Source: Winslowiella toletana (GTDB taxonomy: Bacteria; Pseudomonadota; Gammaproteobacteria; Enterobacterales; Enterobacteriaceae). Taken from it: DNA of 64,000 nucleotides. The notes beneath the pieces were generated by a model. That model did no database searches. It saw nothing but the letters and a program-made list of their open reading frames with translations, and was not told where the DNA came from. The DNA lies in contig NZ_CP134152.1 of assembly GCF_032164335.1 (NCBI RefSeq), forward strand, positions 4,464,001-4,528,000, in the 5' to 3' direction. Below are positions 1 through 64,000 of this stretch, one piece after another. Numbering within the stretch: the first letter of the stretch is position 1; every line of letters starts with the position of its first letter. Both the position numbers and the translations under genes were made by a program.

Positions 1-756
1 AACCGCGTTTTTCAACGTAACATTGTCGCTACGCAGCAACATACGCGGACCGGTATCCTGCGGTGGTAATAATTTAATGATGGCCAGCACATTATTATAG
101 TGGCGCTCAATCAAAAAACTGACGCTGGTCAGATTGCCAATCGCATAGTCGTTTTCACCAAACGCGACGGAAGCCAGCGCACTTTCCAGGGAAGCGTAAC
201 GATTAACTTTTGCCAGCGGATAGTGGCGATTAATCCACGCATTATCATGATACTCACCGACCAGTGCCAGGCGGATGGGTGCAGTTTGCGGTGCGTCGGG
301 TTTAAACCGCGTAGTGGCTGAAACCAGCGTTGGGCGATCGGGCATAAATGATTGCGTGCTGATTATTGACTGATTATGCGCCAGCGGCTCGCCGCTGTCG
401 TCCAGCACCAGGTCAACATCTTGCTGATGAAGTGCCGTCAGCGCAGCATCGCGATCGCGATAACGCAACACCTTAAGCGACAATCCCAGATAGCGCGAGA
501 TAAGCAGGCTGTAGTCGGCAGATATCCCTTCGAAAAGGTCCGGATCGGCAACCCTGTCAAACGGCGGATTATCTGGCGTAAAGGTGGCAATTCGCATTTC
601 CCGCTTAATTCCCAGCCATCGCCACTGCGCATCACTGAGCGCCAGTTTTGGCGGCGGCAGCGTCTCGCGATGCAATAATTGCATCGACTGCGGTGCAGCC
701 GCAGCCAGACTGAAGGGCAGCAACAACAATAATCCGCTTAAAATAACGTAGCGCAT
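1..756 (-). CDS. EvgS/BvgS-like hybrid sensor kinase, N-terminal part (truncated by window edge)
   Basis: The reading frame is open from the ATG at 756 to the window edge (252 codons) and continues outside. It begins with a hydrophobic signal peptide (about residues 1-20, ending near LAAAA). A periplasmic solute-binding-protein fold follows: a segment around KREMRIATFTPDNPPFD, a glutamate- and aspartate-rich pocket region, then a second Venus-flytrap module starting near TAPIRLALVGEYHD. This tandem layout is that of EvgS/BvgS-type sensors, which sense in the periplasm and signal through cytoplasmic kinase and receiver domains. Those output domains lie outside the window, so the kinase role is inferred from the sensor architecture. 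An isolated solute-binding protein is the main alternative. No partner response regulator is visible on the right-hand side. Confidence 0.7.
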   Translation of the reverse strand, partial: MRYVILSGLLLLLPFSLAAAAPQSMQLLHRETLPPPKLALSDAQWRWLGIKREMRIATFTPDNPPFDRVADPDLFEGISADYSLLISRYLGLSLKVLRYRDRDAALTALHQQDVDLVLDDSGEPLAHNQSIISTQSFMPDRPTLVSATTRFKPDAPQTAPIRLALVGEYHDNAWINRHYPLAKVNRYASLESALASVAFGENDYAIGNLTSVSFLIERHYNNVLAIIKLLPPQDTGPRMLLRSDNVTLKNAV

Positions 757-1488
757 AAGGATACCAATCTGTTTTTTCCGCTGGCTTATGTTGTAAATTT
801 CAACATCTCATCTTCAATATTAATAACAGTAAAGTCCTGAAGCTTAAAACGGTACATTTCTCTAAATTATTAAGAATTCTGTTGAAAACTCATTGTAATA
901 GTTACTGATACTGAAATCGCTTATCTGTTTATTATTGCATGTTAACTCAGTTAAATTGACGGTAAAAGACGGTTACTACTCATCATCCAGCACGCTGCTT
1001 TAACCTGTGCGTAGGGGTCAGAAAAAAAAGTGTTCTCACGGTTAGTGCTTTTTAGCAGCAGAAAACTGTGCGTTATAATCATTTCAAGTGAAACTGTTAA
1101 CTATAAAATTCTAGTAACATCTATATAAGTGTCGATAATCAACCCGTTTCGCCCGTTATCTTACCGCTTCCCCCCATAGTCACTGAGCAGAATCATCGGC
1201 TTGCCACCTAACTTTTCGTGTCAGATCGCGTAACTTAACCTCATCTTACTGGATTTCCTTGTACAAAAACGTATCATCTGCATTTATAAAAACTAAAATA
1301 TTTAGCCATATCTGATATTAAAAAATTATTTTTAGTTGTACTTTTAATTATTATCAGCCGTTAAATTTGATACCGGCAATGAATAGTAGGTTGAGAAGTA
1401 TTATTATCGCCACGAGAAAACTTGTTGACCAAAACATTGATTTTGTTTAATCATCCTCAACATGATCTTCTGTATAAGGAAATAAATT
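757..1488. other. 732-bp AT-rich intergenic region, no gene recognised
   Basis: This stretch lies between the divergent sensor-kinase gene and the DUF1835 gene. It is clearly more AT-rich than its neighbours and has stops in all frames. I see no tRNA, repeat array or convincing small gene. It must hold the promoters of both flanking genes, but I cannot assign them with confidence. Confidence 0.5.
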
Positions 1489-2253
1489 TTGTCTGCCAGT
1501 CAACATTGCCATATCGCAGCATTAGGCTCTGCGGCAGGAAATATCAGAATTGCGTTTCCTGATGATGACGTACTGGTTTTTGCCGATGATTTATCCTTTG
1601 GCCCGCTATATCCTATCGCAGATGCCACGGCTTTTTCTGCACGATTGTCATGGCTGGAAAATTTATGGCAGATCGTCTGCGCACCTGAATGCTCTGACAT
1701 CATACTGCGCCGTCAGCTGACTACCCTGCTGCTGAGCCGCCTTCACCGCTGCAAAAGCGTCACCATCTGGGTCGGCAATAACAGCCGCGAGCAGCTGATG
1801 CTGAGTGCATTGCTGGAGCAACTGCAACAGAGCGAAGTCTTTATTATTAATGTCACTACCATCGGTGGAGTCAGTTCAGTCGCAAATGTTCCACCCGAAA
1901 AGCTGGCCTTGTGGTGGCAGGAGCGGACGCGGCTGTCAGCGACAGAAATCGAACATTCCCAGTCTGTCTGGCATCAGTTACTGGCTTCCCCTTCTGAGCT
2001 ACGCATCTTTCGTCAGGGGCAGCTGCTGGCACAACCTGTCAGCTACTATGACCATCTGATTTTGACTGCGCTGACAACCACTCCGACACAGGCTTCACAC
2101 ATTGCAGGCGAAGTTCTCTGCATGGCTGAATGCGATACCCTCAGCTATCTGTTTATCGATTACCGGTTAAGGACGCTTATTTTCCGCCAGGACGTGTTAG
2201 TTGAAGGCCCCATTAGCCATCTGCGACAGATGAAAATCAGAAAAGCAATTTAA
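1489..2253 (+). CDS. DUF1835 domain-containing protein
   Basis: This is a 254-residue soluble protein. Its N-terminus has the DUF1835 pattern: a short HIAALGSAAG strand-loop, then FPDDDVLVFADDLSFGPL with its conserved acidic and FGPL residues. The C-terminal third contains the helical segment typical of the associated DUF3658-type domain. The function of these proteins is not established. Translation appears to start at a TTG codon: AAGGA at 1476-1480 sits 8 bases upstream and no ATG is nearby in frame. It has no signal peptide or membrane segment. It stands alone, between a long AT-rich gap and the next operon. Confidence 0.75.
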   Translation: MSASQHCHIAALGSAAGNIRIAFPDDDVLVFADDLSFGPLYPIADATAFSARLSWLENLWQIVCAPECSDIILRRQLTTLLLSRLHRCKSVTIWVGNNSREQLMLSALLEQLQQSEVFIINVTTIGGVSSVANVPPEKLALWWQERTRLSATEIEHSQSVWHQLLASPSELRIFRQGQLLAQPVSYYDHLILTALTTTPTQASHIAGEVLCMAECDTLSYLFIDYRLRTLIFRQDVLVEGPISHLRQMKIRKAI

Positions 2254-2574
2254 CCTCTCCTGCCTGAACCGCCCCGAATAATGGCTACCCGGCTTACGCC
2301 GGCCTGCCACCGCACTCGATGCAGATCACATTTCACAACATTATCGTGAATATGCTCACGCTGACCTGGGCATACGCCTAAAAATTGGTGTGTATTTACT
2401 CCGCTTTCGCCAGGGCGGCAACTGCGCGATATGGTTACAGTGTTAAATGAAACGGCGTTTTATTATATAAATTCGTTGTTTTGGTTTTAACACTGTCGGG
2501 GGGCCGCAGCCTGAACTTCATTCAATCCGCCTTCCGTTACATTTCTTACCACACCTCTTACGGCAGGAGTCATT
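2254..2574. other. Intergenic region upstream of the dehydratase/ABC operon
   Basis: These 321 bp contain a short GC hairpin just after the DUF1835 gene (CCGGC-TTAC-GCCGG near 2290, no U-run), then a more AT-rich part with the KdgR-like palindrome at 2446-2464. The operon promoter is presumably close to that palindrome; I cannot assign -35 and -10 boxes with confidence. Confidence 0.5.
2446..2464. promoter_or_regulatory. KdgR-like operator upstream of the enolase-superfamily operon
   Basis: The sequence is AATGAAACGGCGTTTTATT, an imperfect inverted repeat AATGAAAC-N3-GTTTTATT. It fits the KdgR box (core TGAAAC-N3-GTTTCA) and resembles the two palindromes at 21798 and 22032 beside the pectin genes. 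It lies 110 bp before the GTG start at 2575. Binding by KdgR is inferred. Confidence 0.55.
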
Positions 2575-3729
2575 GTGAAAATAAGCTCGGTTGATGTCAC
2601 CGTTTTTACTTACCCCACGCATCGCGTTTCGGACAGTGCGGGTCATTCACACCCTGGAGAAGAGAATCAGGCCAAAATGGCAATGCTCACTCTCACCACC
2701 GATGAGGGTGACTGCGGTTACTCATTCGCTCCGCCGGAAGTGGTGCGCCCGCACGTGGTCAATGCCTTCTTCCGCAAAGTGCTGATAGGTCAGAATCCGT
2801 TTGATCGTGAACGGTTATGGCAGGACCTGGTGCACTGGCAGCGCGGCAGCGCGCATCAACTGACTGAACGAGCACTTTCCTTCGTTGAACAGGCGCTGTG
2901 GGACCTGATTGGCCGCAAGCTGAAAATGCCGGTGCACAAGCTGCTGGGTGGCTTCCGGGAAAAAGTTCCGGCCTATGGCAGCACCATGTGTGGCGATGAG
3001 CTGAAAGGCGGACTATCGACGCCGGACGAATTTGCTCAGTTTGCCGAAAAACTGGTGGCTCGCGGTTATCAGGCCATCAAGCTGCACACCTGGATGCCGC
3101 CGATCTCCTTTGCTCCTGATCCAAAAATGGATATTAAAGCCTGTGCCGCAGTGCGTGAAGCCGTCGGGCCAGATATTGAACTGATGCTGGATGGCTATCA
3201 CTGGTACAGCCGCAGCCAGGCACTGACTATCGGTAAGGCACTGGAAAAACTGAATTTTGCCTGGTTCGAAGAGCCGATGGAAGAAGAGAGCATGGCCTCT
3301 TACGCCTGGCTGGCAGAGAACCTGTCAATCGATGTGATTGGCCCGGAAAGCCTTGGCGGCAAGCATCACAGCCGCGCCGACTGGGTCAAAGCCGGAGCCT
3401 GCGACATTCTGCGCGCCGGCGCCAATGGCGTCGGCGGTATTTCCCCCTGTATGAAAGTCGCCAGCCTCGCTGAAGCTTTTGGCATGGATTGTGAAGTGCA
3501 CGGTAACGGTGCCGCCAGCCTGGCGGTGGTTGGGGCCATTCGCAACTGCCGCTGGTACGAGCGCGGGCTGCTGCATCCGTTCCTTGATTACGACCAGCCA
3601 CCGGCCTATCTGAACAGTCTGGTTGATCCCATGGACCAGCAAGGATTTGTCCATCTGTCGATGCGTCCGGGACTCGGCGAGGATATCAATTTTGACTATA
3701 TAGAGACCCACACCATCAGCCGCGACTGA
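2575..3729 (+). CDS. Enolase-superfamily enzyme (mandelate racemase/muconate lactonizing family), probable sugar-acid dehydratase
   Basis: This 384-residue protein has an N-terminal capping domain and a C-terminal beta/alpha barrel. Predicted metal ligands are Asp206 (LMLDGYHW), Glu232 (WFEEPM) and Glu258 (IGPES). The base on the second strand is Lys169 in a KLH motif (AIKLHTW), and His309 (EVHGNG) is the likely general base or acid of the opposite face. The Asp that normally pairs with this His in a D-x4-GGI motif is not visible: the segment reads RAGANGVGGIS. Family members dehydrate or cycloisomerise aldonate or uronate-type acids; the substrate here is unknown. It starts with GTG after a strong AGGAG. 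It leads an operon with a complete peptide-type ABC importer, which probably supplies its substrate. Confidence 0.8.
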   Translation: MKISSVDVTVFTYPTHRVSDSAGHSHPGEENQAKMAMLTLTTDEGDCGYSFAPPEVVRPHVVNAFFRKVLIGQNPFDRERLWQDLVHWQRGSAHQLTERALSFVEQALWDLIGRKLKMPVHKLLGGFREKVPAYGSTMCGDELKGGLSTPDEFAQFAEKLVARGYQAIKLHTWMPPISFAPDPKMDIKACAAVREAVGPDIELMLDGYHWYSRSQALTIGKALEKLNFAWFEEPMEEESMASYAWLAENLSIDVIGPESLGGKHHSRADWVKAGACDILRAGANGVGGISPCMKVASLAEAFGMDCEVHGNGAASLAVVGAIRNCRWYERGLLHPFLDYDQPPAYLNSLVDPMDQQGFVHLSMRPGLGEDINFDYIETHTISRD

Positions 3730-3855
3730 GCAACGGGCAGAAGAAATAAAAAAACCAATCCGGAGTTGCAGTCATTCAGCTGATGGCCAAGGCCGCTGGC
3801 ACAGCTGCAACTTCAGGTAAGGGTATAACCTCTGACTCTACCCGGAAGGTAAAAC

Positions 3856-5487
3856 ATGAACACTGGCAATCTGGCAGGAGCGTGGCTGTTCGCGCTGCTG
3901 TTGATGTTCAGCGGCGGCACGGCACAGGCAAAAACGCCGTCCGACCAACTGATCATCGGCATGAACATGAATAACCTGCTGACTCTCGATCCGGCCGCGA
4001 TGACCGGCAACGAAGTGGTCGGCATTGTGGTCAATCTGTATGACTCGCTGATCGAGCTGGATCCGAACCAGCTCACCGACGTGCACCCGGCGCTGGCCAC
4101 CCGCTGGCAGGTGAGCAGTAATGATACTCTGCTGACGTTTCAGCTGCGCCAGGGCGTCACCTTTCATTCCGGTAACCCCTTAACCGCTGAGGATGTGGTG
4201 TGGTCAATGCGCCGCATTCTGCATCTCAATCTGGCGCAGGCCTCGGTATGGAAATCTTACGGCTTTACCAAAGAGAATATCGATCAGATGGTGCGCGCGC
4301 CGGGGCCTTACACGGTTGAGATTGAACTGCCGAAGGCCAATGATCCGAAACTGGTGCTCTATTCGCTGGCGGCGCTGGGTAGCGGTTCGGTACTGGACCG
4401 CAAAACCGTGCAGTCGCACGAGATAAATGGCGACTGGGGTAATAAGTGGCTGACAACCAACGAAGCCGGTTCCGGGCCATTCCGGCTGGATACCTGGCAG
4501 GCAAAAGATGTGCTGCGCATCAGCCGTAATCCGGATTACTGGCGCGGCGAGCCGAAATTAAGTCGCGTGGTGTTCCGTCATTTTCAGGAGTCGCAAACCC
4601 TGCGGCTGATGATTGAAAAAGGCGACCTTGATATCGCCAGCAATATGGCGGTCTCGGATATTAATGCTCTGCGTAACGATCCTGACGTCAGCGTCGACGC
4701 GGTAAAAAAAGGCACCATTTATTACGTGGCGATGAGCATGAAAGAACCGCATTTCGCCAATGCTAAAGTGCGGGAAGCGGTACGTTATCTGATTGATTAT
4801 CAGGGCATTAACAAAGCCCTGATGCCGGGATATGGCATTCTGCATCAGCGCCCGATCCAGTCCGGTATGCCCGCAACCTTACCCAATCCGGACTATAAGC
4901 TGGATATCACACGCGCCAAAGCTCTGCTGAGCGAAGCCGGTTATCCCGACGGTTTTGACACCACGCTGCGGGTGCTGGCCGATCAGCCGTTTCTGAATAT
5001 CGCGATTGCCGTGCAATCGACGCTGATGCAGGCCGGCATTCGCGCCAAAATCGTCACCGGCACCGGCAATCAGATTTATGGTGCCATGCGTGAACGCCGC
5101 TTCGATATGCTGGTTGGGCGCGGTGGCAGCGGCGTCGAGCCTCATCCGCACTCCAGCCTGCGCGCTCTGGTCTACAACCCGAATAACAGCGATGCCGCAC
5201 GCCTGACCAATTTTCAGGGCTGGCGCACCAGCTTCTATGATCCGCAGCTGAACAGGCTGATCGACAGTGCACTGGTGGAGCGCGATGCGACGAAGCAACA
5301 ACAGGATTATTACGCGATTCAGCAGCGCTACGACACGCTGATTCCGGCACTGATTCCGCTGTCGCAAATGGTCGACTCAGTGGTGGTGCGCAATGAAGTT
5401 CACGACTATCAGCCGCATCCTTCCGCTACCACCTTCTTGCGCGATGTTTATAAGTCCGCACCTGCCGACGGAGGTAATACGCCATGA
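3856..5487 (+). CDS. ABC transporter periplasmic substrate-binding protein, DppA/OppA family
   Basis: This 543-residue protein has a Sec signal peptide (hydrophobic core FALLLMFSGG, cleavage near AQA-K at about residue 25). The family-5 extracellular solute-binding fold follows, with the usual AEDVVWSMRRIL and EAGSGPFRL segments. Family members bind peptides, nickel, heme or oligosaccharides. Here the neighbouring sugar-acid enzyme argues for a carbohydrate-derived ligand (inference). The start has a good GGAAGG. Its stop overlaps the next start as ATGA at 5484-5487, so translation with the permease is coupled. Confidence 0.9.
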   Translation: MNTGNLAGAWLFALLLMFSGGTAQAKTPSDQLIIGMNMNNLLTLDPAAMTGNEVVGIVVNLYDSLIELDPNQLTDVHPALATRWQVSSNDTLLTFQLRQGVTFHSGNPLTAEDVVWSMRRILHLNLAQASVWKSYGFTKENIDQMVRAPGPYTVEIELPKANDPKLVLYSLAALGSGSVLDRKTVQSHEINGDWGNKWLTTNEAGSGPFRLDTWQAKDVLRISRNPDYWRGEPKLSRVVFRHFQESQTLRLMIEKGDLDIASNMAVSDINALRNDPDVSVDAVKKGTIYYVAMSMKEPHFANAKVREAVRYLIDYQGINKALMPGYGILHQRPIQSGMPATLPNPDYKLDITRAKALLSEAGYPDGFDTTLRVLADQPFLNIAIAVQSTLMQAGIRAKIVTGTGNQIYGAMRERRFDMLVGRGGSGVEPHPHSSLRALVYNPNNSDAARLTNFQGWRTSFYDPQLNRLIDSALVERDATKQQQDYYAIQQRYDTLIPALIPLSQMVDSVVVRNEVHDYQPHPSATTFLRDVYKSAPADGGNTP

Positions 5488-6521
5488 CCGCACAATGGTT
5501 TTCAGCCGATGGTATTGCCCGTCGGATTAGCCGCCGCGTTATTCAGGTGGCGATTACGCTGTTTGGGCTGCTACTGCTGACCTTTTTTATCGGTCGGGTG
5601 ATGCCTGTCGATCCGGTGCTGGCGATTGTTGGCCCGGATGCCGATCACAGCACCTATCAGCAGGTTTATCAGCAATTGGGGTTTGATAAGCCACTGTGGG
5701 CGCAGTTCGGCCTGTATCTCAACACGCTGCTGCACGGCGACTTAGGCAACGCACTGCTGACCGGTAAGCCGGTGGTTGATGACATTCTGCGGGTATTCCC
5801 GGCCACTCTCGAACTGGCAACGCTGGCGATTATTATTGGCACCGGTTTGGGGATCCCGTTAGGCGTGCTGGCGGCGGCGAAACGTAACAGTCTGGCCGAC
5901 TATGTGGTGCGGATTATCAGTCTGGCAGGCTACTCGACGCCGATTTTCTGGGTCGGAATGATGGGGCTACTGGTGTTCTACGCCTGGCTGGGCTGGGTTG
6001 GCGGCGCGGGACGAGTTGAACTGAGCCTTGATGGCCAGGTGACCAGCCGCAGTGGTCTGCTACTGCTGGACTCGCTGCTGGAGGGTAACTGGACGGTATT
6101 TCGTAACGCGCTGAATCACCTGATTTTGCCAGCCTCGCTGCTGGGCTTTCACTCGATGGCGTATATCAGCCGAATGACGCGCAGTTTTATGCTGGCTCAG
6201 CTGTCACAGGAGTTCATTATCACCGCGCGCGTCAAAGGGCTGAATGAGTGGCAGGTCCTCTGGCAGCACGCCTTCCGCAATATTCTGGTGCAACTGCTGA
6301 CGGTAGTGGCGCTGGCCTACGGCTCTTTGCTGGAAGGCGCAGTGTTAATCGAAACCGTCTTTTCCTGGCCTGGATTTGGTTCCTATCTTACCGGCAGCCT
6401 GCTGCTTGGCGATATGAATGCCGTAATGGGCTGCGTACTGGTGGTCGGCATTATTTTTGTGATGCTGAACCTGCTCTCTGACCTGCTGTATCAGGTATTC
6501 GACCCGAGGACTAAAGCATGA
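5484..6521 (+). CDS. ABC transporter permease, DppB/OppB family
   Basis: This 345-residue inner-membrane protein has about six transmembrane segments, the first at residues 20-40 (ITLFGLLLLTFFIGRV), and the DppB N-terminal signature in which VGPDADHSTYQQVYQQLGFD precedes the second segment. The ATPase-contacting EAA loop is near residues 245-262 (TARVKGLNEWQVLWQHAFRN). It pairs with the following permease to form the channel. Start and stop both overlap the neighbouring genes by 4 bases (ATGA), as expected for coupled translation in one operon. Confidence 0.9.
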   Translation: MTAQWFSADGIARRISRRVIQVAITLFGLLLLTFFIGRVMPVDPVLAIVGPDADHSTYQQVYQQLGFDKPLWAQFGLYLNTLLHGDLGNALLTGKPVVDDILRVFPATLELATLAIIIGTGLGIPLGVLAAAKRNSLADYVVRIISLAGYSTPIFWVGMMGLLVFYAWLGWVGGAGRVELSLDGQVTSRSGLLLLDSLLEGNWTVFRNALNHLILPASLLGFHSMAYISRMTRSFMLAQLSQEFIITARVKGLNEWQVLWQHAFRNILVQLLTVVALAYGSLLEGAVLIETVFSWPGFGSYLTGSLLLGDMNAVMGCVLVVGIIFVMLNLLSDLLYQVFDPRTKA

Positions 6522-7423
6522 CCCTTTCCCTCGACTCTCCGACCATCCGCACTCGCCGTGAACGGCTGGCAGGCCTGCGCCGAACCGGCGCTCGTATCGG
6601 CCATTTTCTGCTGCGCATGGCGCGTAATCCACTGACGGCGATTGGCGGCGGCATCGTGCTGCTGCTGATGATTGTCGCGCTGTTTGCGCCGTGGATCGCG
6701 CCATTTCATCCGCTGGTACAGGATCTGAATAACGCGCTGACCCCGCCCAACGCCATTCACTGGTTTGGCACCGACGAGTTTGGCCGCGATATCTTCAGTC
6801 GCCTGGTGTATGGCGCACGTATCACGCTGTATATCGTGCTGCTGGTGTCGGTCACCGTTGGGCCTCTTGGGCTGTTGCTCGGCGTGACTGCCGGTTACTT
6901 TGGCGGCAAGGTGGATATGCTGCTGATGCGTATTACCGACATCTTTATCTCTTTTCCCAGCCTGGTGCTGGCGCTGGCGTTTGTCGCGGCACTTGGCCCC
7001 GGCCTTGAGCATGTGGTGATCGCCATCACTCTGACCGCCTGGCCACCGATAGCCCGCCTGGCACGTGCGGAAACCCTGTCGCTGCGTCAGGCCGATTTTA
7101 TCTCTGCGGTACGTTTGCAGGGGGCTTCTTCGCTGCGGGTGTTATGGCGACATATCGTGCCGCTGTGCATGCCTTCGGTAATTATCCGTATCACCATGAA
7201 TATGGCCGGCATCATTCTGACCGCAGCCGGTCTCGGCTTCCTCGGACTGGGCGCGCAGCCGCCCGATCCGGAATGGGGTGCGATGATCTCCAGCGGCCGT
7301 ACTTACATGATGGAATGCTGGTGGGTAGTCACCATTCCGGGACTGGCGATTCTGATCAACAGTCTGGCGTTCAACTTCTTAGGAGATGGCCTACGTGACA
7401 TTCTCGATCCCCGCAGCGAATAA
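6518..7423 (+). CDS. ABC transporter permease, DppC/OppC family
   Basis: This 301-residue inner-membrane protein has the N-terminal OppC segment (ARNPLTAIGGGIVLLLMIVA) and the FGTDEFGRDIFSRLVYGARI motif that marks DppC-type permeases. Five further hydrophobic segments follow, with an EAA loop near VRLQGASSLRVLWRHIVP. It is the second half of the transmembrane channel. It overlaps the upstream permease by 4 bases, and its end overlaps the start of the ATPase gene. Confidence 0.9.
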   Translation: MTLSLDSPTIRTRRERLAGLRRTGARIGHFLLRMARNPLTAIGGGIVLLLMIVALFAPWIAPFHPLVQDLNNALTPPNAIHWFGTDEFGRDIFSRLVYGARITLYIVLLVSVTVGPLGLLLGVTAGYFGGKVDMLLMRITDIFISFPSLVLALAFVAALGPGLEHVVIAITLTAWPPIARLARAETLSLRQADFISAVRLQGASSLRVLWRHIVPLCMPSVIIRITMNMAGIILTAAGLGFLGLGAQPPDPEWGAMISSGRTYMMECWWVVTIPGLAILINSLAFNFLGDGLRDILDPRSE

Positions 7424-8261
7424 CGCCCCGGCGTTACTGGACGTGCGCGACCTGCACGTCAGCTTTATCAATGGCCGGGTGGAAACGCCGGCGGTACGCG
7501 GCGTCTCCTTTCAGCTCGGCCGCGAGAAACTGGCGATCGTCGGTGAATCTGGCTCCGGTAAATCCACTGTTGGCCGCGCGCTGTTGCAGCTTCATCCGGC
7601 AAAAGCGCAGATCCGCGCCGATCGCATGCAGTTTGGCGATATCGATCTGCTGAACGCCTCGGCGACAGAGATGCGCAAGATCCGCGGCAAGCGCATATCG
7701 ATGATCATGCAGGATCCCAAATACTCGCTTAACCCGGTGATCTGCGTTGGCGATCAAATTGCCGAAGCCTGGCGTTCTCACCACGCCTGCTCGCGGTCTG
7801 AGGCCAAAAGCAAAGTGATTGAGATGCTCGACGTTGTCCGTATTCGCCAGCCGGAAAGAGTCTACCATCTCTACCCACACGAAATATCCGGCGGTCAGGG
7901 GCAGCGCATAATGATTGCGATGATGCTGATAACCGATCCGGAACTGGTGATTGCGGATGAACCCACATCCGCACTCGATGTATCCGTGCGCCTGCAGGTG
8001 CTGGCGCTGCTGGATGACCTGGTGCAGTCACGCGGCCTTGGGCTGATTTTTATCAGTCACGATATTAACCTGGTGCGTAGCTTCTGCGATCGGGTGCTGG
8101 TGATGTATGCCGGGCGCGTAGTGGAATCAATTGCCGCTGCCGATCTCGACAATGCTCAGCATCCTTACACTCAGGGATTACTCAACTCGCTGCCGGATAT
8201 GCAGCATCGCCGCCCACGCCTGCCCGTCCTCCAGCGTCAGTCCAGCTGGCTAACCGATTAA
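7395..8261 (+). CDS. ABC transporter ATP-binding protein, DppD/OppD family
   Basis: The product is 288 residues. It has Walker A GESGSGKSTVG, the signature ISGGQGQR, Walker B LVIADEPTSALD and the switch-region His in SHDINLV. The C-terminus is shorter than in classical DppD, with a brief oligopeptide-transporter tail (AQHPYTQGLL). An upstream ATG at 7386 abuts the AGGAG at 7381-7385, leaving no spacer, whereas the GTG at 7395 lies 9 bases after it. GTG is therefore the preferred start. It overlaps the permease gene by 29 bases. Confidence 0.88.
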   Translation: MTFSIPAANNAPALLDVRDLHVSFINGRVETPAVRGVSFQLGREKLAIVGESGSGKSTVGRALLQLHPAKAQIRADRMQFGDIDLLNASATEMRKIRGKRISMIMQDPKYSLNPVICVGDQIAEAWRSHHACSRSEAKSKVIEMLDVVRIRQPERVYHLYPHEISGGQGQRIMIAMMLITDPELVIADEPTSALDVSVRLQVLALLDDLVQSRGLGLIFISHDINLVRSFCDRVLVMYAGRVVESIAAADLDNAQHPYTQGLLNSLPDMQHRRPRLPVLQRQSSWLTD

Positions 8262-8271
8262 GGAAGCGCCC

Positions 8272-9057
8272 ATGCAATCATCCACCATGATCGACGTCCG
8301 GCAGCTTAATCTCAGCTTTAACTCCGGCGCTAAAGCCAGTCAGGTACTGTTCGACGTCAATTTTGCCGTACAGCGAGGCGAGATTTTTGGCCTGGTTGGC
8401 GAATCCGGATCCGGTAAAACCACGGTGCTGAAGTGCCTGGCCGGGCTGTTTACCCACTGGCAGGGTGAGCTGGCGATTAACGGCCAGCCGCTGGAGCACA
8501 GCATTGGCCATGCGCGCTGTCGTCTGGTTCAGATGGTGTTTCAGGATCCGTATGGCTCGCTGCATCCGCGCCATACCATCGCTGATATTCTGGAAGAACC
8601 GCTGCAAATTCATCATATTGACCAGCGCGATCGGCGGGTTAACGCTATTCTCGAAAAGGTCGGGCTGAACCGTGCTTTTCGCACCCGCTATCCGCATCAG
8701 CTTTCCGGCGGTCAGCGCCAGCGTGTTGCCATAGCGCGCGCATTAATCTTACAGCCGCAGGTGCTGCTGCTGGATGAACCGACATCGGCGCTGGATGTGT
8801 CGGTTCAGGCAGAGATCCTTAATCTGCTCAGCGATCTGCAAAAGGAAGAGGGATTGACCTATCTGATGGTTACCCACGATCTTGGCGTGATCGCTCATCT
8901 GTGTCATCGCGTGGCGGTGATGCAGTTTGGCCAGATTCTGGAAACGCTTGATACCGATACGCTGCTGCGCGGCGAGGCGAAAGTCGAATATACCCAAATG
9001 TTACTGGAAGCCAGCCGCCACTATAGCCGCGAAATGGCGGCGCGCGCCGCCGGATAG
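8272..9057 (+). CDS. ABC transporter ATP-binding protein, DppF/OppF family
   Basis: This 261-residue second ATPase of the importer has Walker A GESGSGKTTVL, signature LSGGQRQR, Walker B VLLLDEPTSALD and a conserved His in THDLGVI. It is shorter than typical DppF (usually over 300 residues) because the C-terminal zinc-ribbon-like tail is nearly absent. It begins 10 bp after the first ATPase with its own AAGGA, and closes the operon. A GC-rich imperfect hairpin follows at 9087-9118. Confidence 0.88.
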   Translation: MQSSTMIDVRQLNLSFNSGAKASQVLFDVNFAVQRGEIFGLVGESGSGKTTVLKCLAGLFTHWQGELAINGQPLEHSIGHARCRLVQMVFQDPYGSLHPRHTIADILEEPLQIHHIDQRDRRVNAILEKVGLNRAFRTRYPHQLSGGQRQRVAIARALILQPQVLLLDEPTSALDVSVQAEILNLLSDLQKEEGLTYLMVTHDLGVIAHLCHRVAVMQFGQILETLDTDTLLRGEAKVEYTQMLLEASRHYSREMAARAAG

Positions 9058-9086
9058 CTCCCCTTTCCACAAGCCGTTTAACGAAG

Positions 9087-9118
9087 CCTGTGCCCCGGAT
9101 TAACTTCGGGTGCACAGG
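9087..9118 (+). terminator. Possible terminator after the ABC operon
   Basis: CCTGTGC at 9087-9093 pairs with GCACAGG at 9112-9118, and inner CCGG/TTCGG pairing extends the stem. No strong U-run follows, so this is a possible terminator or mRNA-stabilising stem. Confidence 0.4.
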
Positions 9119-9141
9119 ACAGTCAACACCTGTCGGTTAAT

Positions 9142-9254
9142 CAATCACTTTAACTGCATACTCTTTCACTGATGTCTGGCACCAATAGGGCACCACCGCG
9201 CCAATCACGGTGGCCATTTGCTCTTCAGACAATCGTTTGCGCGAAAATGCGATA
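9142..9254 (-). pseudogene. Possible gene remnant, 3' end only
   Basis: On the minus strand one frame stays open for about 38 codons before a TAA near 9142, reading ...RLSEEQMATVIGAVVPYWC and ending in YAVKVID. An in-frame stop lies just upstream and no start with a ribosome-binding site is visible. It looks like the C-terminal piece of a lost gene, but chance cannot be excluded for such a short stretch. I do not recognise the family. Confidence 0.25.
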
Positions 9255-9258
9255 TTTT

Positions 9259-9274
9259 TGTGACATTAATCACA
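9259..9274. promoter_or_regulatory. CRP-binding site upstream of tsx
   Basis: TGTGA-CATTAA-TCACA is a perfect match to the CRP consensus half-sites with 6-bp spacing. A weaker second half-site, TGTGA at 9311, is centred about 52 bp downstream, the spacing used at CytR-controlled promoters such as deoP2. AATGAAAC at 9290 resembles a CytR octamer. A TTGACA -35 is at 9303-9308 between them. E. coli tsx is known to be controlled by CRP and CytR. Confidence 0.8.
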
Positions 9275-9486
9275 AAACACCTGAATTATAATGAAACAAA
9301 CTTTGACAAATGTGAGCAATATCTATTTTCTATTCCGCTGTTGCAGGCACCATGCGCGGGCATTTATTCAACAGGCGTTTGCTCTGTCTGATGACGACAG
9401 AAAATCACTCTCCTGTCCTTCAGGGGCTTTCTAACAAGACCATCATTCTCGCGAAACAGAATGGTCATTAAGCATGTGGTAATAAA

Positions 9487-10353
9487 ATGAAAACTAAAAT
9501 GTTGATGGCGGCGGGAACGCTGATGGCGATGTCATACAGCGTATCTTCACTGGCTGCAGGTAACGACGCACAGTACGTATCAGACTGGTGGCATCAAAGC
9601 GTTAACGTGGTGGGCAGCACGAAAACACGTTTTGGACCACAGCTTAATAACAACGTCTACCTTGAGTACGAAGCCTTTGCTCACAAGGACTGGTTCGATT
9701 TTTACGGCTATATCGACGTGCCTAAATTCTTCGGTGGCAACAGCTATCAGACCGGTATCTGGGATAAAGGCTCGCCGCTGTTTATGGAAATCGAACCGCG
9801 CTTCTCAATTGATAAACTGACCGGCACCGACCTGAGCTTTGGTCCGTTTAAAGAGTGGTATTTCGCGAACAACTATATCTACGATATGGGCCGCAACAGT
9901 GCCAGTCGTCAGAACACCTGGTACATGGGTCTGGGTACCGATATCGACACCCACACCAAACTGGCTCTTTCAGCGAATATTTATGCAAAATACCAGTGGG
10001 AAAACTACGACGCAGCCAACGAAAACAGCTGGGATGGCTATCGTTTCAAAATCAAATACTTCCTGCCACTCACCGACCTGTGGGGCGGTAACCTGAGCTA
10101 TATTGGCTTCACTAACTTCGACTTCGGCTCCGATCTGCGAGACAAGGCGGGCGAAGCGCGCACCAATAACTCCATCGCCTCCAGCCATATTCTGTCGCTG
10201 GGTTACGATCACTGGCATTACTCGTTCGTGGCACGTTACTTCCATAACGGTGGTCAGTGGGCTGACGGCACCGAACTGGACTTCGGTAAAGGTCCGTTTG
10301 AAGTGAAATCTACCGGCTGGGGTTACTACCTGGTGGTCGGTTATAACTTCTGA
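9487..10353 (+). CDS. tsx: Nucleoside-specific channel-forming outer membrane protein Tsx
   Basis: This 288-residue outer-membrane beta-barrel has a signal peptide ending near SSLAAG. It matches E. coli Tsx almost throughout: [41 protein letters not shown], the long [20 protein letters not shown] segment and the C-terminal [10 protein letters not shown] with its terminal Phe for Bam-dependent assembly. It lets nucleosides and deoxynucleosides diffuse into the periplasm. The ribosome-binding site is weak. Upstream are a perfect CRP box and a TTGACA promoter element; two hairpins follow the stop. Confidence 0.97.
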
Positions 10354-10359
10354 TTAATG

Positions 10360-10410
10360 ATGGCGGCGATGATGCCGCCATTGATTGCTTCCCACGCCTC
10401 GCGTGGGAAG
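10360..10410 (+). terminator. Tandem hairpins after tsx
   Basis: The first stem is ATGGCGGC (10360-10367) with GCCGCCAT (10374-10381). The second is CTTCCCACGC (10388-10397) with GCGTGGGAAG (10401-10410), a perfect 10-bp stem with a 3-base loop. They separate tsx from the convergent VOC gene and probably end transcripts. Confidence 0.55.
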
Positions 10411-10415
10411 GCGCG

Positions 10416-10853
10416 TTAAGCCATTGGCTTCTCGACATTAACCATCCACGGAATACCAAATTTATCGGTCAGCATGCCAAACCCATTGGCCCAGAACGTT
10501 TCCTGCCAAGGCATGGTGACATGACCGCCGGCTGACAGATTATCAAACCAGCTTTTTCCCTCTTCCAGGTCACTGGTCACCAGGCTGATGGCATACCCCT
10601 GATGCTGTTGGTCGTTGCTGGCAATATTACCGTCACTCATCATGATTTCACTGCTGCCAACTTTTAGCTGGGCGTGCATAATCTTATCCGGTGGAAAACT
10701 ATAGCCAGAGCCACAGCCTTCCTGCACGCTTTGCGGATCCGGCATTTCGCCAAAGGTCATCTTAAACAGCAGTTCAGCACCAAATGCCCGATGGTAAAAG
10801 TCGATTGCCTGTTCACAGCTGCCGTCAAAAAACAGATAGGGTTTGGCTTGCAT
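10416..10853 (-). CDS. PhnB-like VOC (glyoxalase/bleomycin-resistance fold) protein
   Basis: The 145-residue product has the paired beta-alpha-beta-beta-beta modules of the vicinal-oxygen-chelate fold. N-terminal KPYLFFDGSCEQAIDFYHRAFGA and C-terminal ANGFGMLTDKFGIPWMVN are typical of the PhnB/YjdN group, whose biochemical role is unclear. The longer open frame begins at 10919, but the ATG at 10853 has GAGGAG 7 bases upstream and fits the family start. It is a single gene facing tsx. Confidence 0.88.
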   Translation of the reverse strand: MQAKPYLFFDGSCEQAIDFYHRAFGAELLFKMTFGEMPDPQSVQEGCGSGYSFPPDKIMHAQLKVGSSEIMMSDGNIASNDQQHQGYAISLVTSDLEEGKSWFDNLSAGGHVTMPWQETFWANGFGMLTDKFGIPWMVNVEKPMA

Positions 10854-11007
10854 GGCGCACTCCTCAATGTTTCCGGGACGCCGCAATAGAAGATGCTCCT
10901 TTCGCAGCGTAACTGTCACTCAGCGGATAAGTGTAGTCAGCCCTGACACAGCAAAGTGAGCGTCAGCACGCACAATAAGCTGATAGTTCAGACGATAAAA
11001 ATTTAGC

Positions 11008-11409
11008 TCAGGCAGATTGCGCGATCGCCGGAGTTAAAATCCACTCGGCGCTGTCATTCCACACATCCATATGAGTGATCTTACCCGCGCGAACTTCATA
11101 GCGATCGAGATAACGATTCCCGGCAAAGCTACGGCCATCTGGCCACTCGCCATACAGCGTACCGTTGGCATACACCACGACGGAGTCACCGCGATCCATC
11201 CAGTCAAACTGGCCTAATTCCTTTTTCACCCACTTATAACGCCCACCATTAAAGGCGGTTATCGCCTGCGGATCGGCCATTTCTCGCTTGCCGGTAAAGG
11301 TGATTTTCACCCCTTCCGCCATAAACGTTGCCGCCAGTACCGGATCGGGTGCCATCGACGCGGCAAGAAAATCACGGACGATTTGTACTGCTGGATGTTC
11401 AGCGCTCAT
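11008..11409 (-). CDS. SnoaL-like (NTF2-fold) protein
   Basis: This 133-residue cone-shaped NTF2-like protein (EHPAVQIVRDFLAAS, then FMAEGVKITFTG, VVYANGTLYGEWPDGRSFAGNRYLDRYEVRAGKITHMDVWND) is of the kind that includes polyketide cyclases, dehydratases and many uncharacterised proteins. A TTG-initiated extension to 11424 is possible, but the ATG at 11409 has a proper AGAGG. The upstream region holds clustered CTAG palindromes (11445-11475). Substrate unknown. Confidence 0.8.
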   Translation of the reverse strand: MSAEHPAVQIVRDFLAASMAPDPVLAATFMAEGVKITFTGKREMADPQAITAFNGGRYKWVKKELGQFDWMDRGDSVVVYANGTLYGEWPDGRSFAGNRYLDRYEVRAGKITHMDVWNDSAEWILTPAIAQSA

Positions 11410-11441
11410 TGTATACCTCTTCAAATTATTACCGATCGTAT

Positions 11442-11475
11442 TTGCTAGTAATTAACTACTAGATTGCTAGCAATA
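11442..11475. promoter_or_regulatory. Clustered CTAG palindromes upstream of the SnoaL-like gene
   Basis: Three CTAG tetranucleotides lie at 11445, 11459 and 11467. They form the inverted repeat CTAGTA-N6-TACTAG and the perfect palindrome ATTGCTAGCAAT (11464-11475), 33-66 bp before the SnoaL-like start. CTAG is rare in enterobacterial DNA, so clustering suggests an operator. The nearby GntR-type regulator is a candidate binder; this is inference. Confidence 0.45.
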
Positions 11476-11611
11476 ATGAATAAATGCAATCGGTCAGTTT
11501 ATAATCAAAGATAACTGACTAATTTTCAGCATAATTTTTGTGATTTTGAATAAGGAGAGTGTCGGTAAACTGAACGGCAAAACGGGAGATTTACCTTTGC
11601 CCGACGCTGAC

Positions 11612-12304
11612 TTAATTAACCAGTAGTGCCTGACGAAGGTTCAGCTGCTCGGGCACAGCATCAGCCAGATCGAGCTGCTGTTCCAGCTGGTTAAGATGCT
11701 CAATCATAATCGCCTGCGCCAGATCCGTATCATCCGCTCTCAACGCGCTGATTATCGCCCCATGCTCGGCACACTGGCAGGAAGGCGTATCGTTACGCTG
11801 GTACAACGCCACGATCAGCGAGCTGCGCACCATCAGGTTTGCCAAAATTTCACCCAGCACTTTATTGCCGCTTAACTTAGCCAGTAACAAGTGAAAGTTG
11901 CAGAGTTCGCGCACGATATCGCGGCGATCTCCGCGTTCGCTGGCGTCTTTTTCTGCATGCTGCTGGGCATCAATCTCATCCACGGCACGCGCCACCCGAT
12001 CCGGCGTAATGCTGGCGACAATCGCGCTTTCAATTGCCCGGCGGGCAATAAAGATCTCACGTGCTTCGCGCGCCTCTGGCTTTGCCACCATCGCCCCGCG
12101 ATTCGGTTCAATGCTGACAATATGCTGCAACGCCATGCGCTGTAATGCAGCCTGCACATGATTACGATTAGCCTGCAACACCTCAACGATTTGCGCTTCA
12201 ACCAGCCGCATACCCGGTTTCAGACGGTGCTGAGCAATCGCCAGGGATAATGCCTCCACAATGCGCTGCACTTCCTGTTGCTTGGCTGTTGCGACTTTAA
12301 TCAT
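11612..12304 (-). CDS. GntR-family transcriptional regulator (FadR/FCD subfamily)
   Basis: The product is 230 residues. The N-terminal winged helix (about 10-70; QEVQRIVEALSLAIAQHRLKPGMRLVEAQIVEVL, then RNHVQAALQRMALQHIVSIEPNRGAMVAKP) is the GntR DNA-binding domain. The all-helical C-terminus (AREIFIARRAIESAIV ... FHLLLAKLSGN ... EHGAIISAL) is the FCD domain, which binds small organic acids and often a metal. The ATG at 12304 has GAGG 6 bases upstream, so the 12-residue longer frame was not used. Target genes are unknown; the SnoaL-like gene immediately downstream is a candidate. Confidence 0.88.
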   Translation of the reverse strand: MIKVATAKQQEVQRIVEALSLAIAQHRLKPGMRLVEAQIVEVLQANRNHVQAALQRMALQHIVSIEPNRGAMVAKPEAREAREIFIARRAIESAIVASITPDRVARAVDEIDAQQHAEKDASERGDRRDIVRELCNFHLLLAKLSGNKVLGEILANLMVRSSLIVALYQRNDTPSCQCAEHGAIISALRADDTDLAQAIMIEHLNQLEQQLDLADAVPEQLNLRQALLVN

Positions 12305-12401
12305 CTTGCACCTCAACTGAACCTGACTGTTTTTTATCATAACATCCGTAACTCACCCGGCGTACAACTTACCGGAGCACTAAATCGTACAATACGGCTC
12401 T

Positions 12402-13301
12402 TCAGCTACGACAGTGGCGGCGAAACAGCTGGGCTAAATAGGCACCCATTGGCGTCAGCGCCGTATCACGCCGCTGAATCAGAAAAAAGGTCGCCTTCGG
12501 CAACGGTTCATCCAGCTCCAGCGCCACCAGCTGGCGACCGAGTATGGGGTCGGAAATCACATCATTCGATAAAATACTGACAAAATCGCTCTGCGCGACC
12601 AGGCTGGTACAAGCCATAAAAGTTTCACAGGTAACTACAATCGATGGCGCCATTCCCATACTGCCAAACAGGTCGTGCAGCAGCCGATAGTAGCTGCCTT
12701 TTGGCGTCGGCATGGTCCAGTCGCAATGCTGCAACTCAGCCAGCGAGCGCGCATCCTCGCAGGGGTGCCCTTTTCGCACCACCACCTGATACTCTCTTTC
12801 CATCAGCCGCTCAAAGGTCAGCTCATTATCAAGGTGACTTTCATCATAGGTATTGATGGTGAAATCCAGCTGGCCCTGCCGCAGTTCCGGGATCATCGAC
12901 ACCAGCTGCCCTTCAACAATCCGCACTTTCACATTCGGATACTCGCGATGAAACTGGGTAATCACCTTTGGCATAATCGTTCTCGCCACGCTGCCACCGA
13001 CGCCGATATTCACCCGCCCACTCGCCAGCCCAAGCCGCTGCTGAATATCTTCCTGCGCCACACGCAACTCTTCCAGTACCAGGCTCGCATGTTTGAAAAA
13101 ATTATCACCGATATCGGTTAACACAATGCCCTGCTGACGCCGAATAAACAGCCGCGCGCCAAGCACCTCCTCCAGTTCCTGGATCGCCTTAGTCAGAGCA
13201 GGTTGCGACAGACCAGAAGCGCGGCTGGCGGCACGGATACTGCCCTGGCGCGTCACGTCAACGAAAGCGCGTAGCTGATGCAGTTTTATTGAAGCAGGCA
13301 T
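12402..13301 (-). CDS. abgR: LysR-family regulator AbgR
   Basis: The product is 299 residues. It has an N-terminal LysR winged helix (KLHQLRAFVDVTRQGSIRAASRASGLSQPALTKAIQELEEVLGARLF, about 6-55) followed by the two-lobed effector domain starting near GRVNIGVGGSV. It lies divergent from abgA, exactly as AbgR does in E. coli, where it controls the abgABT operon. The name rests on similarity plus this arrangement. The inducer is presumably p-aminobenzoyl-glutamate or a related compound. Confidence 0.9.
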   Translation of the reverse strand: MPASIKLHQLRAFVDVTRQGSIRAASRASGLSQPALTKAIQELEEVLGARLFIRRQQGIVLTDIGDNFFKHASLVLEELRVAQEDIQQRLGLASGRVNIGVGGSVARTIMPKVITQFHREYPNVKVRIVEGQLVSMIPELRQGQLDFTINTYDESHLDNELTFERLMEREYQVVVRKGHPCEDARSLAELQHCDWTMPTPKGSYYRLLHDLFGSMGMAPSIVVTCETFMACTSLVAQSDFVSILSNDVISDPILGRQLVALELDEPLPKATFFLIQRRDTALTPMGAYLAQLFRRHCRS

Positions 13302-13806
13302 AACGATAGATTCCTGTGGCGGGAACGGTTAATACCAATGCGTCAGGTGATAACCATTAATTATCAATAGCAAGATACTGGCATCTTATGCAGGATAATA
13401 CCATTGTGTACATTCGAAAAAAGCGCTTAAAAAAACGTTAACTATTCGCAATAGATTCCACTATTTCTTCTGTTCCGGAAGAAATAGCACAACAGCGACC
13501 GGCATTAAAAAATAATTTAAAAAAGCAAAATAATATCGAGCAATCTTCATATTTTGTTAATTAGTCTCCGTTAAGCATAAATAAATATTATCACGAGAGC
13601 CATTTGAAATAAGCAATGCTTATCGATGCCTGAGCAGCGGCCAGACGCGTTAGCAGGCGCTTATTAGCATAAATAAGATAGCGATCACACTTAAACCATC
13701 AGAATACTGTTGACCGCAGAAAAATAAAATTCCCACCTGAACTCAATGTTCAGAAAATTAAATCTGTCGATAATTTTTTACGACACCGTGTTAGAGGATC
13801 AAATTA
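13302..13806. other. 505-bp divergent abgR-abgA control region
   Basis: This is AT-rich intergenic DNA between two divergent genes, with no open frame I would call. It must carry both promoters and LysR-type binding sites. I could not single out a T-N11-A palindrome with confidence. A GAGG ribosome-binding site lies just before abgA. Confidence 0.45.
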
Positions 13807-15120
13807 ATGAGTACCCTTTCTGAACTGGTAGACGATCTATTTCCACGCCTGCAAAGCTGGCGACGCGATTTCCATTTATACGCTGAATCAGGCTGGCTGG
13901 AATTTCGCACTGCCACTCTGGTGGCCGATGAGTTGAATCGTTTAGGTTATCAATTACAGCTGGGTAAACAGGTGATTAACGCCGATGCGCGTATGGGCTT
14001 ACCTGCTGACGCAGTGCTGGAGCAGCAAGAAGCACGAGCGCTGGCTCAGGGCGCGTTGGCTGAATGGCTACCGCACTTTTCCGGCGGCTTCTGCGGTATC
14101 GTCGCTACGCTGGAAACCGGTCGTCCGGGGCCGACCATCGCGTTTCGCGTCGATATGGATGCTCTCGATCTGAATGAAAAAATGGCTGACGATCACCGTC
14201 CGTTTCGCGACGGCTTCGCGTCCTGTAACCCGGGCATGATGCATGCCTGCGCCCATGACGGCCACACCACCATCGGGCTGGGCCTGGCAACGGTGCTGAT
14301 GCAGATGAAATCGGCACTGAGCGGCACGATTAAGCTGATTTTCCAGCCTGCTGAAGAAGGAACCCGCGGTGCCAAATCGATGGTCGAGGCTGGAGTGGTA
14401 GATGATGTGGATTTCTTTACCGCCATCCATATTGGTACCGGCGTACCCAGCGGCGAAGTGGTATGCGGCAGCGACAGCTTTATGGCAACCACCAAACTGG
14501 ACGTGACCTTCCGCGGCGTCGCTTCTCATGCTGGTGCACGCCCGGAAGAGGGACGCAATGCGCTGCTCGCCGCAGCGCAGGCCACGCTGGCACTGCATAA
14601 TCTGCCGCAGCACAGCGGCGGCAGCGCCCGGGTAAATGTCGGCGTGCTGCAGGCAGGAACCGGACGTAATGTGGTGCCTGATTACGCCTTTATGAAAATT
14701 GAAACACGCGGTGCCAGCAACGAAATCAATGACTTTATCTGTCAGCAAGCCCACCAGGTACTGAGCGGTGCCGCAGCGATGTATGGCGTTGAACATCAGG
14801 TGAAACTGATGGGCGCGGCGCGCAGCAGCCAGCCCACGCCTGGCTGGGTCAATTTTATTCATCGCCAGGCAGAAGCGCTTAATGAATTCACCTCGGTGGT
14901 CGACCGCCGCCCGCAGGCCGCCGGCTCTGAAGACGCCACCTATATGATGGAGCGCGTAAAACAGCGTGGCGGTCAGGCTTCCTATGTAATTTTTGGCACC
15001 GAGCTTAGCGCTGGTCACCATAACGAAAAATTTGATTTCGATGAAAGCGTGATGCCCGCAGCGATTAAAACCCTCGCTACGCTGGCACTGAACCTGCCCG
15101 ACTATCAGGAGGCACCATGA
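13807..15120 (+). CDS. abgA: p-Aminobenzoyl-glutamate hydrolase subunit A
   Basis: This 437-residue M20-family amidohydrolase cleaves p-aminobenzoyl-glutamate, a folate breakdown product, together with AbgB. Visible motifs are RRDFHLYAESGWLEF near the N-terminus, the metal-ligand region RVDMDALDL and MHACAHDGHT, the catalytic Glu in PAEEGTRGAKSM, and SHAGARPEEGRNAL in the dimerisation domain. It starts after AGAGGA and overlaps abgB by 4 bases (ATGA), giving translational coupling. It is the first gene of abgABT, divergent from abgR. Confidence 0.96.
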   Translation: MSTLSELVDDLFPRLQSWRRDFHLYAESGWLEFRTATLVADELNRLGYQLQLGKQVINADARMGLPADAVLEQQEARALAQGALAEWLPHFSGGFCGIVATLETGRPGPTIAFRVDMDALDLNEKMADDHRPFRDGFASCNPGMMHACAHDGHTTIGLGLATVLMQMKSALSGTIKLIFQPAEEGTRGAKSMVEAGVVDDVDFFTAIHIGTGVPSGEVVCGSDSFMATTKLDVTFRGVASHAGARPEEGRNALLAAAQATLALHNLPQHSGGSARVNVGVLQAGTGRNVVPDYAFMKIETRGASNEINDFICQQAHQVLSGAAAMYGVEHQVKLMGAARSSQPTPGWVNFIHRQAEALNEFTSVVDRRPQAAGSEDATYMMERVKQRGGQASYVIFGTELSAGHHNEKFDFDESVMPAAIKTLATLALNLPDYQEAP

Positions 15121-16565
15121 ATCAGCCGGAACTGACCGACTTTATTAACCACTATATCGACAGCCAGCAGTCACGATTTAGCGCCATCAGTGATGCCATC
15201 TGGGATTGCCCGGAAACGCGCTTTCGCGAAACTGAGTCAGCAGAACGCCTTGCCAGCGCACTGGAGCAGGAGGGTTTTCAGGTTAAACGCGGCGTTGGCA
15301 ATATCGATACCGCATTTATCGCCAGCTACGGCAGTGGTAAACCGATTATCGCCCTGCTTGGAGAATACGATGCGCTGGCCGGGCTCAGCCAGAAAGCCGC
15401 CACTGCCTCACCAGAACCGCTGGTGGAGAACGGAAATGGACACGGCTGCGGTCACAATCTGCTGGGCACCGCCGCGATGGCTGCGGCCTTTGCGCTAAAA
15501 AAACTGATGGAACAGAATGGCCTGAGCGGTACGGTGCGCTTCTACGGCTGTCCTGGCGAAGAGGGCGGCTCCGGCAAAACTTTTATGGTTCGCGAAGGAT
15601 TATTCGACGATGTCGACGCCGCCGTAACCTGGCATCCTGAATCATTCAGCGGCATGTTTAATAACACCACCCTCGCCAATATCCAGGCCGCCTTCCAGTT
15701 TAAAGGCGTCGCCGCCCACGCCGCCAACTCTCCCCATCTGGGGCGCAGTGCGCTGGACGCCGTCACGCTGATGAATACCGGTGCGAATTTCCTGCGTGAA
15801 CATATCGTGCAGGAAGCACGCCTGCACTATGCCGTGACCAACAGCGGCGGCAGCTCACCTAATGTGGTGCAGGCAGATGCAGAAGTGCTGTATCTGATCC
15901 GCGCCCCTCAGCTCGATCAGGCACAGGATATCTATCAGCGGGTAATTAACATCGCCAAAGGTGCCGCGCTGATGACCGACACCAAAATGACTCTGCGCTT
16001 CGATAAAGCCTGTTCCAACTACATCCCTAACCGGGCGCTTGAGCAGGTGATGGCCAGCTATGTGCGTGCTTTTGGCGTACCGCAATACAGCGACGAGGAA
16101 GTGGCGTTTGCCGGCCAGATCCGCGCCACCCTGACCCCTGATGATATCCGTAATGCCAAACTGAACATCGCCCGTACCGGCGGCGAAGCGGGCCAGGCAT
16201 GGGTGCAAACGCTTGGCGAAAAAGTGCTGACCGATGAAGTTGCCCCTTACGCCATCACTCAGGAACTGATGTACGGCTCGACAGATGTTGGCGATGTCAG
16301 TTGGGTGACGCCGACCGCGCAATGTTTTAGCCCGTGCTTCGCCCTCGGCACGCCATTGCATACCTGGCAGCTGGTGGCACAGGGACGCACCTCAATCGCC
16401 CATAAAGGCATGTGTCTTGCAGGAAAAATAATGGCCGCCACTGCTGCCACTTTACTTGGCGATACGGAGGCGCTGGCGCGCTGCCGGGCTGAGTTTGCAG
16501 CTGCGCGAGCGCAACAGCCCTACCACTGCCCGATACCGGCTGACGTGACGCCTACTCCACTGTAA
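15117..16565 (+). CDS. abgB: p-Aminobenzoyl-glutamate hydrolase subunit B
   Basis: This 482-residue M20-family protein is the partner of AbgA. Motifs include ISDAIWDCPETRFRE, LLGEYDALAGLSQKA, the metal site GHGCGHNLLGTAA, the catalytic Glu in GCPGEEGGSGKTFM, and AHAANSPHLGRSALDAV. The C-terminus carries the second metal His region (ARTSIAHKGMCLAGKIMA). Together the two subunits release p-aminobenzoate and glutamate in the cytoplasm. Confidence 0.96.
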   Translation: MNQPELTDFINHYIDSQQSRFSAISDAIWDCPETRFRETESAERLASALEQEGFQVKRGVGNIDTAFIASYGSGKPIIALLGEYDALAGLSQKAATASPEPLVENGNGHGCGHNLLGTAAMAAAFALKKLMEQNGLSGTVRFYGCPGEEGGSGKTFMVREGLFDDVDAAVTWHPESFSGMFNNTTLANIQAAFQFKGVAAHAANSPHLGRSALDAVTLMNTGANFLREHIVQEARLHYAVTNSGGSSPNVVQADAEVLYLIRAPQLDQAQDIYQRVINIAKGAALMTDTKMTLRFDKACSNYIPNRALEQVMASYVRAFGVPQYSDEEVAFAGQIRATLTPDDIRNAKLNIARTGGEAGQAWVQTLGEKVLTDEVAPYAITQELMYGSTDVGDVSWVTPTAQCFSPCFALGTPLHTWQLVAQGRTSIAHKGMCLAGKIMAATAATLLGDTEALARCRAEFAAARAQQPYHCPIPADVTPTPL

Positions 16566-16649
16566 AGCACGACCCGATCGGCTCAGCACTGACTCAGCCG
16601 ACGTAATAACAATAAAACTGTTTAATGCAAATACGACGAGGGGAAGACC

Positions 16650-18179
16650 ATGAGTGAAGCTGCAACGCCAGCGGGAAAAAGCCCGGGGAAACTATTTAAC
16701 TGTATTGAGCGCATCGGCAATAAAGTTCCCAATCCGTTTCTGCTGTTCGTCTATCTGATCGTCATACTAATGGTCGCTACGGCGGTCATCAGCACGCTGG
16801 GCCTGGCGGTTAAGAACCCCGCTAACGGCGAAATAGTCCGGGTAAATAATCTACTGAGCGTCGCGGGATTACAGTGGATCTTCCCGAATATTATCAAAAA
16901 CTTCAGCGGCTTTACGCCACTCGGCTCGATTCTGGCGCTGGTGATTGGTGCCGGGCTGGCGGAAAAAGTCGGCTTACTGCAATCTCTGATGGTGAAAATG
17001 GCGTCACGCGTCAGCCGGCGTTACGCCAGCTATATGGTGCTGTTTATTGCGTTTTTCAGCCACATCTCTTCGGATGCGGCGCTGGTGGTAATGCCACCGC
17101 TCGGCGCGCTGATTTTTATTGCCGTGGGTCGTCATCCGGTGGCCGGCCTGCTGGCAGCCATCGCTGGCGTTGCTTCTGGCTTTACGGCTAATCTGCTGAT
17201 TGTGACTACCGATGTGCTGTTGTCCGGTATCAGTAGCGAAGCAGCAAAAGCCGTCAGCGATACGGTGCACGTCAGCGTGATCGACAACTGGTACTTTATG
17301 GCCACCTCGGTGATTGTGCTGACCATTGCCGGAGCAATACTGACCGATAAGTATGTAGAACCGCGCTTACCCGCCTGGGAGGGCGGCACCGGTGAACGTC
17401 TGGCAGCCCTGACGCCATTAGAAAATAAAGGTCTGAAAGCTGCCGGCATCGCCGCACTGCTGTTTATCGGCCTGATGGCGCTGCTGGTGGTGCCAGAAGG
17501 TGCGCCACTGCGCGATCCGCATACCGGTTCAATTGTGCCTTCGCCGTTTATTAAAGGCATCGTGCCGATTATCATTCTGTTTTTCTTTACCGTGGCAATT
17601 GCCTATGGCGTCGTCACCAGACAGATCCGTCGCCCGGACGATGTGCCCAATCTGCTGGTCGAACCCATGAAGAGCATGGCGGGCTTTATTGTGATGGTGT
17701 TCCCGCTGGCGCAGTTCGTGGCGTTCTTTAACTGGAGTAATATGGGTAAGTTTATGGCTATCGGCCTGACCGATGTGCTGGAAACTGCCGGCGTCAGCGG
17801 CGCACCTGCCTTTCTCGGTTTGATGTTTCTCTCGGCGTTTTTATGCATGTTTATCGCCAGCGGTTCTGCCATCTGGTCGATTCTCGCGCCGGTATTTGTG
17901 CCGATGTTTATGCTGCTCGGTTTTCATCCGGCGTTTGCCCAAATGATTTTCCGCATCGCTGATTCTGCGGTACTGCCGCTGGCCCCAATGTCACCGTTCT
18001 TACCCCTGTTTCTCGGTTTCTTGCAGCGCTATCGCAAAGATGCTCAGCTCGGCACCTATTACGTGCTGATATTCCCCTACCCGCTGGTGTTCTTTAGCGT
18101 CTGGATCCTGCTGCTGCTGGCATGGTACATGCTTGGCTTACCCATTGGGCCGGGGGTTTATCCACAGATGCCGCAATAA
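16650..18179 (+). CDS. abgT: p-Aminobenzoyl-glutamate transporter AbgT
   Basis: This 509-residue inner-membrane protein of the AbgT family has multiple hydrophobic segments, beginning at about residue 28 (NPFLLFVYLIVILMVATAV). Conserved stretches include GAGLAEKVGLLQSLM, HISSDAALVVMPPLGALIF and ADSAVLPLAPMSPFLPLFLGF. E. coli AbgT imports p-aminobenzoyl-glutamate; some relatives are reported as drug exporters. It lies 84 bp after abgB with a GAGGGGAAG ribosome-binding site and completes the operon. A stem (GGGCAAT/ATTGCCC, 18188-18107 region end at 18207) follows the stop. Confidence 0.95.
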   Translation: MSEAATPAGKSPGKLFNCIERIGNKVPNPFLLFVYLIVILMVATAVISTLGLAVKNPANGEIVRVNNLLSVAGLQWIFPNIIKNFSGFTPLGSILALVIGAGLAEKVGLLQSLMVKMASRVSRRYASYMVLFIAFFSHISSDAALVVMPPLGALIFIAVGRHPVAGLLAAIAGVASGFTANLLIVTTDVLLSGISSEAAKAVSDTVHVSVIDNWYFMATSVIVLTIAGAILTDKYVEPRLPAWEGGTGERLAALTPLENKGLKAAGIAALLFIGLMALLVVPEGAPLRDPHTGSIVPSPFIKGIVPIIILFFFTVAIAYGVVTRQIRRPDDVPNLLVEPMKSMAGFIVMVFPLAQFVAFFNWSNMGKFMAIGLTDVLETAGVSGAPAFLGLMFLSAFLCMFIASGSAIWSILAPVFVPMFMLLGFHPAFAQMIFRIADSAVLPLAPMSPFLPLFLGFLQRYRKDAQLGTYYVLIFPYPLVFFSVWILLLLAWYMLGLPIGPGVYPQMPQ

Positions 18180-18187
18180 AAACCACG

Positions 18188-18207
18188 GGGCAATGGTGAC
18201 ATTGCCC
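18188..18207 (+). terminator. Probable terminator after abgT
   Basis: GGGCAAT (18188-18194) pairs with ATTGCCC (18201-18207) across a 6-base loop, shortly after the abgT stop. The following bases are pyrimidine-rich but lack a pure U-run. Confidence 0.5.
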
Positions 18208-18231
18208 TTCCAATTTATTTGCTCTTAACAC

Positions 18232-18360
18232 TCAGCATCATCTCCCTTCAAATAATCTTCCTTAGGTTTTTATCCTTATTTTTCTGCGTCTGATAGCAAT
18301 TTAAAAATTTAAATCCAGCCATCAGCCTTGAATTATAATCACAATATTAGTGAGGGAAAT
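18232..18360 (+). repeat. Direct repeat, copy A (degenerate leader of the MFS gene)
   Basis: From TCAGCATCATCTCCCTT at 18232 to about 18360 this segment matches 19482-19615. About 90 bases are nearly identical, followed by a 7-base indel and scattered substitutions. Copy B is the immediate leader of the MFS gene at 19626; copy A has no intact gene after it. Confidence 0.9.
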
Positions 18361-18380
18361 AAAAAAATAGGCTCTGCTAA

Positions 18381-18428
18381 GGCATATTAAAGAGATTTGG
18401 TCAGCGCAATCCTGATGCTGGCGTGGTA
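18381..18428 (+). pseudogene. Internal fragment of a lost MFS gene copy
   Basis: About 48 bases starting GGCATATTAAAGAGATTTGG and ending in CCTGATGCTGG resemble the inside of the MFS gene at 20439-20503, with an internal gap of about 12-15 bases. The fragment sits directly after the copy-A leader, so it appears to be what is left of a second MFS gene copy after deletion of most of the coding sequence. Confidence 0.7.
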
Positions 18429-18593
18429 CTTACCGGCGGTGACAGATGATACACACCTGTGATACAAAAATCCCTGAACGATATCAATCGCCGGGGTTAG
18501 ATTGCACGGCACATTTAATTCTGGCCTCGAAATTAATTAATTCGGTTATCATTACTTTTGATGGATGATTAGGATAAGATAAGGATGACTGAA

Positions 18594-18812
18594 ATGAATG
18601 ATCTATACCTCAAAGTTGACAGAATTGCGGGTGAATCAAAGGATGCTAATCATTTAGGTTGGATAAATATTTCAAAAAAACACATCTATTCTCAGATAGA
18701 TAAAATCAAAGCGCAGCAAAGGGCTATCAGTTACCTCCCCTTGAATTATAATCCATTTTATCATTTTGACAGAATGACAAACCTCACTCAAAAAAAAATT
18801 AAATGTGAATAA
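18594..18812 (+). CDS. Truncated Hcp-like protein (type VI secretion tube family), probably non-functional
   Basis: The product is 72 residues. The N-terminus NDLYLKVDRIAGESKDANHLGWINI matches the opening of Hcp (DUF796) proteins, including the GESKD and H-x-G-x-I pattern. After about residue 27 it leaves the family and stops, whereas Hcp is about 160 residues. ATG at 18594 has AAGGA 8 bases upstream; a start at 18585 is less likely. The gene is AT-rich relative to its neighbours and lies 9 bp before a DUF943 gene, inside the islet bounded by the MFS leader repeats. It is probably the decayed remains of an orphan Hcp or Hcp-effector gene. Confidence 0.65.
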   Translation: MNDLYLKVDRIAGESKDANHLGWINISKKHIYSQIDKIKAQQRAISYLPLNYNPFYHFDRMTNLTQKKIKCE

Positions 18813-18821
18813 TGAACAGAT

Positions 18822-19283
18822 ATGAAATTTACGAAAGTATTGATAATTTTAAGTGTTTTATTTTTCAGTTATGCATTATGGTTTTCCTTCAGAGAGACAA
18901 TTATTGTCGGCGTACATAAAGAAGGTGATGCGGCTTATATCTTAGTAAAAAACCCTCCATTACTTGACAGTACCAAATTAAAATGGTGGAAGGAAAAAAG
19001 CAAATATATTAATGAAAACTATCATATTCCAGTTAACTCCAGATACGGCTTTATTTTAATAATGGATTATGGAAAAGGCTATCAATTATTACCCAGTGAT
19101 AAAAGGCTCAGTTCTGTTTATCCATCAGATTATATTTGCTTTGATGACATGAAGACCAGGATAAACTGTCTCTATAAAAATTGGATAATGTCCATCTCAA
19201 ATAAAGCTGATGGTGAACTCAATATTAAGATTAAAAAAAACAGTTATACTCTGAAAAAAGATGGTTCTGTAGTCGAGGATTGA
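18822..19283 (+). CDS. DUF943 family membrane-anchored protein
   Basis: This 153-residue protein has a single N-terminal membrane segment (about residues 5-21, VLIILSVLFFSYALWF) followed by a periplasmic domain. DUF943 hallmarks are the IIVGVHKEGDAAYILVKNPP segment, the WW pair in LKWWKEKSKYINENYHIP, and the near-invariant CFDDMKTRINC with two cysteines that may form a disulfide. The function of DUF943 is not established. Its place after an Hcp-like fragment suggests an immunity-type partner of a lost type VI effector, which is inference. It is strongly AT-rich, consistent with horizontal acquisition. Confidence 0.85.
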   Translation: MKFTKVLIILSVLFFSYALWFSFRETIIVGVHKEGDAAYILVKNPPLLDSTKLKWWKEKSKYINENYHIPVNSRYGFILIMDYGKGYQLLPSDKRLSSVYPSDYICFDDMKTRINCLYKNWIMSISNKADGELNIKIKKNSYTLKKDGSVVED

Positions 19284-19481
19284 TGGCAACTTTTCTCAAC
19301 AAACATTGAGATTGTATCACTGATCTGCTATCCCCAAAAACTATATCATAAGCCTGAGATGCTGCATTCATACGCTCCTTTGACAGGTTCAGGGCTTCAG
19401 ATTTCTTTGCGATTCGGTCAGCGATGATCCGCTACTCTTGCACGAGTAATGGTAATATCGCGCAGGCATTCTACTTCCCCT
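19284..19481. other. Gene debris between the DUF943 gene and repeat copy B
   Basis: On the minus strand there are two short open stretches in different frames (one around LRDITITRARVADHR then stop, the other around ADRIAKKSEALNLSKERM). They read like pieces of a frame-disrupted coding sequence. I do not recognise the family and see no start signal. This fits a decayed islet rather than a functional gene. Confidence 0.3.
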
Positions 19482-19615
19482 TCAGCATCATCTCCCTTTA
19501 AATACTCTTCCTTAGGTTTTTATCCTTATTTTTCTGCGTCTGATAGCAATTTAAAAATTTAAATCCAGCCATCAGCCTTTAGCATTGAATTGTAATCACT
19601 ATGTTACTGAGGAAA
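19482..19615 (+). repeat. Direct repeat, copy B (leader of the intact MFS gene)
   Basis: This is the second copy of the repeat at 18232-18360. It ends just before the GAGGA and ATG of the MFS gene, and so contains that gene's promoter or 5' leader. The two copies bracket about 1.1 kb of islet. Confidence 0.9.
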
Positions 19616-19625
19616 AATAATTAAA

Positions 19626-21038
19626 ATGTGTTCAGCATCTTCCCAGGGGATGGAATCCTCTTCTGCACGACCCAATAAAATCAATAGTTTAGCTAATCGT
19701 ATTGATGCCCTTCCCGCTTCCGCCGGTCTGTGGCGATTTATTACTTTACTGGCTCTCGGCGGTTTTTTTGAACTCTACGATTTGTTTCAAACGGGATATA
19801 TTAGTTCAGGATTAATCGCTGAAAACATATTTCATATTGGTAGTGAAGGTGTCTTTGGAATATCCGACCAGGCGGCCTTTGCTTCGGCGACATTTTTGGG
19901 CTTGTTTATTGGTGCCAGCTTACTGGCTCCCTATGCCGACCGTTTTGGCCGCCGGATGACCTTTATGTTTGCCCTCGCCTGGTATGGCGCTTTTTCCCTG
20001 CTGATGGCGTTCCAGAATCAGGCCGAGTGGATTATCTTTTGCCGCTTCCTGGTTGGCGTTGGGCTGGGCATCGAGCTGGTCACTATCGACACTTATCTGA
20101 CCGAGTGGGTACCCACTCATCTGCGCAGTAAAGCCTTCGCTTTCGCCTTTTTTATCCAGTTCCTGTCGGTACCCACCGTGGCCTTAATGTCCTGGTGGCT
20201 GGTGCCACAAACCATTTTCGGCCTGACCGGCTGGCGTTATGTGGTTATTGCTGGCGCGCTCTGCTCACTGATCATCTGGTTTATCCGTAAAAACCTGCCC
20301 GAATCGGCGCGCTGGCTGGCGCAGCAAGGTCGTCATCAGGAAGCACATCAGGTGCTCAGCAGGATGGAACAGCGCTGTGGCGCGCCGGTCGGGCAAGATT
20401 TTCCACAGAATGATGCCGCCGCCCAGCTGCCGCAACGAGGCACATTTAAAGAAATTTGGTCAGCGCAGTACCGTAAACGTACCCTGATGCTGGTGGTAAT
20501 GAATTTCTTTCAGGCAATTGGATTTTTTGGCTTTGGAAACTGGCTACCGGCGCTGCTGTCGGGCAAAGGGACCACCGTCACCCACAGCCTGCTGTATGCC
20601 TTCTTTATCACTCTCGCCTACCCGCTGGGTTCGCTGATTTGCAGCCGCTACGCCGACAGAATGGAAAATAAATGGCAGATTGTCCTCTCTTGCCTGATGA
20701 CGGTGGTGTTCGGCACGCTGTTTGCGTTTCAGACTAATGCGCTGCTGCTGATCGCCTGTGGCTTCCTGATTACCTGGTCGAACGCCTGGCTGACTTACAG
20801 CTATCACGCCTATCAGACCGAAATCTTTCCCACCCATATTCGGGCGCGCGCGGTCGGTTTTTGCTACTCCTTTAGCCGCCTGTCTACGGTATTCAGCAGC
20901 ATTATGATTGGCCTGATTTTGCAGTACGCCGGTACTCAGGGCGTGATTGCCTTTATCGTGGTAAGTATGCTGATGGTGATGCTATCGGTGGGCATATTCG
21001 GGCCGAAAACCCGCGGTATTAATCTGGAAAATATCTGA
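19626..21038 (+). CDS. MFS transporter, metabolite:proton symporter type
   Basis: This 470-residue, 12-segment inner-membrane protein has classical MFS motifs: YADRFGRRMTFMFALA after the second segment, RFLVGVGLGIELVTIDTYLTEWVP (segment 4 region) and PESARWLAQQGRHQEAHQVL before the central loop. It resembles the sugar/aromatic-acid symporter branch, but the substrate is unknown. It is single-standing, with a strong terminator at 21044. Its leader is duplicated upstream (18232) together with a piece of its coding region. Confidence 0.85.
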   Translation: MCSASSQGMESSSARPNKINSLANRIDALPASAGLWRFITLLALGGFFELYDLFQTGYISSGLIAENIFHIGSEGVFGISDQAAFASATFLGLFIGASLLAPYADRFGRRMTFMFALAWYGAFSLLMAFQNQAEWIIFCRFLVGVGLGIELVTIDTYLTEWVPTHLRSKAFAFAFFIQFLSVPTVALMSWWLVPQTIFGLTGWRYVVIAGALCSLIIWFIRKNLPESARWLAQQGRHQEAHQVLSRMEQRCGAPVGQDFPQNDAAAQLPQRGTFKEIWSAQYRKRTLMLVVMNFFQAIGFFGFGNWLPALLSGKGTTVTHSLLYAFFITLAYPLGSLICSRYADRMENKWQIVLSCLMTVVFGTLFAFQTNALLLIACGFLITWSNAWLTYSYHAYQTEIFPTHIRARAVGFCYSFSRLSTVFSSIMIGLILQYAGTQGVIAFIVVSMLMVMLSVGIFGPKTRGINLENI

Positions 21039-21043
21039 CGGAT

Positions 21044-21074
21044 GCTGCGGCATCAGCGGATGCCGCAGCTTTTT
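21044..21074 (+). terminator. Rho-independent terminator after the MFS gene
   Basis: A perfect 11-bp stem GCTGCGGCATC (21044-21054) with GATGCCGCAGC (21059-21069), 4-base loop, is followed by TTTTT. Confidence 0.9.
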
Positions 21075-21075
21075 G

Positions 21076-21714
21076 CTACGCGACTAACTTACGGACAAAG
21101 GCTTCGATCTCTTTATCCTGACAGTTTTCAAAGAAGCACTGCTGGAAACGCTGGCCGCTGACCGCGGTTTTCACCAGTTCAGGATCGATAGCACGCAGGG
21201 TATCGAGATAGTTCTCTTTTACGACCGCTGCCTTAACCTGATTCAGAATACCAGCATTACGCACCTGCGGCTCTTTGCGATCCAGCGGGTAGCCCTGGCC
21301 TTTCTCGCCGGTAAACGCTTTTTCAAAGATAAAACGCAGATTCAGTTCTGCGCCCCAGCCAAAGCCCTTGGCAAACGGCAGAGCCAGCGCGTTGCCGTTG
21401 TTGATTTGCGCAAACAGGAATGCATCGGCCGGATCGATACAGTAGCCGCACACCACGCCCGGATGAATATTCAGCGACATCAGTGCGCCCTGGCCGGTGC
21501 CGCAGCCGGTAATCACGAAATCCACCGCCTTAGCATTCAGCAGAATGCTGGACATAATGCCGAGATGGATATAAGTCAGATGATGATCCTGCTCATCACT
21601 CATGCCGACGTTAAATACCGGGTAGTCTTTGCTGTCCGCAACCTGCTTCAGCTCTTTCAACACGACGGCATTTTTGCCTGCCTGACTGTTCTCCATCATC
21701 AGTGCAATCTTCAT
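21076..21714 (-). CDS. RpiB/LacA/LacB-family sugar-phosphate isomerase, KdgR-box controlled
   Basis: This 212-residue protein has the RpiB/LacAB Rossmann-like fold. Segments are KIALMMENSQAGKNAVVLKEL, HHLTYIHLGIMSSILLNAKAVDFVITGCGTGQGALMSLNIHPGVVCGYC (with the Cys-Gly-Thr-Gly motif expected at the active site), and DAFLFAQINNGNALALP. It is longer than RpiB (about 150) because of a C-terminal extension. It is transcribed away from ogl-kdgF with its own KdgR-like palindrome, so it likely isomerises an intermediate of uronate breakdown. That role is inference. The ATG has a GAGGGGAG ribosome-binding site. Confidence 0.8.
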   Translation of the reverse strand: MKIALMMENSQAGKNAVVLKELKQVADSKDYPVFNVGMSDEQDHHLTYIHLGIMSSILLNAKAVDFVITGCGTGQGALMSLNIHPGVVCGYCIDPADAFLFAQINNGNALALPFAKGFGWGAELNLRFIFEKAFTGEKGQGYPLDRKEPQVRNAGILNQVKAAVVKENYLDTLRAIDPELVKTAVSGQRFQQCFFENCQDKEIEAFVRKLVA

Positions 21715-21797
21715 GGTTCTCCCCTCTGCTTCAGTGGCTTATTTCAGTGAATTAAGCCTGTGAAGCATGCGTGTACTTCACAGGTAGTAATTAATTT

Positions 21798-21816
21798 TAT
21801 GAAACAACGTTTCATT
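21798..21816. promoter_or_regulatory. KdgR-like operator for the RpiB-like gene
   Basis: TATGAAACAACGTTTCATT contains the perfect inverted repeat ATGAAAC-AAC-GTTTCAT. It lies 84 bp upstream of the minus-strand start at 21714 and matches the KdgR box core. It is the best of the three such palindromes in the window. Confidence 0.75.
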
Positions 21817-22031
21817 TTTTAATGCAAGGTGTTTTTTATAGAGGTAAATTCTGCAAATTAATGTGACAAACTTCACACAACTACATCCGGTCACTGCACG
21901 CTAACTGGGTTTTGCGATCGCGGCTGCAAGTTACCCCATTATTTTGTATCGGCGGTTTATTGTGATCCCGTTCTCAATTCTTTCGGCTGCTGCTCGGCAT
22001 CAGGGTGGAAAAGGATATGCTAAATGATAAA
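21817..22031. other. Divergent control region between the RpiB-like gene and ogl
   Basis: The intergenic region (21715-22085) has a KdgR-like palindrome near each end and no open frame of note between them. Each site sits at a distance suited to repress its own promoter. Confidence 0.6.
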
Positions 22032-22050
22032 TATGAAACAGCGTTTCAAT
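22032..22050. promoter_or_regulatory. KdgR-like operator for ogl-kdgF
   Basis: TATGAAACAGCGTTTCAAT, with TGAAAC-AGC-GTTTCA at its core, is centred about 45 bp before the ogl ATG. Repression of ogl by KdgR is established in soft-rot Dickeya; the same is inferred here. Confidence 0.78.
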
Positions 22051-22085
22051 AAATGAATTAATCTTGGGCAGATAAGGGGAACAGT

Positions 22086-23252
22086 ATGGCGAAGGGTTCA
22101 CGCATCAAACTTCCTTTCCACCATTTTCAGGATCCAGAGACCGGCGCAGCAGTGGTTCGCCTGACGCCACCAGAGGTGTTGTGTCATCGTAACTACTTCT
22201 ATCAGAAGTGTTTTACCCAGGATGGTGAACGGCTGCTGTTTGCTGGCGAATTTGATGGTAACCGAAACTACTATCTGCTCGATCTGGAAACACAGGAAGC
22301 GAGACAGCTGACCGAAGGCCATGGTGATAATACCTTTGGCGGCTTTTTATCCCCCGATGATCGCTATCTTTACTATGTGAAAAACGAACGTAATTTGCAG
22401 CGCGTCGATATCAACAGCCTCGAGGAAATCAGCGTTTATCAGGTTCCGGACAGCTGGGTAGGTTATGGTACCTGGGTGGCAAACAGCGACTGTACACAGC
22501 TGGTTGGGATTGAGATTGCCCGTGAAGACTGGGAACCGCTCTCCGACTGGCAGATATTTCAACGCTTCTTCGAAAAAAATCCGCACTGCCGCCTGCTGCG
22601 CGTCGATCTGAACAGTGGCGAAGCGCAGACCATTCATCAGCAACAGCTATGGCTGGGCCATCCGATTTACCGGCCGTGGCATAATCAGACCGTGGCGTTT
22701 TGTCATGAAGGCCCGCACGATCTGGTCGATGCGCGTATGTGGCTGATTAATGAAGACGGCAGCAATATGCGTAAGGTAAAAGATCACGCGGAGGGCGAAA
22801 GCTGTACCCATGAGTTTTGGGTGCCGGACGGATCGGCGCTGATCTACGTTTCTTACCATAAAGATCGCCCGGATCGCCAAATCTGCCGCTACCATCCGGA
22901 CAGCGATCGTAATGAAGTGCTGATGACCATGCCAGCCTGCTCCCATCTGATGAGTAACGAAAACGGCTCACTGCTGGTCGGCGACGGTTCCGGCACGCCG
23001 GTCGACGTACAGGATACCGCTGGCTACACCATCGATAATGATCCATGGCTTTATGTCTTTGATGTGCAACAGCGCCGTCATTTCCGGCTGGCCGGGCATC
23101 ACAGTTCATGGCGCGTGCTGGATGGCGATCGTCAGGTGACGCATCCGCATCCGTCTTTTACTCCGGACGACCGTCAGGTGCTGTTTACCTCAGATTATGA
23201 AGGTCAGCCGGCACTCTATCTGGCCACGTTACCCGACAGCCTGACCCGTTAA
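22086..23252 (+). CDS. ogl: Oligogalacturonate lyase (polysaccharide lyase family 22)
   Basis: This 388-residue cytoplasmic seven-bladed beta-propeller matches Dickeya/Yersinia Ogl across its length: LTPPEVLCHRNYFYQKCF, GDNTFGGFLSPDDRYLYYVKNERNL, WLGHPIYRP, the catalytic-region CTHEFWVPDGSALIYVSY, ACSHLMSN and QVTHPHPSFTPDD. The Q-x2-H-x-H pattern and the SHLM histidine correspond to the divalent-metal ligands of this family. It splits unsaturated digalacturonate (and digalacturonate) into monomers during pectin catabolism. There is no signal peptide, consistent with action after uptake. It is followed 24 bp later by kdgF. Confidence 0.95.
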   Translation: MAKGSRIKLPFHHFQDPETGAAVVRLTPPEVLCHRNYFYQKCFTQDGERLLFAGEFDGNRNYYLLDLETQEARQLTEGHGDNTFGGFLSPDDRYLYYVKNERNLQRVDINSLEEISVYQVPDSWVGYGTWVANSDCTQLVGIEIAREDWEPLSDWQIFQRFFEKNPHCRLLRVDLNSGEAQTIHQQQLWLGHPIYRPWHNQTVAFCHEGPHDLVDARMWLINEDGSNMRKVKDHAEGESCTHEFWVPDGSALIYVSYHKDRPDRQICRYHPDSDRNEVLMTMPACSHLMSNENGSLLVGDGSGTPVDVQDTAGYTIDNDPWLYVFDVQQRRHFRLAGHHSSWRVLDGDRQVTHPHPSFTPDDRQVLFTSDYEGQPALYLATLPDSLTR

Positions 23253-23276
23253 TCAATAAAAATTACAGGAATAACC

Positions 23277-23600
23277 ATGTTTATCTACAAGCAAGAGACC
23301 ACGCTGGAAGATTTGGGCAACGGCGTGACGCGCCGGGTGCTGGCGCATGGCGGCGGTATGATGGCGGTTGAAGTCAATTTCGAGAAGGATGCGGTAGGGC
23401 CGTTGCATCATCACCCGCATGAGCAGCTGACCTATGTGCTGTCAGGTCGTTTTGCATTCACCATTGATGGCGTAACGAAAGAGGTCGCGGCGGGCGATAC
23501 CTTGTATAAAAAACCGCATGTGGTTCACGGCTGTGTCTGCCTTGAGCCAGGCACCCTGCTGGATACCTTTACCCCGCAGCGCGAAGATTTTCTTTCCTGA
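23277..23600 (+). CDS. kdgF: Pectin degradation cupin KdgF
   Basis: This 107-residue single-domain cupin has the metal motif PLHHHPHEQLTYVLSG and second motif GDTLYKKPHVVHG. KdgF speeds conversion of the unsaturated uronate monomer made by Ogl into its linear keto form, feeding KduI/KduD. It lies directly after ogl with AGGA at the start, so substrate flow and operon order agree. A convergent terminator hairpin follows at 23628. Confidence 0.93.
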   Translation: MFIYKQETTLEDLGNGVTRRVLAHGGGMMAVEVNFEKDAVGPLHHHPHEQLTYVLSGRFAFTIDGVTKEVAAGDTLYKKPHVVHGCVCLEPGTLLDTFTPQREDFLS

Positions 23601-23627
23601 ATAATATCGGAATATCTGGAATATTGC

Positions 23628-23651
23628 AGGGGAGCCGTTTTCGGCTCCCCT
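23628..23651. terminator. Bidirectional terminator hairpin, shared 24-bp palindrome
   Basis: AGGGGAGCCG (23628-23637) and CGGCTCCCCT (23642-23651) form a perfect 10-bp stem with a TTTT loop, between convergent kdgF and the cytochrome c gene. Exactly the same 24 bases occur at 57546-57569, and a close variant at 47375-47398. Confidence 0.8.
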
Positions 23652-23665
23652 GAGTCTATTGAGAA

Positions 23666-24979
23666 TTACTTTAATTTCTCGATATCGGCATCACCCTGAT
23701 TACCAATTACCGCTTCATCCTTACGCACCTTCGCCACGTCTTTCTCGGTAACGACCGTGCTGGTGGTATTTCCCCAGCTGGTGCGGATAAAGTTAACCAC
23801 ATCCGCCACCTGACGGTCGTTCATCCGCCAGCCAAAAGCAGGCATGGTAATCGCCGACGGTGCGCCTTGCACGCCAGGCAGCGTATTACCGGTCAGCACG
23901 ATATGGATCAGTGAAGTCGGATCGTCCGCTTGCACTACCGCATTACCCGCCAGCTCCGGGAAGAAGCGTTGGTAACCGCTGCCGTCGGTTTTATGGCAGG
24001 CCGCACAGCTGTCGACATACAGCGCCGCACCGGTTTTACCGTCGTCCCCGCGCCACAGCGCTTTTGCCACGCTGTCGTCCGGCTTGAAGCCCACCTGGTT
24101 TGGATCTTTGGCACCCAGCGACTTCAGATAACGAGCAATTGCCGTCGCATCTTCTGCACTGAGATATTGCAGACTGTGTTCAACAACATCGGTCATGCCA
24201 CCAAATACCGCGGTATGATCGTTGCGACCGGTACGCAGGAACTGCACCAGATCGTCTTCGCTCCAGCGGCCTAAGCCGTCGCGGTTGTCGCCACGCAGAT
24301 TGCTGGCAGTCCAGCCATCAATCGGCGCATTGCTGCCGGAAAGATAGTCGCCACCTTTATCATCATTCAGCGCTTTTTCCTGCATGGTAATGCTGCGCGG
24401 CGTATGGCAGGCACCACAGTGGCCGAGCCCTTCCACCAGATAACGGCCGCGTGCCAGCACTGGATCTTCACCGGCTTTTGGCTGGAAGGCTTTCACATCC
24501 GGTGCAAAGATGCCGCGCCAGACAGACAGCGGCCAACGCATCGACAGCGGCCACGGAATGTCGCTGTCTTTATTCTGCTGCGCGACCGGCTGTACGCCAT
24601 GCATAAAGTAAGCATACATCGCCTGCATATCGTCATCGCTGACCACGGCATAAGAAGGGTAAGGCATCGCCGGATAGAGCGTATCGCCATTTTTCGCTAC
24701 GCCATGACGCACCGCTTTCTGGAAATCGTCATAGCTGTAGCTGCCAATGCCATTTTCCGGGTCCGGAGTGATATTGGTGGAGTAAATGGTGCCGATGGGC
24801 GTCACCATCGGTAAGCCACCTGCAAACGGTTTCCCGTCCTTGCTGGTATGGCAAGCCACGCAGTCACCGGCGCGCGCCAGATATTCACCGCGCTTGATCA
24901 GATCGCCCGACTGGCTCTCTTCCGCCTGCACGCCAAACGCCAGCACGCCCAGTAGCAGGGCTGATAATCCGATTTTCAT
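23666..24979 (-). CDS. Gluconate 2-dehydrogenase-type cytochrome c subunit
   Basis: This protein of about 437 residues has a signal peptide (LSALLLGVLAFGVQA) and three c-type heme motifs, CVACH, CGACH and CAACH, spaced as in the triheme subunit of membrane-bound gluconate, 2-ketogluconate, sorbitol or alcohol dehydrogenases. It passes electrons from the flavoprotein subunit to ubiquinone. The ATG at 24979 lies 8 bases after AAGGA; an earlier ATG at 24988 overlaps that ribosome-binding site. It is the last gene of a three-gene operon. Confidence 0.9.
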   Translation of the reverse strand: MKIGLSALLLGVLAFGVQAEESQSGDLIKRGEYLARAGDCVACHTSKDGKPFAGGLPMVTPIGTIYSTNITPDPENGIGSYSYDDFQKAVRHGVAKNGDTLYPAMPYPSYAVVSDDDMQAMYAYFMHGVQPVAQQNKDSDIPWPLSMRWPLSVWRGIFAPDVKAFQPKAGEDPVLARGRYLVEGLGHCGACHTPRSITMQEKALNDDKGGDYLSGSNAPIDGWTASNLRGDNRDGLGRWSEDDLVQFLRTGRNDHTAVFGGMTDVVEHSLQYLSAEDATAIARYLKSLGAKDPNQVGFKPDDSVAKALWRGDDGKTGAALYVDSCAACHKTDGSGYQRFFPELAGNAVVQADDPTSLIHIVLTGNTLPGVQGAPSAITMPAFGWRMNDRQVADVVNFIRTSWGNTTSTVVTEKDVAKVRKDEAVIGNQGDADIEKLK

Positions 24980-24990
24980 TGTCATCATCC

Positions 24991-26775
24991 TTATGCCTGC
25001 ACCAGTGGACCAGGGTTTTTCAGATACTGTTCACGAATCGCTTTCGCTGACCAGTAAGTCAGTGCCGCCACCATGCCGGTCGGGTTGTAGCCCAGCCCCT
25101 GCGGGAAGGCAGATGCGCCCGGAACAAACACGTTAGAAACATCCCAGCTTTGCAGATAACGGTTAATGGCGCTGGTTTTCGGATCTTCGCCCATAATCGC
25201 GCCACCGTTCATATGGGTGGTCTGATAGACGGTGGTATCGAAGTGGGTACCCGGCTTTTTCGCCGCACCGGTGATCAGCTTCGGATTCATCGCTTCGGCG
25301 ATGTTATGCATGCGGTCATGCATAAACTGCGACATCTTGATATCGTTTTCCTGCCAGTCAAAGGTCATACGCAGCAGCGGCTGGCCGTAAGCATCTTTGT
25401 AGTTCGGATCGAGATCGAGATAGTTATTACGATAAGACTGGTGCGCGCCGTGAGCATCCATCGAAACGTGATGGGTATAGTGATCGGCAACCGCAGCCTT
25501 CCACTGGCTGCCCCAGTTTGGCGTGCCCGGCGGCACTGGCAGACCGGAGATCGGCTTCACGCCTGCCTGGTTGACCCAAAACGGTGAGCCGCCAACAAAA
25601 CCATATTTGCTGTGATCGAAGTTATCGGCATTAAAGTCATCAACGCCTACGCCTGCGCCACCGGCACCAATAAAGTTATTGGTGTGCACGTCTTTATCAA
25701 AGAAGGCTTTGATGGTGGAGAGATTCTGATAGGCAAAATTACGTCCGACAGTGCCTTCATTGGTCACCGGGTTATACGGCTTGCCGATGCCGGAAAGCAG
25801 CATCAGATGCACGTTGTGGAACTGGAATGCCGAGAGGATCACCAGATCCGCCGGTTGCACTACTTCGCGCCCCTGCGCATCGACATAGGTCACGCCGGTG
25901 GCGCGCTTTTTGTCATCGGTCAGATTCACGCGCAGCACGTGTGAATTAACGCGCAGTTCAAACTTCGACTCCTGACGCAGCGCTGGCAGAATATTGACGT
26001 TCGGCGAAGCTTTCGAATACATATAGCAGGCGTAGCCGCTGCAGAAACCGCAGAAGTTGCACGGCCCCATTTGTGCGCCATAGGTATTGGTATACGGGCC
26101 AGACGTGTTGGCCGATGGCAGGTCATATGGGTGATAACCGACGGATTCAGCCGCTTTGGCAAACAGCTGTGCGGAAAAAGTGCGTTTCTGCGCCGGCAGC
26201 GGGAAGTCACTGGAGCGATCCGGCGCAAAGGGGTTGCCGCCTTGCTCTTTACCGACCACTTTACCTTTGATGCTCCAGGCCGAGCCGGAAGTGCCGAACA
26301 CTTTCTCAGCCTGATCGAAGTAAGGTTCCAGCTCATCGTAAGTGACGCCAAAGTCCTGGATGGTCATGCCTTCCGGAATAAATTTCTTGCCGTAGCGCTC
26401 TTCATAGTGGCTACGCATACGCAGTTCTATTGGATCGACGCGGAAATGCACTCCTGACCAGTGCAGACCGGCTCCACCGGTGCCGGTACCCGGTAAAAAC
26501 GCCGCCAGTTGACGATACGGCTGAGCGGTTTGCGCCGAGTTATGACGAATGGTGACGGTGCTTTTGGATAAGTCCTGGAACAGCTTTTTGCGCACGTTGT
26601 AGGTCAGTTCGTCGATCACCTGCGGATACGCGCCGTCAGGATAAGTATCGCGATGCGGGCCGCGCTCCAGCGCCACCACATTCAGCCCGGCCTCCGTCAG
26701 CTCTTTAGCCATAATCGAACCGGCCCAGCCAAAGCCGACAATTACTGCATCCACTTTCTTCATTTCGTTTGCCAT
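24991..26775 (-). CDS. GMC-family flavoprotein dehydrogenase, gluconate 2-dehydrogenase-type large subunit
   Basis: The product is 594 residues. The N-terminal FAD-binding Rossmann motif is VGFGWAGSIMAKEL with the ribose-binding ALERG. GTGTGGAGLHWSG is the second GMC signature. C-terminal HMNGGAIMGEDPKTSAINRYLQSW and GLGYNPTGMVAALTYW carry the catalytic His and Asn regions. A CNFCGFCSGYACY segment resembles the cysteine-rich (3Fe-4S) region of related dehydrogenases. It has no signal of its own and is thought to be exported with the Tat-signal small subunit. Gluconate is the most likely substrate given the operator upstream. Confidence 0.9.
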   Translation of the reverse strand: MANEMKKVDAVIVGFGWAGSIMAKELTEAGLNVVALERGPHRDTYPDGAYPQVIDELTYNVRKKLFQDLSKSTVTIRHNSAQTAQPYRQLAAFLPGTGTGGAGLHWSGVHFRVDPIELRMRSHYEERYGKKFIPEGMTIQDFGVTYDELEPYFDQAEKVFGTSGSAWSIKGKVVGKEQGGNPFAPDRSSDFPLPAQKRTFSAQLFAKAAESVGYHPYDLPSANTSGPYTNTYGAQMGPCNFCGFCSGYACYMYSKASPNVNILPALRQESKFELRVNSHVLRVNLTDDKKRATGVTYVDAQGREVVQPADLVILSAFQFHNVHLMLLSGIGKPYNPVTNEGTVGRNFAYQNLSTIKAFFDKDVHTNNFIGAGGAGVGVDDFNADNFDHSKYGFVGGSPFWVNQAGVKPISGLPVPPGTPNWGSQWKAAVADHYTHHVSMDAHGAHQSYRNNYLDLDPNYKDAYGQPLLRMTFDWQENDIKMSQFMHDRMHNIAEAMNPKLITGAAKKPGTHFDTTVYQTTHMNGGAIMGEDPKTSAINRYLQSWDVSNVFVPGASAFPQGLGYNPTGMVAALTYWSAKAIREQYLKNPGPLVQA

Positions 26776-26777
26776 GC

Positions 26778-27518
26778 TTAAGCTCTTTCCCCGCGAATAG
26801 ACACCGGCGGGAACGGATAGCGTTCGCCGCGTTCAACCCAATCCATAAAATCAGCACGTGCGCCAGGGAAGCCAATCAGCGTCCAGCCCACCATCTGCTG
26901 ATTACCACCGTGGATCGGATCGCTGAAGAAACCTTCACGGGTGTTCTGTAACAGGAAAGAGAAAAAGACTTTACTCGGTAGCTGTCTGAACCCGGCGCTG
27001 CCGCTTTCAAACGCCTGCAAAATCGTGTCCTGCTGCTGCGCGGTCAGTTCAGCAAACACTTTACCGTGCTGTGCTTTTGCATAAGCGTCAGCCTCTTCCA
27101 GCCCCAGACGATAAATCTGCTGCGGCACCAGCGGCAGCTGATAGCCCAGCTCGCGGTCAGCATCGGGATGAAACGGCCCCTGCATATACCAGTTGGCACC
27201 GGTGGCATAAGGGGTATTCATCTGGCGATCGATAAACTCCGGCACGCCGGCTTCCAGCGCCCCAGGGCCACGTTCATCTGCCGGGATCAGGCGCGCGACG
27301 GCGGCCTGCAGAAAGGCAAACTCTTCACGGGTGAACCAACTCGGTTGATAATCTTTTGCCTGCTGCGGGCCAGCGGGTGCTTGATTATCTTTAGCCTGCG
27401 CCTGGCTGGCGACAGCCAGAGAGCCAAGTCCGGTGCTGCCAATCGCCACTGCCGGAGCCAGCGTTATGGTCTTCAGGAGAAAGTCTCTCCTTGAGCTGCC
27501 TGTTTTTTCTTTTGACAT
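26778..27518 (-). CDS. Gluconate 2-dehydrogenase subunit 3 (small subunit, Tat signal)
   Basis: This 246-residue protein begins with a twin-arginine signal (SSRRDFLLK followed by a hydrophobic stretch and AQA cleavage near residue 40). The body contains the subunit-3 pattern [37 protein letters not shown]. The small subunit is required for export and assembly of the flavoprotein. It is first in the operon with AAGG 7 bases before ATG, 105 bp from a GntR-type operator. Confidence 0.92.
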
Positions 27519-27844
27519 TACATTGCCTTATCACGCTACCGCGCTGCGGTGCGCATCAATGAGTGAGTATCGGTGTTGTTGTTTTTATCAGGATATTCCG
27601 GGGATACAGGCGGTAACATTTTGTGTTACCGGTAACAATAATCAATATTGTAACAGCATTCCCCTTTAAACTTTAGGCTTAAGAAACAAAACCACACAAA
27701 TTCCTTAACAATTAGCCGACAATTAACCGGCTTTAACCAGAAAAATCCCACCAGGCGGGGAATTTGAAACGGACGGACACAACCGACGACAGACTGACAA
27801 CAATCAAAGCGCTATAACTGGCTGACAATAACCATGGAGTGCCT
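27519..27844. other. Divergent control region between the gluconate dehydrogenase operon and sbmA
   Basis: These 326 bp hold the GntR-type palindrome array at 27612-27637 nearer the dehydrogenase side. The sbmA promoter must be in the right part, but no elements stand out. Confidence 0.55.
27612..27637. promoter_or_regulatory. GntR-type (gluconate repressor) operator
   Basis: TGTTACC-GGTAACA at 27624-27637 is a perfect 14-bp palindrome and matches the known gluconate repressor operator core. A third heptamer GGTAACA at 27612-27618 creates an overlapping inverted repeat with a 5-base spacer. The array lies about 94-119 bp upstream of the dehydrogenase operon. Confidence 0.72.
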
Positions 27845-29080
27845 ATGTTTAGCTCTTTCTTTCCCCGGCCAGCGCTGTTTTTCAGCAGCGCAGCGATATG
27901 GAGCCTGATGGCGATCCTGTGCTGGTTCGATGGCGGCGACCATCTGGTTTTTCAGCTACATCAGTTTGCTTCATACGCTGATAAACCCTTACCGGACAAC
28001 GCCTGGCGCTTTGTGCAGCCTTCTCAGCTGTGGTTCTATCTTTACTACGCGGTAATCGTCGGATTGTTCGCAATGGTGTGGTTTATTTATCGGCCACATC
28101 GCTGGCAACGCTGGTCAGTGCTCGGCAGCGCACTGATTATTTTCGTTACCTGGTTTGATGTGCAGGTGGGCGTGGCCATCAACGCCTGGTATGGCCCATT
28201 TTACGACATGATTCAAAACGCGCTGGCACATCCCAATACCATAAAAATCATCATTTTCTACCAGCAGCTGGCTGCATTCCTCGGCATCGCACTGATAGCG
28301 GTAGTGATTGGCGTACTTAACGCGTTTTTTATCAGCCACTGGATTTTCCGCTGGCGCAGCGCGATGAATAATTACTATATGGCGCACTGGCAGCAGCTGC
28401 GCAACATTGAAGGCGCAGCGCAGCGGGTACAGGAAGACACCATGCGTTTTTCCAGCACGCTGGAAAGCTGGGGCATTAATCTGATCCGGGCGGTGATGAC
28501 GCTGATAGCTTTTTTACCGGTGCTGGTGGCGCTGTCAAAGCATGTGGAAAGCGTGCCGATCCTCGGCAATATTCCGTATGCGCTGGTGATTGCCGCGCTG
28601 TTATGGTCGCTATTCGGCACCGGGTTGCTGGCAGCGGTAGGGATTAAATTGCCGGGGCTGGAGTTTCGTAATCAGCGGGTGGAAGCGGCCTATCGTAAAG
28701 AGTTGGTCTATGGCGAGGATAACGCGCAGCGTGCAGATCCGCTGACGGCAGGACAGCTGTTCCAGCGCGTACGCTTCAACTATTTTCGCCTCTATTTTCA
28801 CTATCTCTATTTCAATATCACCCGCATTCTGTATCTGCAGGTAGATAACGTATTCGGGCTGTTTGTTTTGTTTCCATCGATTATCGCCGGCACCATTACG
28901 CTGGGCCTGCTGCAACAGATTACCAATGTATTTGATCAGGTCCGCGCCTCGTTTCAGTATCTGATCACTTCATGGTCCACGCTGGTGGAACTGATGTCAA
29001 TTTACAAACGTCTGCGCAGTTTCGAGCAGGTGCTGAATGCGGATGAAACTCTCCTCCACACGCTGGAGGAGAGTGGTTAA
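27845..29080 (+). CDS. sbmA: Peptide antibiotic transporter SbmA
   Basis: This 411-residue inner-membrane protein of the SbmA/BacA family matches E. coli SbmA over nearly the whole length: FWFIYxPHRWQ-type segment, [27 protein letters not shown], [20 protein letters not shown] segment, [29 protein letters not shown] and [26 protein letters not shown]. It imports proline-rich antimicrobial peptides, microcins and thiazole peptides using the proton gradient. ATG at 27845 follows TGGAG and matches the E. coli start; an upstream GTG at 27839 is less likely. Confidence 0.96.
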
Positions 29081-29092
29081 TAGCCGCGTCGC

Positions 29093-30736
29093 TTACTGCT
29101 GCTGCAGCGCGGCAAACACCTGCTCAACCGCATAGGCGCCGGGATCTTTCACCCCATTCAGGCTGTCCTGATTAAGGTACGAAGATCGCCCGGCTTTTGC
29201 CACCTTCATTTCGGCGGTGGCGTCCGCTCCGGCGCGTGCTGCACTGGCGGCCGCTGCCAGATCTTTGCCTGCCGCCAGCGCGTTAAATGCCGGTTCCAGC
29301 GCATCAACCATCGTGCGATCGCCTGGCTGCGCGCCGCCATAATGCTTCATGCGCTCCAGGCCATATTGCAGCGCCTGTGCCAGCGATTCGCCCTGCTCCA
29401 GTTTCTGCCCGGCAGAGGTAAACAGAATCGACATCAGCACCCCGCTGGAACCGCCCATGACTACCGCCAGCTCTTCACCCACCAGCGTCAGTAACTGCTC
29501 CGGATGGTTAAGCGGCAATTTTTTTGCCTGATATTGCTTGAGAATTTTACCCGCACCCGCCGCGAAGGTGGAGCCGGTATCGCCATCGCCTACTTTGGCG
29601 TCGAGTTTGTTCAGTTCGCCTTCCAGCCCTACCAGCGTTTCGCAGATGATCCGCACCACCTGCCCAACCTGGGGATTTTCCGACGGTGAATAGTCGAGTC
29701 GGGTGGTCGCTTTTTCACCCGGCTGCGGCGTCAGGGGCTGTACGGCCACCAGCGGATGCCAGCCAAACGCCTCAACCGGAGCCTGTAATGCGGCTTGTGT
29801 CTGTTGATCCAGCACTATTGTCGACAGTGAAAAACCTTTCATATCCAGTGCGCTGACCAACGTGGCCGGTCCCACCAGATGAGTAACCTGCTTGCCGAAC
29901 GGTGATGTCAGCGTTTCACGCGCCAGCACCGCCATTTCCAGCGCGGAGAAGCCGCCAAGATTATTCAGCAGCAGCGCCACTTTTTTATCAGCGGGCAGCT
30001 TTTCCGCCAGCTTTTTCGTGACGATCGCGACTATTTCGCGACTGTTCTGCGTTTTTAGCGTCGATACGCCCGGTTCGCCATGTATCCCCATACCCAATTC
30101 GCTATTCCCGGCCCCCACCCGCTCATCGCGCGCTTCACCCGGAATATGACAGCTGGAAAACGCCAGCCCAATACTGTGCGTGGCCTCAATAGCCTGAGTT
30201 GCCAGACGCGTCACTTCCTGCAGTGATTGCCCCTGCTCGGCGGCATAACCAGCCACTTTATGCACCAGCGCAGTTCCGGCGATACCGCGCGGCTGCGGAT
30301 TGTCGGGCAGTGAAATATCATCTTTCACCATCACCAGTTCGACCTGATAACCAAGCTTTTTCGCTTTCTCCGCTGCCAGGCCAAAATTCAGCCGGTCGCC
30401 GGTATAGTTTTTGACGATAAGCAGGCAACCCGCCTCGCCGGTAACATTAATAATCGCCGTCAGCACCGCATCGACGCTCGGTGAAGCGAAGATATCGCCA
30501 CATACCGCTGCGGTCAGCATCCCTTTACCGACAAATCCGACGTGCGCCGGTTCGTGCCCTGAACCACCGCCGGAGATCAGCGCAACTTTGCTTTTATCCC
30601 AGTCATTACGCACCACAACGCGAATATCGGCATCCACTTCCAGCTTACTCAGATTGTGATACGGCGTGCTGTACAGTGCCCCGTCAATCGCTTCATTAAC
30701 CAAATGGTTTTTGTCATTCATAAAAAACTGATTCAT
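29093..30736 (-). CDS. ATP-dependent dihydroxyacetone kinase (fused DhaK-DhaL)
   Basis: This 547-residue single-chain kinase has an N-terminal DhaK domain with SGGGSGHEPAHVGFVGKGML, whose His forms the covalent hemiaminal with dihydroxyacetone. The C-terminal DhaL ATP-binding domain contains LDAKVGDGDTGSTF with its Mg-binding aspartates. It phosphorylates dihydroxyacetone to dihydroxyacetone phosphate using ATP, unlike the PTS-dependent DhaKLM. It starts after GGAGG, is divergent from the leuA-type gene, and stands alone. No glycerol dehydrogenase is nearby. Confidence 0.94.
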   Translation of the reverse strand: MNQFFMNDKNHLVNEAIDGALYSTPYHNLSKLEVDADIRVVVRNDWDKSKVALISGGGSGHEPAHVGFVGKGMLTAAVCGDIFASPSVDAVLTAIINVTGEAGCLLIVKNYTGDRLNFGLAAEKAKKLGYQVELVMVKDDISLPDNPQPRGIAGTALVHKVAGYAAEQGQSLQEVTRLATQAIEATHSIGLAFSSCHIPGEARDERVGAGNSELGMGIHGEPGVSTLKTQNSREIVAIVTKKLAEKLPADKKVALLLNNLGGFSALEMAVLARETLTSPFGKQVTHLVGPATLVSALDMKGFSLSTIVLDQQTQAALQAPVEAFGWHPLVAVQPLTPQPGEKATTRLDYSPSENPQVGQVVRIICETLVGLEGELNKLDAKVGDGDTGSTFAAGAGKILKQYQAKKLPLNHPEQLLTLVGEELAVVMGGSSGVLMSILFTSAGQKLEQGESLAQALQYGLERMKHYGGAQPGDRTMVDALEPAFNALAAGKDLAAAASAARAGADATAEMKVAKAGRSSYLNQDSLNGVKDPGAYAVEQVFAALQQQ

Positions 30737-30887
30737 CGAAATCCTCCCATGATGTTGTATCAGCGCAATCCTTAACTGTAGTTGAAATCGTCCTGTCAGT
30801 TATGCGCTAGTGATTGTCAGTTATCGGTGAGATTGTCGGGTCGGTTTTCATTAACAATAAGGAAAACGCCACGAACAGGAAAAATTC

Positions 30888-32570
30888 ATGTTGATGCAAC
30901 CCGCTGGAAAATATCTGCCGTTCCCCCCGGTAAAACTGGACGCGCGCCAGTGGCCCTCAAATACTCTGACCCGCGCACCGCGCTGGCTATCAACCGATTT
31001 ACGCGACGGCAACCAGGCGCTGGCTGAACCGATGGACAGCAGTCGTAAACTGCTGTTCTGGGATCTGCTGTTGCAGTGCGGATTTAAAGAGATTGAAGTG
31101 GCTTTCCCTTCCGCTTCGCAAACCGATTTCAAATTTGTCCGGCAGTTAATTGAAGAGCAGCGCATTCCTGAGGATGTGTCGATTCAGGTACTGACTCAGG
31201 CACGAAGCGATTTAATTGAACGCACTTTTGCTGCGCTGCAAGGGGCAAAAAACGCCACTCTGCACCTGTATAACGCTACCGCACCGGTTTTCCGCCGTCT
31301 GGTGTTCCGTCAGAGTAAAGCAGAGATTATCCAGCTGGCGGTCAGCGCGGCGAAGCAGATTCGCCAACAGTGCGAAGATCAACCGGATACGCACTGGACC
31401 TTTGAATACTCACCGGAAACCTTCTGTTTTACCGAGCTGGATTTCGCCCTCGAAATCTGTGAAGCGGTGGCCGAAATCTGGCAACCGTGCGCCGGGCGTC
31501 CGATGATTATCAACCTGCCAGCGACTGTCGAAGTCAGTACGCCGAACGTCTATGCCGATCAGATTGAATATTTTTGCCGCCACTTCACGCGGCGCGCTGA
31601 GGTTTGCATCAGCGTTCATCCACATAATGACCGCGGTACCGGCATTGCCTGTGCCGAACTGGCGATGCTGGCCGGAGCCGACCGGGTAGAAGGCTGCCTG
31701 TTTGGTAACGGCGAGCGCACCGGTAACGTCGATCTGGTGACGCTGGCGCTGAATCTGTATACCCAGGGTGTACCGCCAGGCCTTGATTTCAGCCAGATGA
31801 AACAGGTGGTGGATGTGGTTGAACAGTGTAACCAGCTGCCCGTTCATCCGCGCCATCCGTATGCCGGAGAGCTGGTATTTACCGCCTTTTCCGGCTCGCA
31901 CCAGGATGCCATCAAGAAAGGCTTTGCGGCGCGCCAGCAACAGTCAGAGACGCGCTGGGAAGTGCCTTATCTGCCGCTCGACCCGGCCGATATCGGTTGC
32001 AGCTATGAGGCGGTGATTCGCGTCAACAGCCAGTCCGGTAAAAGTGGTGCCGCATGGATGATTGAGCAGAATCACGGATTGACGTTACCGCGCGCATTAC
32101 AGCAAGACTTCAGTAGCCGGGTGCAGCAGCAAACCGACGGACACGGTAAAGAGATGACGCAGGCCAGTATCTGGCAGCTGTTCCGTCAGGCTTATGGTCT
32201 GCGCGATCCAATGCCGGTGGTGCTGGGTGATTACAGCAGCCAGAGCCAGGCTAACGGCCAGCTCGATTTCCGCGCCGATCTGCGGATGAATGGCAAACGC
32301 AAAACGCTGCGTGGTCGTGGTAATGGCCTGTTGTCAGGGGCGGTGGATGCACTGCGCCAGGCGTTTGATTTGGATCTGTCGATTCAGGATTATCACGAGC
32401 ATACTCTCGGTCAGCGCAGCGACAGCCGCTCGGTAGCCTATATTCGCTGTACCTTTGGTGACAATCAGTCCGCTTGGGGTGTCGGAATTGACAGCGATGT
32501 TTCCCGCGCCTCGCTGCAGGCCCTGCTAAATGCGCTGTCGAACCATTTGCAGGCAAACGGTTTACTTTAG
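30888..32570 (+). CDS. leuA: 2-isopropylmalate synthase, long LeuA form
   Basis: The 560-residue product condenses acetyl-CoA and 2-ketoisovalerate in leucine synthesis. The catalytic barrel has LSTDLRDGNQAL (Arg and metal Asp) and the HPHNDRGTG motif with the two metal-binding His. The C-terminal allosteric domain carries GRGNGLLSGAVDALRQAF. The length and sequence are of the type seen in actinobacteria and pseudomonads, not the roughly 520-residue leuABCD enzyme of enterobacteria. It is a lone gene with no leuBCD. Its stop overlaps the convergent AraC gene by 9 bases. Confidence 0.9.
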   Translation: MLMQPAGKYLPFPPVKLDARQWPSNTLTRAPRWLSTDLRDGNQALAEPMDSSRKLLFWDLLLQCGFKEIEVAFPSASQTDFKFVRQLIEEQRIPEDVSIQVLTQARSDLIERTFAALQGAKNATLHLYNATAPVFRRLVFRQSKAEIIQLAVSAAKQIRQQCEDQPDTHWTFEYSPETFCFTELDFALEICEAVAEIWQPCAGRPMIINLPATVEVSTPNVYADQIEYFCRHFTRRAEVCISVHPHNDRGTGIACAELAMLAGADRVEGCLFGNGERTGNVDLVTLALNLYTQGVPPGLDFSQMKQVVDVVEQCNQLPVHPRHPYAGELVFTAFSGSHQDAIKKGFAARQQQSETRWEVPYLPLDPADIGCSYEAVIRVNSQSGKSGAAWMIEQNHGLTLPRALQQDFSSRVQQQTDGHGKEMTQASIWQLFRQAYGLRDPMPVVLGDYSSQSQANGQLDFRADLRMNGKRKTLRGRGNGLLSGAVDALRQAFDLDLSIQDYHEHTLGQRSDSRSVAYIRCTFGDNQSAWGVGIDSDVSRASLQALLNALSNHLQANGLL

Positions 32571-33326
32571 GGGAAAGTAGTCGCTCGGCGCGACGCCAAG
32601 AATACGGCGAAACATCGCGCTGAATGCACTGTGGCTCTCGTAGCCGAGATCGAGGGAAACGCGCAGCACTGATTCACCCTGCGCCAGACGCGTCAGGGCC
32701 GCCATCAGCCTGGCGCGCCGTACCCAGTCGCTGAACTGTAAGCCGGTCTCGCGTTTGAAATGGCGCGACAGGGTGCGGCTGCTGATGCTTAACCTTTCAG
32801 CCGCCAGCTCCAGCGCCCAGTTCTCACCGGGTCGCATCCGTACCTGGTGACAAAGCTGCGTTAAGTTGGTGCTGGTCGGTTCCGGTAAATGAAAAGGTAA
32901 CTCTGGCATTACCCGAATCTCATCCAGAATCAGCTCATAGATGCGTTCATCGCGGCTGCCGGGCTGATAATCCTCCGACAGCGTCAGCGCACTGATAATC
33001 AGCTCGCGCAGCAGCGGTGAAATCTGAACCACCTGACAACTGGCAGGTAAATCGGCACGCGCCAGCGGATCGATAAACAGCGCGCGCGCCGCGACCTGAC
33101 CCGTAATGTGCAACGCATGCTCTATGCCAGCCGGCACCCATACACCCCGGCTTGGCGGCACTATCCAGTAGCCCTGTGCCGTTTCGACCCGTACCACGCC
33201 GCTCAGGGTGTGAATCAGCTGCGCGCAGTTGTGCTGATGTTTAGGCTCAACCGCACCATGCAGGTAATCATGTGCATAAGGCACCAGGGGCCGGGTGGTA
33301 AAGGTAAAATTTGCCGTGGCACTCAT
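32562..33326 (-). CDS. AraC-family transcriptional regulator with N-terminal cupin (NimR-like)
   Basis: The product is 254 residues. The N-terminal cupin-like sensing domain (HQHNCAQLIHTLSGVVRVETAQGYWIVPPSRGVWVPAGIEHAL) is followed by two C-terminal helix-turn-helix motifs: LELAAERLSISSRTLSRHFKRETGLQF-type segment, and LRVSLDLGYESHSAFSAMFRRILGVAPSDYF. This layout matches NimR/YeaM-type repressors that usually control adjacent exporters, but no exporter is adjacent here. The start at 33326 fits the family; the open frame extends to 33419 without a better ribosome-binding site. Confidence 0.85.
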   Translation of the reverse strand: MSATANFTFTTRPLVPYAHDYLHGAVEPKHQHNCAQLIHTLSGVVRVETAQGYWIVPPSRGVWVPAGIEHALHITGQVAARALFIDPLARADLPASCQVVQISPLLRELIISALTLSEDYQPGSRDERIYELILDEIRVMPELPFHLPEPTSTNLTQLCHQVRMRPGENWALELAAERLSISSRTLSRHFKRETGLQFSDWVRRARLMAALTRLAQGESVLRVSLDLGYESHSAFSAMFRRILGVAPSDYFPLK

Positions 33327-33449
33327 GGCTGCGATTCCAGAAACAATGTTGATTAACAATAGCATAAATGCAACTGACGGCCGCTTTTGCTGTATGTCAG
33401 CTGCCAGAGCACCCAGCAATGAAATAGTGTCACACTGTGTATTGCTGTG

Positions 33450-34097
33450 TTACGACACCACCAGAATGCCCAGCCGTTCCATCAGGGCTGCTGCCTGATT
33501 GCTGTCGAGTTTAACGCCCTCGAGATCGACGTAACGCACATCAAGCTCGCCCAGCGAGGAGCGGGTCAAATCGCAATGCGTGATATCGAGCGTGCGCCAG
33601 TCAAAAGCGGAAAACTCACCGCCGGAGAGGTCGGAACCGCTGAATTTTGCCCCCATCACCTGAGTGCCCAGCCAACGGTTTTCCCACAGCTCGCATTTTT
33701 CCAGCACCACATTGGCGAAATTGGCATAGCTGAGATTGCTTTTAGTGATATATGCGCTGCAAAACCACACTTTTGGCGTAATGAAATTCATAAAGCTGGC
33801 ACCGCGGAAATCGGCACCTTGCAGCATTGAATCTCTGATCTCGATTCCGAGCAGATTGGCGTGGCTGAAGTTGCTCATCGACAGATCGCAACTGTGGAAG
33901 CCGGCATCTTTTAACGTTGCACGACTGAAATTACAGCCCAACTGGCTGTCACGATGATAAAACTGTACGTCAATAAACTGCGTATCGGTTAAATCGGCCG
34001 CTGAAAAATCGCAGTTAATAAAGCTCGCGTGTTCGATCTTCTCGCCGGTGAAGCGATCGGCGGCGATCTTCTGATCGCGCAGGATTAACTTTGCCAT
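33450..34097 (-). CDS. qnr: Qnr-family pentapeptide repeat protein (quinolone-resistance type)
   Basis: This 215-residue right-handed beta-helix is built of A(D/N)LxX repeats. It aligns with QnrB over its entire length: RFTGEKIEHASFINCDFSAADLTDTQF, QFYHRDSQLGCNFSRATLKDAGFHSCDLSMSNF (loop A region), GADFRGASFMNF then WFCSAYITKSNLSYANF (loop B region), VLEKCELWENRW, FSGSDLSGGEFSAFDWR and the C-terminal ALMERLGI dimer helix. Both loops needed for protecting DNA gyrase are present. Whether it lowers quinolone susceptibility here is unknown. It is chromosomal, with no integron or insertion sequence nearby. I found no LexA box upstream; an imperfect palindrome (CAGTT-N9-AACTG) lies at 34158-34176. 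Confidence 0.92.
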   Translation of the reverse strand: MAKLILRDQKIAADRFTGEKIEHASFINCDFSAADLTDTQFIDVQFYHRDSQLGCNFSRATLKDAGFHSCDLSMSNFSHANLLGIEIRDSMLQGADFRGASFMNFITPKVWFCSAYITKSNLSYANFANVVLEKCELWENRWLGTQVMGAKFSGSDLSGGEFSAFDWRTLDITHCDLTRSSLGELDVRYVDLEGVKLDSNQAAALMERLGILVVS

Positions 34098-34271
34098 CGT
34101 GATACCTGTCGTTTTAATAAACTTGTCGCGTTAAGGTGGATGAGCGCATCAACGGTTCAGTTCTTTCCAGCAACTGACCAAAGATGCAGCCAACATGAGC
34201 GGATAGTACCTTATCGTCGATACATTGGCCTAAATCTATCAGGGCGACAAGCGTGCCGCCCAATTGCGAAA

Positions 34272-35816
34272 TTAGCGAAACACGCTAATCGCTTCCACCA
34301 GCCGGGTCGCCTGCCGTGCCATACGGTCGGAAGCTTCGGCACCTTCCTGCACGCGCGCCGCATTCTGATGCGTAATATTATCCAGATCCTCTACCGCCAG
34401 GCTGACCTCAGACAGCGCGGTGGCCTGCTCTGCCGTCGCCGAGCTGATTTGCGCAATCAGTGAGGTCACGTTTTGCACCTGAGAAACAATATCTTCCATC
34501 GTCTTACCGGCATCGTTGACATGCTCAGTGCCGGTTTTCACCCGCGAGGCGCTGGTTTCCACCAGGTTTTTAATCTCGCTGGCGGCGGTAGCGCTGCGCT
34601 GCGCCAGACTACGCACTTCGCCAGCAACCACCGCAAAACCTTTACCCTGCTCGCCAGCACGCGCGGCCTCAACCGCGGCATTCAGCGCCAGGATATTGGT
34701 TTGAAAGGCAATGCCGTCAATCACGCTGGTAATATTGGCGATTTTTCGCGAACTGTCGGCAATTTCCGCCATCATCGTGACCATATTGCCCATCGCATCG
34801 CCGCCCTTCACCGCCGCTTTACTGGTCGAAATCGACAAACTATTCACCTCTGCGGCACTCTCAGTATTGCTTTTTACCGTGGCAGTCATCTGGTTCATGG
34901 TAGCCGCAGTTTGTTGCACATTGGCCGCCGCCTGCTCGGTGCGCCGGCTCAGTTCATTATTACCCTGAGCAACCGCGTCGCTGGCGCTCAGCACATTTAT
35001 TGCCTGACCACTGACGTCATCCACTAACCAGCGGAACATCAGTCCCAGCTGACCAATGGCGCGCAGCGTGATACCCACTTCATCGACCCGATCGATCTGC
35101 TCAACTTTATGGCTGGTGCCGGTCGCCACGCTTAGCGCCTGCTGACAAACCCGCTCAATTGGCCGCGATACCTGATGCTCCAGCCAGCTACCCGCCAGCA
35201 GCAGCATCAGCGCCATTAACGCGGTGTATGCCAGTAACCCTCCGGCTGCCATCCCCAGTAGCCAGACGCCCAGTGCGCTGCACGGCAATAGCGCCAACAG
35301 AGTGGACCGGATGCGCCAGCGCAGCGGTAACGTTTTGAATATTGAGCGCCAGCGCATGATACCGGTGCGCACAATCAGCCCCTTGTGGAAACGACGACCT
35401 TTGCTGCCTCCCTCACGAAACTGACGATAAAGTTGTTCGGTTTCCCGCACCTCTTCCGCCGACGGCTTGGTGCGCACTGACATATAGCCCTGCACGCGAC
35501 CATTGCGCACCACCGGAATGGCATTGGCGCGCACCCAGTAATGGTCGCCATTTTTACGGCGGTTTTTGACCAGAGCGGTCCATGGCTCTCCCTGTTTCAG
35601 CGTCGACCACATATCGGCAAATGCTTCCGGCGGCATATCAGGATGGCGCACCATATTGTGCGGCTGACCGTTAATCTCTTCCGGGGTAAAACCACTGACC
35701 TCAATAAACGCATCATTGGCGTAAGTGATATAGCTGTTGAGATCGGTGGTCGACATCAGAGTCGCATCGTTATCAAACACATACTCTTGCTGCGTTACAG
35801 GCTGGTTATTGCGCAT
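34272..35816 (-). CDS. Aer-like aerotaxis/energy-taxis receptor (PAS-MCP)
   Basis: The 514-residue product has an N-terminal PAS domain (about 10-110; [45 protein letters not shown]), as in Aer, which binds FAD to sense redox state. A hydrophobic membrane hairpin follows (about 165-215). After a HAMP-like region comes the methyl-accepting signalling domain with its hairpin tip [44 protein letters not shown]. No periplasmic ligand domain is present. ATG at 35816 has AAGGA 8 bases upstream; the longer frame to 35843 lacks one. It ends in EAISVFR with no NWETF-type CheR-docking pentapeptide. Confidence 0.9.
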
Positions 35817-36052
35817 CGATCGGGTCCTTAAGGGAATGAACATCGCTTACAGGGCAGGATGGTTTACTTTTTTTTATATTTTCGGCTGCGCGGGAGGATA
35901 ACTTTAGCCATAAGAGAAATATTTGTAATCAGCGGAAGCATTATTAATGAAGGAGTAAAGGCAAAGTGCAGTAACAGAGATAACCACGTGGTAAGCAGAG
36001 TTAGTTAAGGTGTGATTTAGAGTAAATCAAATGGATGTTTTCGCCGGGTTAA

Positions 36053-36068
36053 CCCGTCCGGAGACGGG
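36053..36068 (-). terminator. Hairpin after murP
   Basis: CCCGTC (36053-36058) pairs with GACGGG (36063-36068) over a 4-base loop, just beyond the murP stop on the minus strand. A weak U-run makes it a possible terminator only. It closely resembles the strong hairpin at 38574 on the other side of murQP. Confidence 0.4.
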
Positions 36069-36084
36069 CTACGCCAGAAATGGA

Positions 36085-37524
36085 TTAACTGAGATCGACA
36101 TTTTTACAGCCAAACAGCCAGGTTGCGGCAAAACCGGCAATCCAGGCAATCGCCATCCCTGCGGCATACACCGCCATGCCCGCGAAGATACCCTGTGCGG
36201 AGGTCATTAACGGCAGAGAAACCAGCCCTGAAGGGCCAAAAACAGTGTTTAATCCGACCGGTAATCCCAGCCAGGCGACCAGGCCGATAAAGAATCCTCC
36301 GACGGCTCCGCCGATACAGGCAGTAATAAACGGTTTGACACGCGGCAAGGTCACCCCATAGATCAGCGGCTCCCCGACGCCAAGAAACCCCGGAATAATT
36401 GCCCCTTTAACCTGCGCGCGCAGTAACGAACCCTGCTGCGAACGGAAGTACAGCGCCAGCGCCGCGCCTACCTGCCCGGCGCCGGCCATGGCCAGAATCG
36501 GAAAGAGTGAATTGAAACCCTGCGCATCCATCAGCGCAAAATAGACCGGAATAAAGCCCTGATGAATACCGAACATCACCGCCAGCAGGAATAATCCGGC
36601 TAATATCGCGCAGCCAAACGGATTGCCATTCAGGTGGATAAACAGCCACGACATGGCTTTAAACAGCTCGCCGCCGATGGGCATAATCACCACAAAGGTC
36701 AGTGCGCCAGTGATCAGCAGCGTCAGCATTGAGGTCAGGATCATATCGAGGTTGTCCGGCATCCACTTGCGGATTTGCCGCTCAATCCACGCACCGGCTA
36801 TCGCCGCCATTAATACGCCAATAATGCTGCCACGCGGATCAATCACCATGCCGAAAAAGTTGTCGATACCTGAGTAGTACCCTACCGTGGCATCCGGCTG
36901 ATAACCGAGTAAAAACAGCGAGGCGATAATCGCGCCATTGACGCCTGACCCGCCAAAGGCTTTCTGCGCGTTATAACCGATCAGAATACTCAGAAAGGTA
37001 AACAGCCCCTTGCTGAATATTTTCATATAGCCCACCGCCTGCACCAGCAGCGCATTATGCTCACCCGCGCTGTTAAGCTGGAAAATCTGCTCCAGTAAAG
37101 TGGCGATGCCGAGCAGCATACCTGCGGCGATAAATCCGGGAATTAACGGGGTAAAGATGGTGGCGAATTTTGCCAGAAACTGATGGACGCCGCTGTTTTG
37201 TCTGGCTTTCTGCTGCTGCTTATTCTCAGCAGCCAGCGCCTGTAAATCCGGCGCGGCGGGTTGATCGCCGCTTGCCAGTAGCAGGTTCATCATCTCCGCT
37301 GCGGTTTGCGCTTTTCCCGGCCCGAGAATCACCTGTAGCTGATCGTCACTGTTCACCACACCCAGTACCCCAGCCAGGGATTTCAACTCTGCCTGCTGCA
37401 CTAACGTCTGATCATGCAGCGTCAGGCGCAGCCGCGTCATACAGTTGCCGCACACTGCCACATTCTGTGCGCCACCGATCGCCTGTAAAATGGCCTCAAT
37501 CAACGTACGGGTGATTTTCGCCAT
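36085..37524 (-). CDS. murP: N-acetylmuramic acid-specific PTS enzyme IIBC
   Basis: This 479-residue inner-membrane permease has an N-terminal EIIB domain (residues about 1-90) with the phosphorylated Cys in [13 protein letters not shown]. The glucose-superfamily EIIC domain starts near [21 protein letters not shown], with the substrate-region motif [32 protein letters not shown]. It imports MurNAc as the 6-phosphate and, like E. coli MurP, lacks its own EIIA, relying on Crr. It starts 2 bp after the murQ stop. Confidence 0.93.
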
Positions 37525-37526
37525 GG

Positions 37527-38435
37527 TCAGGCTCCTTGCTGACGCAGAGCCTGACGAATAAAGCCATGATTCTGCCGTAGCAATGCCTGCGCCTCTTCGG
37601 CGGAAAGCTGCGCCAGCACCATCAGAATCGCTGTTTTACACTGGCCACCGCAGGCGCTGAGCGCGCTCTGTGCTTCGGCCTCACTACAGCCGGTGGCCTG
37701 TAACACGATATTCACCTGACGCTGAATCAGCTTCTTATTGGTGGCTTCCACATCGACCATCAGGTTGCCATATACCTTGCCGCTGCGGATCATCGCGCCG
37801 GTGGTCAGCATATTCAGTACCAGCTTTTGCGCGGTGCCGGCCTTCATCCGCGAGGAGCCGGTAATCACTTCCGGGCCGACCACGGGCGTCAGCGCGATAT
37901 CGGCAATGCGGGCGATTTCACTGTCGGGATTGCAGGTCAGTGCAGCAGTGGTTGCGCCAAGTTGGCGAGCATACTCGAGGGCCGCCACGACATAGGGCGT
38001 GCGGCCGCTGGCGGCGATACCCACCAACACATCTTTGGCGCTAAAATTGATCGCCTTCAGATCGTCCACTCCCATTTCACGATTATCTTCCGCGTTTTCT
38101 ACCGCCTGCAAAATCGCTTTATGGCCACCGGCAATCAGCGCCACCACTTGTTCACGCGGAGTCCCGTAGGTTGGCGGGCACTCACTTGCATCCAGAATAC
38201 CCAAACGTCCGGAAGTACCGGCACCGGAATAAATCAGCCGGCCACCCTGCTGAAATGCCGCTGCTATCGCATCAACCGCACGGGCAATTTCCGGCACGAT
38301 AGCCTCTACTGCCAGCGCGACTTTCTGATCCTCCTGATTGATCACCCGCAGCATCGCTTCGGTAGACAATTCGTCAATGTTTTCGCTGGCCGGATTGCGA
38401 CCTTCAGTAATCATTGCATTCAGATCAATTTTCAT
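37527..38435 (-). CDS. murQ: N-acetylmuramic acid 6-phosphate etherase
   Basis: This 302-residue SIS-domain enzyme cleaves the lactyl ether of MurNAc-6-phosphate to give GlcNAc-6-phosphate and D-lactate. Family motifs are [28 protein letters not shown] (phosphosugar binding and the first catalytic Glu region), [12 protein letters not shown] (second Glu region) and [26 protein letters not shown]. It is the first gene of murQ-murP. In E. coli the repressor murR is divergent from murQ; here no murR is present, and gltP follows. Confidence 0.96.
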
Positions 38436-38573
38436 AAATATTCCCGGATGACTGGCTTTGAAGGAATAATTTATTCCTGCATTTTGGCTATTACAAGAAT
38501 TACAAATTTCAGCGGCAGAGTTTGATGGGATTTTGAGAGATAACGCAGGGAATTGGCGGAAATTAAAATAAAA

Positions 38574-38598
38574 AAAACCCGTCCGGAGGACGGGTTTT
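38574..38598 (-). terminator. Terminator after gltP
   Basis: AAAACCCGTCC (38574-38584) pairs with GGACGGGTTTT (38588-38598), a perfect 11-bp stem with a 3-base loop. On the minus strand it is followed by a run of T (the A-run at 38571), so it ends gltP transcripts before murQ's promoter. Confidence 0.9.
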
Positions 38599-38604
38599 CG
38601 CTAA

Positions 38605-39903
38605 CTAAGCGTTCTGGGTTCGGAGCGAAAGCTCGTACTGTTCCGCCTGCTTAGTGTCAAACTGATCTTCCCATTTGGCAATAACCAGCACCGCCAGCGC
38701 ATTACCCACCACGTTCAGCGCGGTACGCGCCATATCCATGATGCGGTCAACACCGGCAATAAACGCCAACCCTTCCAGTGGAATACCCACACTGCCCAGC
38801 GTTGCCAGCAGTACCACAAAAGAGACGCCCGGCACGCCAGCGATACCTTTTGAGGTCACCATCAGCGTCAGCACCAGGATAATTTCCTGACCGATTGACA
38901 GCTCAATACCATACAGCTGAGCGATAAAGATCGCCGCGATACTCTGATACAGCGTGGAGCCATCGAGGTTAAACGAGTAACCGGTTGGCACCACAAAGCT
39001 GGTAATCGCCTTGGGTGCGCCATAGGCCTCCATCTTCTCCATAATCCGCGGCAGCACCGTTTCCGAGCTGGAGGTAGAATAAGAGAGAATCAGCTCATCC
39101 TTCAGGATACGCATCAGCATAGTGATACGCAGCTTACAGATGCGCGCCACCGTGCCCAACACCACAAAGGCAAAGAACAGAATCGCGGCGTATACCAGGA
39201 TCACCAGCTTAGCCAGCGGCCATAGTGAGGCGAAACCAAAGTTAGCGATGGTCACCGAGATCAGCGCAAAAACACCGATAGGTGCGTAACGCATAATCAT
39301 ATGTGTAACTTTAAACATCGCTTCTGAGGTTGAACGGAATACTTTCAACAGCGGATCGCGATGTTCTGCTGGCAGAGACGACAGCCCCAGACCAAACAGT
39401 ACCGAGAAGAAGATGATCGGCAGCATGTCACCTTTTGCGATTGCGGCGAAGATATTCGTCGGAATCAGCGACATGATGGTAATCACCAGGCTGTGCGCAC
39501 CACTCTGCACCTGCTCGGTGGTCGCTTCGTATTTAGAGATGTCCACCGTTGCCAGCGTCGACATATCAATGCCGCTACCAGGTTGGAACACATTGGCCAG
39601 GGTAATGCCTACCACGATGGCAATGGTGGTAATCACTTCGAAGTAAATAATAGTTTTAACGCCAATACGACCCAGTTTTTTCGCATCGCCCACGCCGGCA
39701 ATACCGACGATTAGCGTGGAAATCACTATCGGCACGACGATCATTTTGATCAGATGGATAAAGATATCGCCAGCCGGGCTGAGAAAGTTAGTGACTAACC
39801 ATTCACGCTGTTCCGTCTGGTTATGCAGTATCGCTCCGACGATGATCCCCAATACCAGTGCAATCAAAATTTGCCAGGCAAGGCTGATTTTTACACCTTT
39901 CAT
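38605..39903 (-). CDS. gltP: Glutamate/aspartate:proton symporter GltP
   Basis: This 432-residue dicarboxylate/amino-acid:cation symporter has the family's serine-rich re-entrant loop SYSTSSSETVLP, the FVVPTGYSFNLDGSTLYQSIAAIFIAQ segment and MARTALNVVGNALAVLVIAKWE near the C-terminus. The start was set at ATG 39903 (AAGGAA upstream, matching the family N-terminus MKGVKISLAWQIL). It is divergent from acs. In E. coli the nrf operon lies between the two. Confidence 0.95.
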   Translation of the reverse strand: MKGVKISLAWQILIALVLGIIVGAILHNQTEQREWLVTNFLSPAGDIFIHLIKMIVVPIVISTLIVGIAGVGDAKKLGRIGVKTIIYFEVITTIAIVVGITLANVFQPGSGIDMSTLATVDISKYEATTEQVQSGAHSLVITIMSLIPTNIFAAIAKGDMLPIIFFSVLFGLGLSSLPAEHRDPLLKVFRSTSEAMFKVTHMIMRYAPIGVFALISVTIANFGFASLWPLAKLVILVYAAILFFAFVVLGTVARICKLRITMLMRILKDELILSYSTSSSETVLPRIMEKMEAYGAPKAITSFVVPTGYSFNLDGSTLYQSIAAIFIAQLYGIELSIGQEIILVLTLMVTSKGIAGVPGVSFVVLLATLGSVGIPLEGLAFIAGVDRIMDMARTALNVVGNALAVLVIAKWEDQFDTKQAEQYELSLRTQNA

Positions 39904-40427
39904 AACGCTTAATTTCCTTAACAAAACCCCACTTCCACGTGCAGCGTGCGGAAGTTTTACACTCTTGGGAGGCGGACAATAGTCCGATAGAATCGAGGGT
40001 TATTGATGGTTGACGCCTGAATAACAGGCGCGTAATCAGTACCATTTTCATTGGCATAAAAGCAACCCTTAGCGACTTTGTGCAAAACTCACCCTGCCTG
40101 ACAGGATTAAATGCTGATAAGTTATCGAAAACCTAACTCTCTGTAATAAAAAGTAATATTTAATGCCTTTTCGGCATATATATGCAAATTTGTTTAAAGA
40201 GTAATCAGTGCCGTTTGCTGTTTTTTTGAGCAGTTCAATTGGAGCTTTCTTGCACTTAACCTCAGAAGATCCTCACCTTTCGCACGTAGCAAGCACGTAA
40301 TAATCATGGAATTTTCATAATTTTTACTATTCACGTGATCTGTCGCGCAAAAAAGAAACAAAGCGGCCTCCCCATCTTTAATTAACTTTTGGTTGACATA
40401 GTATTAACAACTTCAAGGAGACCAGCC
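39904..40427. other. 524-bp divergent gltP-acs control region
   Basis: It contains a perfect hairpin CGCCTG-N5-CAGGCG (40014-40030) on the gltP side and an AT-rich stretch before acs. In E. coli acs is strongly CRP-dependent. Here I found only degenerate half-sites (for example around 40077 and 40333), not a good CRP box. No gene is visible. Confidence 0.5.
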
Positions 40428-42383
40428 ATGAGCCAAATACACAAACATCCCGTTCCCGCGAACATTGCGGAAAATACCCTGATCAATGCAGAACAGTACC
40501 AGTCGATGTATCAGCAGTCGGTACAAGATCCCGAGGCTTTTTGGGGAGAACAAGGCAAAATACTTGACTGGATTAAACCTTACACCCGCGTGAAGAACAC
40601 CTCTTTCGCACCGGGCAACGTGAGTATTCGCTGGTTTGAAGATGGCACGCTTAACCTCGCAGCGAACTGCCTGGACCGCCATCTGCACGAACGTGGTGAC
40701 CACCCGGCAATTATCTGGGAAGGCGATGATGCCAGCGAGAGTAAAACTCTGACCTATCGCGAGTTGCATCGCGAAGTGTGCCGCTTTGCCAATTCATTAA
40801 AAGAGCTGGGCATTAACAAAGGCGACGTGGTAGCTATCTATATGCCGATGGTGCCGGAAGCGGCGGTGGCGATGCTGGCGTGTGCGCGCATCGGTGCCGT
40901 CCACTCCGTTATCTTCGGTGGCTTCTCGCCGGAGGCCGTTGCCGGACGTATTATCGACTCCAGCGCGCGACTGGTGGTGACTGCCGATGAAGGTATTCGT
41001 GCCGGACGTACGATTCCACTGAAAAAAAATGTCGATGACGCGCTGAAAAATCCTGGCGTTAAAACCGTCAGTAATGTGGTGGTGTTCAGACGCACCGGCA
41101 AAGATATCGAGTGGCACAATGGGCGCGATCTTTGGTGGCATGAGCTGATGAACAGCGCCTGCTCGCATCATCAGCCTGAAGAAGTGAACGCGGAAGACCC
41201 GCTGTTTATTCTCTATACCTCAGGTTCGACCGGCAAACCGAAAGGGGTACTGCACTCCACCGCCGGTTATCTGGTGTATGCCGCGACCACCTTCAAATAT
41301 GTGTTTGATTATCACCCGGAAGATATCTACTGGTGTACCGCCGATGTCGGCTGGATCACCGGCCACAGCTATCTGCTGTACGGCCCGCTGGCCTGCGGTG
41401 CCACCACGCTGATGTTTGAAGGGGTGCCAAACTGGCCGCAGCCGAGCCGCATGGCAGAAGTCGTTGATAAACATAACGTTACCATACTGTATACCGCACC
41501 TACCGCCATCCGTGCGCTGATGGCCGAAGGGGATCGGGCGATTGCAGGTACTCACCGTTCCTCGCTGCGCATTATGGGCTCGGTCGGCGAACCGATTAAT
41601 CCGGAAGCCTGGGAGTGGTACTACCAAAAAATTGGCGACAGCCGCTGTCCGATCGTCGACACCTGGTGGCAAACCGAAACCGGTGGTTTCATGATTACCC
41701 CGCTGCCGGGCGCTATCGAGCTGAAAGCCGGCTCGGCCACTAAGCCGTTCTTTGGCGTGCAGCCTGCATTAGTCGATAACGAAGGTAATCCTCAGGAAGG
41801 TGCCAGCGAAGGTAACCTGGTGATTGTCGACTCCTGGCCCGGCCAGGCACGCACGTTGTTCGGCGATCATGAACGCTTTGAGCAAACCTACTTCTCCACG
41901 TTTAAAAATATGTATTTCAGCGGCGACGGTGCGCGTCGTGACGAAGAGGGTTACTACTGGATCACCGGGCGCGTCGATGACGTGCTGAATGTTTCCGGTC
42001 ACCGTCTGGGTACTGCCGAAATCGAATCGGCGCTGGTTTCTCATCCCAAGATTGCCGAAGCGGCAGTGGTCGGTATTCCGCACAGCATCAAAGGCCAGGC
42101 AATTTATGCCTATATCACGCTGAACCACGGTGAAGACCCAACGCCAGAGCTGTACAGCGAAGTGCGCAGCTGGGTGCGTAAAGAGATTGGCCCCATCGCC
42201 ACTCCCGATGTGCTGCACTGGACCGATTCGCTGCCAAAAACCCGCTCTGGCAAAATTATGCGTCGCATCCTGCGCAAAATTGCTGCCGGTGACACCAGTA
42301 ACTTTGGTGATACCTCAACCCTCGCCGATCCTGGAGTGGTTGAGAAGTTAGTTGAAGAAAAACAAACCATTAAGATGCCGTAA
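40428..42383 (+). CDS. acs: Acetyl-coenzyme A synthetase
   Basis: This 651-residue AMP-forming enzyme turns acetate, ATP and CoA into acetyl-CoA. Motifs include [15 protein letters not shown] (ATP P-loop), [71 protein letters not shown] (hinge) and [16 protein letters not shown], whose Lys is the site of regulatory acetylation. ATG at 40428 follows AAGGAG; the in-frame GTG/ATG starts further upstream are less likely. It forms an operon with yjcH and actP for acetate scavenging. Confidence 0.97.
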
Positions 42384-42555
42384 GCTGTAGTCGGGGCAGG
42401 ACGCCCCGGCCTGAAAAATAATGATAAAAACACCTCAATACCACGGGCGTTATTGTCACAGGCAGTCTGAGTCCGGATAGCGCGCCGCCAGCAGAGGGTG
42501 CGCACCGCCCGCACTCAATGTGGCAGCCCGCGCCTCTTACTCTGGAGATGCTGTG

Positions 42556-42867
42556 ATGAATGACGTCATTTATCAACGGATAGAAAACAGTGCGCGTTTC
42601 AAAGAGCTGGTGCACAAACGCCAGGCCTTCGCCCTGACACTTTCCCTGATTATGCTGGTGCTCTACGTCGGTTTTATTCTGTTAATTGCCTTTGCTCCCG
42701 GCTGGCTTGGTACACCGCTGTATGCAGGAACCAATGTTACGCGGGGAATTCCTCTGGGCGTCGGCCTGATCGTTATTTCATTTGTGCTCACCGCCATTTA
42801 TGTCTGGCGCGCCAATGGCGAATTTGATCGCCTGACTCAACAGATTCTCAGTGAGGTAAAAGGATGA
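42556..42867 (+). CDS. yjcH: DUF485 inner-membrane protein YjcH
   Basis: This 103-residue protein has two transmembrane segments (about 25-48 and 66-88) and a cytoplasmic helix at each end. It is always linked to actP and may be a small accessory subunit of the acetate permease; the exact role is unproven. ATG at 42556 follows TGGAG. It overlaps actP by 4 bases (ATGA), implying coupled synthesis. Confidence 0.92.
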
Positions 42868-44525
42868 AAGCGCGTTATGCAGCTTTAGCAGCACTGACGC
42901 TGCTGCCACTCGCGGCACTCGCCGCCGACGCCCTGACCGGAGAAGTTCAACAACAGTCGACCAACTATGAAGCGATTATCATGTTTCTGGTGTTTGTCGC
43001 CGCAACCTTAGGGATTACTTACTGGGCCTCGAAACGCACCCGTTCACGCAGCGACTATTACACCGCCGGCGGCAATATTACCGGCTTTCAGAATGGTCTG
43101 GCGATGGCCGGTGACTTTATGTCTGCCGCTTCTTTTCTCGGCATTTCTGCTCTGGTTTATACCTCCGGCTACGATGGGCTGATCTATTCACTGGGTTTCC
43201 TCGTTGGCTGGCCAATTATTCTGTTTTTAATTGCTGAAAGGCTGCGCAATCTCGGCCGCTATACGTTTGCCGATGTTGCCTCCTATCGTCTGAGACAGAC
43301 ACCGATTCGCATCCTGTCGGCCTGTGGTTCACTGGTGGTGGTTGCACTTTATCTGATCGCTCAGATGGTCGGTGCCGGTAAACTCATTCAGCTGCTGTTT
43401 GGCCTCGACTATCACATCGCTGTCGTGCTGGTTGGTATTCTGATGGTGCTGTATGTACTGTTTGGCGGCATGCTGGCAACGACCTGGGTGCAAATCATTA
43501 AAGCGGTACTGCTGCTGTTCGGTGCCAGCTTTATGGCCATTATGGTGATGAAAACCGTCGGCTTTAGCTTTAACACACTGTTTACCGAAGCAATGGCGGT
43601 GCACCCTAAAGGCCAGGAAATTATGCGGCCGGGCGGGCTGGTGCACGATCCAATCTCGGCGTTGTCACTTGGCCTTGGTCTGATGTTCGGTACCGGCGGT
43701 TTACCGCATATCCTGATGCGCTTCTTTACCGTCAGCGATGCCCGTGAAGCGCGTAAAAGCGTGCTGTACGCCACTGGCTTTATGGGCTATTTCTACTTCC
43801 TGACCTTTATTATCGGCTTTGGCGCGATTCTGTTGGTCGGCGCTAATCCGGACTTTAAAGATGCTTCTGGTGTGCTGATTGGCGGTAATAATATGGCCGC
43901 GGTGCATCTGGCCGATGCGGTCGGCGGCAGTCTGTTCCTTGGCTTTATCTCAGCGGTTGCCTTCGCCACCATTCTGGCGGTGGTTGCTGGCCTGACGCTG
44001 GCTGGTGCTTCTGCGGTCTCTCATGACCTGTATGCCAGCGTGTTCCGTAAAGGACAGGCTTCGGAACGTCAGGAGCTGAGAGTTTCTAAAATTACCGTCC
44101 TGGTTCTGGGGATTGTCGCCATTCTGCTGGGCATTATGTTCGAAAAGCAGAACATCGCCTTTATGGTCGGTCTGGCGTTCTCCATTGCAGCCAGCTGTAA
44201 TTTCCCGATTATTTTGCTGTCGATGTACTGGTCTAAGCTGACCACGCGCGGCGCGATGATTGGTGGCTGGGCAGGATTGCTGACGGCGGTCATTCTGATG
44301 ATTCTCGGCCCAACCATTTGGGTCCAGGTGCTGGGCAACGCAAAACCGATTTATCCCTATGAATACCCGGCGCTGTTCTCCATGCTGGCGGCATTTATCG
44401 GATGCTGGTTGTTCTCGGTAACCGATAAGTCAGCAGAGGGTGCGCAGGAGCGCCTGCGTTTCCGCGATCAGTTTGTTCGTTCACAGACCGGTGTTGGCAT
44501 TGAGCAGAGCAGCAAGTCACATTAA
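42864..44525 (+). CDS. actP: Cation/acetate symporter ActP
   Basis: This 553-residue sodium:solute symporter has an N-terminal cleavable-looking signal ([17 protein letters not shown]) followed by the 13-segment SSSF core. Family segments are [61 protein letters not shown] and [29 protein letters not shown]. It imports acetate and glycolate for Acs. A strong hairpin (44535-44559) ends the acs-yjcH-actP operon. Confidence 0.96.
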
Positions 44526-44534
44526 GTAATAAAA

Positions 44535-44559
44535 AAGGCCGGGCAATATGCCCGGCCTT
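44535..44559. terminator. Bidirectional terminator between actP and yfaZ
   Basis: AAGGCCGGGC (44535-44544) and GCCCGGCCTT (44550-44559) form a perfect 10-bp stem with a 5-base loop, preceded by an A-run. It serves convergent actP and yfaZ. Confidence 0.88.
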
Positions 44560-44584
44560 AAATCTGTTAATCACATCCGAGTGA

Positions 44585-45127
44585 TTAGAAACGCAGGGAA
44601 GCACCCATATACGGGCCATTTGCCAACACATTGTCTTTACGACCATTTTTGCCGTCCATCGCCAGGTATTTATAACCTACGCGCACATCCAGCAGAGTGA
44701 TTGGGCTAAAGCTGACGCCAGCGGAAGCTTCCTGATAGCGATCGATACGGCTGGAGAAGGACTCTGGTGAGTAATAGTATTCGCCATATACGCCCAGTAT
44801 ATTGGTTACCGGCACCTGCACGCCACCACCGACCGCCACTGAATAACCGTCTTTGGTATCTTTCGGGCTGATATACATCGCCTTCACGCCAGGTGACAGA
44901 AATATCGAGCCAATTCCGATGTTATAACCAAGGCCAAGTCCGGATACATTACCGTCATGATCACTGCGCAACCAGTTACCAGACAGGCTCAGGCCTGGCG
45001 TGGTGGTTCCCAGTCCAACACTCATGTTAGTGAAGCGCTCACCAACCTGAACAGAGCCCTCAATAGCCTGTGCTGAGCCGGCTAACATCAACATTGCAAC
45101 GCCACTGCCTAAAATAATTTTTTTCAC
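44585..45127 (-). CDS. yfaZ: YfaZ-family outer membrane protein
   Basis: This 180-residue beta-barrel has a signal peptide (MKKIILGSGVAMLMLAGSAQA) and the YfaZ pattern: VGERFTNMSVGLGTTTPGLSLSGNWLRSDHDGNVSGLGLGYN, YGEYYYSPESFSSRIDRYQEASAGV and the C-terminal NVLANGPYMGASLRF with terminal Phe. The role is unknown; its fold suggests a small outer-membrane porin or lipid-binding barrel. In E. coli yfaZ is elsewhere in the chromosome, so its place next to actP is a local rearrangement. Confidence 0.88.
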   Translation of the reverse strand: MKKIILGSGVAMLMLAGSAQAIEGSVQVGERFTNMSVGLGTTTPGLSLSGNWLRSDHDGNVSGLGLGYNIGIGSIFLSPGVKAMYISPKDTKDGYSVAVGGGVQVPVTNILGVYGEYYYSPESFSSRIDRYQEASAGVSFSPITLLDVRVGYKYLAMDGKNGRKDNVLANGPYMGASLRF

Positions 45128-45252
45128 GACCAGACTCCATTTTCAACTGGCTTACTTTCAGATTATGGATGGTAAACGAAAAAAAAACGCTTTAACAAGC
45201 AGATATACACTACTTTTAAAGTATTAAAGGTAAGCGACTACTTACTAACACG

Positions 45253-45951
45253 TTACAGTGTTGCCCACATCAAATGACCAATTGCCGGTGCGATAATCAC
45301 CGTCACCACCCCTGAAAGCATCATCACCAGACTGGAAACCACGCCTTCCTGCTGCCCCAGTTCATAGGCTTTTGCTGTTCCGGCACCGTGTGATGCAGCC
45401 CCTAAACCTGCGCCTTTCGCCAGCCCCTGCTTCACGGACAGGCGTAAAAACAGGATGTCTCCAATCGCCATCCCAAATACGCCGGTGATCACCACAAACA
45501 GCGCCACCAGGTCAGGCTGGCCACCCAGCTGTTTCGCTGCTGCCAGTGCAAAAGGCGTGGTAATGGAGCGCACCGCCAGACTGCGCTGGATCTCTTCTGG
45601 CAGCATCAGCAAACGCGCCAGCCATACCGAACTGAACACCGCAACAGTAGTAGCGGTAATCACGCCGGCAGTCAGCGACATCCAGTGACGGCGGATAATC
45701 GCCATATTTTCGTAAACCGGCACGGCAAATGCCAGCGTTGCCGGGCCCAACAGCCACAGCAACCAGCGGCTCTCGCCGATATAATTCTGCCACGAGATAT
45801 GCGTAATAATCAGCAGTGTCACCAGCAGCATCGGCGTCATCACCAGCGGCATCAGCAGCAGTTTGTGCCAGCGCCGGTACAGGCGTTTGTTGAGGAAATA
45901 GATCAACAGCGTCGCGATCAGGCAAATCATACTGAGAATAAAATCATTCAT
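45253..45951 (-). CDS. CidB/LrgB-family membrane protein (YohK-like)
   Basis: This 232-residue inner-membrane protein has about six to seven hydrophobic segments and the LrgB motifs VPVYENMAIIRRHW, SVRSITTPFALAAAKQLGG-like segment and GAASHGAGTAKAYELGQQEGVVSSLVMMLSG. It partners the CidA/LrgA protein. Such pairs modulate murein hydrolase activity or export metabolites such as pyruvate or glycolate. ATG at 45951 overlaps the upstream gene's stop by 8 bases; the longer open frame to 46050 is an overlap artefact. Confidence 0.88.
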   Translation of the reverse strand: MNDFILSMICLIATLLIYFLNKRLYRRWHKLLLMPLVMTPMLLVTLLIITHISWQNYIGESRWLLWLLGPATLAFAVPVYENMAIIRRHWMSLTAGVITATTVAVFSSVWLARLLMLPEEIQRSLAVRSITTPFALAAAKQLGGQPDLVALFVVITGVFGMAIGDILFLRLSVKQGLAKGAGLGAASHGAGTAKAYELGQQEGVVSSLVMMLSGVVTVIIAPAIGHLMWATL

Positions 45952-46369
45952 GACGTGCCTGCCTACGCTGTGCCAGCCAGATTTCGAAGCGGTAAACGCG
46001 GTCGACCACCAGCGCGGTGGCAGCCAGCACCAGCGTGGTGCTGATGGCAATCACCAGAAAGATGCGCCAGCCTTCGACGCGCAGCAACTGTGAGTAATTA
46101 ACCACCGCCACGACCGCAGGCACAAAGAACAACAACATTTCCGCCAGCAGCCAGGTTGCACCGGCTTTTACCCAGTTCAGCGGCAGCACCCGCAGCATAA
46201 TCAGCGCCAACAGCAGCAGCATGCCGACGATATTGGCCGGTAACGGCAGATGCAGCCACTCTACCAGCCGTTCTGAGGCGATAAACATCCCGGCATAAAG
46301 CGCCACCTGCAGCGGCACCTGTAAACGTTGCAGCCGCCCCGCCGTGTGCGGGTGTAGTGCCAACGCCAT
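45944..46369 (-). CDS. CidA/LrgA-family holin-like membrane protein (YohJ-like)
   Basis: This 141-residue protein has four transmembrane segments, with the family signature LPANIVGMLLLLALIMLRVLPLNWVKAGATWLLAEMLLFFVPAVVAVV. It forms an operon with the LrgB-type gene, overlapping it by 8 bases. A LysR regulator is divergent from it (46474). This arrangement matches the cidR-cidAB organisation of firmicutes, in which the regulator responds to acetate or overflow metabolism. Its location beside acs-actP makes that link plausible, though inferred. Confidence 0.88.
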   Translation of the reverse strand: MALALHPHTAGRLQRLQVPLQVALYAGMFIASERLVEWLHLPLPANIVGMLLLLALIMLRVLPLNWVKAGATWLLAEMLLFFVPAVVAVVNYSQLLRVEGWRIFLVIAISTTLVLAATALVVDRVYRFEIWLAQRRQARHE

Positions 46370-46473
46370 GATTCTTTCCCCTTCAGGTAGTTAATGCAGT
46401 CAGTATAAATCTCTGACAAAGGGTGAAAGAAATGAATTAAAATTATCGAAACTATGCACAAAAGGAATACATC

Positions 46474-47376
46474 ATGGATGTCAGAGCCCTACGCTATTTC
46501 GTCGAAGTGGTTCGTCAGCAAAGCTTTACCCGTGCAGCAGAGCAGCTGTATGTGACCCAGCCGACCATCAGTAAAATGCTGCGTCAACTGGAAGAGGAGC
46601 TGGACTGCACCCTGCTGGTACGCGAAGGCCGCAAACTGCATCTGACCAATACCGGACAAGCGGTGTATCAGCGCGGTCTGACCATCCTGCAGGAATTTAA
46701 ACAGCTGGAAACCGAGATTGGCGATATTAATGAATTGAAAACCGGCGAGCTGCGTCTCGGCATTCCGCCAATGGTTGGTATGCAGATCGTGGGGTCGATT
46801 TCCGCCTTTCGTCAGCGTTATCCGGGCATTGAACTGAAAATTTCAGAGTTCGGTGGGCTTACCGTGCAGCAAGCGGTGCTGTCCGGCAGTCTCGACTTAG
46901 CGCTGACCGCGCTGCCGCTGGCAGAGGATCTGCCGTTAAACACTCTGCCGCTAATGAGTCATCCACTCTGCGTGCTGGTGCCGCGCAGCGCACCGTGGCT
47001 GAACCGAAGCAGCATTGCGCTGGCTGAACTGGCCGAACATCAGATTCTGATTTTTAACGAGGAGTTTTCACTTAACCGTCAGCTGATGCAGGCTTTTCAG
47101 CGCAGCGGATTCACACCGAAAATTGCGGTGCGCAGTGGTCAGTGGGATTTTCTGGCAGCAATGGTGCAGGCAGGCATGGGCGTGGCGGTGTTACCGGAGC
47201 CAATTTGTCAGCGGCTGGATAAGCAATCGCTACTGTGGTTGCCGCTGGAGTCGGATATGGAGTGGAAACTGGGGTTAATCTGGCGAGAAGGCAGCTATCT
47301 GTCGCGCAGTGCGCAGGCGTGGATTCACTGTTGCCGTGAGTTTTGGCCGGGTGAAGCACCGAGATTATCGGTATAG
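46474..47376 (+). CDS. LysR-family regulator, CidR-like
   Basis: The product is 300 residues. The N-terminal LysR helix-turn-helix (RALRYFVEVVRQQSFTRAAEQLYVTQPTISKMLRQLEEELDCTLLVREGRKLHLTNTG) is followed by an effector domain (LRLGIPPMVGMQIV onward). It is divergent from the cidA/lrgA-type gene with 104 bp between them, so it is the probable regulator of that pair. Start ATG follows AAAGGAA. A GC-rich hairpin (47375-47398) closes the gene against convergent yjcE. Confidence 0.9.
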   Translation: MDVRALRYFVEVVRQQSFTRAAEQLYVTQPTISKMLRQLEEELDCTLLVREGRKLHLTNTGQAVYQRGLTILQEFKQLETEIGDINELKTGELRLGIPPMVGMQIVGSISAFRQRYPGIELKISEFGGLTVQQAVLSGSLDLALTALPLAEDLPLNTLPLMSHPLCVLVPRSAPWLNRSSIALAELAEHQILIFNEEFSLNRQLMQAFQRSGFTPKIAVRSGQWDFLAAMVQAGMGVAVLPEPICQRLDKQSLLWLPLESDMEWKLGLIWREGSYLSRSAQAWIHCCREFWPGEAPRLSV

Positions 47377-47398
47377 GGGAGACGCTCTCGCCTCCCCT
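47375..47398. terminator. Bidirectional terminator hairpin, variant of the shared palindrome
   Basis: AGGGGAGACG (47375-47384) pairs with CGCCTCCCCT (47389-47398) with one mismatch and a 4-base loop. It is a close relative of the identical hairpins at 23628 and 57546, again at a 3' boundary between genes. Confidence 0.7.
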
Positions 47399-47413
47399 GT
47401 GGAAGGATGCCGG

Positions 47414-49063
47414 TTACTCCTCTTTCTCAATCAGCAATGCTTCCAGCAAATCGAGATCGTGCAGCAACTTCATCATGGTTTCATTAGTGATTTGCTGCGT
47501 CGCACGCAGATGGTAAACCTCGCCACGCTCGGCGCGCAGCGCGGTTAAGCGGAAGCGACGTTCAAGGTTTTCCGCAAACAGCGCGCGTTCTGCATCCTCT
47601 TTACCGTCGATACGCCGACGCAAATTGCCGACAACCCGCGCACTGGTCTCTTTCAGCAGCTCGGTATCAATATTCTCTTCGGTATCAACGGCCAGTCGCT
47701 CTTCCATTTTACGCAGGCTTTCGATCGCCACCCCCGCCATCGCGGCACGGGCATTCTGCATCTCATGGCGATGGGCTGACTTATCAATGCCCTCGACACC
47801 ACGCAGCAGAATCGGCAGCAAAATCACCCCGACAAACAGCGAGAACAGAATCACGCCGGTAGCGAGGAAAATCAGCTCATAACGCGCCGGAAAATCATCA
47901 CCGTTGGTCAGCAGCAGTGGAATCGACAGCACACCCGCGAGGGTAATTGCACCACGCACGCCGGCAAACGACGCGATCAATAACTCACGCGTTGAGTAGT
48001 TGCCGAACTCCATTGGGCGTTTGGTCATAAACCGACGGCTCAGACGCTGCATAATCCACAACCAGCCGAAACGCACAATCATCAGCGCCGCGTAGATCAA
48101 CACGATATCGGTAAACAGCATCCACAGCTGGACGTTCGGATCGGCCTGAGCCTCTGCCACCGAGGTTTCCAGAATGCCCGGTAACTGCAGACCAAGCATC
48201 AGGAACACCATGCCGTTAAACACAAACTCCAGCATCTGCCAGACGCTGTTGGCACGCAGTCGCATCGCTAACGGTGCCTGACGCATAATGCCAGAGCGGG
48301 TGATGGTCATACCGGCAGCCACTGCCGCCAAAATGCCGGAAACCCCAAGGTGTTCTGCAATCAGATAAGAGGCAAACGGCAGCAGCAGCAGCAAAACGGT
48401 TTGCGTTGCCGGATCGTCACCGCTCAGACGGCTGAACAGGCGCAATGATTTACCAAACAACCAGCAAACGGCAATACCCGCCAGCAGGCCGCCAATCGCT
48501 ACCTTCAGGAATTCGACGCTGGCACCTGAAACGGTAAACACCATGGTGCCCATCGCCACTGCGACGGCAAACTTAAGCGAGACCAGGCCAGAGGCATCGT
48601 TCATCAGCGCCTCGCCCTGCAGAATCGACATGATCTTCTTCGGTATTCGCCCTTCTCCGACAATGCCGGAAAGCGCCACCGCATCGGTCGGCGACAGCAC
48701 CGCCGCCAGCGCAAATGCCGGAATCAGTGGAATGCCAGGCACCATCCAGTAAATCAGATAGCCGATTCCGACCACGGTGATCAACACCAGCACCAGCGCC
48801 AGGCCGATTATTTCGCGGCCATGATGCAGGAATTCACTGGTCGGCGTTTTCCAGCCGTCAGCAAACAGTAGCGGCGGAATAAACAGGACTAAAAACAGTT
48901 CAGGATCGAAGTCCACATGCAGGCCAAAATTTGGCCAGGCTAACAGTGCACCGGCGGCGATTTGCACCAGCGGTAAGGGGATCTGAAACGGAATTATGCG
49001 TGCAGCGACACCGGATAGTGAAACCACCAGCGTCATAATCAGTATTGTAAAGAATATTTCCAT
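47414..49063 (-). CDS. yjcE: Cation/proton antiporter YjcE (CPA1 family)
   Basis: This 549-residue inner-membrane protein, the same length as E. coli YjcE, has about 12 N-terminal transmembrane segments. Conserved pieces are LVLFIPPLLFADGWKTPTSEFLHHGREI, FALAAVLSPTDAVALSGIVGEGRIPKKIMSILQGEALMNDASGLVSLKFA (the ion-binding ND and TD motifs) and SFAGVRGAITLAGVLSIPL. A cytoplasmic helical tail (about residues 440-549) follows. It exchanges Na+ or K+ for H+. ATG 49063 follows AAGGA; an open frame runs on upstream to 49153. Confidence 0.93.
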   Translation of the reverse strand: MEIFFTILIMTLVVSLSGVAARIIPFQIPLPLVQIAAGALLAWPNFGLHVDFDPELFLVLFIPPLLFADGWKTPTSEFLHHGREIIGLALVLVLITVVGIGYLIYWMVPGIPLIPAFALAAVLSPTDAVALSGIVGEGRIPKKIMSILQGEALMNDASGLVSLKFAVAVAMGTMVFTVSGASVEFLKVAIGGLLAGIAVCWLFGKSLRLFSRLSGDDPATQTVLLLLLPFASYLIAEHLGVSGILAAVAAGMTITRSGIMRQAPLAMRLRANSVWQMLEFVFNGMVFLMLGLQLPGILETSVAEAQADPNVQLWMLFTDIVLIYAALMIVRFGWLWIMQRLSRRFMTKRPMEFGNYSTRELLIASFAGVRGAITLAGVLSIPLLLTNGDDFPARYELIFLATGVILFSLFVGVILLPILLRGVEGIDKSAHRHEMQNARAAMAGVAIESLRKMEERLAVDTEENIDTELLKETSARVVGNLRRRIDGKEDAERALFAENLERRFRLTALRAERGEVYHLRATQQITNETMMKLLHDLDLLEALLIEKEE

Positions 49064-49285
49064 GCTTTCCTTGAAGCCTCTTCTTCCAACAGGCGTGATA
49101 AATACAGGCATGGGGAACAACATGCCTGAAGGAATTGTAAAACAAAAAGGCAAACCGTTTAAAAACAGGACGTGCGGTCAGGGAAATTAGAGACGATTCT
49201 GGCGTAAAAACGCCGAAATATGGCGTGATGTAGCGGAAAAGAGAATATTTCGCTGGGGCATCCGTTCCCCATACCTCATCACTGA

Positions 49286-50635
49286 TTAAATCGCCCAGCC
49301 GCCTGCATAAAAAGCAATCAGCGCTACGGCAATTACCACAGTACCGATATTCAGCTTGCGCCACTCACCGGCAAAGATACGGCCAATCACCAGCGCACCA
49401 AAGCCCAGCATGATGCCGGTAACGATATTGCAGGTCAGTACGATAAATACCGCGCACAGCAAGCCGGACATGGCATCAACATAGTCGCCGAAATCGATCT
49501 TTGAGACATTGCTCAGCATCAGCAGACCAACATACATCAGCGCCGGTGCGGTGGCATAAGCCGGAACCAGGTAGGCCAGCGGCGACATAAACAGAATCAG
49601 CATAAACAGCAGGCCAACGACAATCGCCGTCAGGCCGGTTTTACCCCCCGCCGCGGTGCCGGCTGCGGACTCGATATACACCGCCGCAGGCGATGAACCA
49701 ACCAGACCGGCAAAGATGCTGCTGACCGAGTCAGTCGTCAGCGCTTTTCCACCGTTAATAATTTGGTTGTCTTTATCCAGCAGATTAGCCTGGCCCGCTA
49801 CCGCACGGATGGTGCCGGTGGCGTCAAACACCGCGGTCATCACCAGTGCCAGTACCGTAGGTAATACCGCCGGTTTCAGTGCGCCGAGAATATCAAGGCT
49901 GAACACCAGCGAGTTGCCTTCGGCATCGCTCAGGCTTGGCATCGCAAACAGCCCCTGATATTTCACCGCTGGATCGAAGATCAACCCGATGATTGATATC
50001 GCAATAATCGTCAGCAGAATTCCGCCCGGTACACGCAGTTTTTCCAGACCAAAGATTGCCGCGAGGCCGATCAGTGACAGCAAAACCGGAAATGAGGCGA
50101 AGTCACCCAATGCCACCGGCAGACCCGGCGCGGGATTTTTCACCACCAGACCCACGCTGTCGGCAGCAATCAGCAGCAGAAACAGGCCGATACCGACTCC
50201 GGTTCCATGCGCTACGCCCATCGGCATATTACGCAATATCCAGGAGCGGATGCCGGTGGCCGAGATAATGGTAAACAGCACCCCCATCAGGAATACCGCG
50301 CCCAGCGCCACTGGCACACTGATCTGCTGGCCCAGCACCAGGCTGAAAGCAGTAAAAGCGGTCAGTGAAATTGCACAGCCAATCGCCATCGGCAAATTAG
50401 CCCATAAGCCCATAATAATGGAGCCAAAAGCGGCAACCAGACAGGTTGAAACAAACACTGCGGTTGGCGGAAAGCCTGCCTTGCCCAGCATACCCGGCAC
50501 CACAATCACCGAATAAACCATGGCAAGGAAGGTCGTGAGGCCAGCTAAAACCTCCTGACGCACGCTGCTGTTGCGCGCAGAGATTTTAAACCAGGCGTCG
50601 AAAGAACCGCTGGCCTGACGTGAAGGAGTCGACAT
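49286..50635 (-). CDS. ghxP: Guanine/hypoxanthine permease GhxP
   Basis: This 449-residue proton-coupled purine permease of the AzgA-like NCS2 branch has [32 protein letters not shown] at the N-terminus, [34 protein letters not shown], and [31 protein letters not shown] (substrate-site region). It imports guanine and hypoxanthine. A PurR box lies 118 bp upstream (50753), so purine repression is expected. In E. coli it also sits between soxR and yjcE. Confidence 0.94.
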
Positions 50636-50752
50636 AGAGAATATCCCCTGAGATTTCTTATGATGTATTCATGCATGGCGCGTATCAGTCGCACCCTGGT
50701 GGCGGGAAACACACTTCCCGACATAAAAGCTGTTATTACCCTATAAGCGAAT

Positions 50753-50768
50753 AAGCAAACGTTTACTT
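50753..50768. promoter_or_regulatory. PurR box upstream of ghxP
   Basis: AAGCAAACGTTTACTT matches every fixed position of the PurR consensus ANGCAANCGNTTNCNT. E. coli ghxP belongs to the PurR regulon, so purine-dependent repression is expected. Confidence 0.82.
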
Positions 50769-50784
50769 CGCCGGCCAGATAAAA

Positions 50785-50801
50785 GGCGCACTGAGTGCGC
50801 C
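50785..50801 (-). terminator. Probable terminator after the GST gene
   Basis: GGCGCAC and GTGCGCC form a perfect 7-bp stem with a 3-base loop; on the minus strand TTTTAT follows. Confidence 0.6.
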
Positions 50802-51011
50802 GATTTAAAAGGTAAACGATTATCCTGCCTTTAATGACGGATTTTCAACTGCTGTTTACGGTTAAATGACGACATTTAGCGATATTTCAGCAGTAAAATG
50901 CGCTCGCTAACCGCCGATCAGACTGTACCTGGCGGCGGCGACACTGCGTAATAGGGTTTTCTTATCAACAATCCGCAGCCACATCAGGGTGATAGCTTTG
51001 GAATGAAGAAA

Positions 51012-51674
51012 CTACCCCAGCTTCAGCTCGCCACCCTGTTGAATCGCACGCTGCCAGGCGGCGCGGGTCTGAATTTTATCCAGCCAGGCTTTGGTATGAG
51101 GCGTATTGGTAAGACTGTCGCGCGTGGTCAACGCCTGAAGTGGAAAACTCATCTGAACATCGGCGATACTGAAATTTTGCCCGGCAAACCACGGATTTTT
51201 AGCCAGATGCTGCTCAATAAATTGTTGATGGGTAACAATTTGCTTATCGAGATACGCCTTCTGTACTCCTTTACCGAATGCGGCACCAATCGGGCGCATC
51301 AGCCACGGCACCGGCGGTTTACCCATCCGGCTAAAGATCAGCTTCATCACCAATAGCGGCATCAGCGAACCTTCCGCGTAGTGCAGCCAGTAACGAGACT
51401 GCAGCATCTCCTCTTCATCAGACAGTTTTAGCCGATATTCAGAGTCATAGCGTTCGGCGAGGTACTCGAGAATTGCGCCAGATTCGGCAATTACGCGGTT
51501 ATCATCGGTAATCACCGGTGATTTACCCAGCGGATGAACTTTTTTTAACTCGGCAGGAGCCAGCATGCTGTTTTCACGCTGATAGCGTTTGATCTGGTAA
51601 GGCACTTCCAGCTCTTCCAGCAGCCACAGCACACGCTGCGAGCGCGAATTATCGAGATGATGAACAGTGATCAT
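51012..51674 (-). CDS. Glutathione S-transferase
   Basis: The product is 220 residues. The N-terminal thioredoxin-like domain (HHLDNSRSQRVLWLLEELEVPYQIKRYQR, with Ser of NSRSQR as the probable glutathione-activating residue; KSPVITDDNRVIAESGAILEYLAERY binds the glutathione gamma-glutamyl group) is followed by an all-helical domain (DEEEMLQSRYWLHYAEGSL ... NPWFAGQNFSIADVQMSFPL). It lies 29 bp downstream of soxR in the same direction, so it may be co-transcribed and take part in the oxidative-stress response. Confidence 0.9.
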   Translation of the reverse strand: MITVHHLDNSRSQRVLWLLEELEVPYQIKRYQRENSMLAPAELKKVHPLGKSPVITDDNRVIAESGAILEYLAERYDSEYRLKLSDEEEMLQSRYWLHYAEGSLMPLLVMKLIFSRMGKPPVPWLMRPIGAAFGKGVQKAYLDKQIVTHQQFIEQHLAKNPWFAGQNFSIADVQMSFPLQALTTRDSLTNTPHTKAWLDKIQTRAAWQRAIQQGGELKLG

Positions 51675-51703
51675 GGCGTAACCTTGTGTTTAACGGCGAT
51701 TAA

Positions 51704-52189
51704 TCAGTATAGACCTTCATCCTCACTTTCAATTTCCGGATTGAGCAATATCGCCCCGGTTCCTTGGGTGGAAAGACGGTCGTCCGGGTTACGCAGCGGA
51801 CAGTCACTCATCGATAAACAGCCACAGCCAATACAACCATCCAGCTGATCGCGCAGGCGCGTCAGGGTTTCAATACGCTTATCCAGCTCTGAACGCCACT
51901 GCTGCGTCAACTCAGACCAGGCCTTTACCGAAATCTTTTTATCGACCGGCACATTCATCAGGTTGTCACTGAGTGTCGCCAGCGGAATGCCAATGCGCTG
52001 GGCAATTTTGATGATTGCCACCCGGCGCAATACATCACGCTGATAACGACGCTGATTGCCGGCATTGCGCGTGCTGGAAATTAATCCTTTGGATTCATAA
52101 AAATGCAGTGCGGAGACGGCGACGCCACAGCGCTTCGCCACTTCGCCGGGCGTCAGAACGGTTTTCTGGCGATTGCGATCTTTTTTCAT
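51704..52189 (-). CDS. soxR: Redox-sensing transcriptional activator SoxR
   Basis: This 161-residue MerR-family regulator has an N-terminal winged helix ([62 protein letters not shown]), a dimerisation helix and the [2Fe-2S] motif [12 protein letters not shown] with all four cysteines. Oxidation of the cluster by redox-cycling drugs or nitric oxide makes it activate soxS. It is divergent from soxS with the operator between them. Confidence 0.97.
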
Positions 52190-52196
52190 TTAGCCC

Positions 52197-52227
52197 TTTA
52201 CCTCAAGTTAACTTGAGGAATTATACT
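52197..52227 (+). promoter_or_regulatory. soxS promoter with SoxR operator
   Basis: The -35 is TTTACC (52197-52202) and the -10 is TATACT (52222-52227), separated by 19 bp, the overlong spacer that SoxR corrects by distorting DNA. The spacer contains the perfect 18-bp palindrome CCTCAAGTTAACTTGAGG (52201-52218), the canonical SoxR operator. The same site would also affect soxR transcription. Confidence 0.95.
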
Positions 52228-52278
52228 CCTCCACCAACAGAACAGCGAAATCAAAATCTATAAATGAAGGATGAGGTC

Positions 52279-52680
52279 ATGATGCATAACGAAATTATTC
52301 ATACACTGACTGGCTGGATTGAACAGAATTTAGATAAAACGTTATCGATTGATGAAGTGGCAGCGAAATCAGGTTATTCGAAGTGGCACCTGCAACGTAT
52401 GTTCCGTACCGTCACGAAACAGACGTTGGGTGGATACATTCGTGAGCGTCGCCTGACACTGGCTGCGGAAGCACTGTCAAAAACCCAGCGCCCGGTGTTT
52501 GATATTGCTATGCAGTATGGCTATGACTCGCAGCAGACCTTTTCTCGCGTATTTCGCCGTCAGTTCTCCCAGACGCCGACCGCTTATCGTCACACCATGC
52601 GTCGTCAGAGTTTGCAGCGTCAACGTCCTTATCCGTTCGACTGCGCCGCGCGCTTTGCGGGCTGCGGCCAGAGTAACTAA
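52279..52680 (+). CDS. soxS: Superoxide response activator SoxS
   Basis: This 133-residue AraC-family activator without a ligand domain has two helix-turn-helix motifs (IDEVAAKSGYSKWHLQRMFRTVTKQTLGGYIRERRL and FDIAMQYGYDSQQTFSRVFRRQFSQTPTAYRH). It switches on genes for superoxide and redox-cycler defence. The start at 52279 aligns with the E. coli N-terminus; a longer frame begins at 52264. It has a basic C-terminal extension (about 25 residues, RQSLQRQRPYPFDCAARFAGCGQSN) absent from the 107-residue E. coli SoxS, including two cysteines. Confidence 0.94.
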   Translation: MMHNEIIHTLTGWIEQNLDKTLSIDEVAAKSGYSKWHLQRMFRTVTKQTLGGYIRERRLTLAAEALSKTQRPVFDIAMQYGYDSQQTFSRVFRRQFSQTPTAYRHTMRRQSLQRQRPYPFDCAARFAGCGQSN

Positions 52681-52816
52681 TTTCACTGACCTCGCTCTCC
52701 CTTCCCCTGATGTCACAGGCATCAGGGGCTGCCCTGTTATTTCTCCTTCAGTACTGCGCAAAAAACTACCATACCAGGTATAAAAATCGTTCAATATTTA
52801 AAATCCGGTGATATAA

Positions 52817-52832
52817 TGTGATCCACGTCACA
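52817..52832. promoter_or_regulatory. CRP-binding site upstream of yjcB
   Basis: TGTGA-TCCACG-TCACA has both consensus half-sites with the 6-bp spacer, centred about 115 bp before the yjcB start. Confidence 0.75.
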
Positions 52833-52939
52833 AATATATCCCGGTATCAGCGCGCTGAGAAATCTTCCTGACATTTCTTCCGCCCCTTTGATGATGCCGC
52901 TTTTTCAGGTCAGGGCTTTCATCTCAAGAGGTTTGTTCG

Positions 52940-53221
52940 ATGGGCACTTTAACCGCCAGTGTGCTACTTATGCGTTGGGAACTGCTGAGCGCAGTGATGA
53001 TGTTTTTCGCCAGCACGTTCAAAATTAAATGCCGTCAGAAAAGCCGCAATGCCATGGCGTTTATCTTTAGTGGCATTGGTATTGGTATGTCATGCTGGTT
53101 TGTTACTGGTCTGTTCGGCATCACCCTGAGTATGGAGAACGTTAACCACTTCTGGGATGTATCGAAAGACGTGTTTGTTGACGTGATGAGCCAGGCACCG
53201 GCCAACTGGCCGATGCCGTAA
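52940..53221 (+). CDS. yjcB: Inner membrane protein YjcB
   Basis: This 93-residue protein, the same length as E. coli YjcB, shares the TLTxxVxLxRWxLLSAVMMFxAST start and the C-terminal Q(T/A)PxxWPM ending. Two hydrophobic segments (about 6-26 and 42-63) predict membrane insertion. Function unknown. In E. coli it lies near soxS with yjcC between them; here yjcC is absent and yjcB follows soxS directly. A perfect CRP box lies upstream. Confidence 0.88.
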   Translation: MGTLTASVLLMRWELLSAVMMFFASTFKIKCRQKSRNAMAFIFSGIGIGMSCWFVTGLFGITLSMENVNHFWDVSKDVFVDVMSQAPANWPMP

Positions 53222-53226
53222 AAGCC

Positions 53227-54192
53227 TTAGCGGGATGACGACAGCGGTTTAATCACCGGTTCGGGTTTAATCCGCATCGCGTAGATCACTCCGGCGATCA
53301 GGCAAATAATCCCGCACAGCGTCATTAACGGCGGCCACTGCTGGCGCAGCAGAAAGGTATATCCCAATCCTGCCAGAATCTCGAAGACAATCAATGGGCC
53401 AACCAGTACCGTCGGCAGACGCTGGCTGGCTTCATTCCAGCATAACGCGCCCAGCCACGAGCAAAACAGGCCAATGACCAGCATCAGTGGAATAAACACT
53501 TCCGGGCGCGGGCCAAACGGCAGCGCAAAGGCTGGCTGAGTCAGCGCCAGGTTCGCTGTTACCACCACACCGGCAATCAACGCGACCGGCAATGTCACCA
53601 GCCCCTGCGCGGTCGCCCAGGTGCCCGGTTTTTTATCCGGATTCTCCCGCAGCCAGCGAGAGTTGCGTAGCGGATACCAGGTCCAGCAGGCAACGGCAAT
53701 CAGCGCCAGCGCAATGCCACTGAGATAGCGCCAGAGATCAAAATCCACCGCGCCACTTTGCAATTCCGCCGCATTAACGCATATCAGCCCCAGCGCAATA
53801 AGCAGCAAGGCAGGCGTCAGTTTGCGCCACGATAATCGGCCGTCATGATGCCCATAGACCAGGTTGGCGGTTACCGAGATCACCACCGGCAGCGTGCCGA
53901 TAATCATGGTCGAGACAGGCGCACCGGTGCGCTGGATAGCATTGGCGAGGCAGGTGTAATAGAGAATATTGCCAATCACCGTCAGTTTTAGCGCCTCAAT
54001 CCAGTCGGCACGCGACAGCTGGCGTAAACGTTGACGCGCATGCCACGCTAGCGGCAGCGCCAGCAGACCAAACGCCACGTAACGCCCGACCGACTGCAAC
54101 GCTCCCGGATATTCCGGCACCAACAGCGGGCCAACAAAAATTAATCCCCACATTAAGCCTGCGGAGAGAGCAAATAATACGCCAGAGAACAT
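53227..54192 (-). CDS. DMT-superfamily (EamA) transporter
   Basis: This 321-residue inner-membrane protein has ten predicted segments in two EamA repeats (first about 5-140, second about 150-300). It is a drug/metabolite exporter of the RhaT/YdcZ-like broad group. The substrate cannot be told from sequence. It is convergent with yjcB and lies 75 bp downstream of an AraC-type regulator in the same direction, so that regulator is a candidate controller. Confidence 0.85.
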   Translation of the reverse strand: MFSGVLFALSAGLMWGLIFVGPLLVPEYPGALQSVGRYVAFGLLALPLAWHARQRLRQLSRADWIEALKLTVIGNILYYTCLANAIQRTGAPVSTMIIGTLPVVISVTANLVYGHHDGRLSWRKLTPALLLIALGLICVNAAELQSGAVDFDLWRYLSGIALALIAVACWTWYPLRNSRWLRENPDKKPGTWATAQGLVTLPVALIAGVVVTANLALTQPAFALPFGPRPEVFIPLMLVIGLFCSWLGALCWNEASQRLPTVLVGPLIVFEILAGLGYTFLLRQQWPPLMTLCGIICLIAGVIYAMRIKPEPVIKPLSSSR

Positions 54193-54267
54193 GATTAGCC
54201 TGCTAAACAGTAAAAACAGCCATCAGTCTGGCGTGAATTACGGCAGAAATATTGTATGAGATTGCGG

Positions 54268-55101
54268 TTAACGCCGTGGCGGCATGACCTGCTTTTGATA
54301 GCGGCCCGGCGTAATACCATAGCGCTGAGAAAAAGTGCGCGTCAGATGTGCCTGGTCGGTCAGGCCCGACGTTGCCGCCACTTCCGCCAGCGGCACACCG
54401 CGCGTTAGCAGCTGCTTTGCCTCAAACAGACGAAACGCCATCAGCATCTGGTGCGGCGTAACGTGATACTGCTGCTTAAACTGACGCAGGAAATGATAAG
54501 GACTCAGCGACACCAGCGCCGCCAGTTCGGCGAGCGTGATATTGCGCTCGAAATTGGCCCGCAGGTAGTCTCTGACGATATCAAAGCGATGCGCAGGCTC
54601 AGCCTGCAGCTTATTTGCCACCCGCGCGTGAGGACGGAATAATTGCATGATATTCAGCAACAAACTCTCTGCCGCCAGCGAATCACTCGCCTGCCAGAGT
54701 GCGGCCAGCGACTGTGACAGCTGTTGTGAAGTGGCGAGATCGTCACGTACCGCATCGGTAAACCACCAGCCCTGCTCACCGGAAAGTGACTCCAGCATCT
54801 GCGGCTCAATATAAAGCATCCGATAGCGCCAGCCTTCATCTGTGGCTGACTCGCCGGTATGCAGTTCGTCCGGATTCATCAATACCAGCGAATGGGTCGG
54901 CGCAACGTGATTGACGCCGCGATAGCGAAAGCGCTCCGCGCCAAAATCGATGGTGCCAATACCAAAAGCTTCATGGGTATGCGGCTCAAACGCGTAGCTG
55001 GAGATATGCGCGTGATACAGCTCCACTCCCGGCAACGACGGTAAATGACGGAACTGTGCGCGATCTTTTTCACATGGAAACTGTTCAGGTACGCCTTGCA
55101 C
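54268..55101 (-). CDS. AraC-family transcriptional regulator
   Basis: The product is 277 residues. The N-terminal AraC-type ligand-binding cupin (HISSYAFEPHTHEAFGIGTIDFGAERFRYRGVNHVAPTHSLVLMNPDELHTGESATDEGWRYRMLYI) is followed by two C-terminal helix-turn-helix motifs (LAELAALVSLSPYHFLRQFKQQYHVTPHQ and LAEVAATSGLTDQAHLTRTFSQRYGITPGRY). Such regulators often control a neighbouring exporter; the DMT gene downstream fits. The start is GTG with GGGAG 6 bases upstream. Confidence 0.88.
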   Translation of the reverse strand: MQGVPEQFPCEKDRAQFRHLPSLPGVELYHAHISSYAFEPHTHEAFGIGTIDFGAERFRYRGVNHVAPTHSLVLMNPDELHTGESATDEGWRYRMLYIEPQMLESLSGEQGWWFTDAVRDDLATSQQLSQSLAALWQASDSLAAESLLLNIMQLFRPHARVANKLQAEPAHRFDIVRDYLRANFERNITLAELAALVSLSPYHFLRQFKQQYHVTPHQMLMAFRLFEAKQLLTRGVPLAEVAATSGLTDQAHLTRTFSQRYGITPGRYQKQVMPPRR

Positions 55102-55185
55102 TGCACACTCCCGCTACTATAACGATGAAGGGATAAGCATAATAGAATGCCAGTCGCTTGCTCAACAATGCAAAGGAGTTTCACA

Positions 55186-55938
55186 TTGAACTGCTTTTTC
55201 TCTTCGGTGCTTTCAGGTGAAGTGCGCTATCACGATCTGCCCGGTGAACAAGCGCCGATCGTATTCATCCACGGTCTGGGTTGTGCAGCGTCCTATGAAT
55301 ACCCGCGCGTGGCTGCCGATCCGGCATTGCGCGATCATCGCATTATTCTGATCGATCTGCCCGGATCCGGCTTTAGCGATAAGCCCGCCAGCTTTAGCTA
55401 CACCACCAGCGACCAGGCACGAGTAATAATCGAATTGTTAAACCATCTCGCATTACCGGCGTTCACTCTCTACGGCCACAGTATGGGCGGCAGCATCGCG
55501 ATTGAAGTGGCGGCGATGAAACCCGCTAACCTGACGACGCTGCTGGTCTCCGAGCCCAACTTTCGCGCCGGTGGCGGTAGCTTCAGCCGTATCATTGCCG
55601 CGCAGGATGAAATTGAATTTATCGCTTACGGCCACGATTTGCTGATTGAAGAAGATGACACGCCGTGGGCTGGTTCAATGCAAATGACGTTAGCGCAGGC
55701 CGCCTGGCGTGACGCCTCCTCGCTGGTTAACGGCATTACGCCTTGCTGGCTGGACATCTTTACCACGCTACCGATGCGCTGCGGCCTGATAGTGGGTGAA
55801 TACTCACCTTTTGACCAGGATGTTGATATCGTTAAGGCTGCCGGGATTAATCTCTCGGTGGTCGCCCGCGCCGGACATGCGATGTCATGGGAGAATCCAC
55901 AGGGATTAGCCGCGGCAATTGCGGCGGGTTGCCAGTAG
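55186..55938 (+). CDS. Alpha/beta hydrolase
   Basis: This 250-residue single-domain alpha/beta hydrolase has the oxyanion-region motif FIHGLGCAASYEY, the nucleophile elbow GHSMGGS, and the catalytic His region RAGHAMSWENP; an Asp in the EYSPFDQDVD segment may complete the triad. Substrate unknown. The open frame begins at an ATG at 55147, but TTG 55186 has AAGGAG exactly 7 bases upstream and gives the family-like N-terminus, so TTG was chosen. It is divergent from the AraC gene. Confidence 0.82.
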   Translation: MNCFFSSVLSGEVRYHDLPGEQAPIVFIHGLGCAASYEYPRVAADPALRDHRIILIDLPGSGFSDKPASFSYTTSDQARVIIELLNHLALPAFTLYGHSMGGSIAIEVAAMKPANLTTLLVSEPNFRAGGGSFSRIIAAQDEIEFIAYGHDLLIEEDDTPWAGSMQMTLAQAAWRDASSLVNGITPCWLDIFTTLPMRCGLIVGEYSPFDQDVDIVKAAGINLSVVARAGHAMSWENPQGLAAAIAAGCQ

Positions 55939-56094
55939 TCATCCTTTTGTCCGGAGAATTAACTCTACTTCCAGGCCACTGGCGCATTGCTCGCCCGGTC
56001 AGCGATCTGCAACACAGGGCGGGTATGTCCCGCACTGAAGACAAAGAACGCATCGGATTAAACCCCACCTTATCAACAAGGATTTTAGTTAAAA

Positions 56095-56508
56095 ATGGGC
56101 AACGCTCTCGCAATTCTGCAAGATAAATATCCCGGTGCATTTAGCTGGTCATTTGGTGATACAGCGGAACTGGCTGATGAGCTGGCAGAGCTGGTAATTA
56201 AAGGTATCAAGACCGCCAGCTGTTGTTCTTTCGACTCTTACAGCAAAGAGACAACGCCGCCCGTGGTGGGCAGTTACAGCATCATTCTGAACAGTGCAGG
56301 AGAGCCAGCTTGTGTGATCAGAACCGTAGCGATGCGGCTGGTACGCTACTGCGACGTCACTGCATCACAAGCCAGACTGGAGGGCGAAGGCGATCTTAGC
56401 CTTAATCACTGGCGAGCCGGACATCAGCAATTTTTTCAGCGTGCAGGCACATTTTCTGAAGATATGGAGCTGGTTTTTGAGGAATTTCAGCTGATTGAAA
56501 TCGTTTAA
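56095..56508 (+). CDS. ASCH-domain protein
   Basis: This 137-residue protein has an ASCH (PUA-like) beta-barrel. Characteristic parts are FGDTAELADELAELVIKGIKTASCCSF (the G-x-K-T-A loop), VVGSYSIILNSAGEPACVIRTVAMRLV and the EGEGDLSLNHWRAGHQQFF helix. ASCH proteins are thought to bind RNA or nucleotides; some hydrolyse N4-acetylcytidine. The role here is not established. The ribosome-binding site is distant and weak. Confidence 0.85.
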   Translation: MGNALAILQDKYPGAFSWSFGDTAELADELAELVIKGIKTASCCSFDSYSKETTPPVVGSYSIILNSAGEPACVIRTVAMRLVRYCDVTASQARLEGEGDLSLNHWRAGHQQFFQRAGTFSEDMELVFEEFQLIEIV

Positions 56509-56552
56509 GGCGAACGCCGATATCCGCAGCGTCGCCATTCAATGATGCTGAA

Positions 56553-57437
56553 TTACATCAGATATTCGCGGAACCAATTGATGGTTCGGTCCCAGGCGAG
56601 ATCCGCCGCTGGCTTATCGTAGCGCGGCGTCGAGTCATTATGAAAACCATGATGTACGCCCGGATAAATATACGCCTGATAGTTTTTATTATTGGCTTTC
56701 AGCGCCGCTTCATAAGCAGGCCAGCCCTCGTTAATTCGCGTATCCAGCTCGGCGTAGTGAATGAGTAATGGCGCTTTAATGCGCGCGACATCTTCGGCTT
56801 TCGGCTGACGCCCATAAAATGGCACCGCTGCTTTTAATTCCGGATAGGCCACCGCCGCCGCATTCGATACGCCGCCGCCGTAACAAAAACCGGTAATACC
56901 AACATTGCCGTTTACCTGCTTATGCTGCATCAAAAATTCAATCGCGGCGAAGAAATCATTCATCAGTCTGGTGGCATCAATCGCCTGTTGCAGTTCACGC
57001 CCTTTTTCATCATTACCCGGGTAACCGCCTACGGAACTGAGTCCGTCCGGTGCCAGCGCAATAAATCCGGCTTTGGCAACCCGGCGCGCCACATCCTCAA
57101 TATAGGGATTCAGCCCGCGATTTTCATGCACCACCACCACCGCCGGAACCGGCCCGGTGGCCGCAGCAGGCCGCACCCAATATCCCCGCACTTTCTGATG
57201 ACCACCAGGCGACGGATATTCAATGTATTCCGCAACAATATCAGGATCGGTAAATTCAACCTGCTCAGCTAAAGCGTAATTGGGCATCAGCGCCCCCAAT
57301 ACCGCCGCCGCCGTGCCACCGACTGCAAATTTAGAGGCCAGCGAGAGAAATTCGCGCTTGGTAATTTTGCCGTGCACATAGTGATCGTAAAGCTCAAGCA
57401 GTTCCGGAGAGAAGTCTTTTGCCGTCAGACGGGTCAT
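56553..57437 (-). CDS. Dienelactone hydrolase-family protein, YghX-like, probably exported
   Basis: The product is 294 residues. The N-terminus ([34 protein letters not shown]) resembles a Tat-type signal with KR in place of RR. The hydrolase domain has [10 protein letters not shown] (Glu region), the nucleophile elbow GFCYGGG with Cys, a catalytic Asp in AELDTRIN and His in [10 protein letters not shown], the Cys-Asp-His triad of dienelactone hydrolases. The natural substrate is unknown. It starts after GGAG. It precedes no other gene in its direction. Confidence 0.88.
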
Positions 57438-57544
57438 AGCCGTGCTCCTTTCGCATCAGTTAACGGGGGAAAAAGTGCAGTTAACACTATGGCCGAAGGT
57501 GCGAGAAGTTGCTAACGGAAAGCGCGGGTAAGCGGCTGAAATTG

Positions 57545-57570
57545 TAGGGGAGCCGTTTTCGGCTCCCCTA
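57545..57570 (-). terminator. Terminator hairpin after the amidohydrolase, shared palindrome
   Basis: A perfect 11-bp stem (57545-57555 with 57560-57570) and TTTT loop. Its central 24 bases (57546-57569) are identical to 23628-23651. It lies between two minus-strand genes, just after the amidohydrolase stop. Confidence 0.75.
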
Positions 57571-57591
57571 CAGTCCTCCTGCTTTAATGGT

Positions 57592-59460
57592 CTAAAACGC
57601 GAAGCAGGAACAGCCCAGCGCGCCCCAGAAAGCGTTATCATCCGCTACCGGCACCGACGATCCTCGCGCGATATTATGTGAATGCTGATGTACGCCACAT
57701 GGTCCGCTGCAATGGTGTACCTGCTGCATTAACGCCACGCGGCCATTAGCCTGCGGCGGTGCGCTGCGGTAATGACCCGGCACGCTGACTACCGGCGACC
57801 AGTCCGGCAGGACCGGAATCGACGGCGGTGCCAGTGGGCCAAAGCTGCCCGCAGCGTAAACAATTTCGCCGTCCACCATCGTCAGTACCGATTCGATACC
57901 TTTAATCGCTTCTTCCGCCACGCTGAAATAGTCCTGCGATAAAATCACCAGGTCCGCCAGCTGGCCGACTTTAATCTGCCCTTTCTTGCCCTGCTCACTG
58001 GAGAACCAGGAGCTGCCCTGCGTCCAGAGCATCAGTGCCGTTTCACGATCGAGACGCGCATTGTCGTCATACATCGCCATACCACCAACGGTACGACCGG
58101 AAACCAGCCAGTAAAGCGCGGTCCATGGATTGTAACTGGCGACACGCGTCGCATCCGTCCCCAGCCCGACCGGTACGCCAGCCTCGAGCATCCGCGCCAC
58201 CGGCGGCGTCTGTTTGGTGGCTTCTTTACCGTAACGCTCGGCGAAATACTCCCCCTGAAACGCCATACGGTGCTGTACCGCAATGCCACCGCCCAATGCT
58301 TTTACCCGCTCAATATTGGCTTCAGTAATGGTTTCTGCATGGTCAAAGAACCAGTGCAGGCCGTTAAACGGAATCTCACGGTTAACCTTTTCAAACACAT
58401 CCAGCATGCGGCTGATGGATTCGTTGTAGGTTGCATGCAAACGGAATGGCCAGCGCTGCTCCACCAGATGGCGCACCACGCGTTCCAGCTCATCTTCCAT
58501 ACCCGGAGCCAGGTCGGGACGCGGTTCGAGGAAGTCTTCGAAGTCGGCCGCCGAGAACACCAGCATTTCACCCGCGCCGTTATGTCGATAAAAATCAGTA
58601 CCCTGGCCCGGCTTCAGCATATCAGTCCACTTTTCAAAATCTTCCAGCTCATGGCCGGGGCGCTGGGTAAACAGATTGTACGCAATGCGAATGGTCAGCT
58701 GCTTTTTCGCGTGCAGTTCAGAAATCACTTCGTAATCATCAGGATAGTTCTGGAAACCGCCACCGGCATCAATCGCACTGGTGACACCAAGGCGATTCAG
58801 TTCACGCATAAACTGACGTGTGGAATTAACCTGTTGCTCCAGCGGCAGTTTTGGTCCTTTTGCCAGCGTGGCATATAAAATCATCGCATTAGGCCGCGCA
58901 ATCAGCATGCCGGTCGGATTACCTTTGCTGTCGCGCTGGATTTCGCCGCCCGGCGGATTCGGCGTGTCGCGGGTATAACCGACAACTTTCAGTGCCGCGC
59001 GGTTCAGCAGGGCACGATCGTACAGGTGCAGGATAAATACTGGCGTATCCGGTGCCGCTTCGTTAATTTCATCCAGCGTAGGCATGCGGCGTTCAGCAAA
59101 CTGAAACTCATTCCAGCCGCCCACCACACGAACCCACTGCGGATTAGGCGTGCGCAGCGCCTGCTCTCTCAGCATTCTTAACGCGTCCGCCAGCGATGGC
59201 ACGCCTTCCCAACGCAGCTCAAGGTTGTAATTCAGGCCGCCACGGATTAAATGCAGATGTGAGTCGTTTAGCCCCGGAATACCGGTATGTCCTTGCAGAT
59301 CGACAACTTTAGTCGCCGCATCGGCGAACTGCATCACCTCCGCTTCACTGCCCACTGCCAGAAACTTGCCATCTTTAATCGCCACTGCGGTTGCCAGCGG
59401 ATTGTCACGGTCCACCGTATGAAACTTACCGTTGGTCAGAACTAATGAAGCTGTTGTCAT
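57592..59460 (-). CDS. Amidohydrolase (YtcJ-like) with Cys/His-rich C-terminal tail
   Basis: The product is 622 residues. The amidohydrolase barrel has the metal motif GLNDSHLHL, further His/Asp regions FDHAETITEANIERVKALGGGIAVQHRM and VPVGLGTDATRVASYNPWTALYWLVSGRTVGG, and the KVGQLADLVIL closing segment near 510-530. The final 60 residues are unusual for the family: CSGPCGVHQHSH and a terminal GCSCFAF give four cysteines and several histidines, suggesting a metal-binding appendage. Substrate unknown. It is likely co-transcribed with the monooxygenase-fold gene 19 bp upstream. The ATG has GGAG 7 bases before it. Confidence 0.85.
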   Translation of the reverse strand: MTTASLVLTNGKFHTVDRDNPLATAVAIKDGKFLAVGSEAEVMQFADAATKVVDLQGHTGIPGLNDSHLHLIRGGLNYNLELRWEGVPSLADALRMLREQALRTPNPQWVRVVGGWNEFQFAERRMPTLDEINEAAPDTPVFILHLYDRALLNRAALKVVGYTRDTPNPPGGEIQRDSKGNPTGMLIARPNAMILYATLAKGPKLPLEQQVNSTRQFMRELNRLGVTSAIDAGGGFQNYPDDYEVISELHAKKQLTIRIAYNLFTQRPGHELEDFEKWTDMLKPGQGTDFYRHNGAGEMLVFSAADFEDFLEPRPDLAPGMEDELERVVRHLVEQRWPFRLHATYNESISRMLDVFEKVNREIPFNGLHWFFDHAETITEANIERVKALGGGIAVQHRMAFQGEYFAERYGKEATKQTPPVARMLEAGVPVGLGTDATRVASYNPWTALYWLVSGRTVGGMAMYDDNARLDRETALMLWTQGSSWFSSEQGKKGQIKVGQLADLVILSQDYFSVAEEAIKGIESVLTMVDGEIVYAAGSFGPLAPPSIPVLPDWSPVVSVPGHYRSAPPQANGRVALMQQVHHCSGPCGVHQHSHNIARGSSVPVADDNAFWGALGCSCFAF

Positions 59461-59479
59461 TACATTTCTCCAGGTAAGA

Positions 59480-60037
59480 CTAACCGCGTGGGGTCAGCCA
59501 GTTTTTAAGCAGGCGAGTGATTGCCGGCATCCACAGATAAACCACCAGAGCCACCACGCAGGCATCGTTCAGTAAATGCCCCCACAGGGTGCCTTTACTG
59601 GCGGGTAGCGCATGGCCCCAGAACCAGGGAACCAGATTGGTAGAGGGAAAGATAACCGCCAGAGTAACCAGAAACTGTTTCCAGCGCGCCGGAACCGGTG
59701 AAGCAGGCGTTGCTGGCGTAAACCAGAACGCGGCGCCAGGACGCATTTCAATGTGTTCCGGAGCCATCAGCATTTCTGGCAGTTCAGCCACCCGCGCCTG
59801 ACGTTCGCTGGAATTAATCCACTTATAAAGATTATCCAGGCCGTCGAATCTGATCAGAATGGTATACGTCATTTCGCCATGCACCGGGCGCAGTACATTC
59901 ACGCCGAGGTGACCGGTGAATAGCGCCGCCTGCGGCATAATCTTTTCCAGCCAGCGCTCATATTCAGGCTGTTTTCCCGGTTGCAGGCGGTGGGTAATCA
60001 CCAGCGTCACATGCTCTGGCTGATGCGAATAGTCCAC
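59480..60037 (-). CDS. Antibiotic biosynthesis monooxygenase (ABM)-fold protein with C-terminal membrane anchor
   Basis: The product is 185 residues. Residues 8-95 form a dimeric alpha-beta-barrel domain (VTLVITHRLQPGKQPEYERWLEKIMPQAALFTGHLGVNVLRPVHGEMTYTILIRFDGLDNLYKWINS). The C-terminal part has two hydrophobic segments (about 118-140 and 155-175), so it is a membrane-tethered enzyme or sensor. The start is GTG with GAGGAG. It forms an operon with the amidohydrolase and is divergent from a LysR regulator. Confidence 0.82.
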   Translation of the reverse strand: MDYSHQPEHVTLVITHRLQPGKQPEYERWLEKIMPQAALFTGHLGVNVLRPVHGEMTYTILIRFDGLDNLYKWINSSERQARVAELPEMLMAPEHIEMRPGAAFWFTPATPASPVPARWKQFLVTLAVIFPSTNLVPWFWGHALPASKGTLWGHLLNDACVVALVVYLWMPAITRLLKNWLTPRG

Positions 60038-60171
60038 GATATTCTCCTCTTTGACCTGGGATTTGACCGTCAGGGGTTGTATTCAATAGAGAAACAATAC
60101 GAAATAGGAAATGTTATTAATAACGGAAAGATTTTACGTTGTTGTTAAATAATTTTGGGGTTAGCTAAACG

Positions 60172-61080
60172 ATGCGATTAAACCTTGAAGCTTTGATGAT
60201 CCTTGATGCACTGGATCGTCATGGCACCTTTGCCGCTGCGGCGGCCAGAATGTTTAAAACGGCTTCCGCCTTGAGCTATACGATCCAAAAAATGGAAAGC
60301 GATTTAAATATCACCCTACTTGACCGCTCCGGGCACCGCGCCACGTTCACCTCGACTGGACGGCTGATGCTGGAGAAAGGTCGCGTGTTATTACGCGCGG
60401 TGGGTGAGCTGGAGCAGCAGGCAAAATACGTTGAGAGTGGCTGGGAAAGCAAACTGACCATTAGCCTTGACGCTTCGGTACCCTTTGCACTGCTTTCGCC
60501 GCTAATCGATGAGTTTTATCAGCAACATCAGCACACTCAGCTGCTTTTCCGCCATGACGCACTGGCGGGATGCTGGGAAGCAATAACCTGGGGTGAAGCA
60601 GATATTGTATTCGGCGCGGTGCAGGAGCCGGCAAGGCACAAGGGCATTCAGTGCGTGCCACTCGGCTGGCTGGAGTATGTGTTTGCTATCGCGCCACATC
60701 ATCCACTGGCTTCGCTGCCGGCGCCGCTGCTGAGAGAGCAGATTCGCCAGTATCGTGCTGTGGTGGTGAATGACTCTTCGCGTCACAGTGAAGGCGCCGA
60801 TCTGCGGGTGCTGGACGATCAGCCAATCCTCAGCGTACACAGCTTCAACGATAAAGTGCAGGCACAGCTCGACGGGCTGGGCTGTGGCTATCTGCCGCGC
60901 TATCTGGCGGCACCGCATCTGGTCAGCGGCAAACTGATCGAGCGTCAGCTGGATAGCGAGCCACGCCGCGATCAGGCTTTCCTGGCCTGGAACGAAAGCG
61001 CCACCGGCAATGCAGTCACTTGGTGGCGGGAGAAATTACAAAACTTTAGTGGCATCGGCGCAATCTATGCGCCGGTATAA
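60172..61080 (+). CDS. LysR-family transcriptional regulator
   Basis: The product is 302 residues, with an N-terminal helix-turn-helix (NLEALMILDALDRHGTFAAAAARMFKTASALSYTIQKMESDLNITLLDRSG) and an effector domain from about residue 90. It resembles the YhaJ-type subgroup. It is divergent from the ABM-amidohydrolase operon with 134 bp between them, so it is its probable regulator. The ligand is unknown. The ribosome-binding site is weak. Confidence 0.88.
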   Translation: MRLNLEALMILDALDRHGTFAAAAARMFKTASALSYTIQKMESDLNITLLDRSGHRATFTSTGRLMLEKGRVLLRAVGELEQQAKYVESGWESKLTISLDASVPFALLSPLIDEFYQQHQHTQLLFRHDALAGCWEAITWGEADIVFGAVQEPARHKGIQCVPLGWLEYVFAIAPHHPLASLPAPLLREQIRQYRAVVVNDSSRHSEGADLRVLDDQPILSVHSFNDKVQAQLDGLGCGYLPRYLAAPHLVSGKLIERQLDSEPRRDQAFLAWNESATGNAVTWWREKLQNFSGIGAIYAPV

Positions 61081-61119
61081 ATATTCGCCGTACTGCCTGT
61101 GACGAGTGCGGCGATTTTT

Positions 61120-62703
61120 TTAATTCACTGACAGCAGATGGTGGACTACCGGCTTACTGTCGCCACGGTGAAAGCTTGTTACCTCGCGTTGCAGCTCAGC
61201 ATCGGCCAGAGATACGCGCTGATGCTGGCGCAGATGCTCCTGCCAGGACTCGACCAGGAACCACTCAACCAGAGTTTCAGGCTCGGCACTATGCTCGGCA
61301 ATCCCCCAGGCGTAAGCGCCATCGCGACGGCGTGACAGTGAGAACTTCTTGATAGCCGCCAGAAACGCCGGACGATCTGCTGCTGCCACCTGATAATAAA
61401 TCTGAATCATTACCGGGCCACGATCGGCATGCAAATCCCCTGTTGTTACCGGTGCATCCCAGTGGCCGGAAGGTTGCAAATCATCTTCGCCGCCCGGCAA
61501 TGTTAAGCGCCAGAACAACAGCGCCGACAGTAACAGCGCCGCGCCTGCCAGCAATAGCGTGGTCACCAGACCGGTCTGGCTCGCCACCAGCCCCCAGAAC
61601 AGACTGCCCGCCGCCATCGCACCGTTAAACACCATCAGATAAACCGACAGCCCACGACCACGCACCCAGTCTGGCAGCACTGCTTGCGCAACGCCATTCA
61701 GCGTAGTCAGGGCAATAATCCAGCTGACGCCCAGCAATACCATTAGCGGCAGTGCCAGCCACTGAATTGGTAACAGCGCCAGTACCACCATCACCAGCGC
61801 AGACAGCGCGGCGGAAAGTAATAATAAGCCATCGCTGCTTATCACCTGACGTAAGCGGGCCAGCAGTAAAGCACCGACAATCGCCCCAACACCAACCGCG
61901 CCCAGCATAATGCCGTAGAATCCGGCGCTGCTCTGTAACAGATTACGCGCTACCAGCGGCAGTAAGGCCCAAATTGCACTGGCGAAAGCGAAGTAAACCG
62001 CAGCGCGCAACAGCACCCGATGCAACTCACGGCTGGCTTTGACGTAACGCATTCCGGCACGAAAGGCACCGAAAAAATGTTCCTGCAATGCATCCTTTGG
62101 CTTTTGTGGGCGCTTCCACCACAGTAAAGCAGCGAGAACAAATACATAGCTGAGAACATCGGCACCATACGCCGCCCAGGCCCCCAGTGCCGCCAGCAGT
62201 ACTCCACCGGTCGCCGGGCCGATTGCCCGGGCAATATTAATACCCAGTGAGTTAAGCGCGACCGCATTTCGCAGCTGCTGGCGCGGCACCAGTTCCGGCA
62301 CAATTGCCTGCCAGGCTGGCCCCATCAACGCGGCACCGATACCGCCGACAAAGGTCAGCGCAATCAGATAATCCACCGTCAGCAAATTATTATGCGATAG
62401 CAGCAGCAGAGTGCCGCTGACGCTGGCCAGCAACAGCTGAACAAAAATCAGCAAGCGCCGCCGATCGAGTATATCGGACAGCACGCCAGCCGGGATCGCC
62501 AGCAAAAAGATCGGTAACGTCGCCGCAGTCTGCATCAGCGCAACCGCCGCCGGATTCGACGACAGCCCGGTAACCAGCCATGAGCTGGCAACATCGCGCA
62601 TAAAGCTACCGGTATTACCGAGAATGGTCGCCGCCCAGATAACCGCGAACAGACCTTGCTTCAGTGGAGCAAAGGCGCCCGTTGATGTTGTGTTCTGACT
62701 CAT
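61120..62703 (-). CDS. MFS transporter (MFS_3/EntS-like) fused to a C-terminal dimeric alpha-beta-barrel domain
   Basis: This 527-residue protein has a 12-segment MFS domain (residues about 15-410). Motifs are LSDILDRRRLLIFVQLLLASVSG (loop 2-3), NAVALNSLGINIARAIGPATGG (segment 5 region) and LPDWVRGRGLSVYLMVFNGAMAAGSLFWG. After the last segment (about 405) comes a soluble domain (from VMIQIYYQVAAADRPAFLAAIKKFS to WQEHLRQHQRVSLADAELQREV) with an ABM-like fold, presumably cytoplasmic. The combination suggests an exporter with a built-in monooxygenase-like or ligand-sensing module. It starts after GAGG; a 20-codon reading frame sits 30 bp upstream. Confidence 0.85.
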   Translation of the reverse strand: MSQNTTSTGAFAPLKQGLFAVIWAATILGNTGSFMRDVASSWLVTGLSSNPAAVALMQTAATLPIFLLAIPAGVLSDILDRRRLLIFVQLLLASVSGTLLLLSHNNLLTVDYLIALTFVGGIGAALMGPAWQAIVPELVPRQQLRNAVALNSLGINIARAIGPATGGVLLAALGAWAAYGADVLSYVFVLAALLWWKRPQKPKDALQEHFFGAFRAGMRYVKASRELHRVLLRAAVYFAFASAIWALLPLVARNLLQSSAGFYGIMLGAVGVGAIVGALLLARLRQVISSDGLLLLSAALSALVMVVLALLPIQWLALPLMVLLGVSWIIALTTLNGVAQAVLPDWVRGRGLSVYLMVFNGAMAAGSLFWGLVASQTGLVTTLLLAGAALLLSALLFWRLTLPGGEDDLQPSGHWDAPVTTGDLHADRGPVMIQIYYQVAAADRPAFLAAIKKFSLSRRRDGAYAWGIAEHSAEPETLVEWFLVESWQEHLRQHQRVSLADAELQREVTSFHRGDSKPVVHHLLSVN

Positions 62704-62732
62704 GCTTGTTCCCTCGGATCGGAGTGTGCTGA

Positions 62733-62795
62733 TTAAGCCTGACGTTGTGAGAATGAGTGAACCAGCGTGGAAGCATGCGGGTTGGATGTAGACAT
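62733..62795 (-). CDS. Possible 20-residue leader peptide upstream of the MFS fusion gene
   Basis: ATG at 62795 has AGGAA about 7 bases upstream (an in-frame ATG at 62801 abuts it) and runs 20 codons to TAA, reading MSTSNPHASTLVH onward. It has four Ser, two His and two Gln. It is 30 bp from the MFS start, the usual position for a translated leader. There is no similarity to known leaders that I recognise, and a chance open frame is possible. Confidence 0.35.
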   Translation of the reverse strand: MSTSNPHASTLVHSFSQRQA

Positions 62796-63072
62796 GTTCA
62801 TTTCCTCTCAGGATAGTGTTATCGGTTAGTGTTGTGCTGCTGGAGCTAACAATAAGAGAGGAACGTTTTCACAGATAGCGGAAAGAATTTGCCAACTTGT
62901 TGAGTTTTTTTTGACAGGCTATAAAGCTAAAACTACATTAAAGTCAGTCAGATAGTTCGTTAAAAATCCTTCAACAGCTTGTCAAAAATTATGCCTTATC
63001 TTTCCCTCAAGGCAATTGCTAACGTTATGTCTGGCAAATACAACCGCACATACAGAATCTGAGGAAAACATC
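62796..63072. other. Divergent control region between the MFS fusion gene and the hydrolase
   Basis: AT-rich intergenic DNA of about 280 bp that should carry promoters for both directions. A GAGGAAA ribosome-binding site lies before 63073. No operator palindrome stands out. Confidence 0.4.
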
Positions 63073-63894
63073 ATGAGCACATTTAACACGCAAGACGGAA
63101 CACAGATTTACTATAAGGACTGGGGCAAGGGCAAACCGGTGCTGTTCAGCCACGGCTGGCCGCTGGATGCTGATATGTGGGACAGCCAGTTAAACTTTCT
63201 CGCCGAACGCGGCTACCGCGTTATCGCCTTTGACCGTCGTGGCTTTGGCCGTTCCGAACAACCGTGGGAAGGTTACAACTACGACACCTTTGCCAGCGAT
63301 ATCAACGATCTGATTACTCTTCTCGATCTGCGGGATATTACGCTGGTCGGCTTTTCGATGGGCGGCGGTGATGTCACTCGCTATATTGGCCGTTACGGCA
63401 GCGAACGTATTGACTCGCTGGTGCTGCTGGGCGCGGTAACGCCGATTTTTGGTAAAACCAACGATCATCCTGAAGGTGTGGAAAAATCAGTCTTTGACGG
63501 CATCAAAAAGGGGCTGCGTGAAGATCGCGCCCAGTTTATTAAGGACTTTGCTACGCCATTCTACGGCACTAATCAGGGAATGACCGTCTCTGACGGCGTA
63601 CTGGCGCAAACGCTGAATATTGCTTTGCTGGCATCGCTAAAAGGCACCATTGATTGTGTAACGGCATTTTCGGAAACAGATTTCCGCGCTGATATAGCAA
63701 AGGTGGGTGTGCCGACGCTGGTGATTCACGGCAGTAATGACCAGGTCGTGCCCTTTGAAGCCACCGGCAAACTGGCGGCGGAAATGATCGCTGGCTCGCA
63801 GCTGAAAGTGTACGACAATGCACCACACGGCTTCGCGGTGACGCATCAGCAACAGTTGAATGACGATCTGCTGGCGTTTTTGCAAAGCCTTTGA
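63073..63894 (+). CDS. Alpha/beta hydrolase, non-heme haloperoxidase/arylesterase type
   Basis: The product is 273 residues. The fold and motifs are those of the so-called non-heme chloroperoxidase group: FSHGWPLDADMWDSQL (oxyanion loop), AFDRRGFGRSEQPWEGYNYDTFASDI, nucleophile elbow GFSMGGGDV, catalytic Asp in VIHGSNDQVVPFE and His in NAPHGFAVTH. These act as esterases and, with peracids, as perhydrolases; the physiological substrate is unknown. ATG at 63073 follows GAGGAAAA; the longer frame from 63016 lacks a ribosome-binding site. A terminator follows at 63915. Confidence 0.9.
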   Translation: MSTFNTQDGTQIYYKDWGKGKPVLFSHGWPLDADMWDSQLNFLAERGYRVIAFDRRGFGRSEQPWEGYNYDTFASDINDLITLLDLRDITLVGFSMGGGDVTRYIGRYGSERIDSLVLLGAVTPIFGKTNDHPEGVEKSVFDGIKKGLREDRAQFIKDFATPFYGTNQGMTVSDGVLAQTLNIALLASLKGTIDCVTAFSETDFRADIAKVGVPTLVIHGSNDQVVPFEATGKLAAEMIAGSQLKVYDNAPHGFAVTHQQQLNDDLLAFLQSL

Positions 63895-63914
63895 TAGTGA
63901 AAACTGGCATTTAA

Positions 63915-63938
63915 AAAAGCCCCTTTGCAGGGGCTTTT
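63915..63938. terminator. Bidirectional terminator
   Basis: AAAAGCCCC (63915-63923) and GGGGCTTTT (63930-63938) form a perfect 9-bp stem with a 6-base loop between the hydrolase gene and a convergent gene entering from the right. Confidence 0.9.
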
Positions 63939-63957
63939 GTCTTTCTGGTTGGCGAGG

Positions 63958-64000
63958 TTACAACACGCCCTGCGCCAGCATCGCATCAGCGACTTTAACA
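63958..64000 (-). CDS. C-terminal end of a gene entering from the right edge
   Basis: On the minus strand the last 14 codons before TAA (63958-63960) read VKVADAMLAQGVL-stop. Only the tail is visible, so the product cannot be named. Its position against the bidirectional terminator supports a real gene end. Confidence 0.5.
   Translation of the reverse strand, partial: VKVADAMLAQGVL

Follow-up and report, generated by a model that had tools for sequence, protein, structure and literature searches.

Proteins of the DUF3289 and DUF943 families have been described as a toxin and its immunity protein. In excerpts of PMC11148199, a DUF3289 effector placed in the E. coli periplasm produces round cells, and co-expression of DUF943 keeps the cells as rods; a colicin-M-like action is proposed for DUF3289, and its type VI secretion is, according to the authors, still to be shown. 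A Klebsiella survey ties DUF3289 to DUF943 (PMC12469244, in part), and a figure legend places the two families side by side in Pantoea (PMC10389763). An Aeromonas DUF3289 protein is a tested type VI effector, and its immunity protein is a different, three-helix one (excerpts of PMC12135965); thus, DUF943 is not the sole answer to DUF3289. Two further systems are relevant: the type VI orphan immunity arrays of Vibrio cholerae, in which immunity genes outlast displaced or lost effectors (PMC5361080, in part), and the hcp islands of Pantoea and Erwinia, in which low-G+C DNA beside hcp carries putative effector genes (excerpts of PMC3235180; neither DUF943 nor DUF3289 occurs as a term in its main text).

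The locus described here lies in a window of 64,000 nucleotides from Winslowiella toletana (genome of 5.0 Mb, two contigs), just downstream of abgT, which ends at 18179. Its features, in window positions, are:

18232..18371, plus strand: MFS-gene leader, copy A, 3' of abgT (98-nt core and aligned extension)
18380..18441, plus strand: remnants of another copy of the MFS gene, short interior blocks with the bulk lost (local alignment)
18585..18812, plus strand: 75-aa ORF with an Hcp start (partial PF05638 match, genus matches, cluster ORF)
18822..19283, plus strand: intact DUF943 gene, 153 aa (PF06092, alignment, structure model)
19349..19481, plus strand: right flank of the islet, common to W. 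iniecta at the same position (blastn, alignment)
19482..19625, plus strand: MFS-gene leader, copy B, which serves the intact gene (repeat, alignable in several other Enterobacterales)
19626..21038, plus strand: intact MFS transporter gene (PF00083/PF07690; 95% identical to the W. iniecta protein)

The DNA between the two leaders is AT-rich, as the earlier note on this sequence had observed, with a G+C content of 0.29–0.37 in four 500-base intervals starting from 18250 to 19000 versus ~0.51–0.60 well outside the islet on both sides. The profile search that the note had recommended matched Hcp (in part) and DUF943 among the plus-strand islet ORFs, but no toxin domain, and Rfam gave no match at E<=1 across 18000–19800. 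A LysR-abgA-abgB-abgT block (12402–18179) sits between a GntR-type regulator and the MFS gene.

We consider it probable that this islet is what is left of a type VI DUF3289-DUF943 module and a neighbouring hcp gene, and that DUF943 is an orphan immunity gene against non-self DUF3289. The central proposal of the earlier note, a vestigial type VI cassette whose effector is gone and whose putative membrane-anchored DUF943 protein is a candidate orphan immunity gene, is thereby upheld, and the role is backed for a member of the family (PMC11148199). Like T6IC1 of the DUF3289-DUF943 pair T6EC1/T6IC1 described there, the protein belongs to the immunity family above the Pfam cut-off and has a (here predicted) N-terminal membrane helix; unlike that pair, the DUF3289 gene is absent at this locus and protection is putative. 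The likeness to the V. cholerae arrays lies in an immunity gene outlasting its effector, but here it is a single gene in a metabolic locus, probably left after deletion. The Pantoea and Erwinia hcp islands share the low-G+C setting and, as described in the excerpts, lie in main type VI loci, unlike this islet.

The DUF943 gene itself is well supported. Its product matches PF06092 over the whole domain (profile positions 10–148 of 151; E 4.8e-33; 114.3 bits against a curated cut-off of 25), in agreement with the earlier identification; NCBIfam gives a weak, sub-cut-off match to DUF943. The structure model (pLDDT 88.8) has an N-terminal helix at residues 2–22, probably membrane-spanning, followed by an alpha/beta domain, and the five residues invariant in an alignment of 20 sequences (P46, W55, Y87, C106 and C116) are all present. 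DUF3289 was not matched near the locus, nor by tblastx of the islet against the collected loci among the matches listed. The intact immunity-family gene therefore stands without a cognate effector at the locus, and the position directly upstream, where DUF3289 would complete an effector-immunity module, is occupied by the Hcp-start ORF across a 9-nt gap.

Comparison with relatives indicates the age of the islet. The nearest named relative found, Winslowiella iniecta B120 (genome G023), carries a DUF943 remnant flanked on one side by the same GntR-type regulator and on the other by the same leader and MFS gene; the remnant has lost its start and end and is no longer in one frame, only one leader is present, and the abg operon is missing. 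Because this remnant shares its position and an alignable right flank with the islet studied here, the islet was present before the two lineages split. An additional W. iniecta-shared flank at 18506–18539 was considered and rejected as weak, with 4 of 500 shuffles scoring as high. Islet DNA was found only in this genome and W. iniecta by DNA search of 37 genomes, G029 giving a match to the leader alone, and of 80 MFS loci taken from named genomes, that of W. iniecta is the sole one to match DUF943, DUF3289 or Hcp queries. The earlier note had called for a comparison with an empty site that has a single leader; G029 is the nearest such site, since its 475-bp regulator-MFS interval aligns only in the leader, whereas W. 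iniecta combines a single leader with the broken DUF943. The abg block is likewise missing from the regulator-MFS place in both W. iniecta and G029, and in several Pantoea and one Mixta abgT adjoins the MFS gene. As 23 of the 80 loci have abgT 5' of the MFS gene, 18 of them within 270 bp (3 of the 80 extend fewer than 5500 bases upstream), loss of the abg operon in W. iniecta and G029 is favoured over gain here.

The identity of the missing partner is suggested by a survey of 37 genomes of the genus, this one included. Hcp occurs in all 37, DUF943 in 27 and DUF3289 in 25. Counting fragments and the window's own copy, 144 DUF943 matches were found, and 81 of them are immediately preceded, in the same orientation, by a DUF3289 match that covers at least 245 of the 272 positions. 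Another 28 follow a partial DUF3289 (241–244 positions in four cases), and 35 have no DUF3289 upstream; of these, 17 follow another DUF943 match at a distance of no more than 400 bp, in some cases as fragments of a single gene, and for two solitary copies in G020 transposase-like ORFs, judged by eye, separate DUF943 from a DUF3289 gene or piece. Hcp lies near DUF943 at no fewer than five sites (this genome at 395 kb, G023:C7, G031:C39, G019 at 1957 kb and G021 at 4986 kb). These counts, 81 of 144 versus at least five sites, mark DUF3289 as the standing partner and Hcp as an occasional neighbour. The usual partner of DUF943 is thus DUF3289 and not an Hcp-borne toxin, contrary to what the earlier note implied, and the lost partner at this locus was presumably DUF3289. 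Because DUF3289 is the usual partner, the situation that the note regarded as damaging, DUF943 homologues without association with hcp, largely holds at the genus level; the immunity idea survives it.

Several loci illustrate the range of arrangements. At 395–399 kb of this genome (G000:C1, L053, array A), DUF3289-DUF943 units with near-identical starts are repeated, one with a shortened DUF3289; the array also holds a broken Hcp start and, at its end, a full Hcp gene. Elsewhere in the same genome (L054, G000:C1:3881976–3884290), DUF3289 is followed by three DUF943 genes, and a single orphan DUF943 occupies the same site in each of G019 and G031 (L202, L203); the genes flanking this site we take to be xni-like and rlmM-like. 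Intact orphan DUF943 genes therefore recur at other sites. In G027 (L213, C97:52.6–55.9 kb), one complete DUF3289 precedes four DUF943 genes, two of which are preceded only by the last ~30 residues of DUF3289, and the locus looks like stepwise toxin displacement with immunity genes kept. Longer DUF3289 proteins (~415–450 aa) with a different start are present at L210, L211 and L212.

Array A also suggests how the present order could have arisen. There, a DUF3289-DUF943 unit is immediately preceded by the broken Hcp start, and a deletion from inside Hcp to the end of DUF3289 in such a unit would yield the order seen in the window. One or more deletions would have removed the DUF3289 toxin and all of hcp except its start, leaving DUF943 intact. 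The DUF943 protein, if made, would be anchored in the inner membrane through a single helix, and its domain is predicted to lie in the periplasm, where it may bind incoming DUF3289 toxins and block cell-wall damage. It would thereby act as a protective orphan immunity protein against non-self DUF3289 effectors.

The most substantial alternative is that DUF943 is simply the last unbroken reading frame of a decaying islet and has no present function. The broken W. iniecta orthologue, the debris that makes up most of the islet, and the failure to see a plus-strand promoter-like site all point this way. On the other hand, the frame is intact with its family-invariant columns, intact orphans recur elsewhere, and a 98%-identical intact DUF943 protein sits in a cluster of 13 members (one listed contig, ~1.1–1.2 kb). 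Moreover, a 35-codon block shared in frame with W. iniecta shows 11.5 synonymous differences per 19.8 sites and 6.5 non-synonymous differences per 85.2 sites, so that dN is well below dS; this stretch is short, and its signal may date from a time when the toxin was still present. Retention by selection is therefore only partly indicated: the intact frame and low dN speak for it, the broken W. iniecta copy against it. We regard functionless decay as possible rather than probable.

The Hcp remnant bears on a second alternative. The 75-aa ORF matches PF05638 at profile positions 1–24 of 129 with 17.8 bits (cut-off 23.5; E 0.0042), short of a full domain above the cut-off. The earlier reading of a truncated Hcp-like gene is nevertheless borne out, since the ORF has matches at E<=0.1 in 27 of the 37 genomes, its own included; the match spans residues ~4–31 in 26 of the 27 and only residues 30–66 in G029. 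More than 26 residues may derive from Hcp, perhaps up to ~50, because the listed Hcp-gene matches in G002, G010 and G021 extend to residue 51–54 at 40–47% identity. For the rest of the ORF, no reliable homologue was found. An origin of the later part from an ABC permease gene read on its reverse strand (two relatives, beating 500 shuffles) was dropped because 7 of 6694 locus chunks score at least as high and the permease of this genome scores lower. The earlier note had named an intact, conserved short ORF without an effector in close relatives as evidence against its reading. On this point, a 99%-identical short ORF belongs to one protein cluster (P0002, 11 members; one listed contig, ~1.1–1.2 kb), so that the remnant is not confined to this genome.

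The position of this Hcp start, 9 nt upstream of DUF943, would fit an evolved Hcp, in which Hcp was once fused to a toxin and DUF943 provided immunity to that fusion, as the earlier note implied. However, the 75-aa ORF lacks the toxin domain that would follow Hcp in one frame, and the plus-strand islet ORFs gave only the two families named above. At all five sites with Hcp near DUF943, the full Hcp is a separate gene behind DUF943 (an order read in L053 and L223 and taken from coordinates in G023:C7, G031:C39 and G019), and the one longer DUF3289 protein scanned (L211) starts with a weak, sub-cut-off PAAR-like match and not with Hcp. A fusion is therefore unlikely.

The repeated leader has a separate history. 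As previously reported, the MFS leader is present twice: 18232–18329 and 19482–19579 are 98% identical over 98 nt at a spacing of 1250, and with one 7-nt gap the similarity extends to ~18371 and 19620, just 5' of the MFS start. The MFS-interior piece after copy A is also real, but it consists of several short blocks separated by deletions and not of a single 48-base piece: 18380–18408 matches ~20438–20467, the next block, from 18409, matches ~20481–20494 after a 13-nt deletion, and weaker pieces lie beyond. Against 20438–20557 the scrap reaches a local score of 65 (maximum of 43 in 200 mononucleotide shuffles), and a 22-nt block of it is 100% identical within the W. iniecta MFS gene. Since the two leaders are 98% identical to each other and only ~80–83% identical to that of W. 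iniecta, the duplication is a separate event younger than the islet, or else the copies have been homogenised. It could have arisen either by recombination of abgT-leader-MFS with islet-leader-MFS or by tandem duplication followed by deletions. The leader (19482–19625) is alignable at ~64–82% over 50–140 bases in Serratia, Rahnella, Ewingella, Cedecea and others, and may hold a conserved regulatory site.

The earlier suggestion that the duplication trapped the islet fails, because W. iniecta B120, which has only one leader, carries the broken DUF943 and right flank at the corresponding position. The same observation strongly disfavours arrival of the islet as a mobile cassette bounded by a target duplication or recombination site, despite the direct repeats on both sides; moreover, the repeated sequence is a gene leader that can be aligned in other genera, whose loci show no DUF943, and the three scanned islet ORFs gave no recombinase family. 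Least credible of all is reuse of DUF943 in another role, for example with the MFS transporter whose gene it adjoins across leader B, as other genomes keep the MFS gene without DUF943 and only W. iniecta among the 80 MFS loci shows DUF943.

The orphan-immunity reading can be extended in a more speculative direction, which we consider somewhat doubtful. DUF943 and BtpiA, of the Bacteroides fragilis BtpeA-BtpiA complex (PDB 9JDI), could be one ancient anti-DUF3289 immunity fold that is undetectable by sequence, with the orphan here a live shield against foreign DUF3289 effectors and the hcp start now only a translation leader for it. The two come from different phyla, sequence similarity of BtpiA to DUF943 was not detected, and the DUF943 profile found nothing at E<=1 among PDB sequences. 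A literature search found no paper describing 9JDI, and excerpts of the literature on DUF943, DUF3289, BtpeA/BtpiA and B. fragilis colicin M state no shared DUF943-BtpiA fold.

Orphan immunity genes of this kind are already known; what is new is this locus, its state in the sister species, and the possible link to the BtpiA fold. The locus offers an example of the decay of a type VI toxin-immunity module with a sister-species comparison, in which the toxin is lost and the immunity gene is the last to go. If the fold link were confirmed, the 9JDI complex would suggest how DUF943 recognises DUF3289, and the specificity of this immunity family would become testable.
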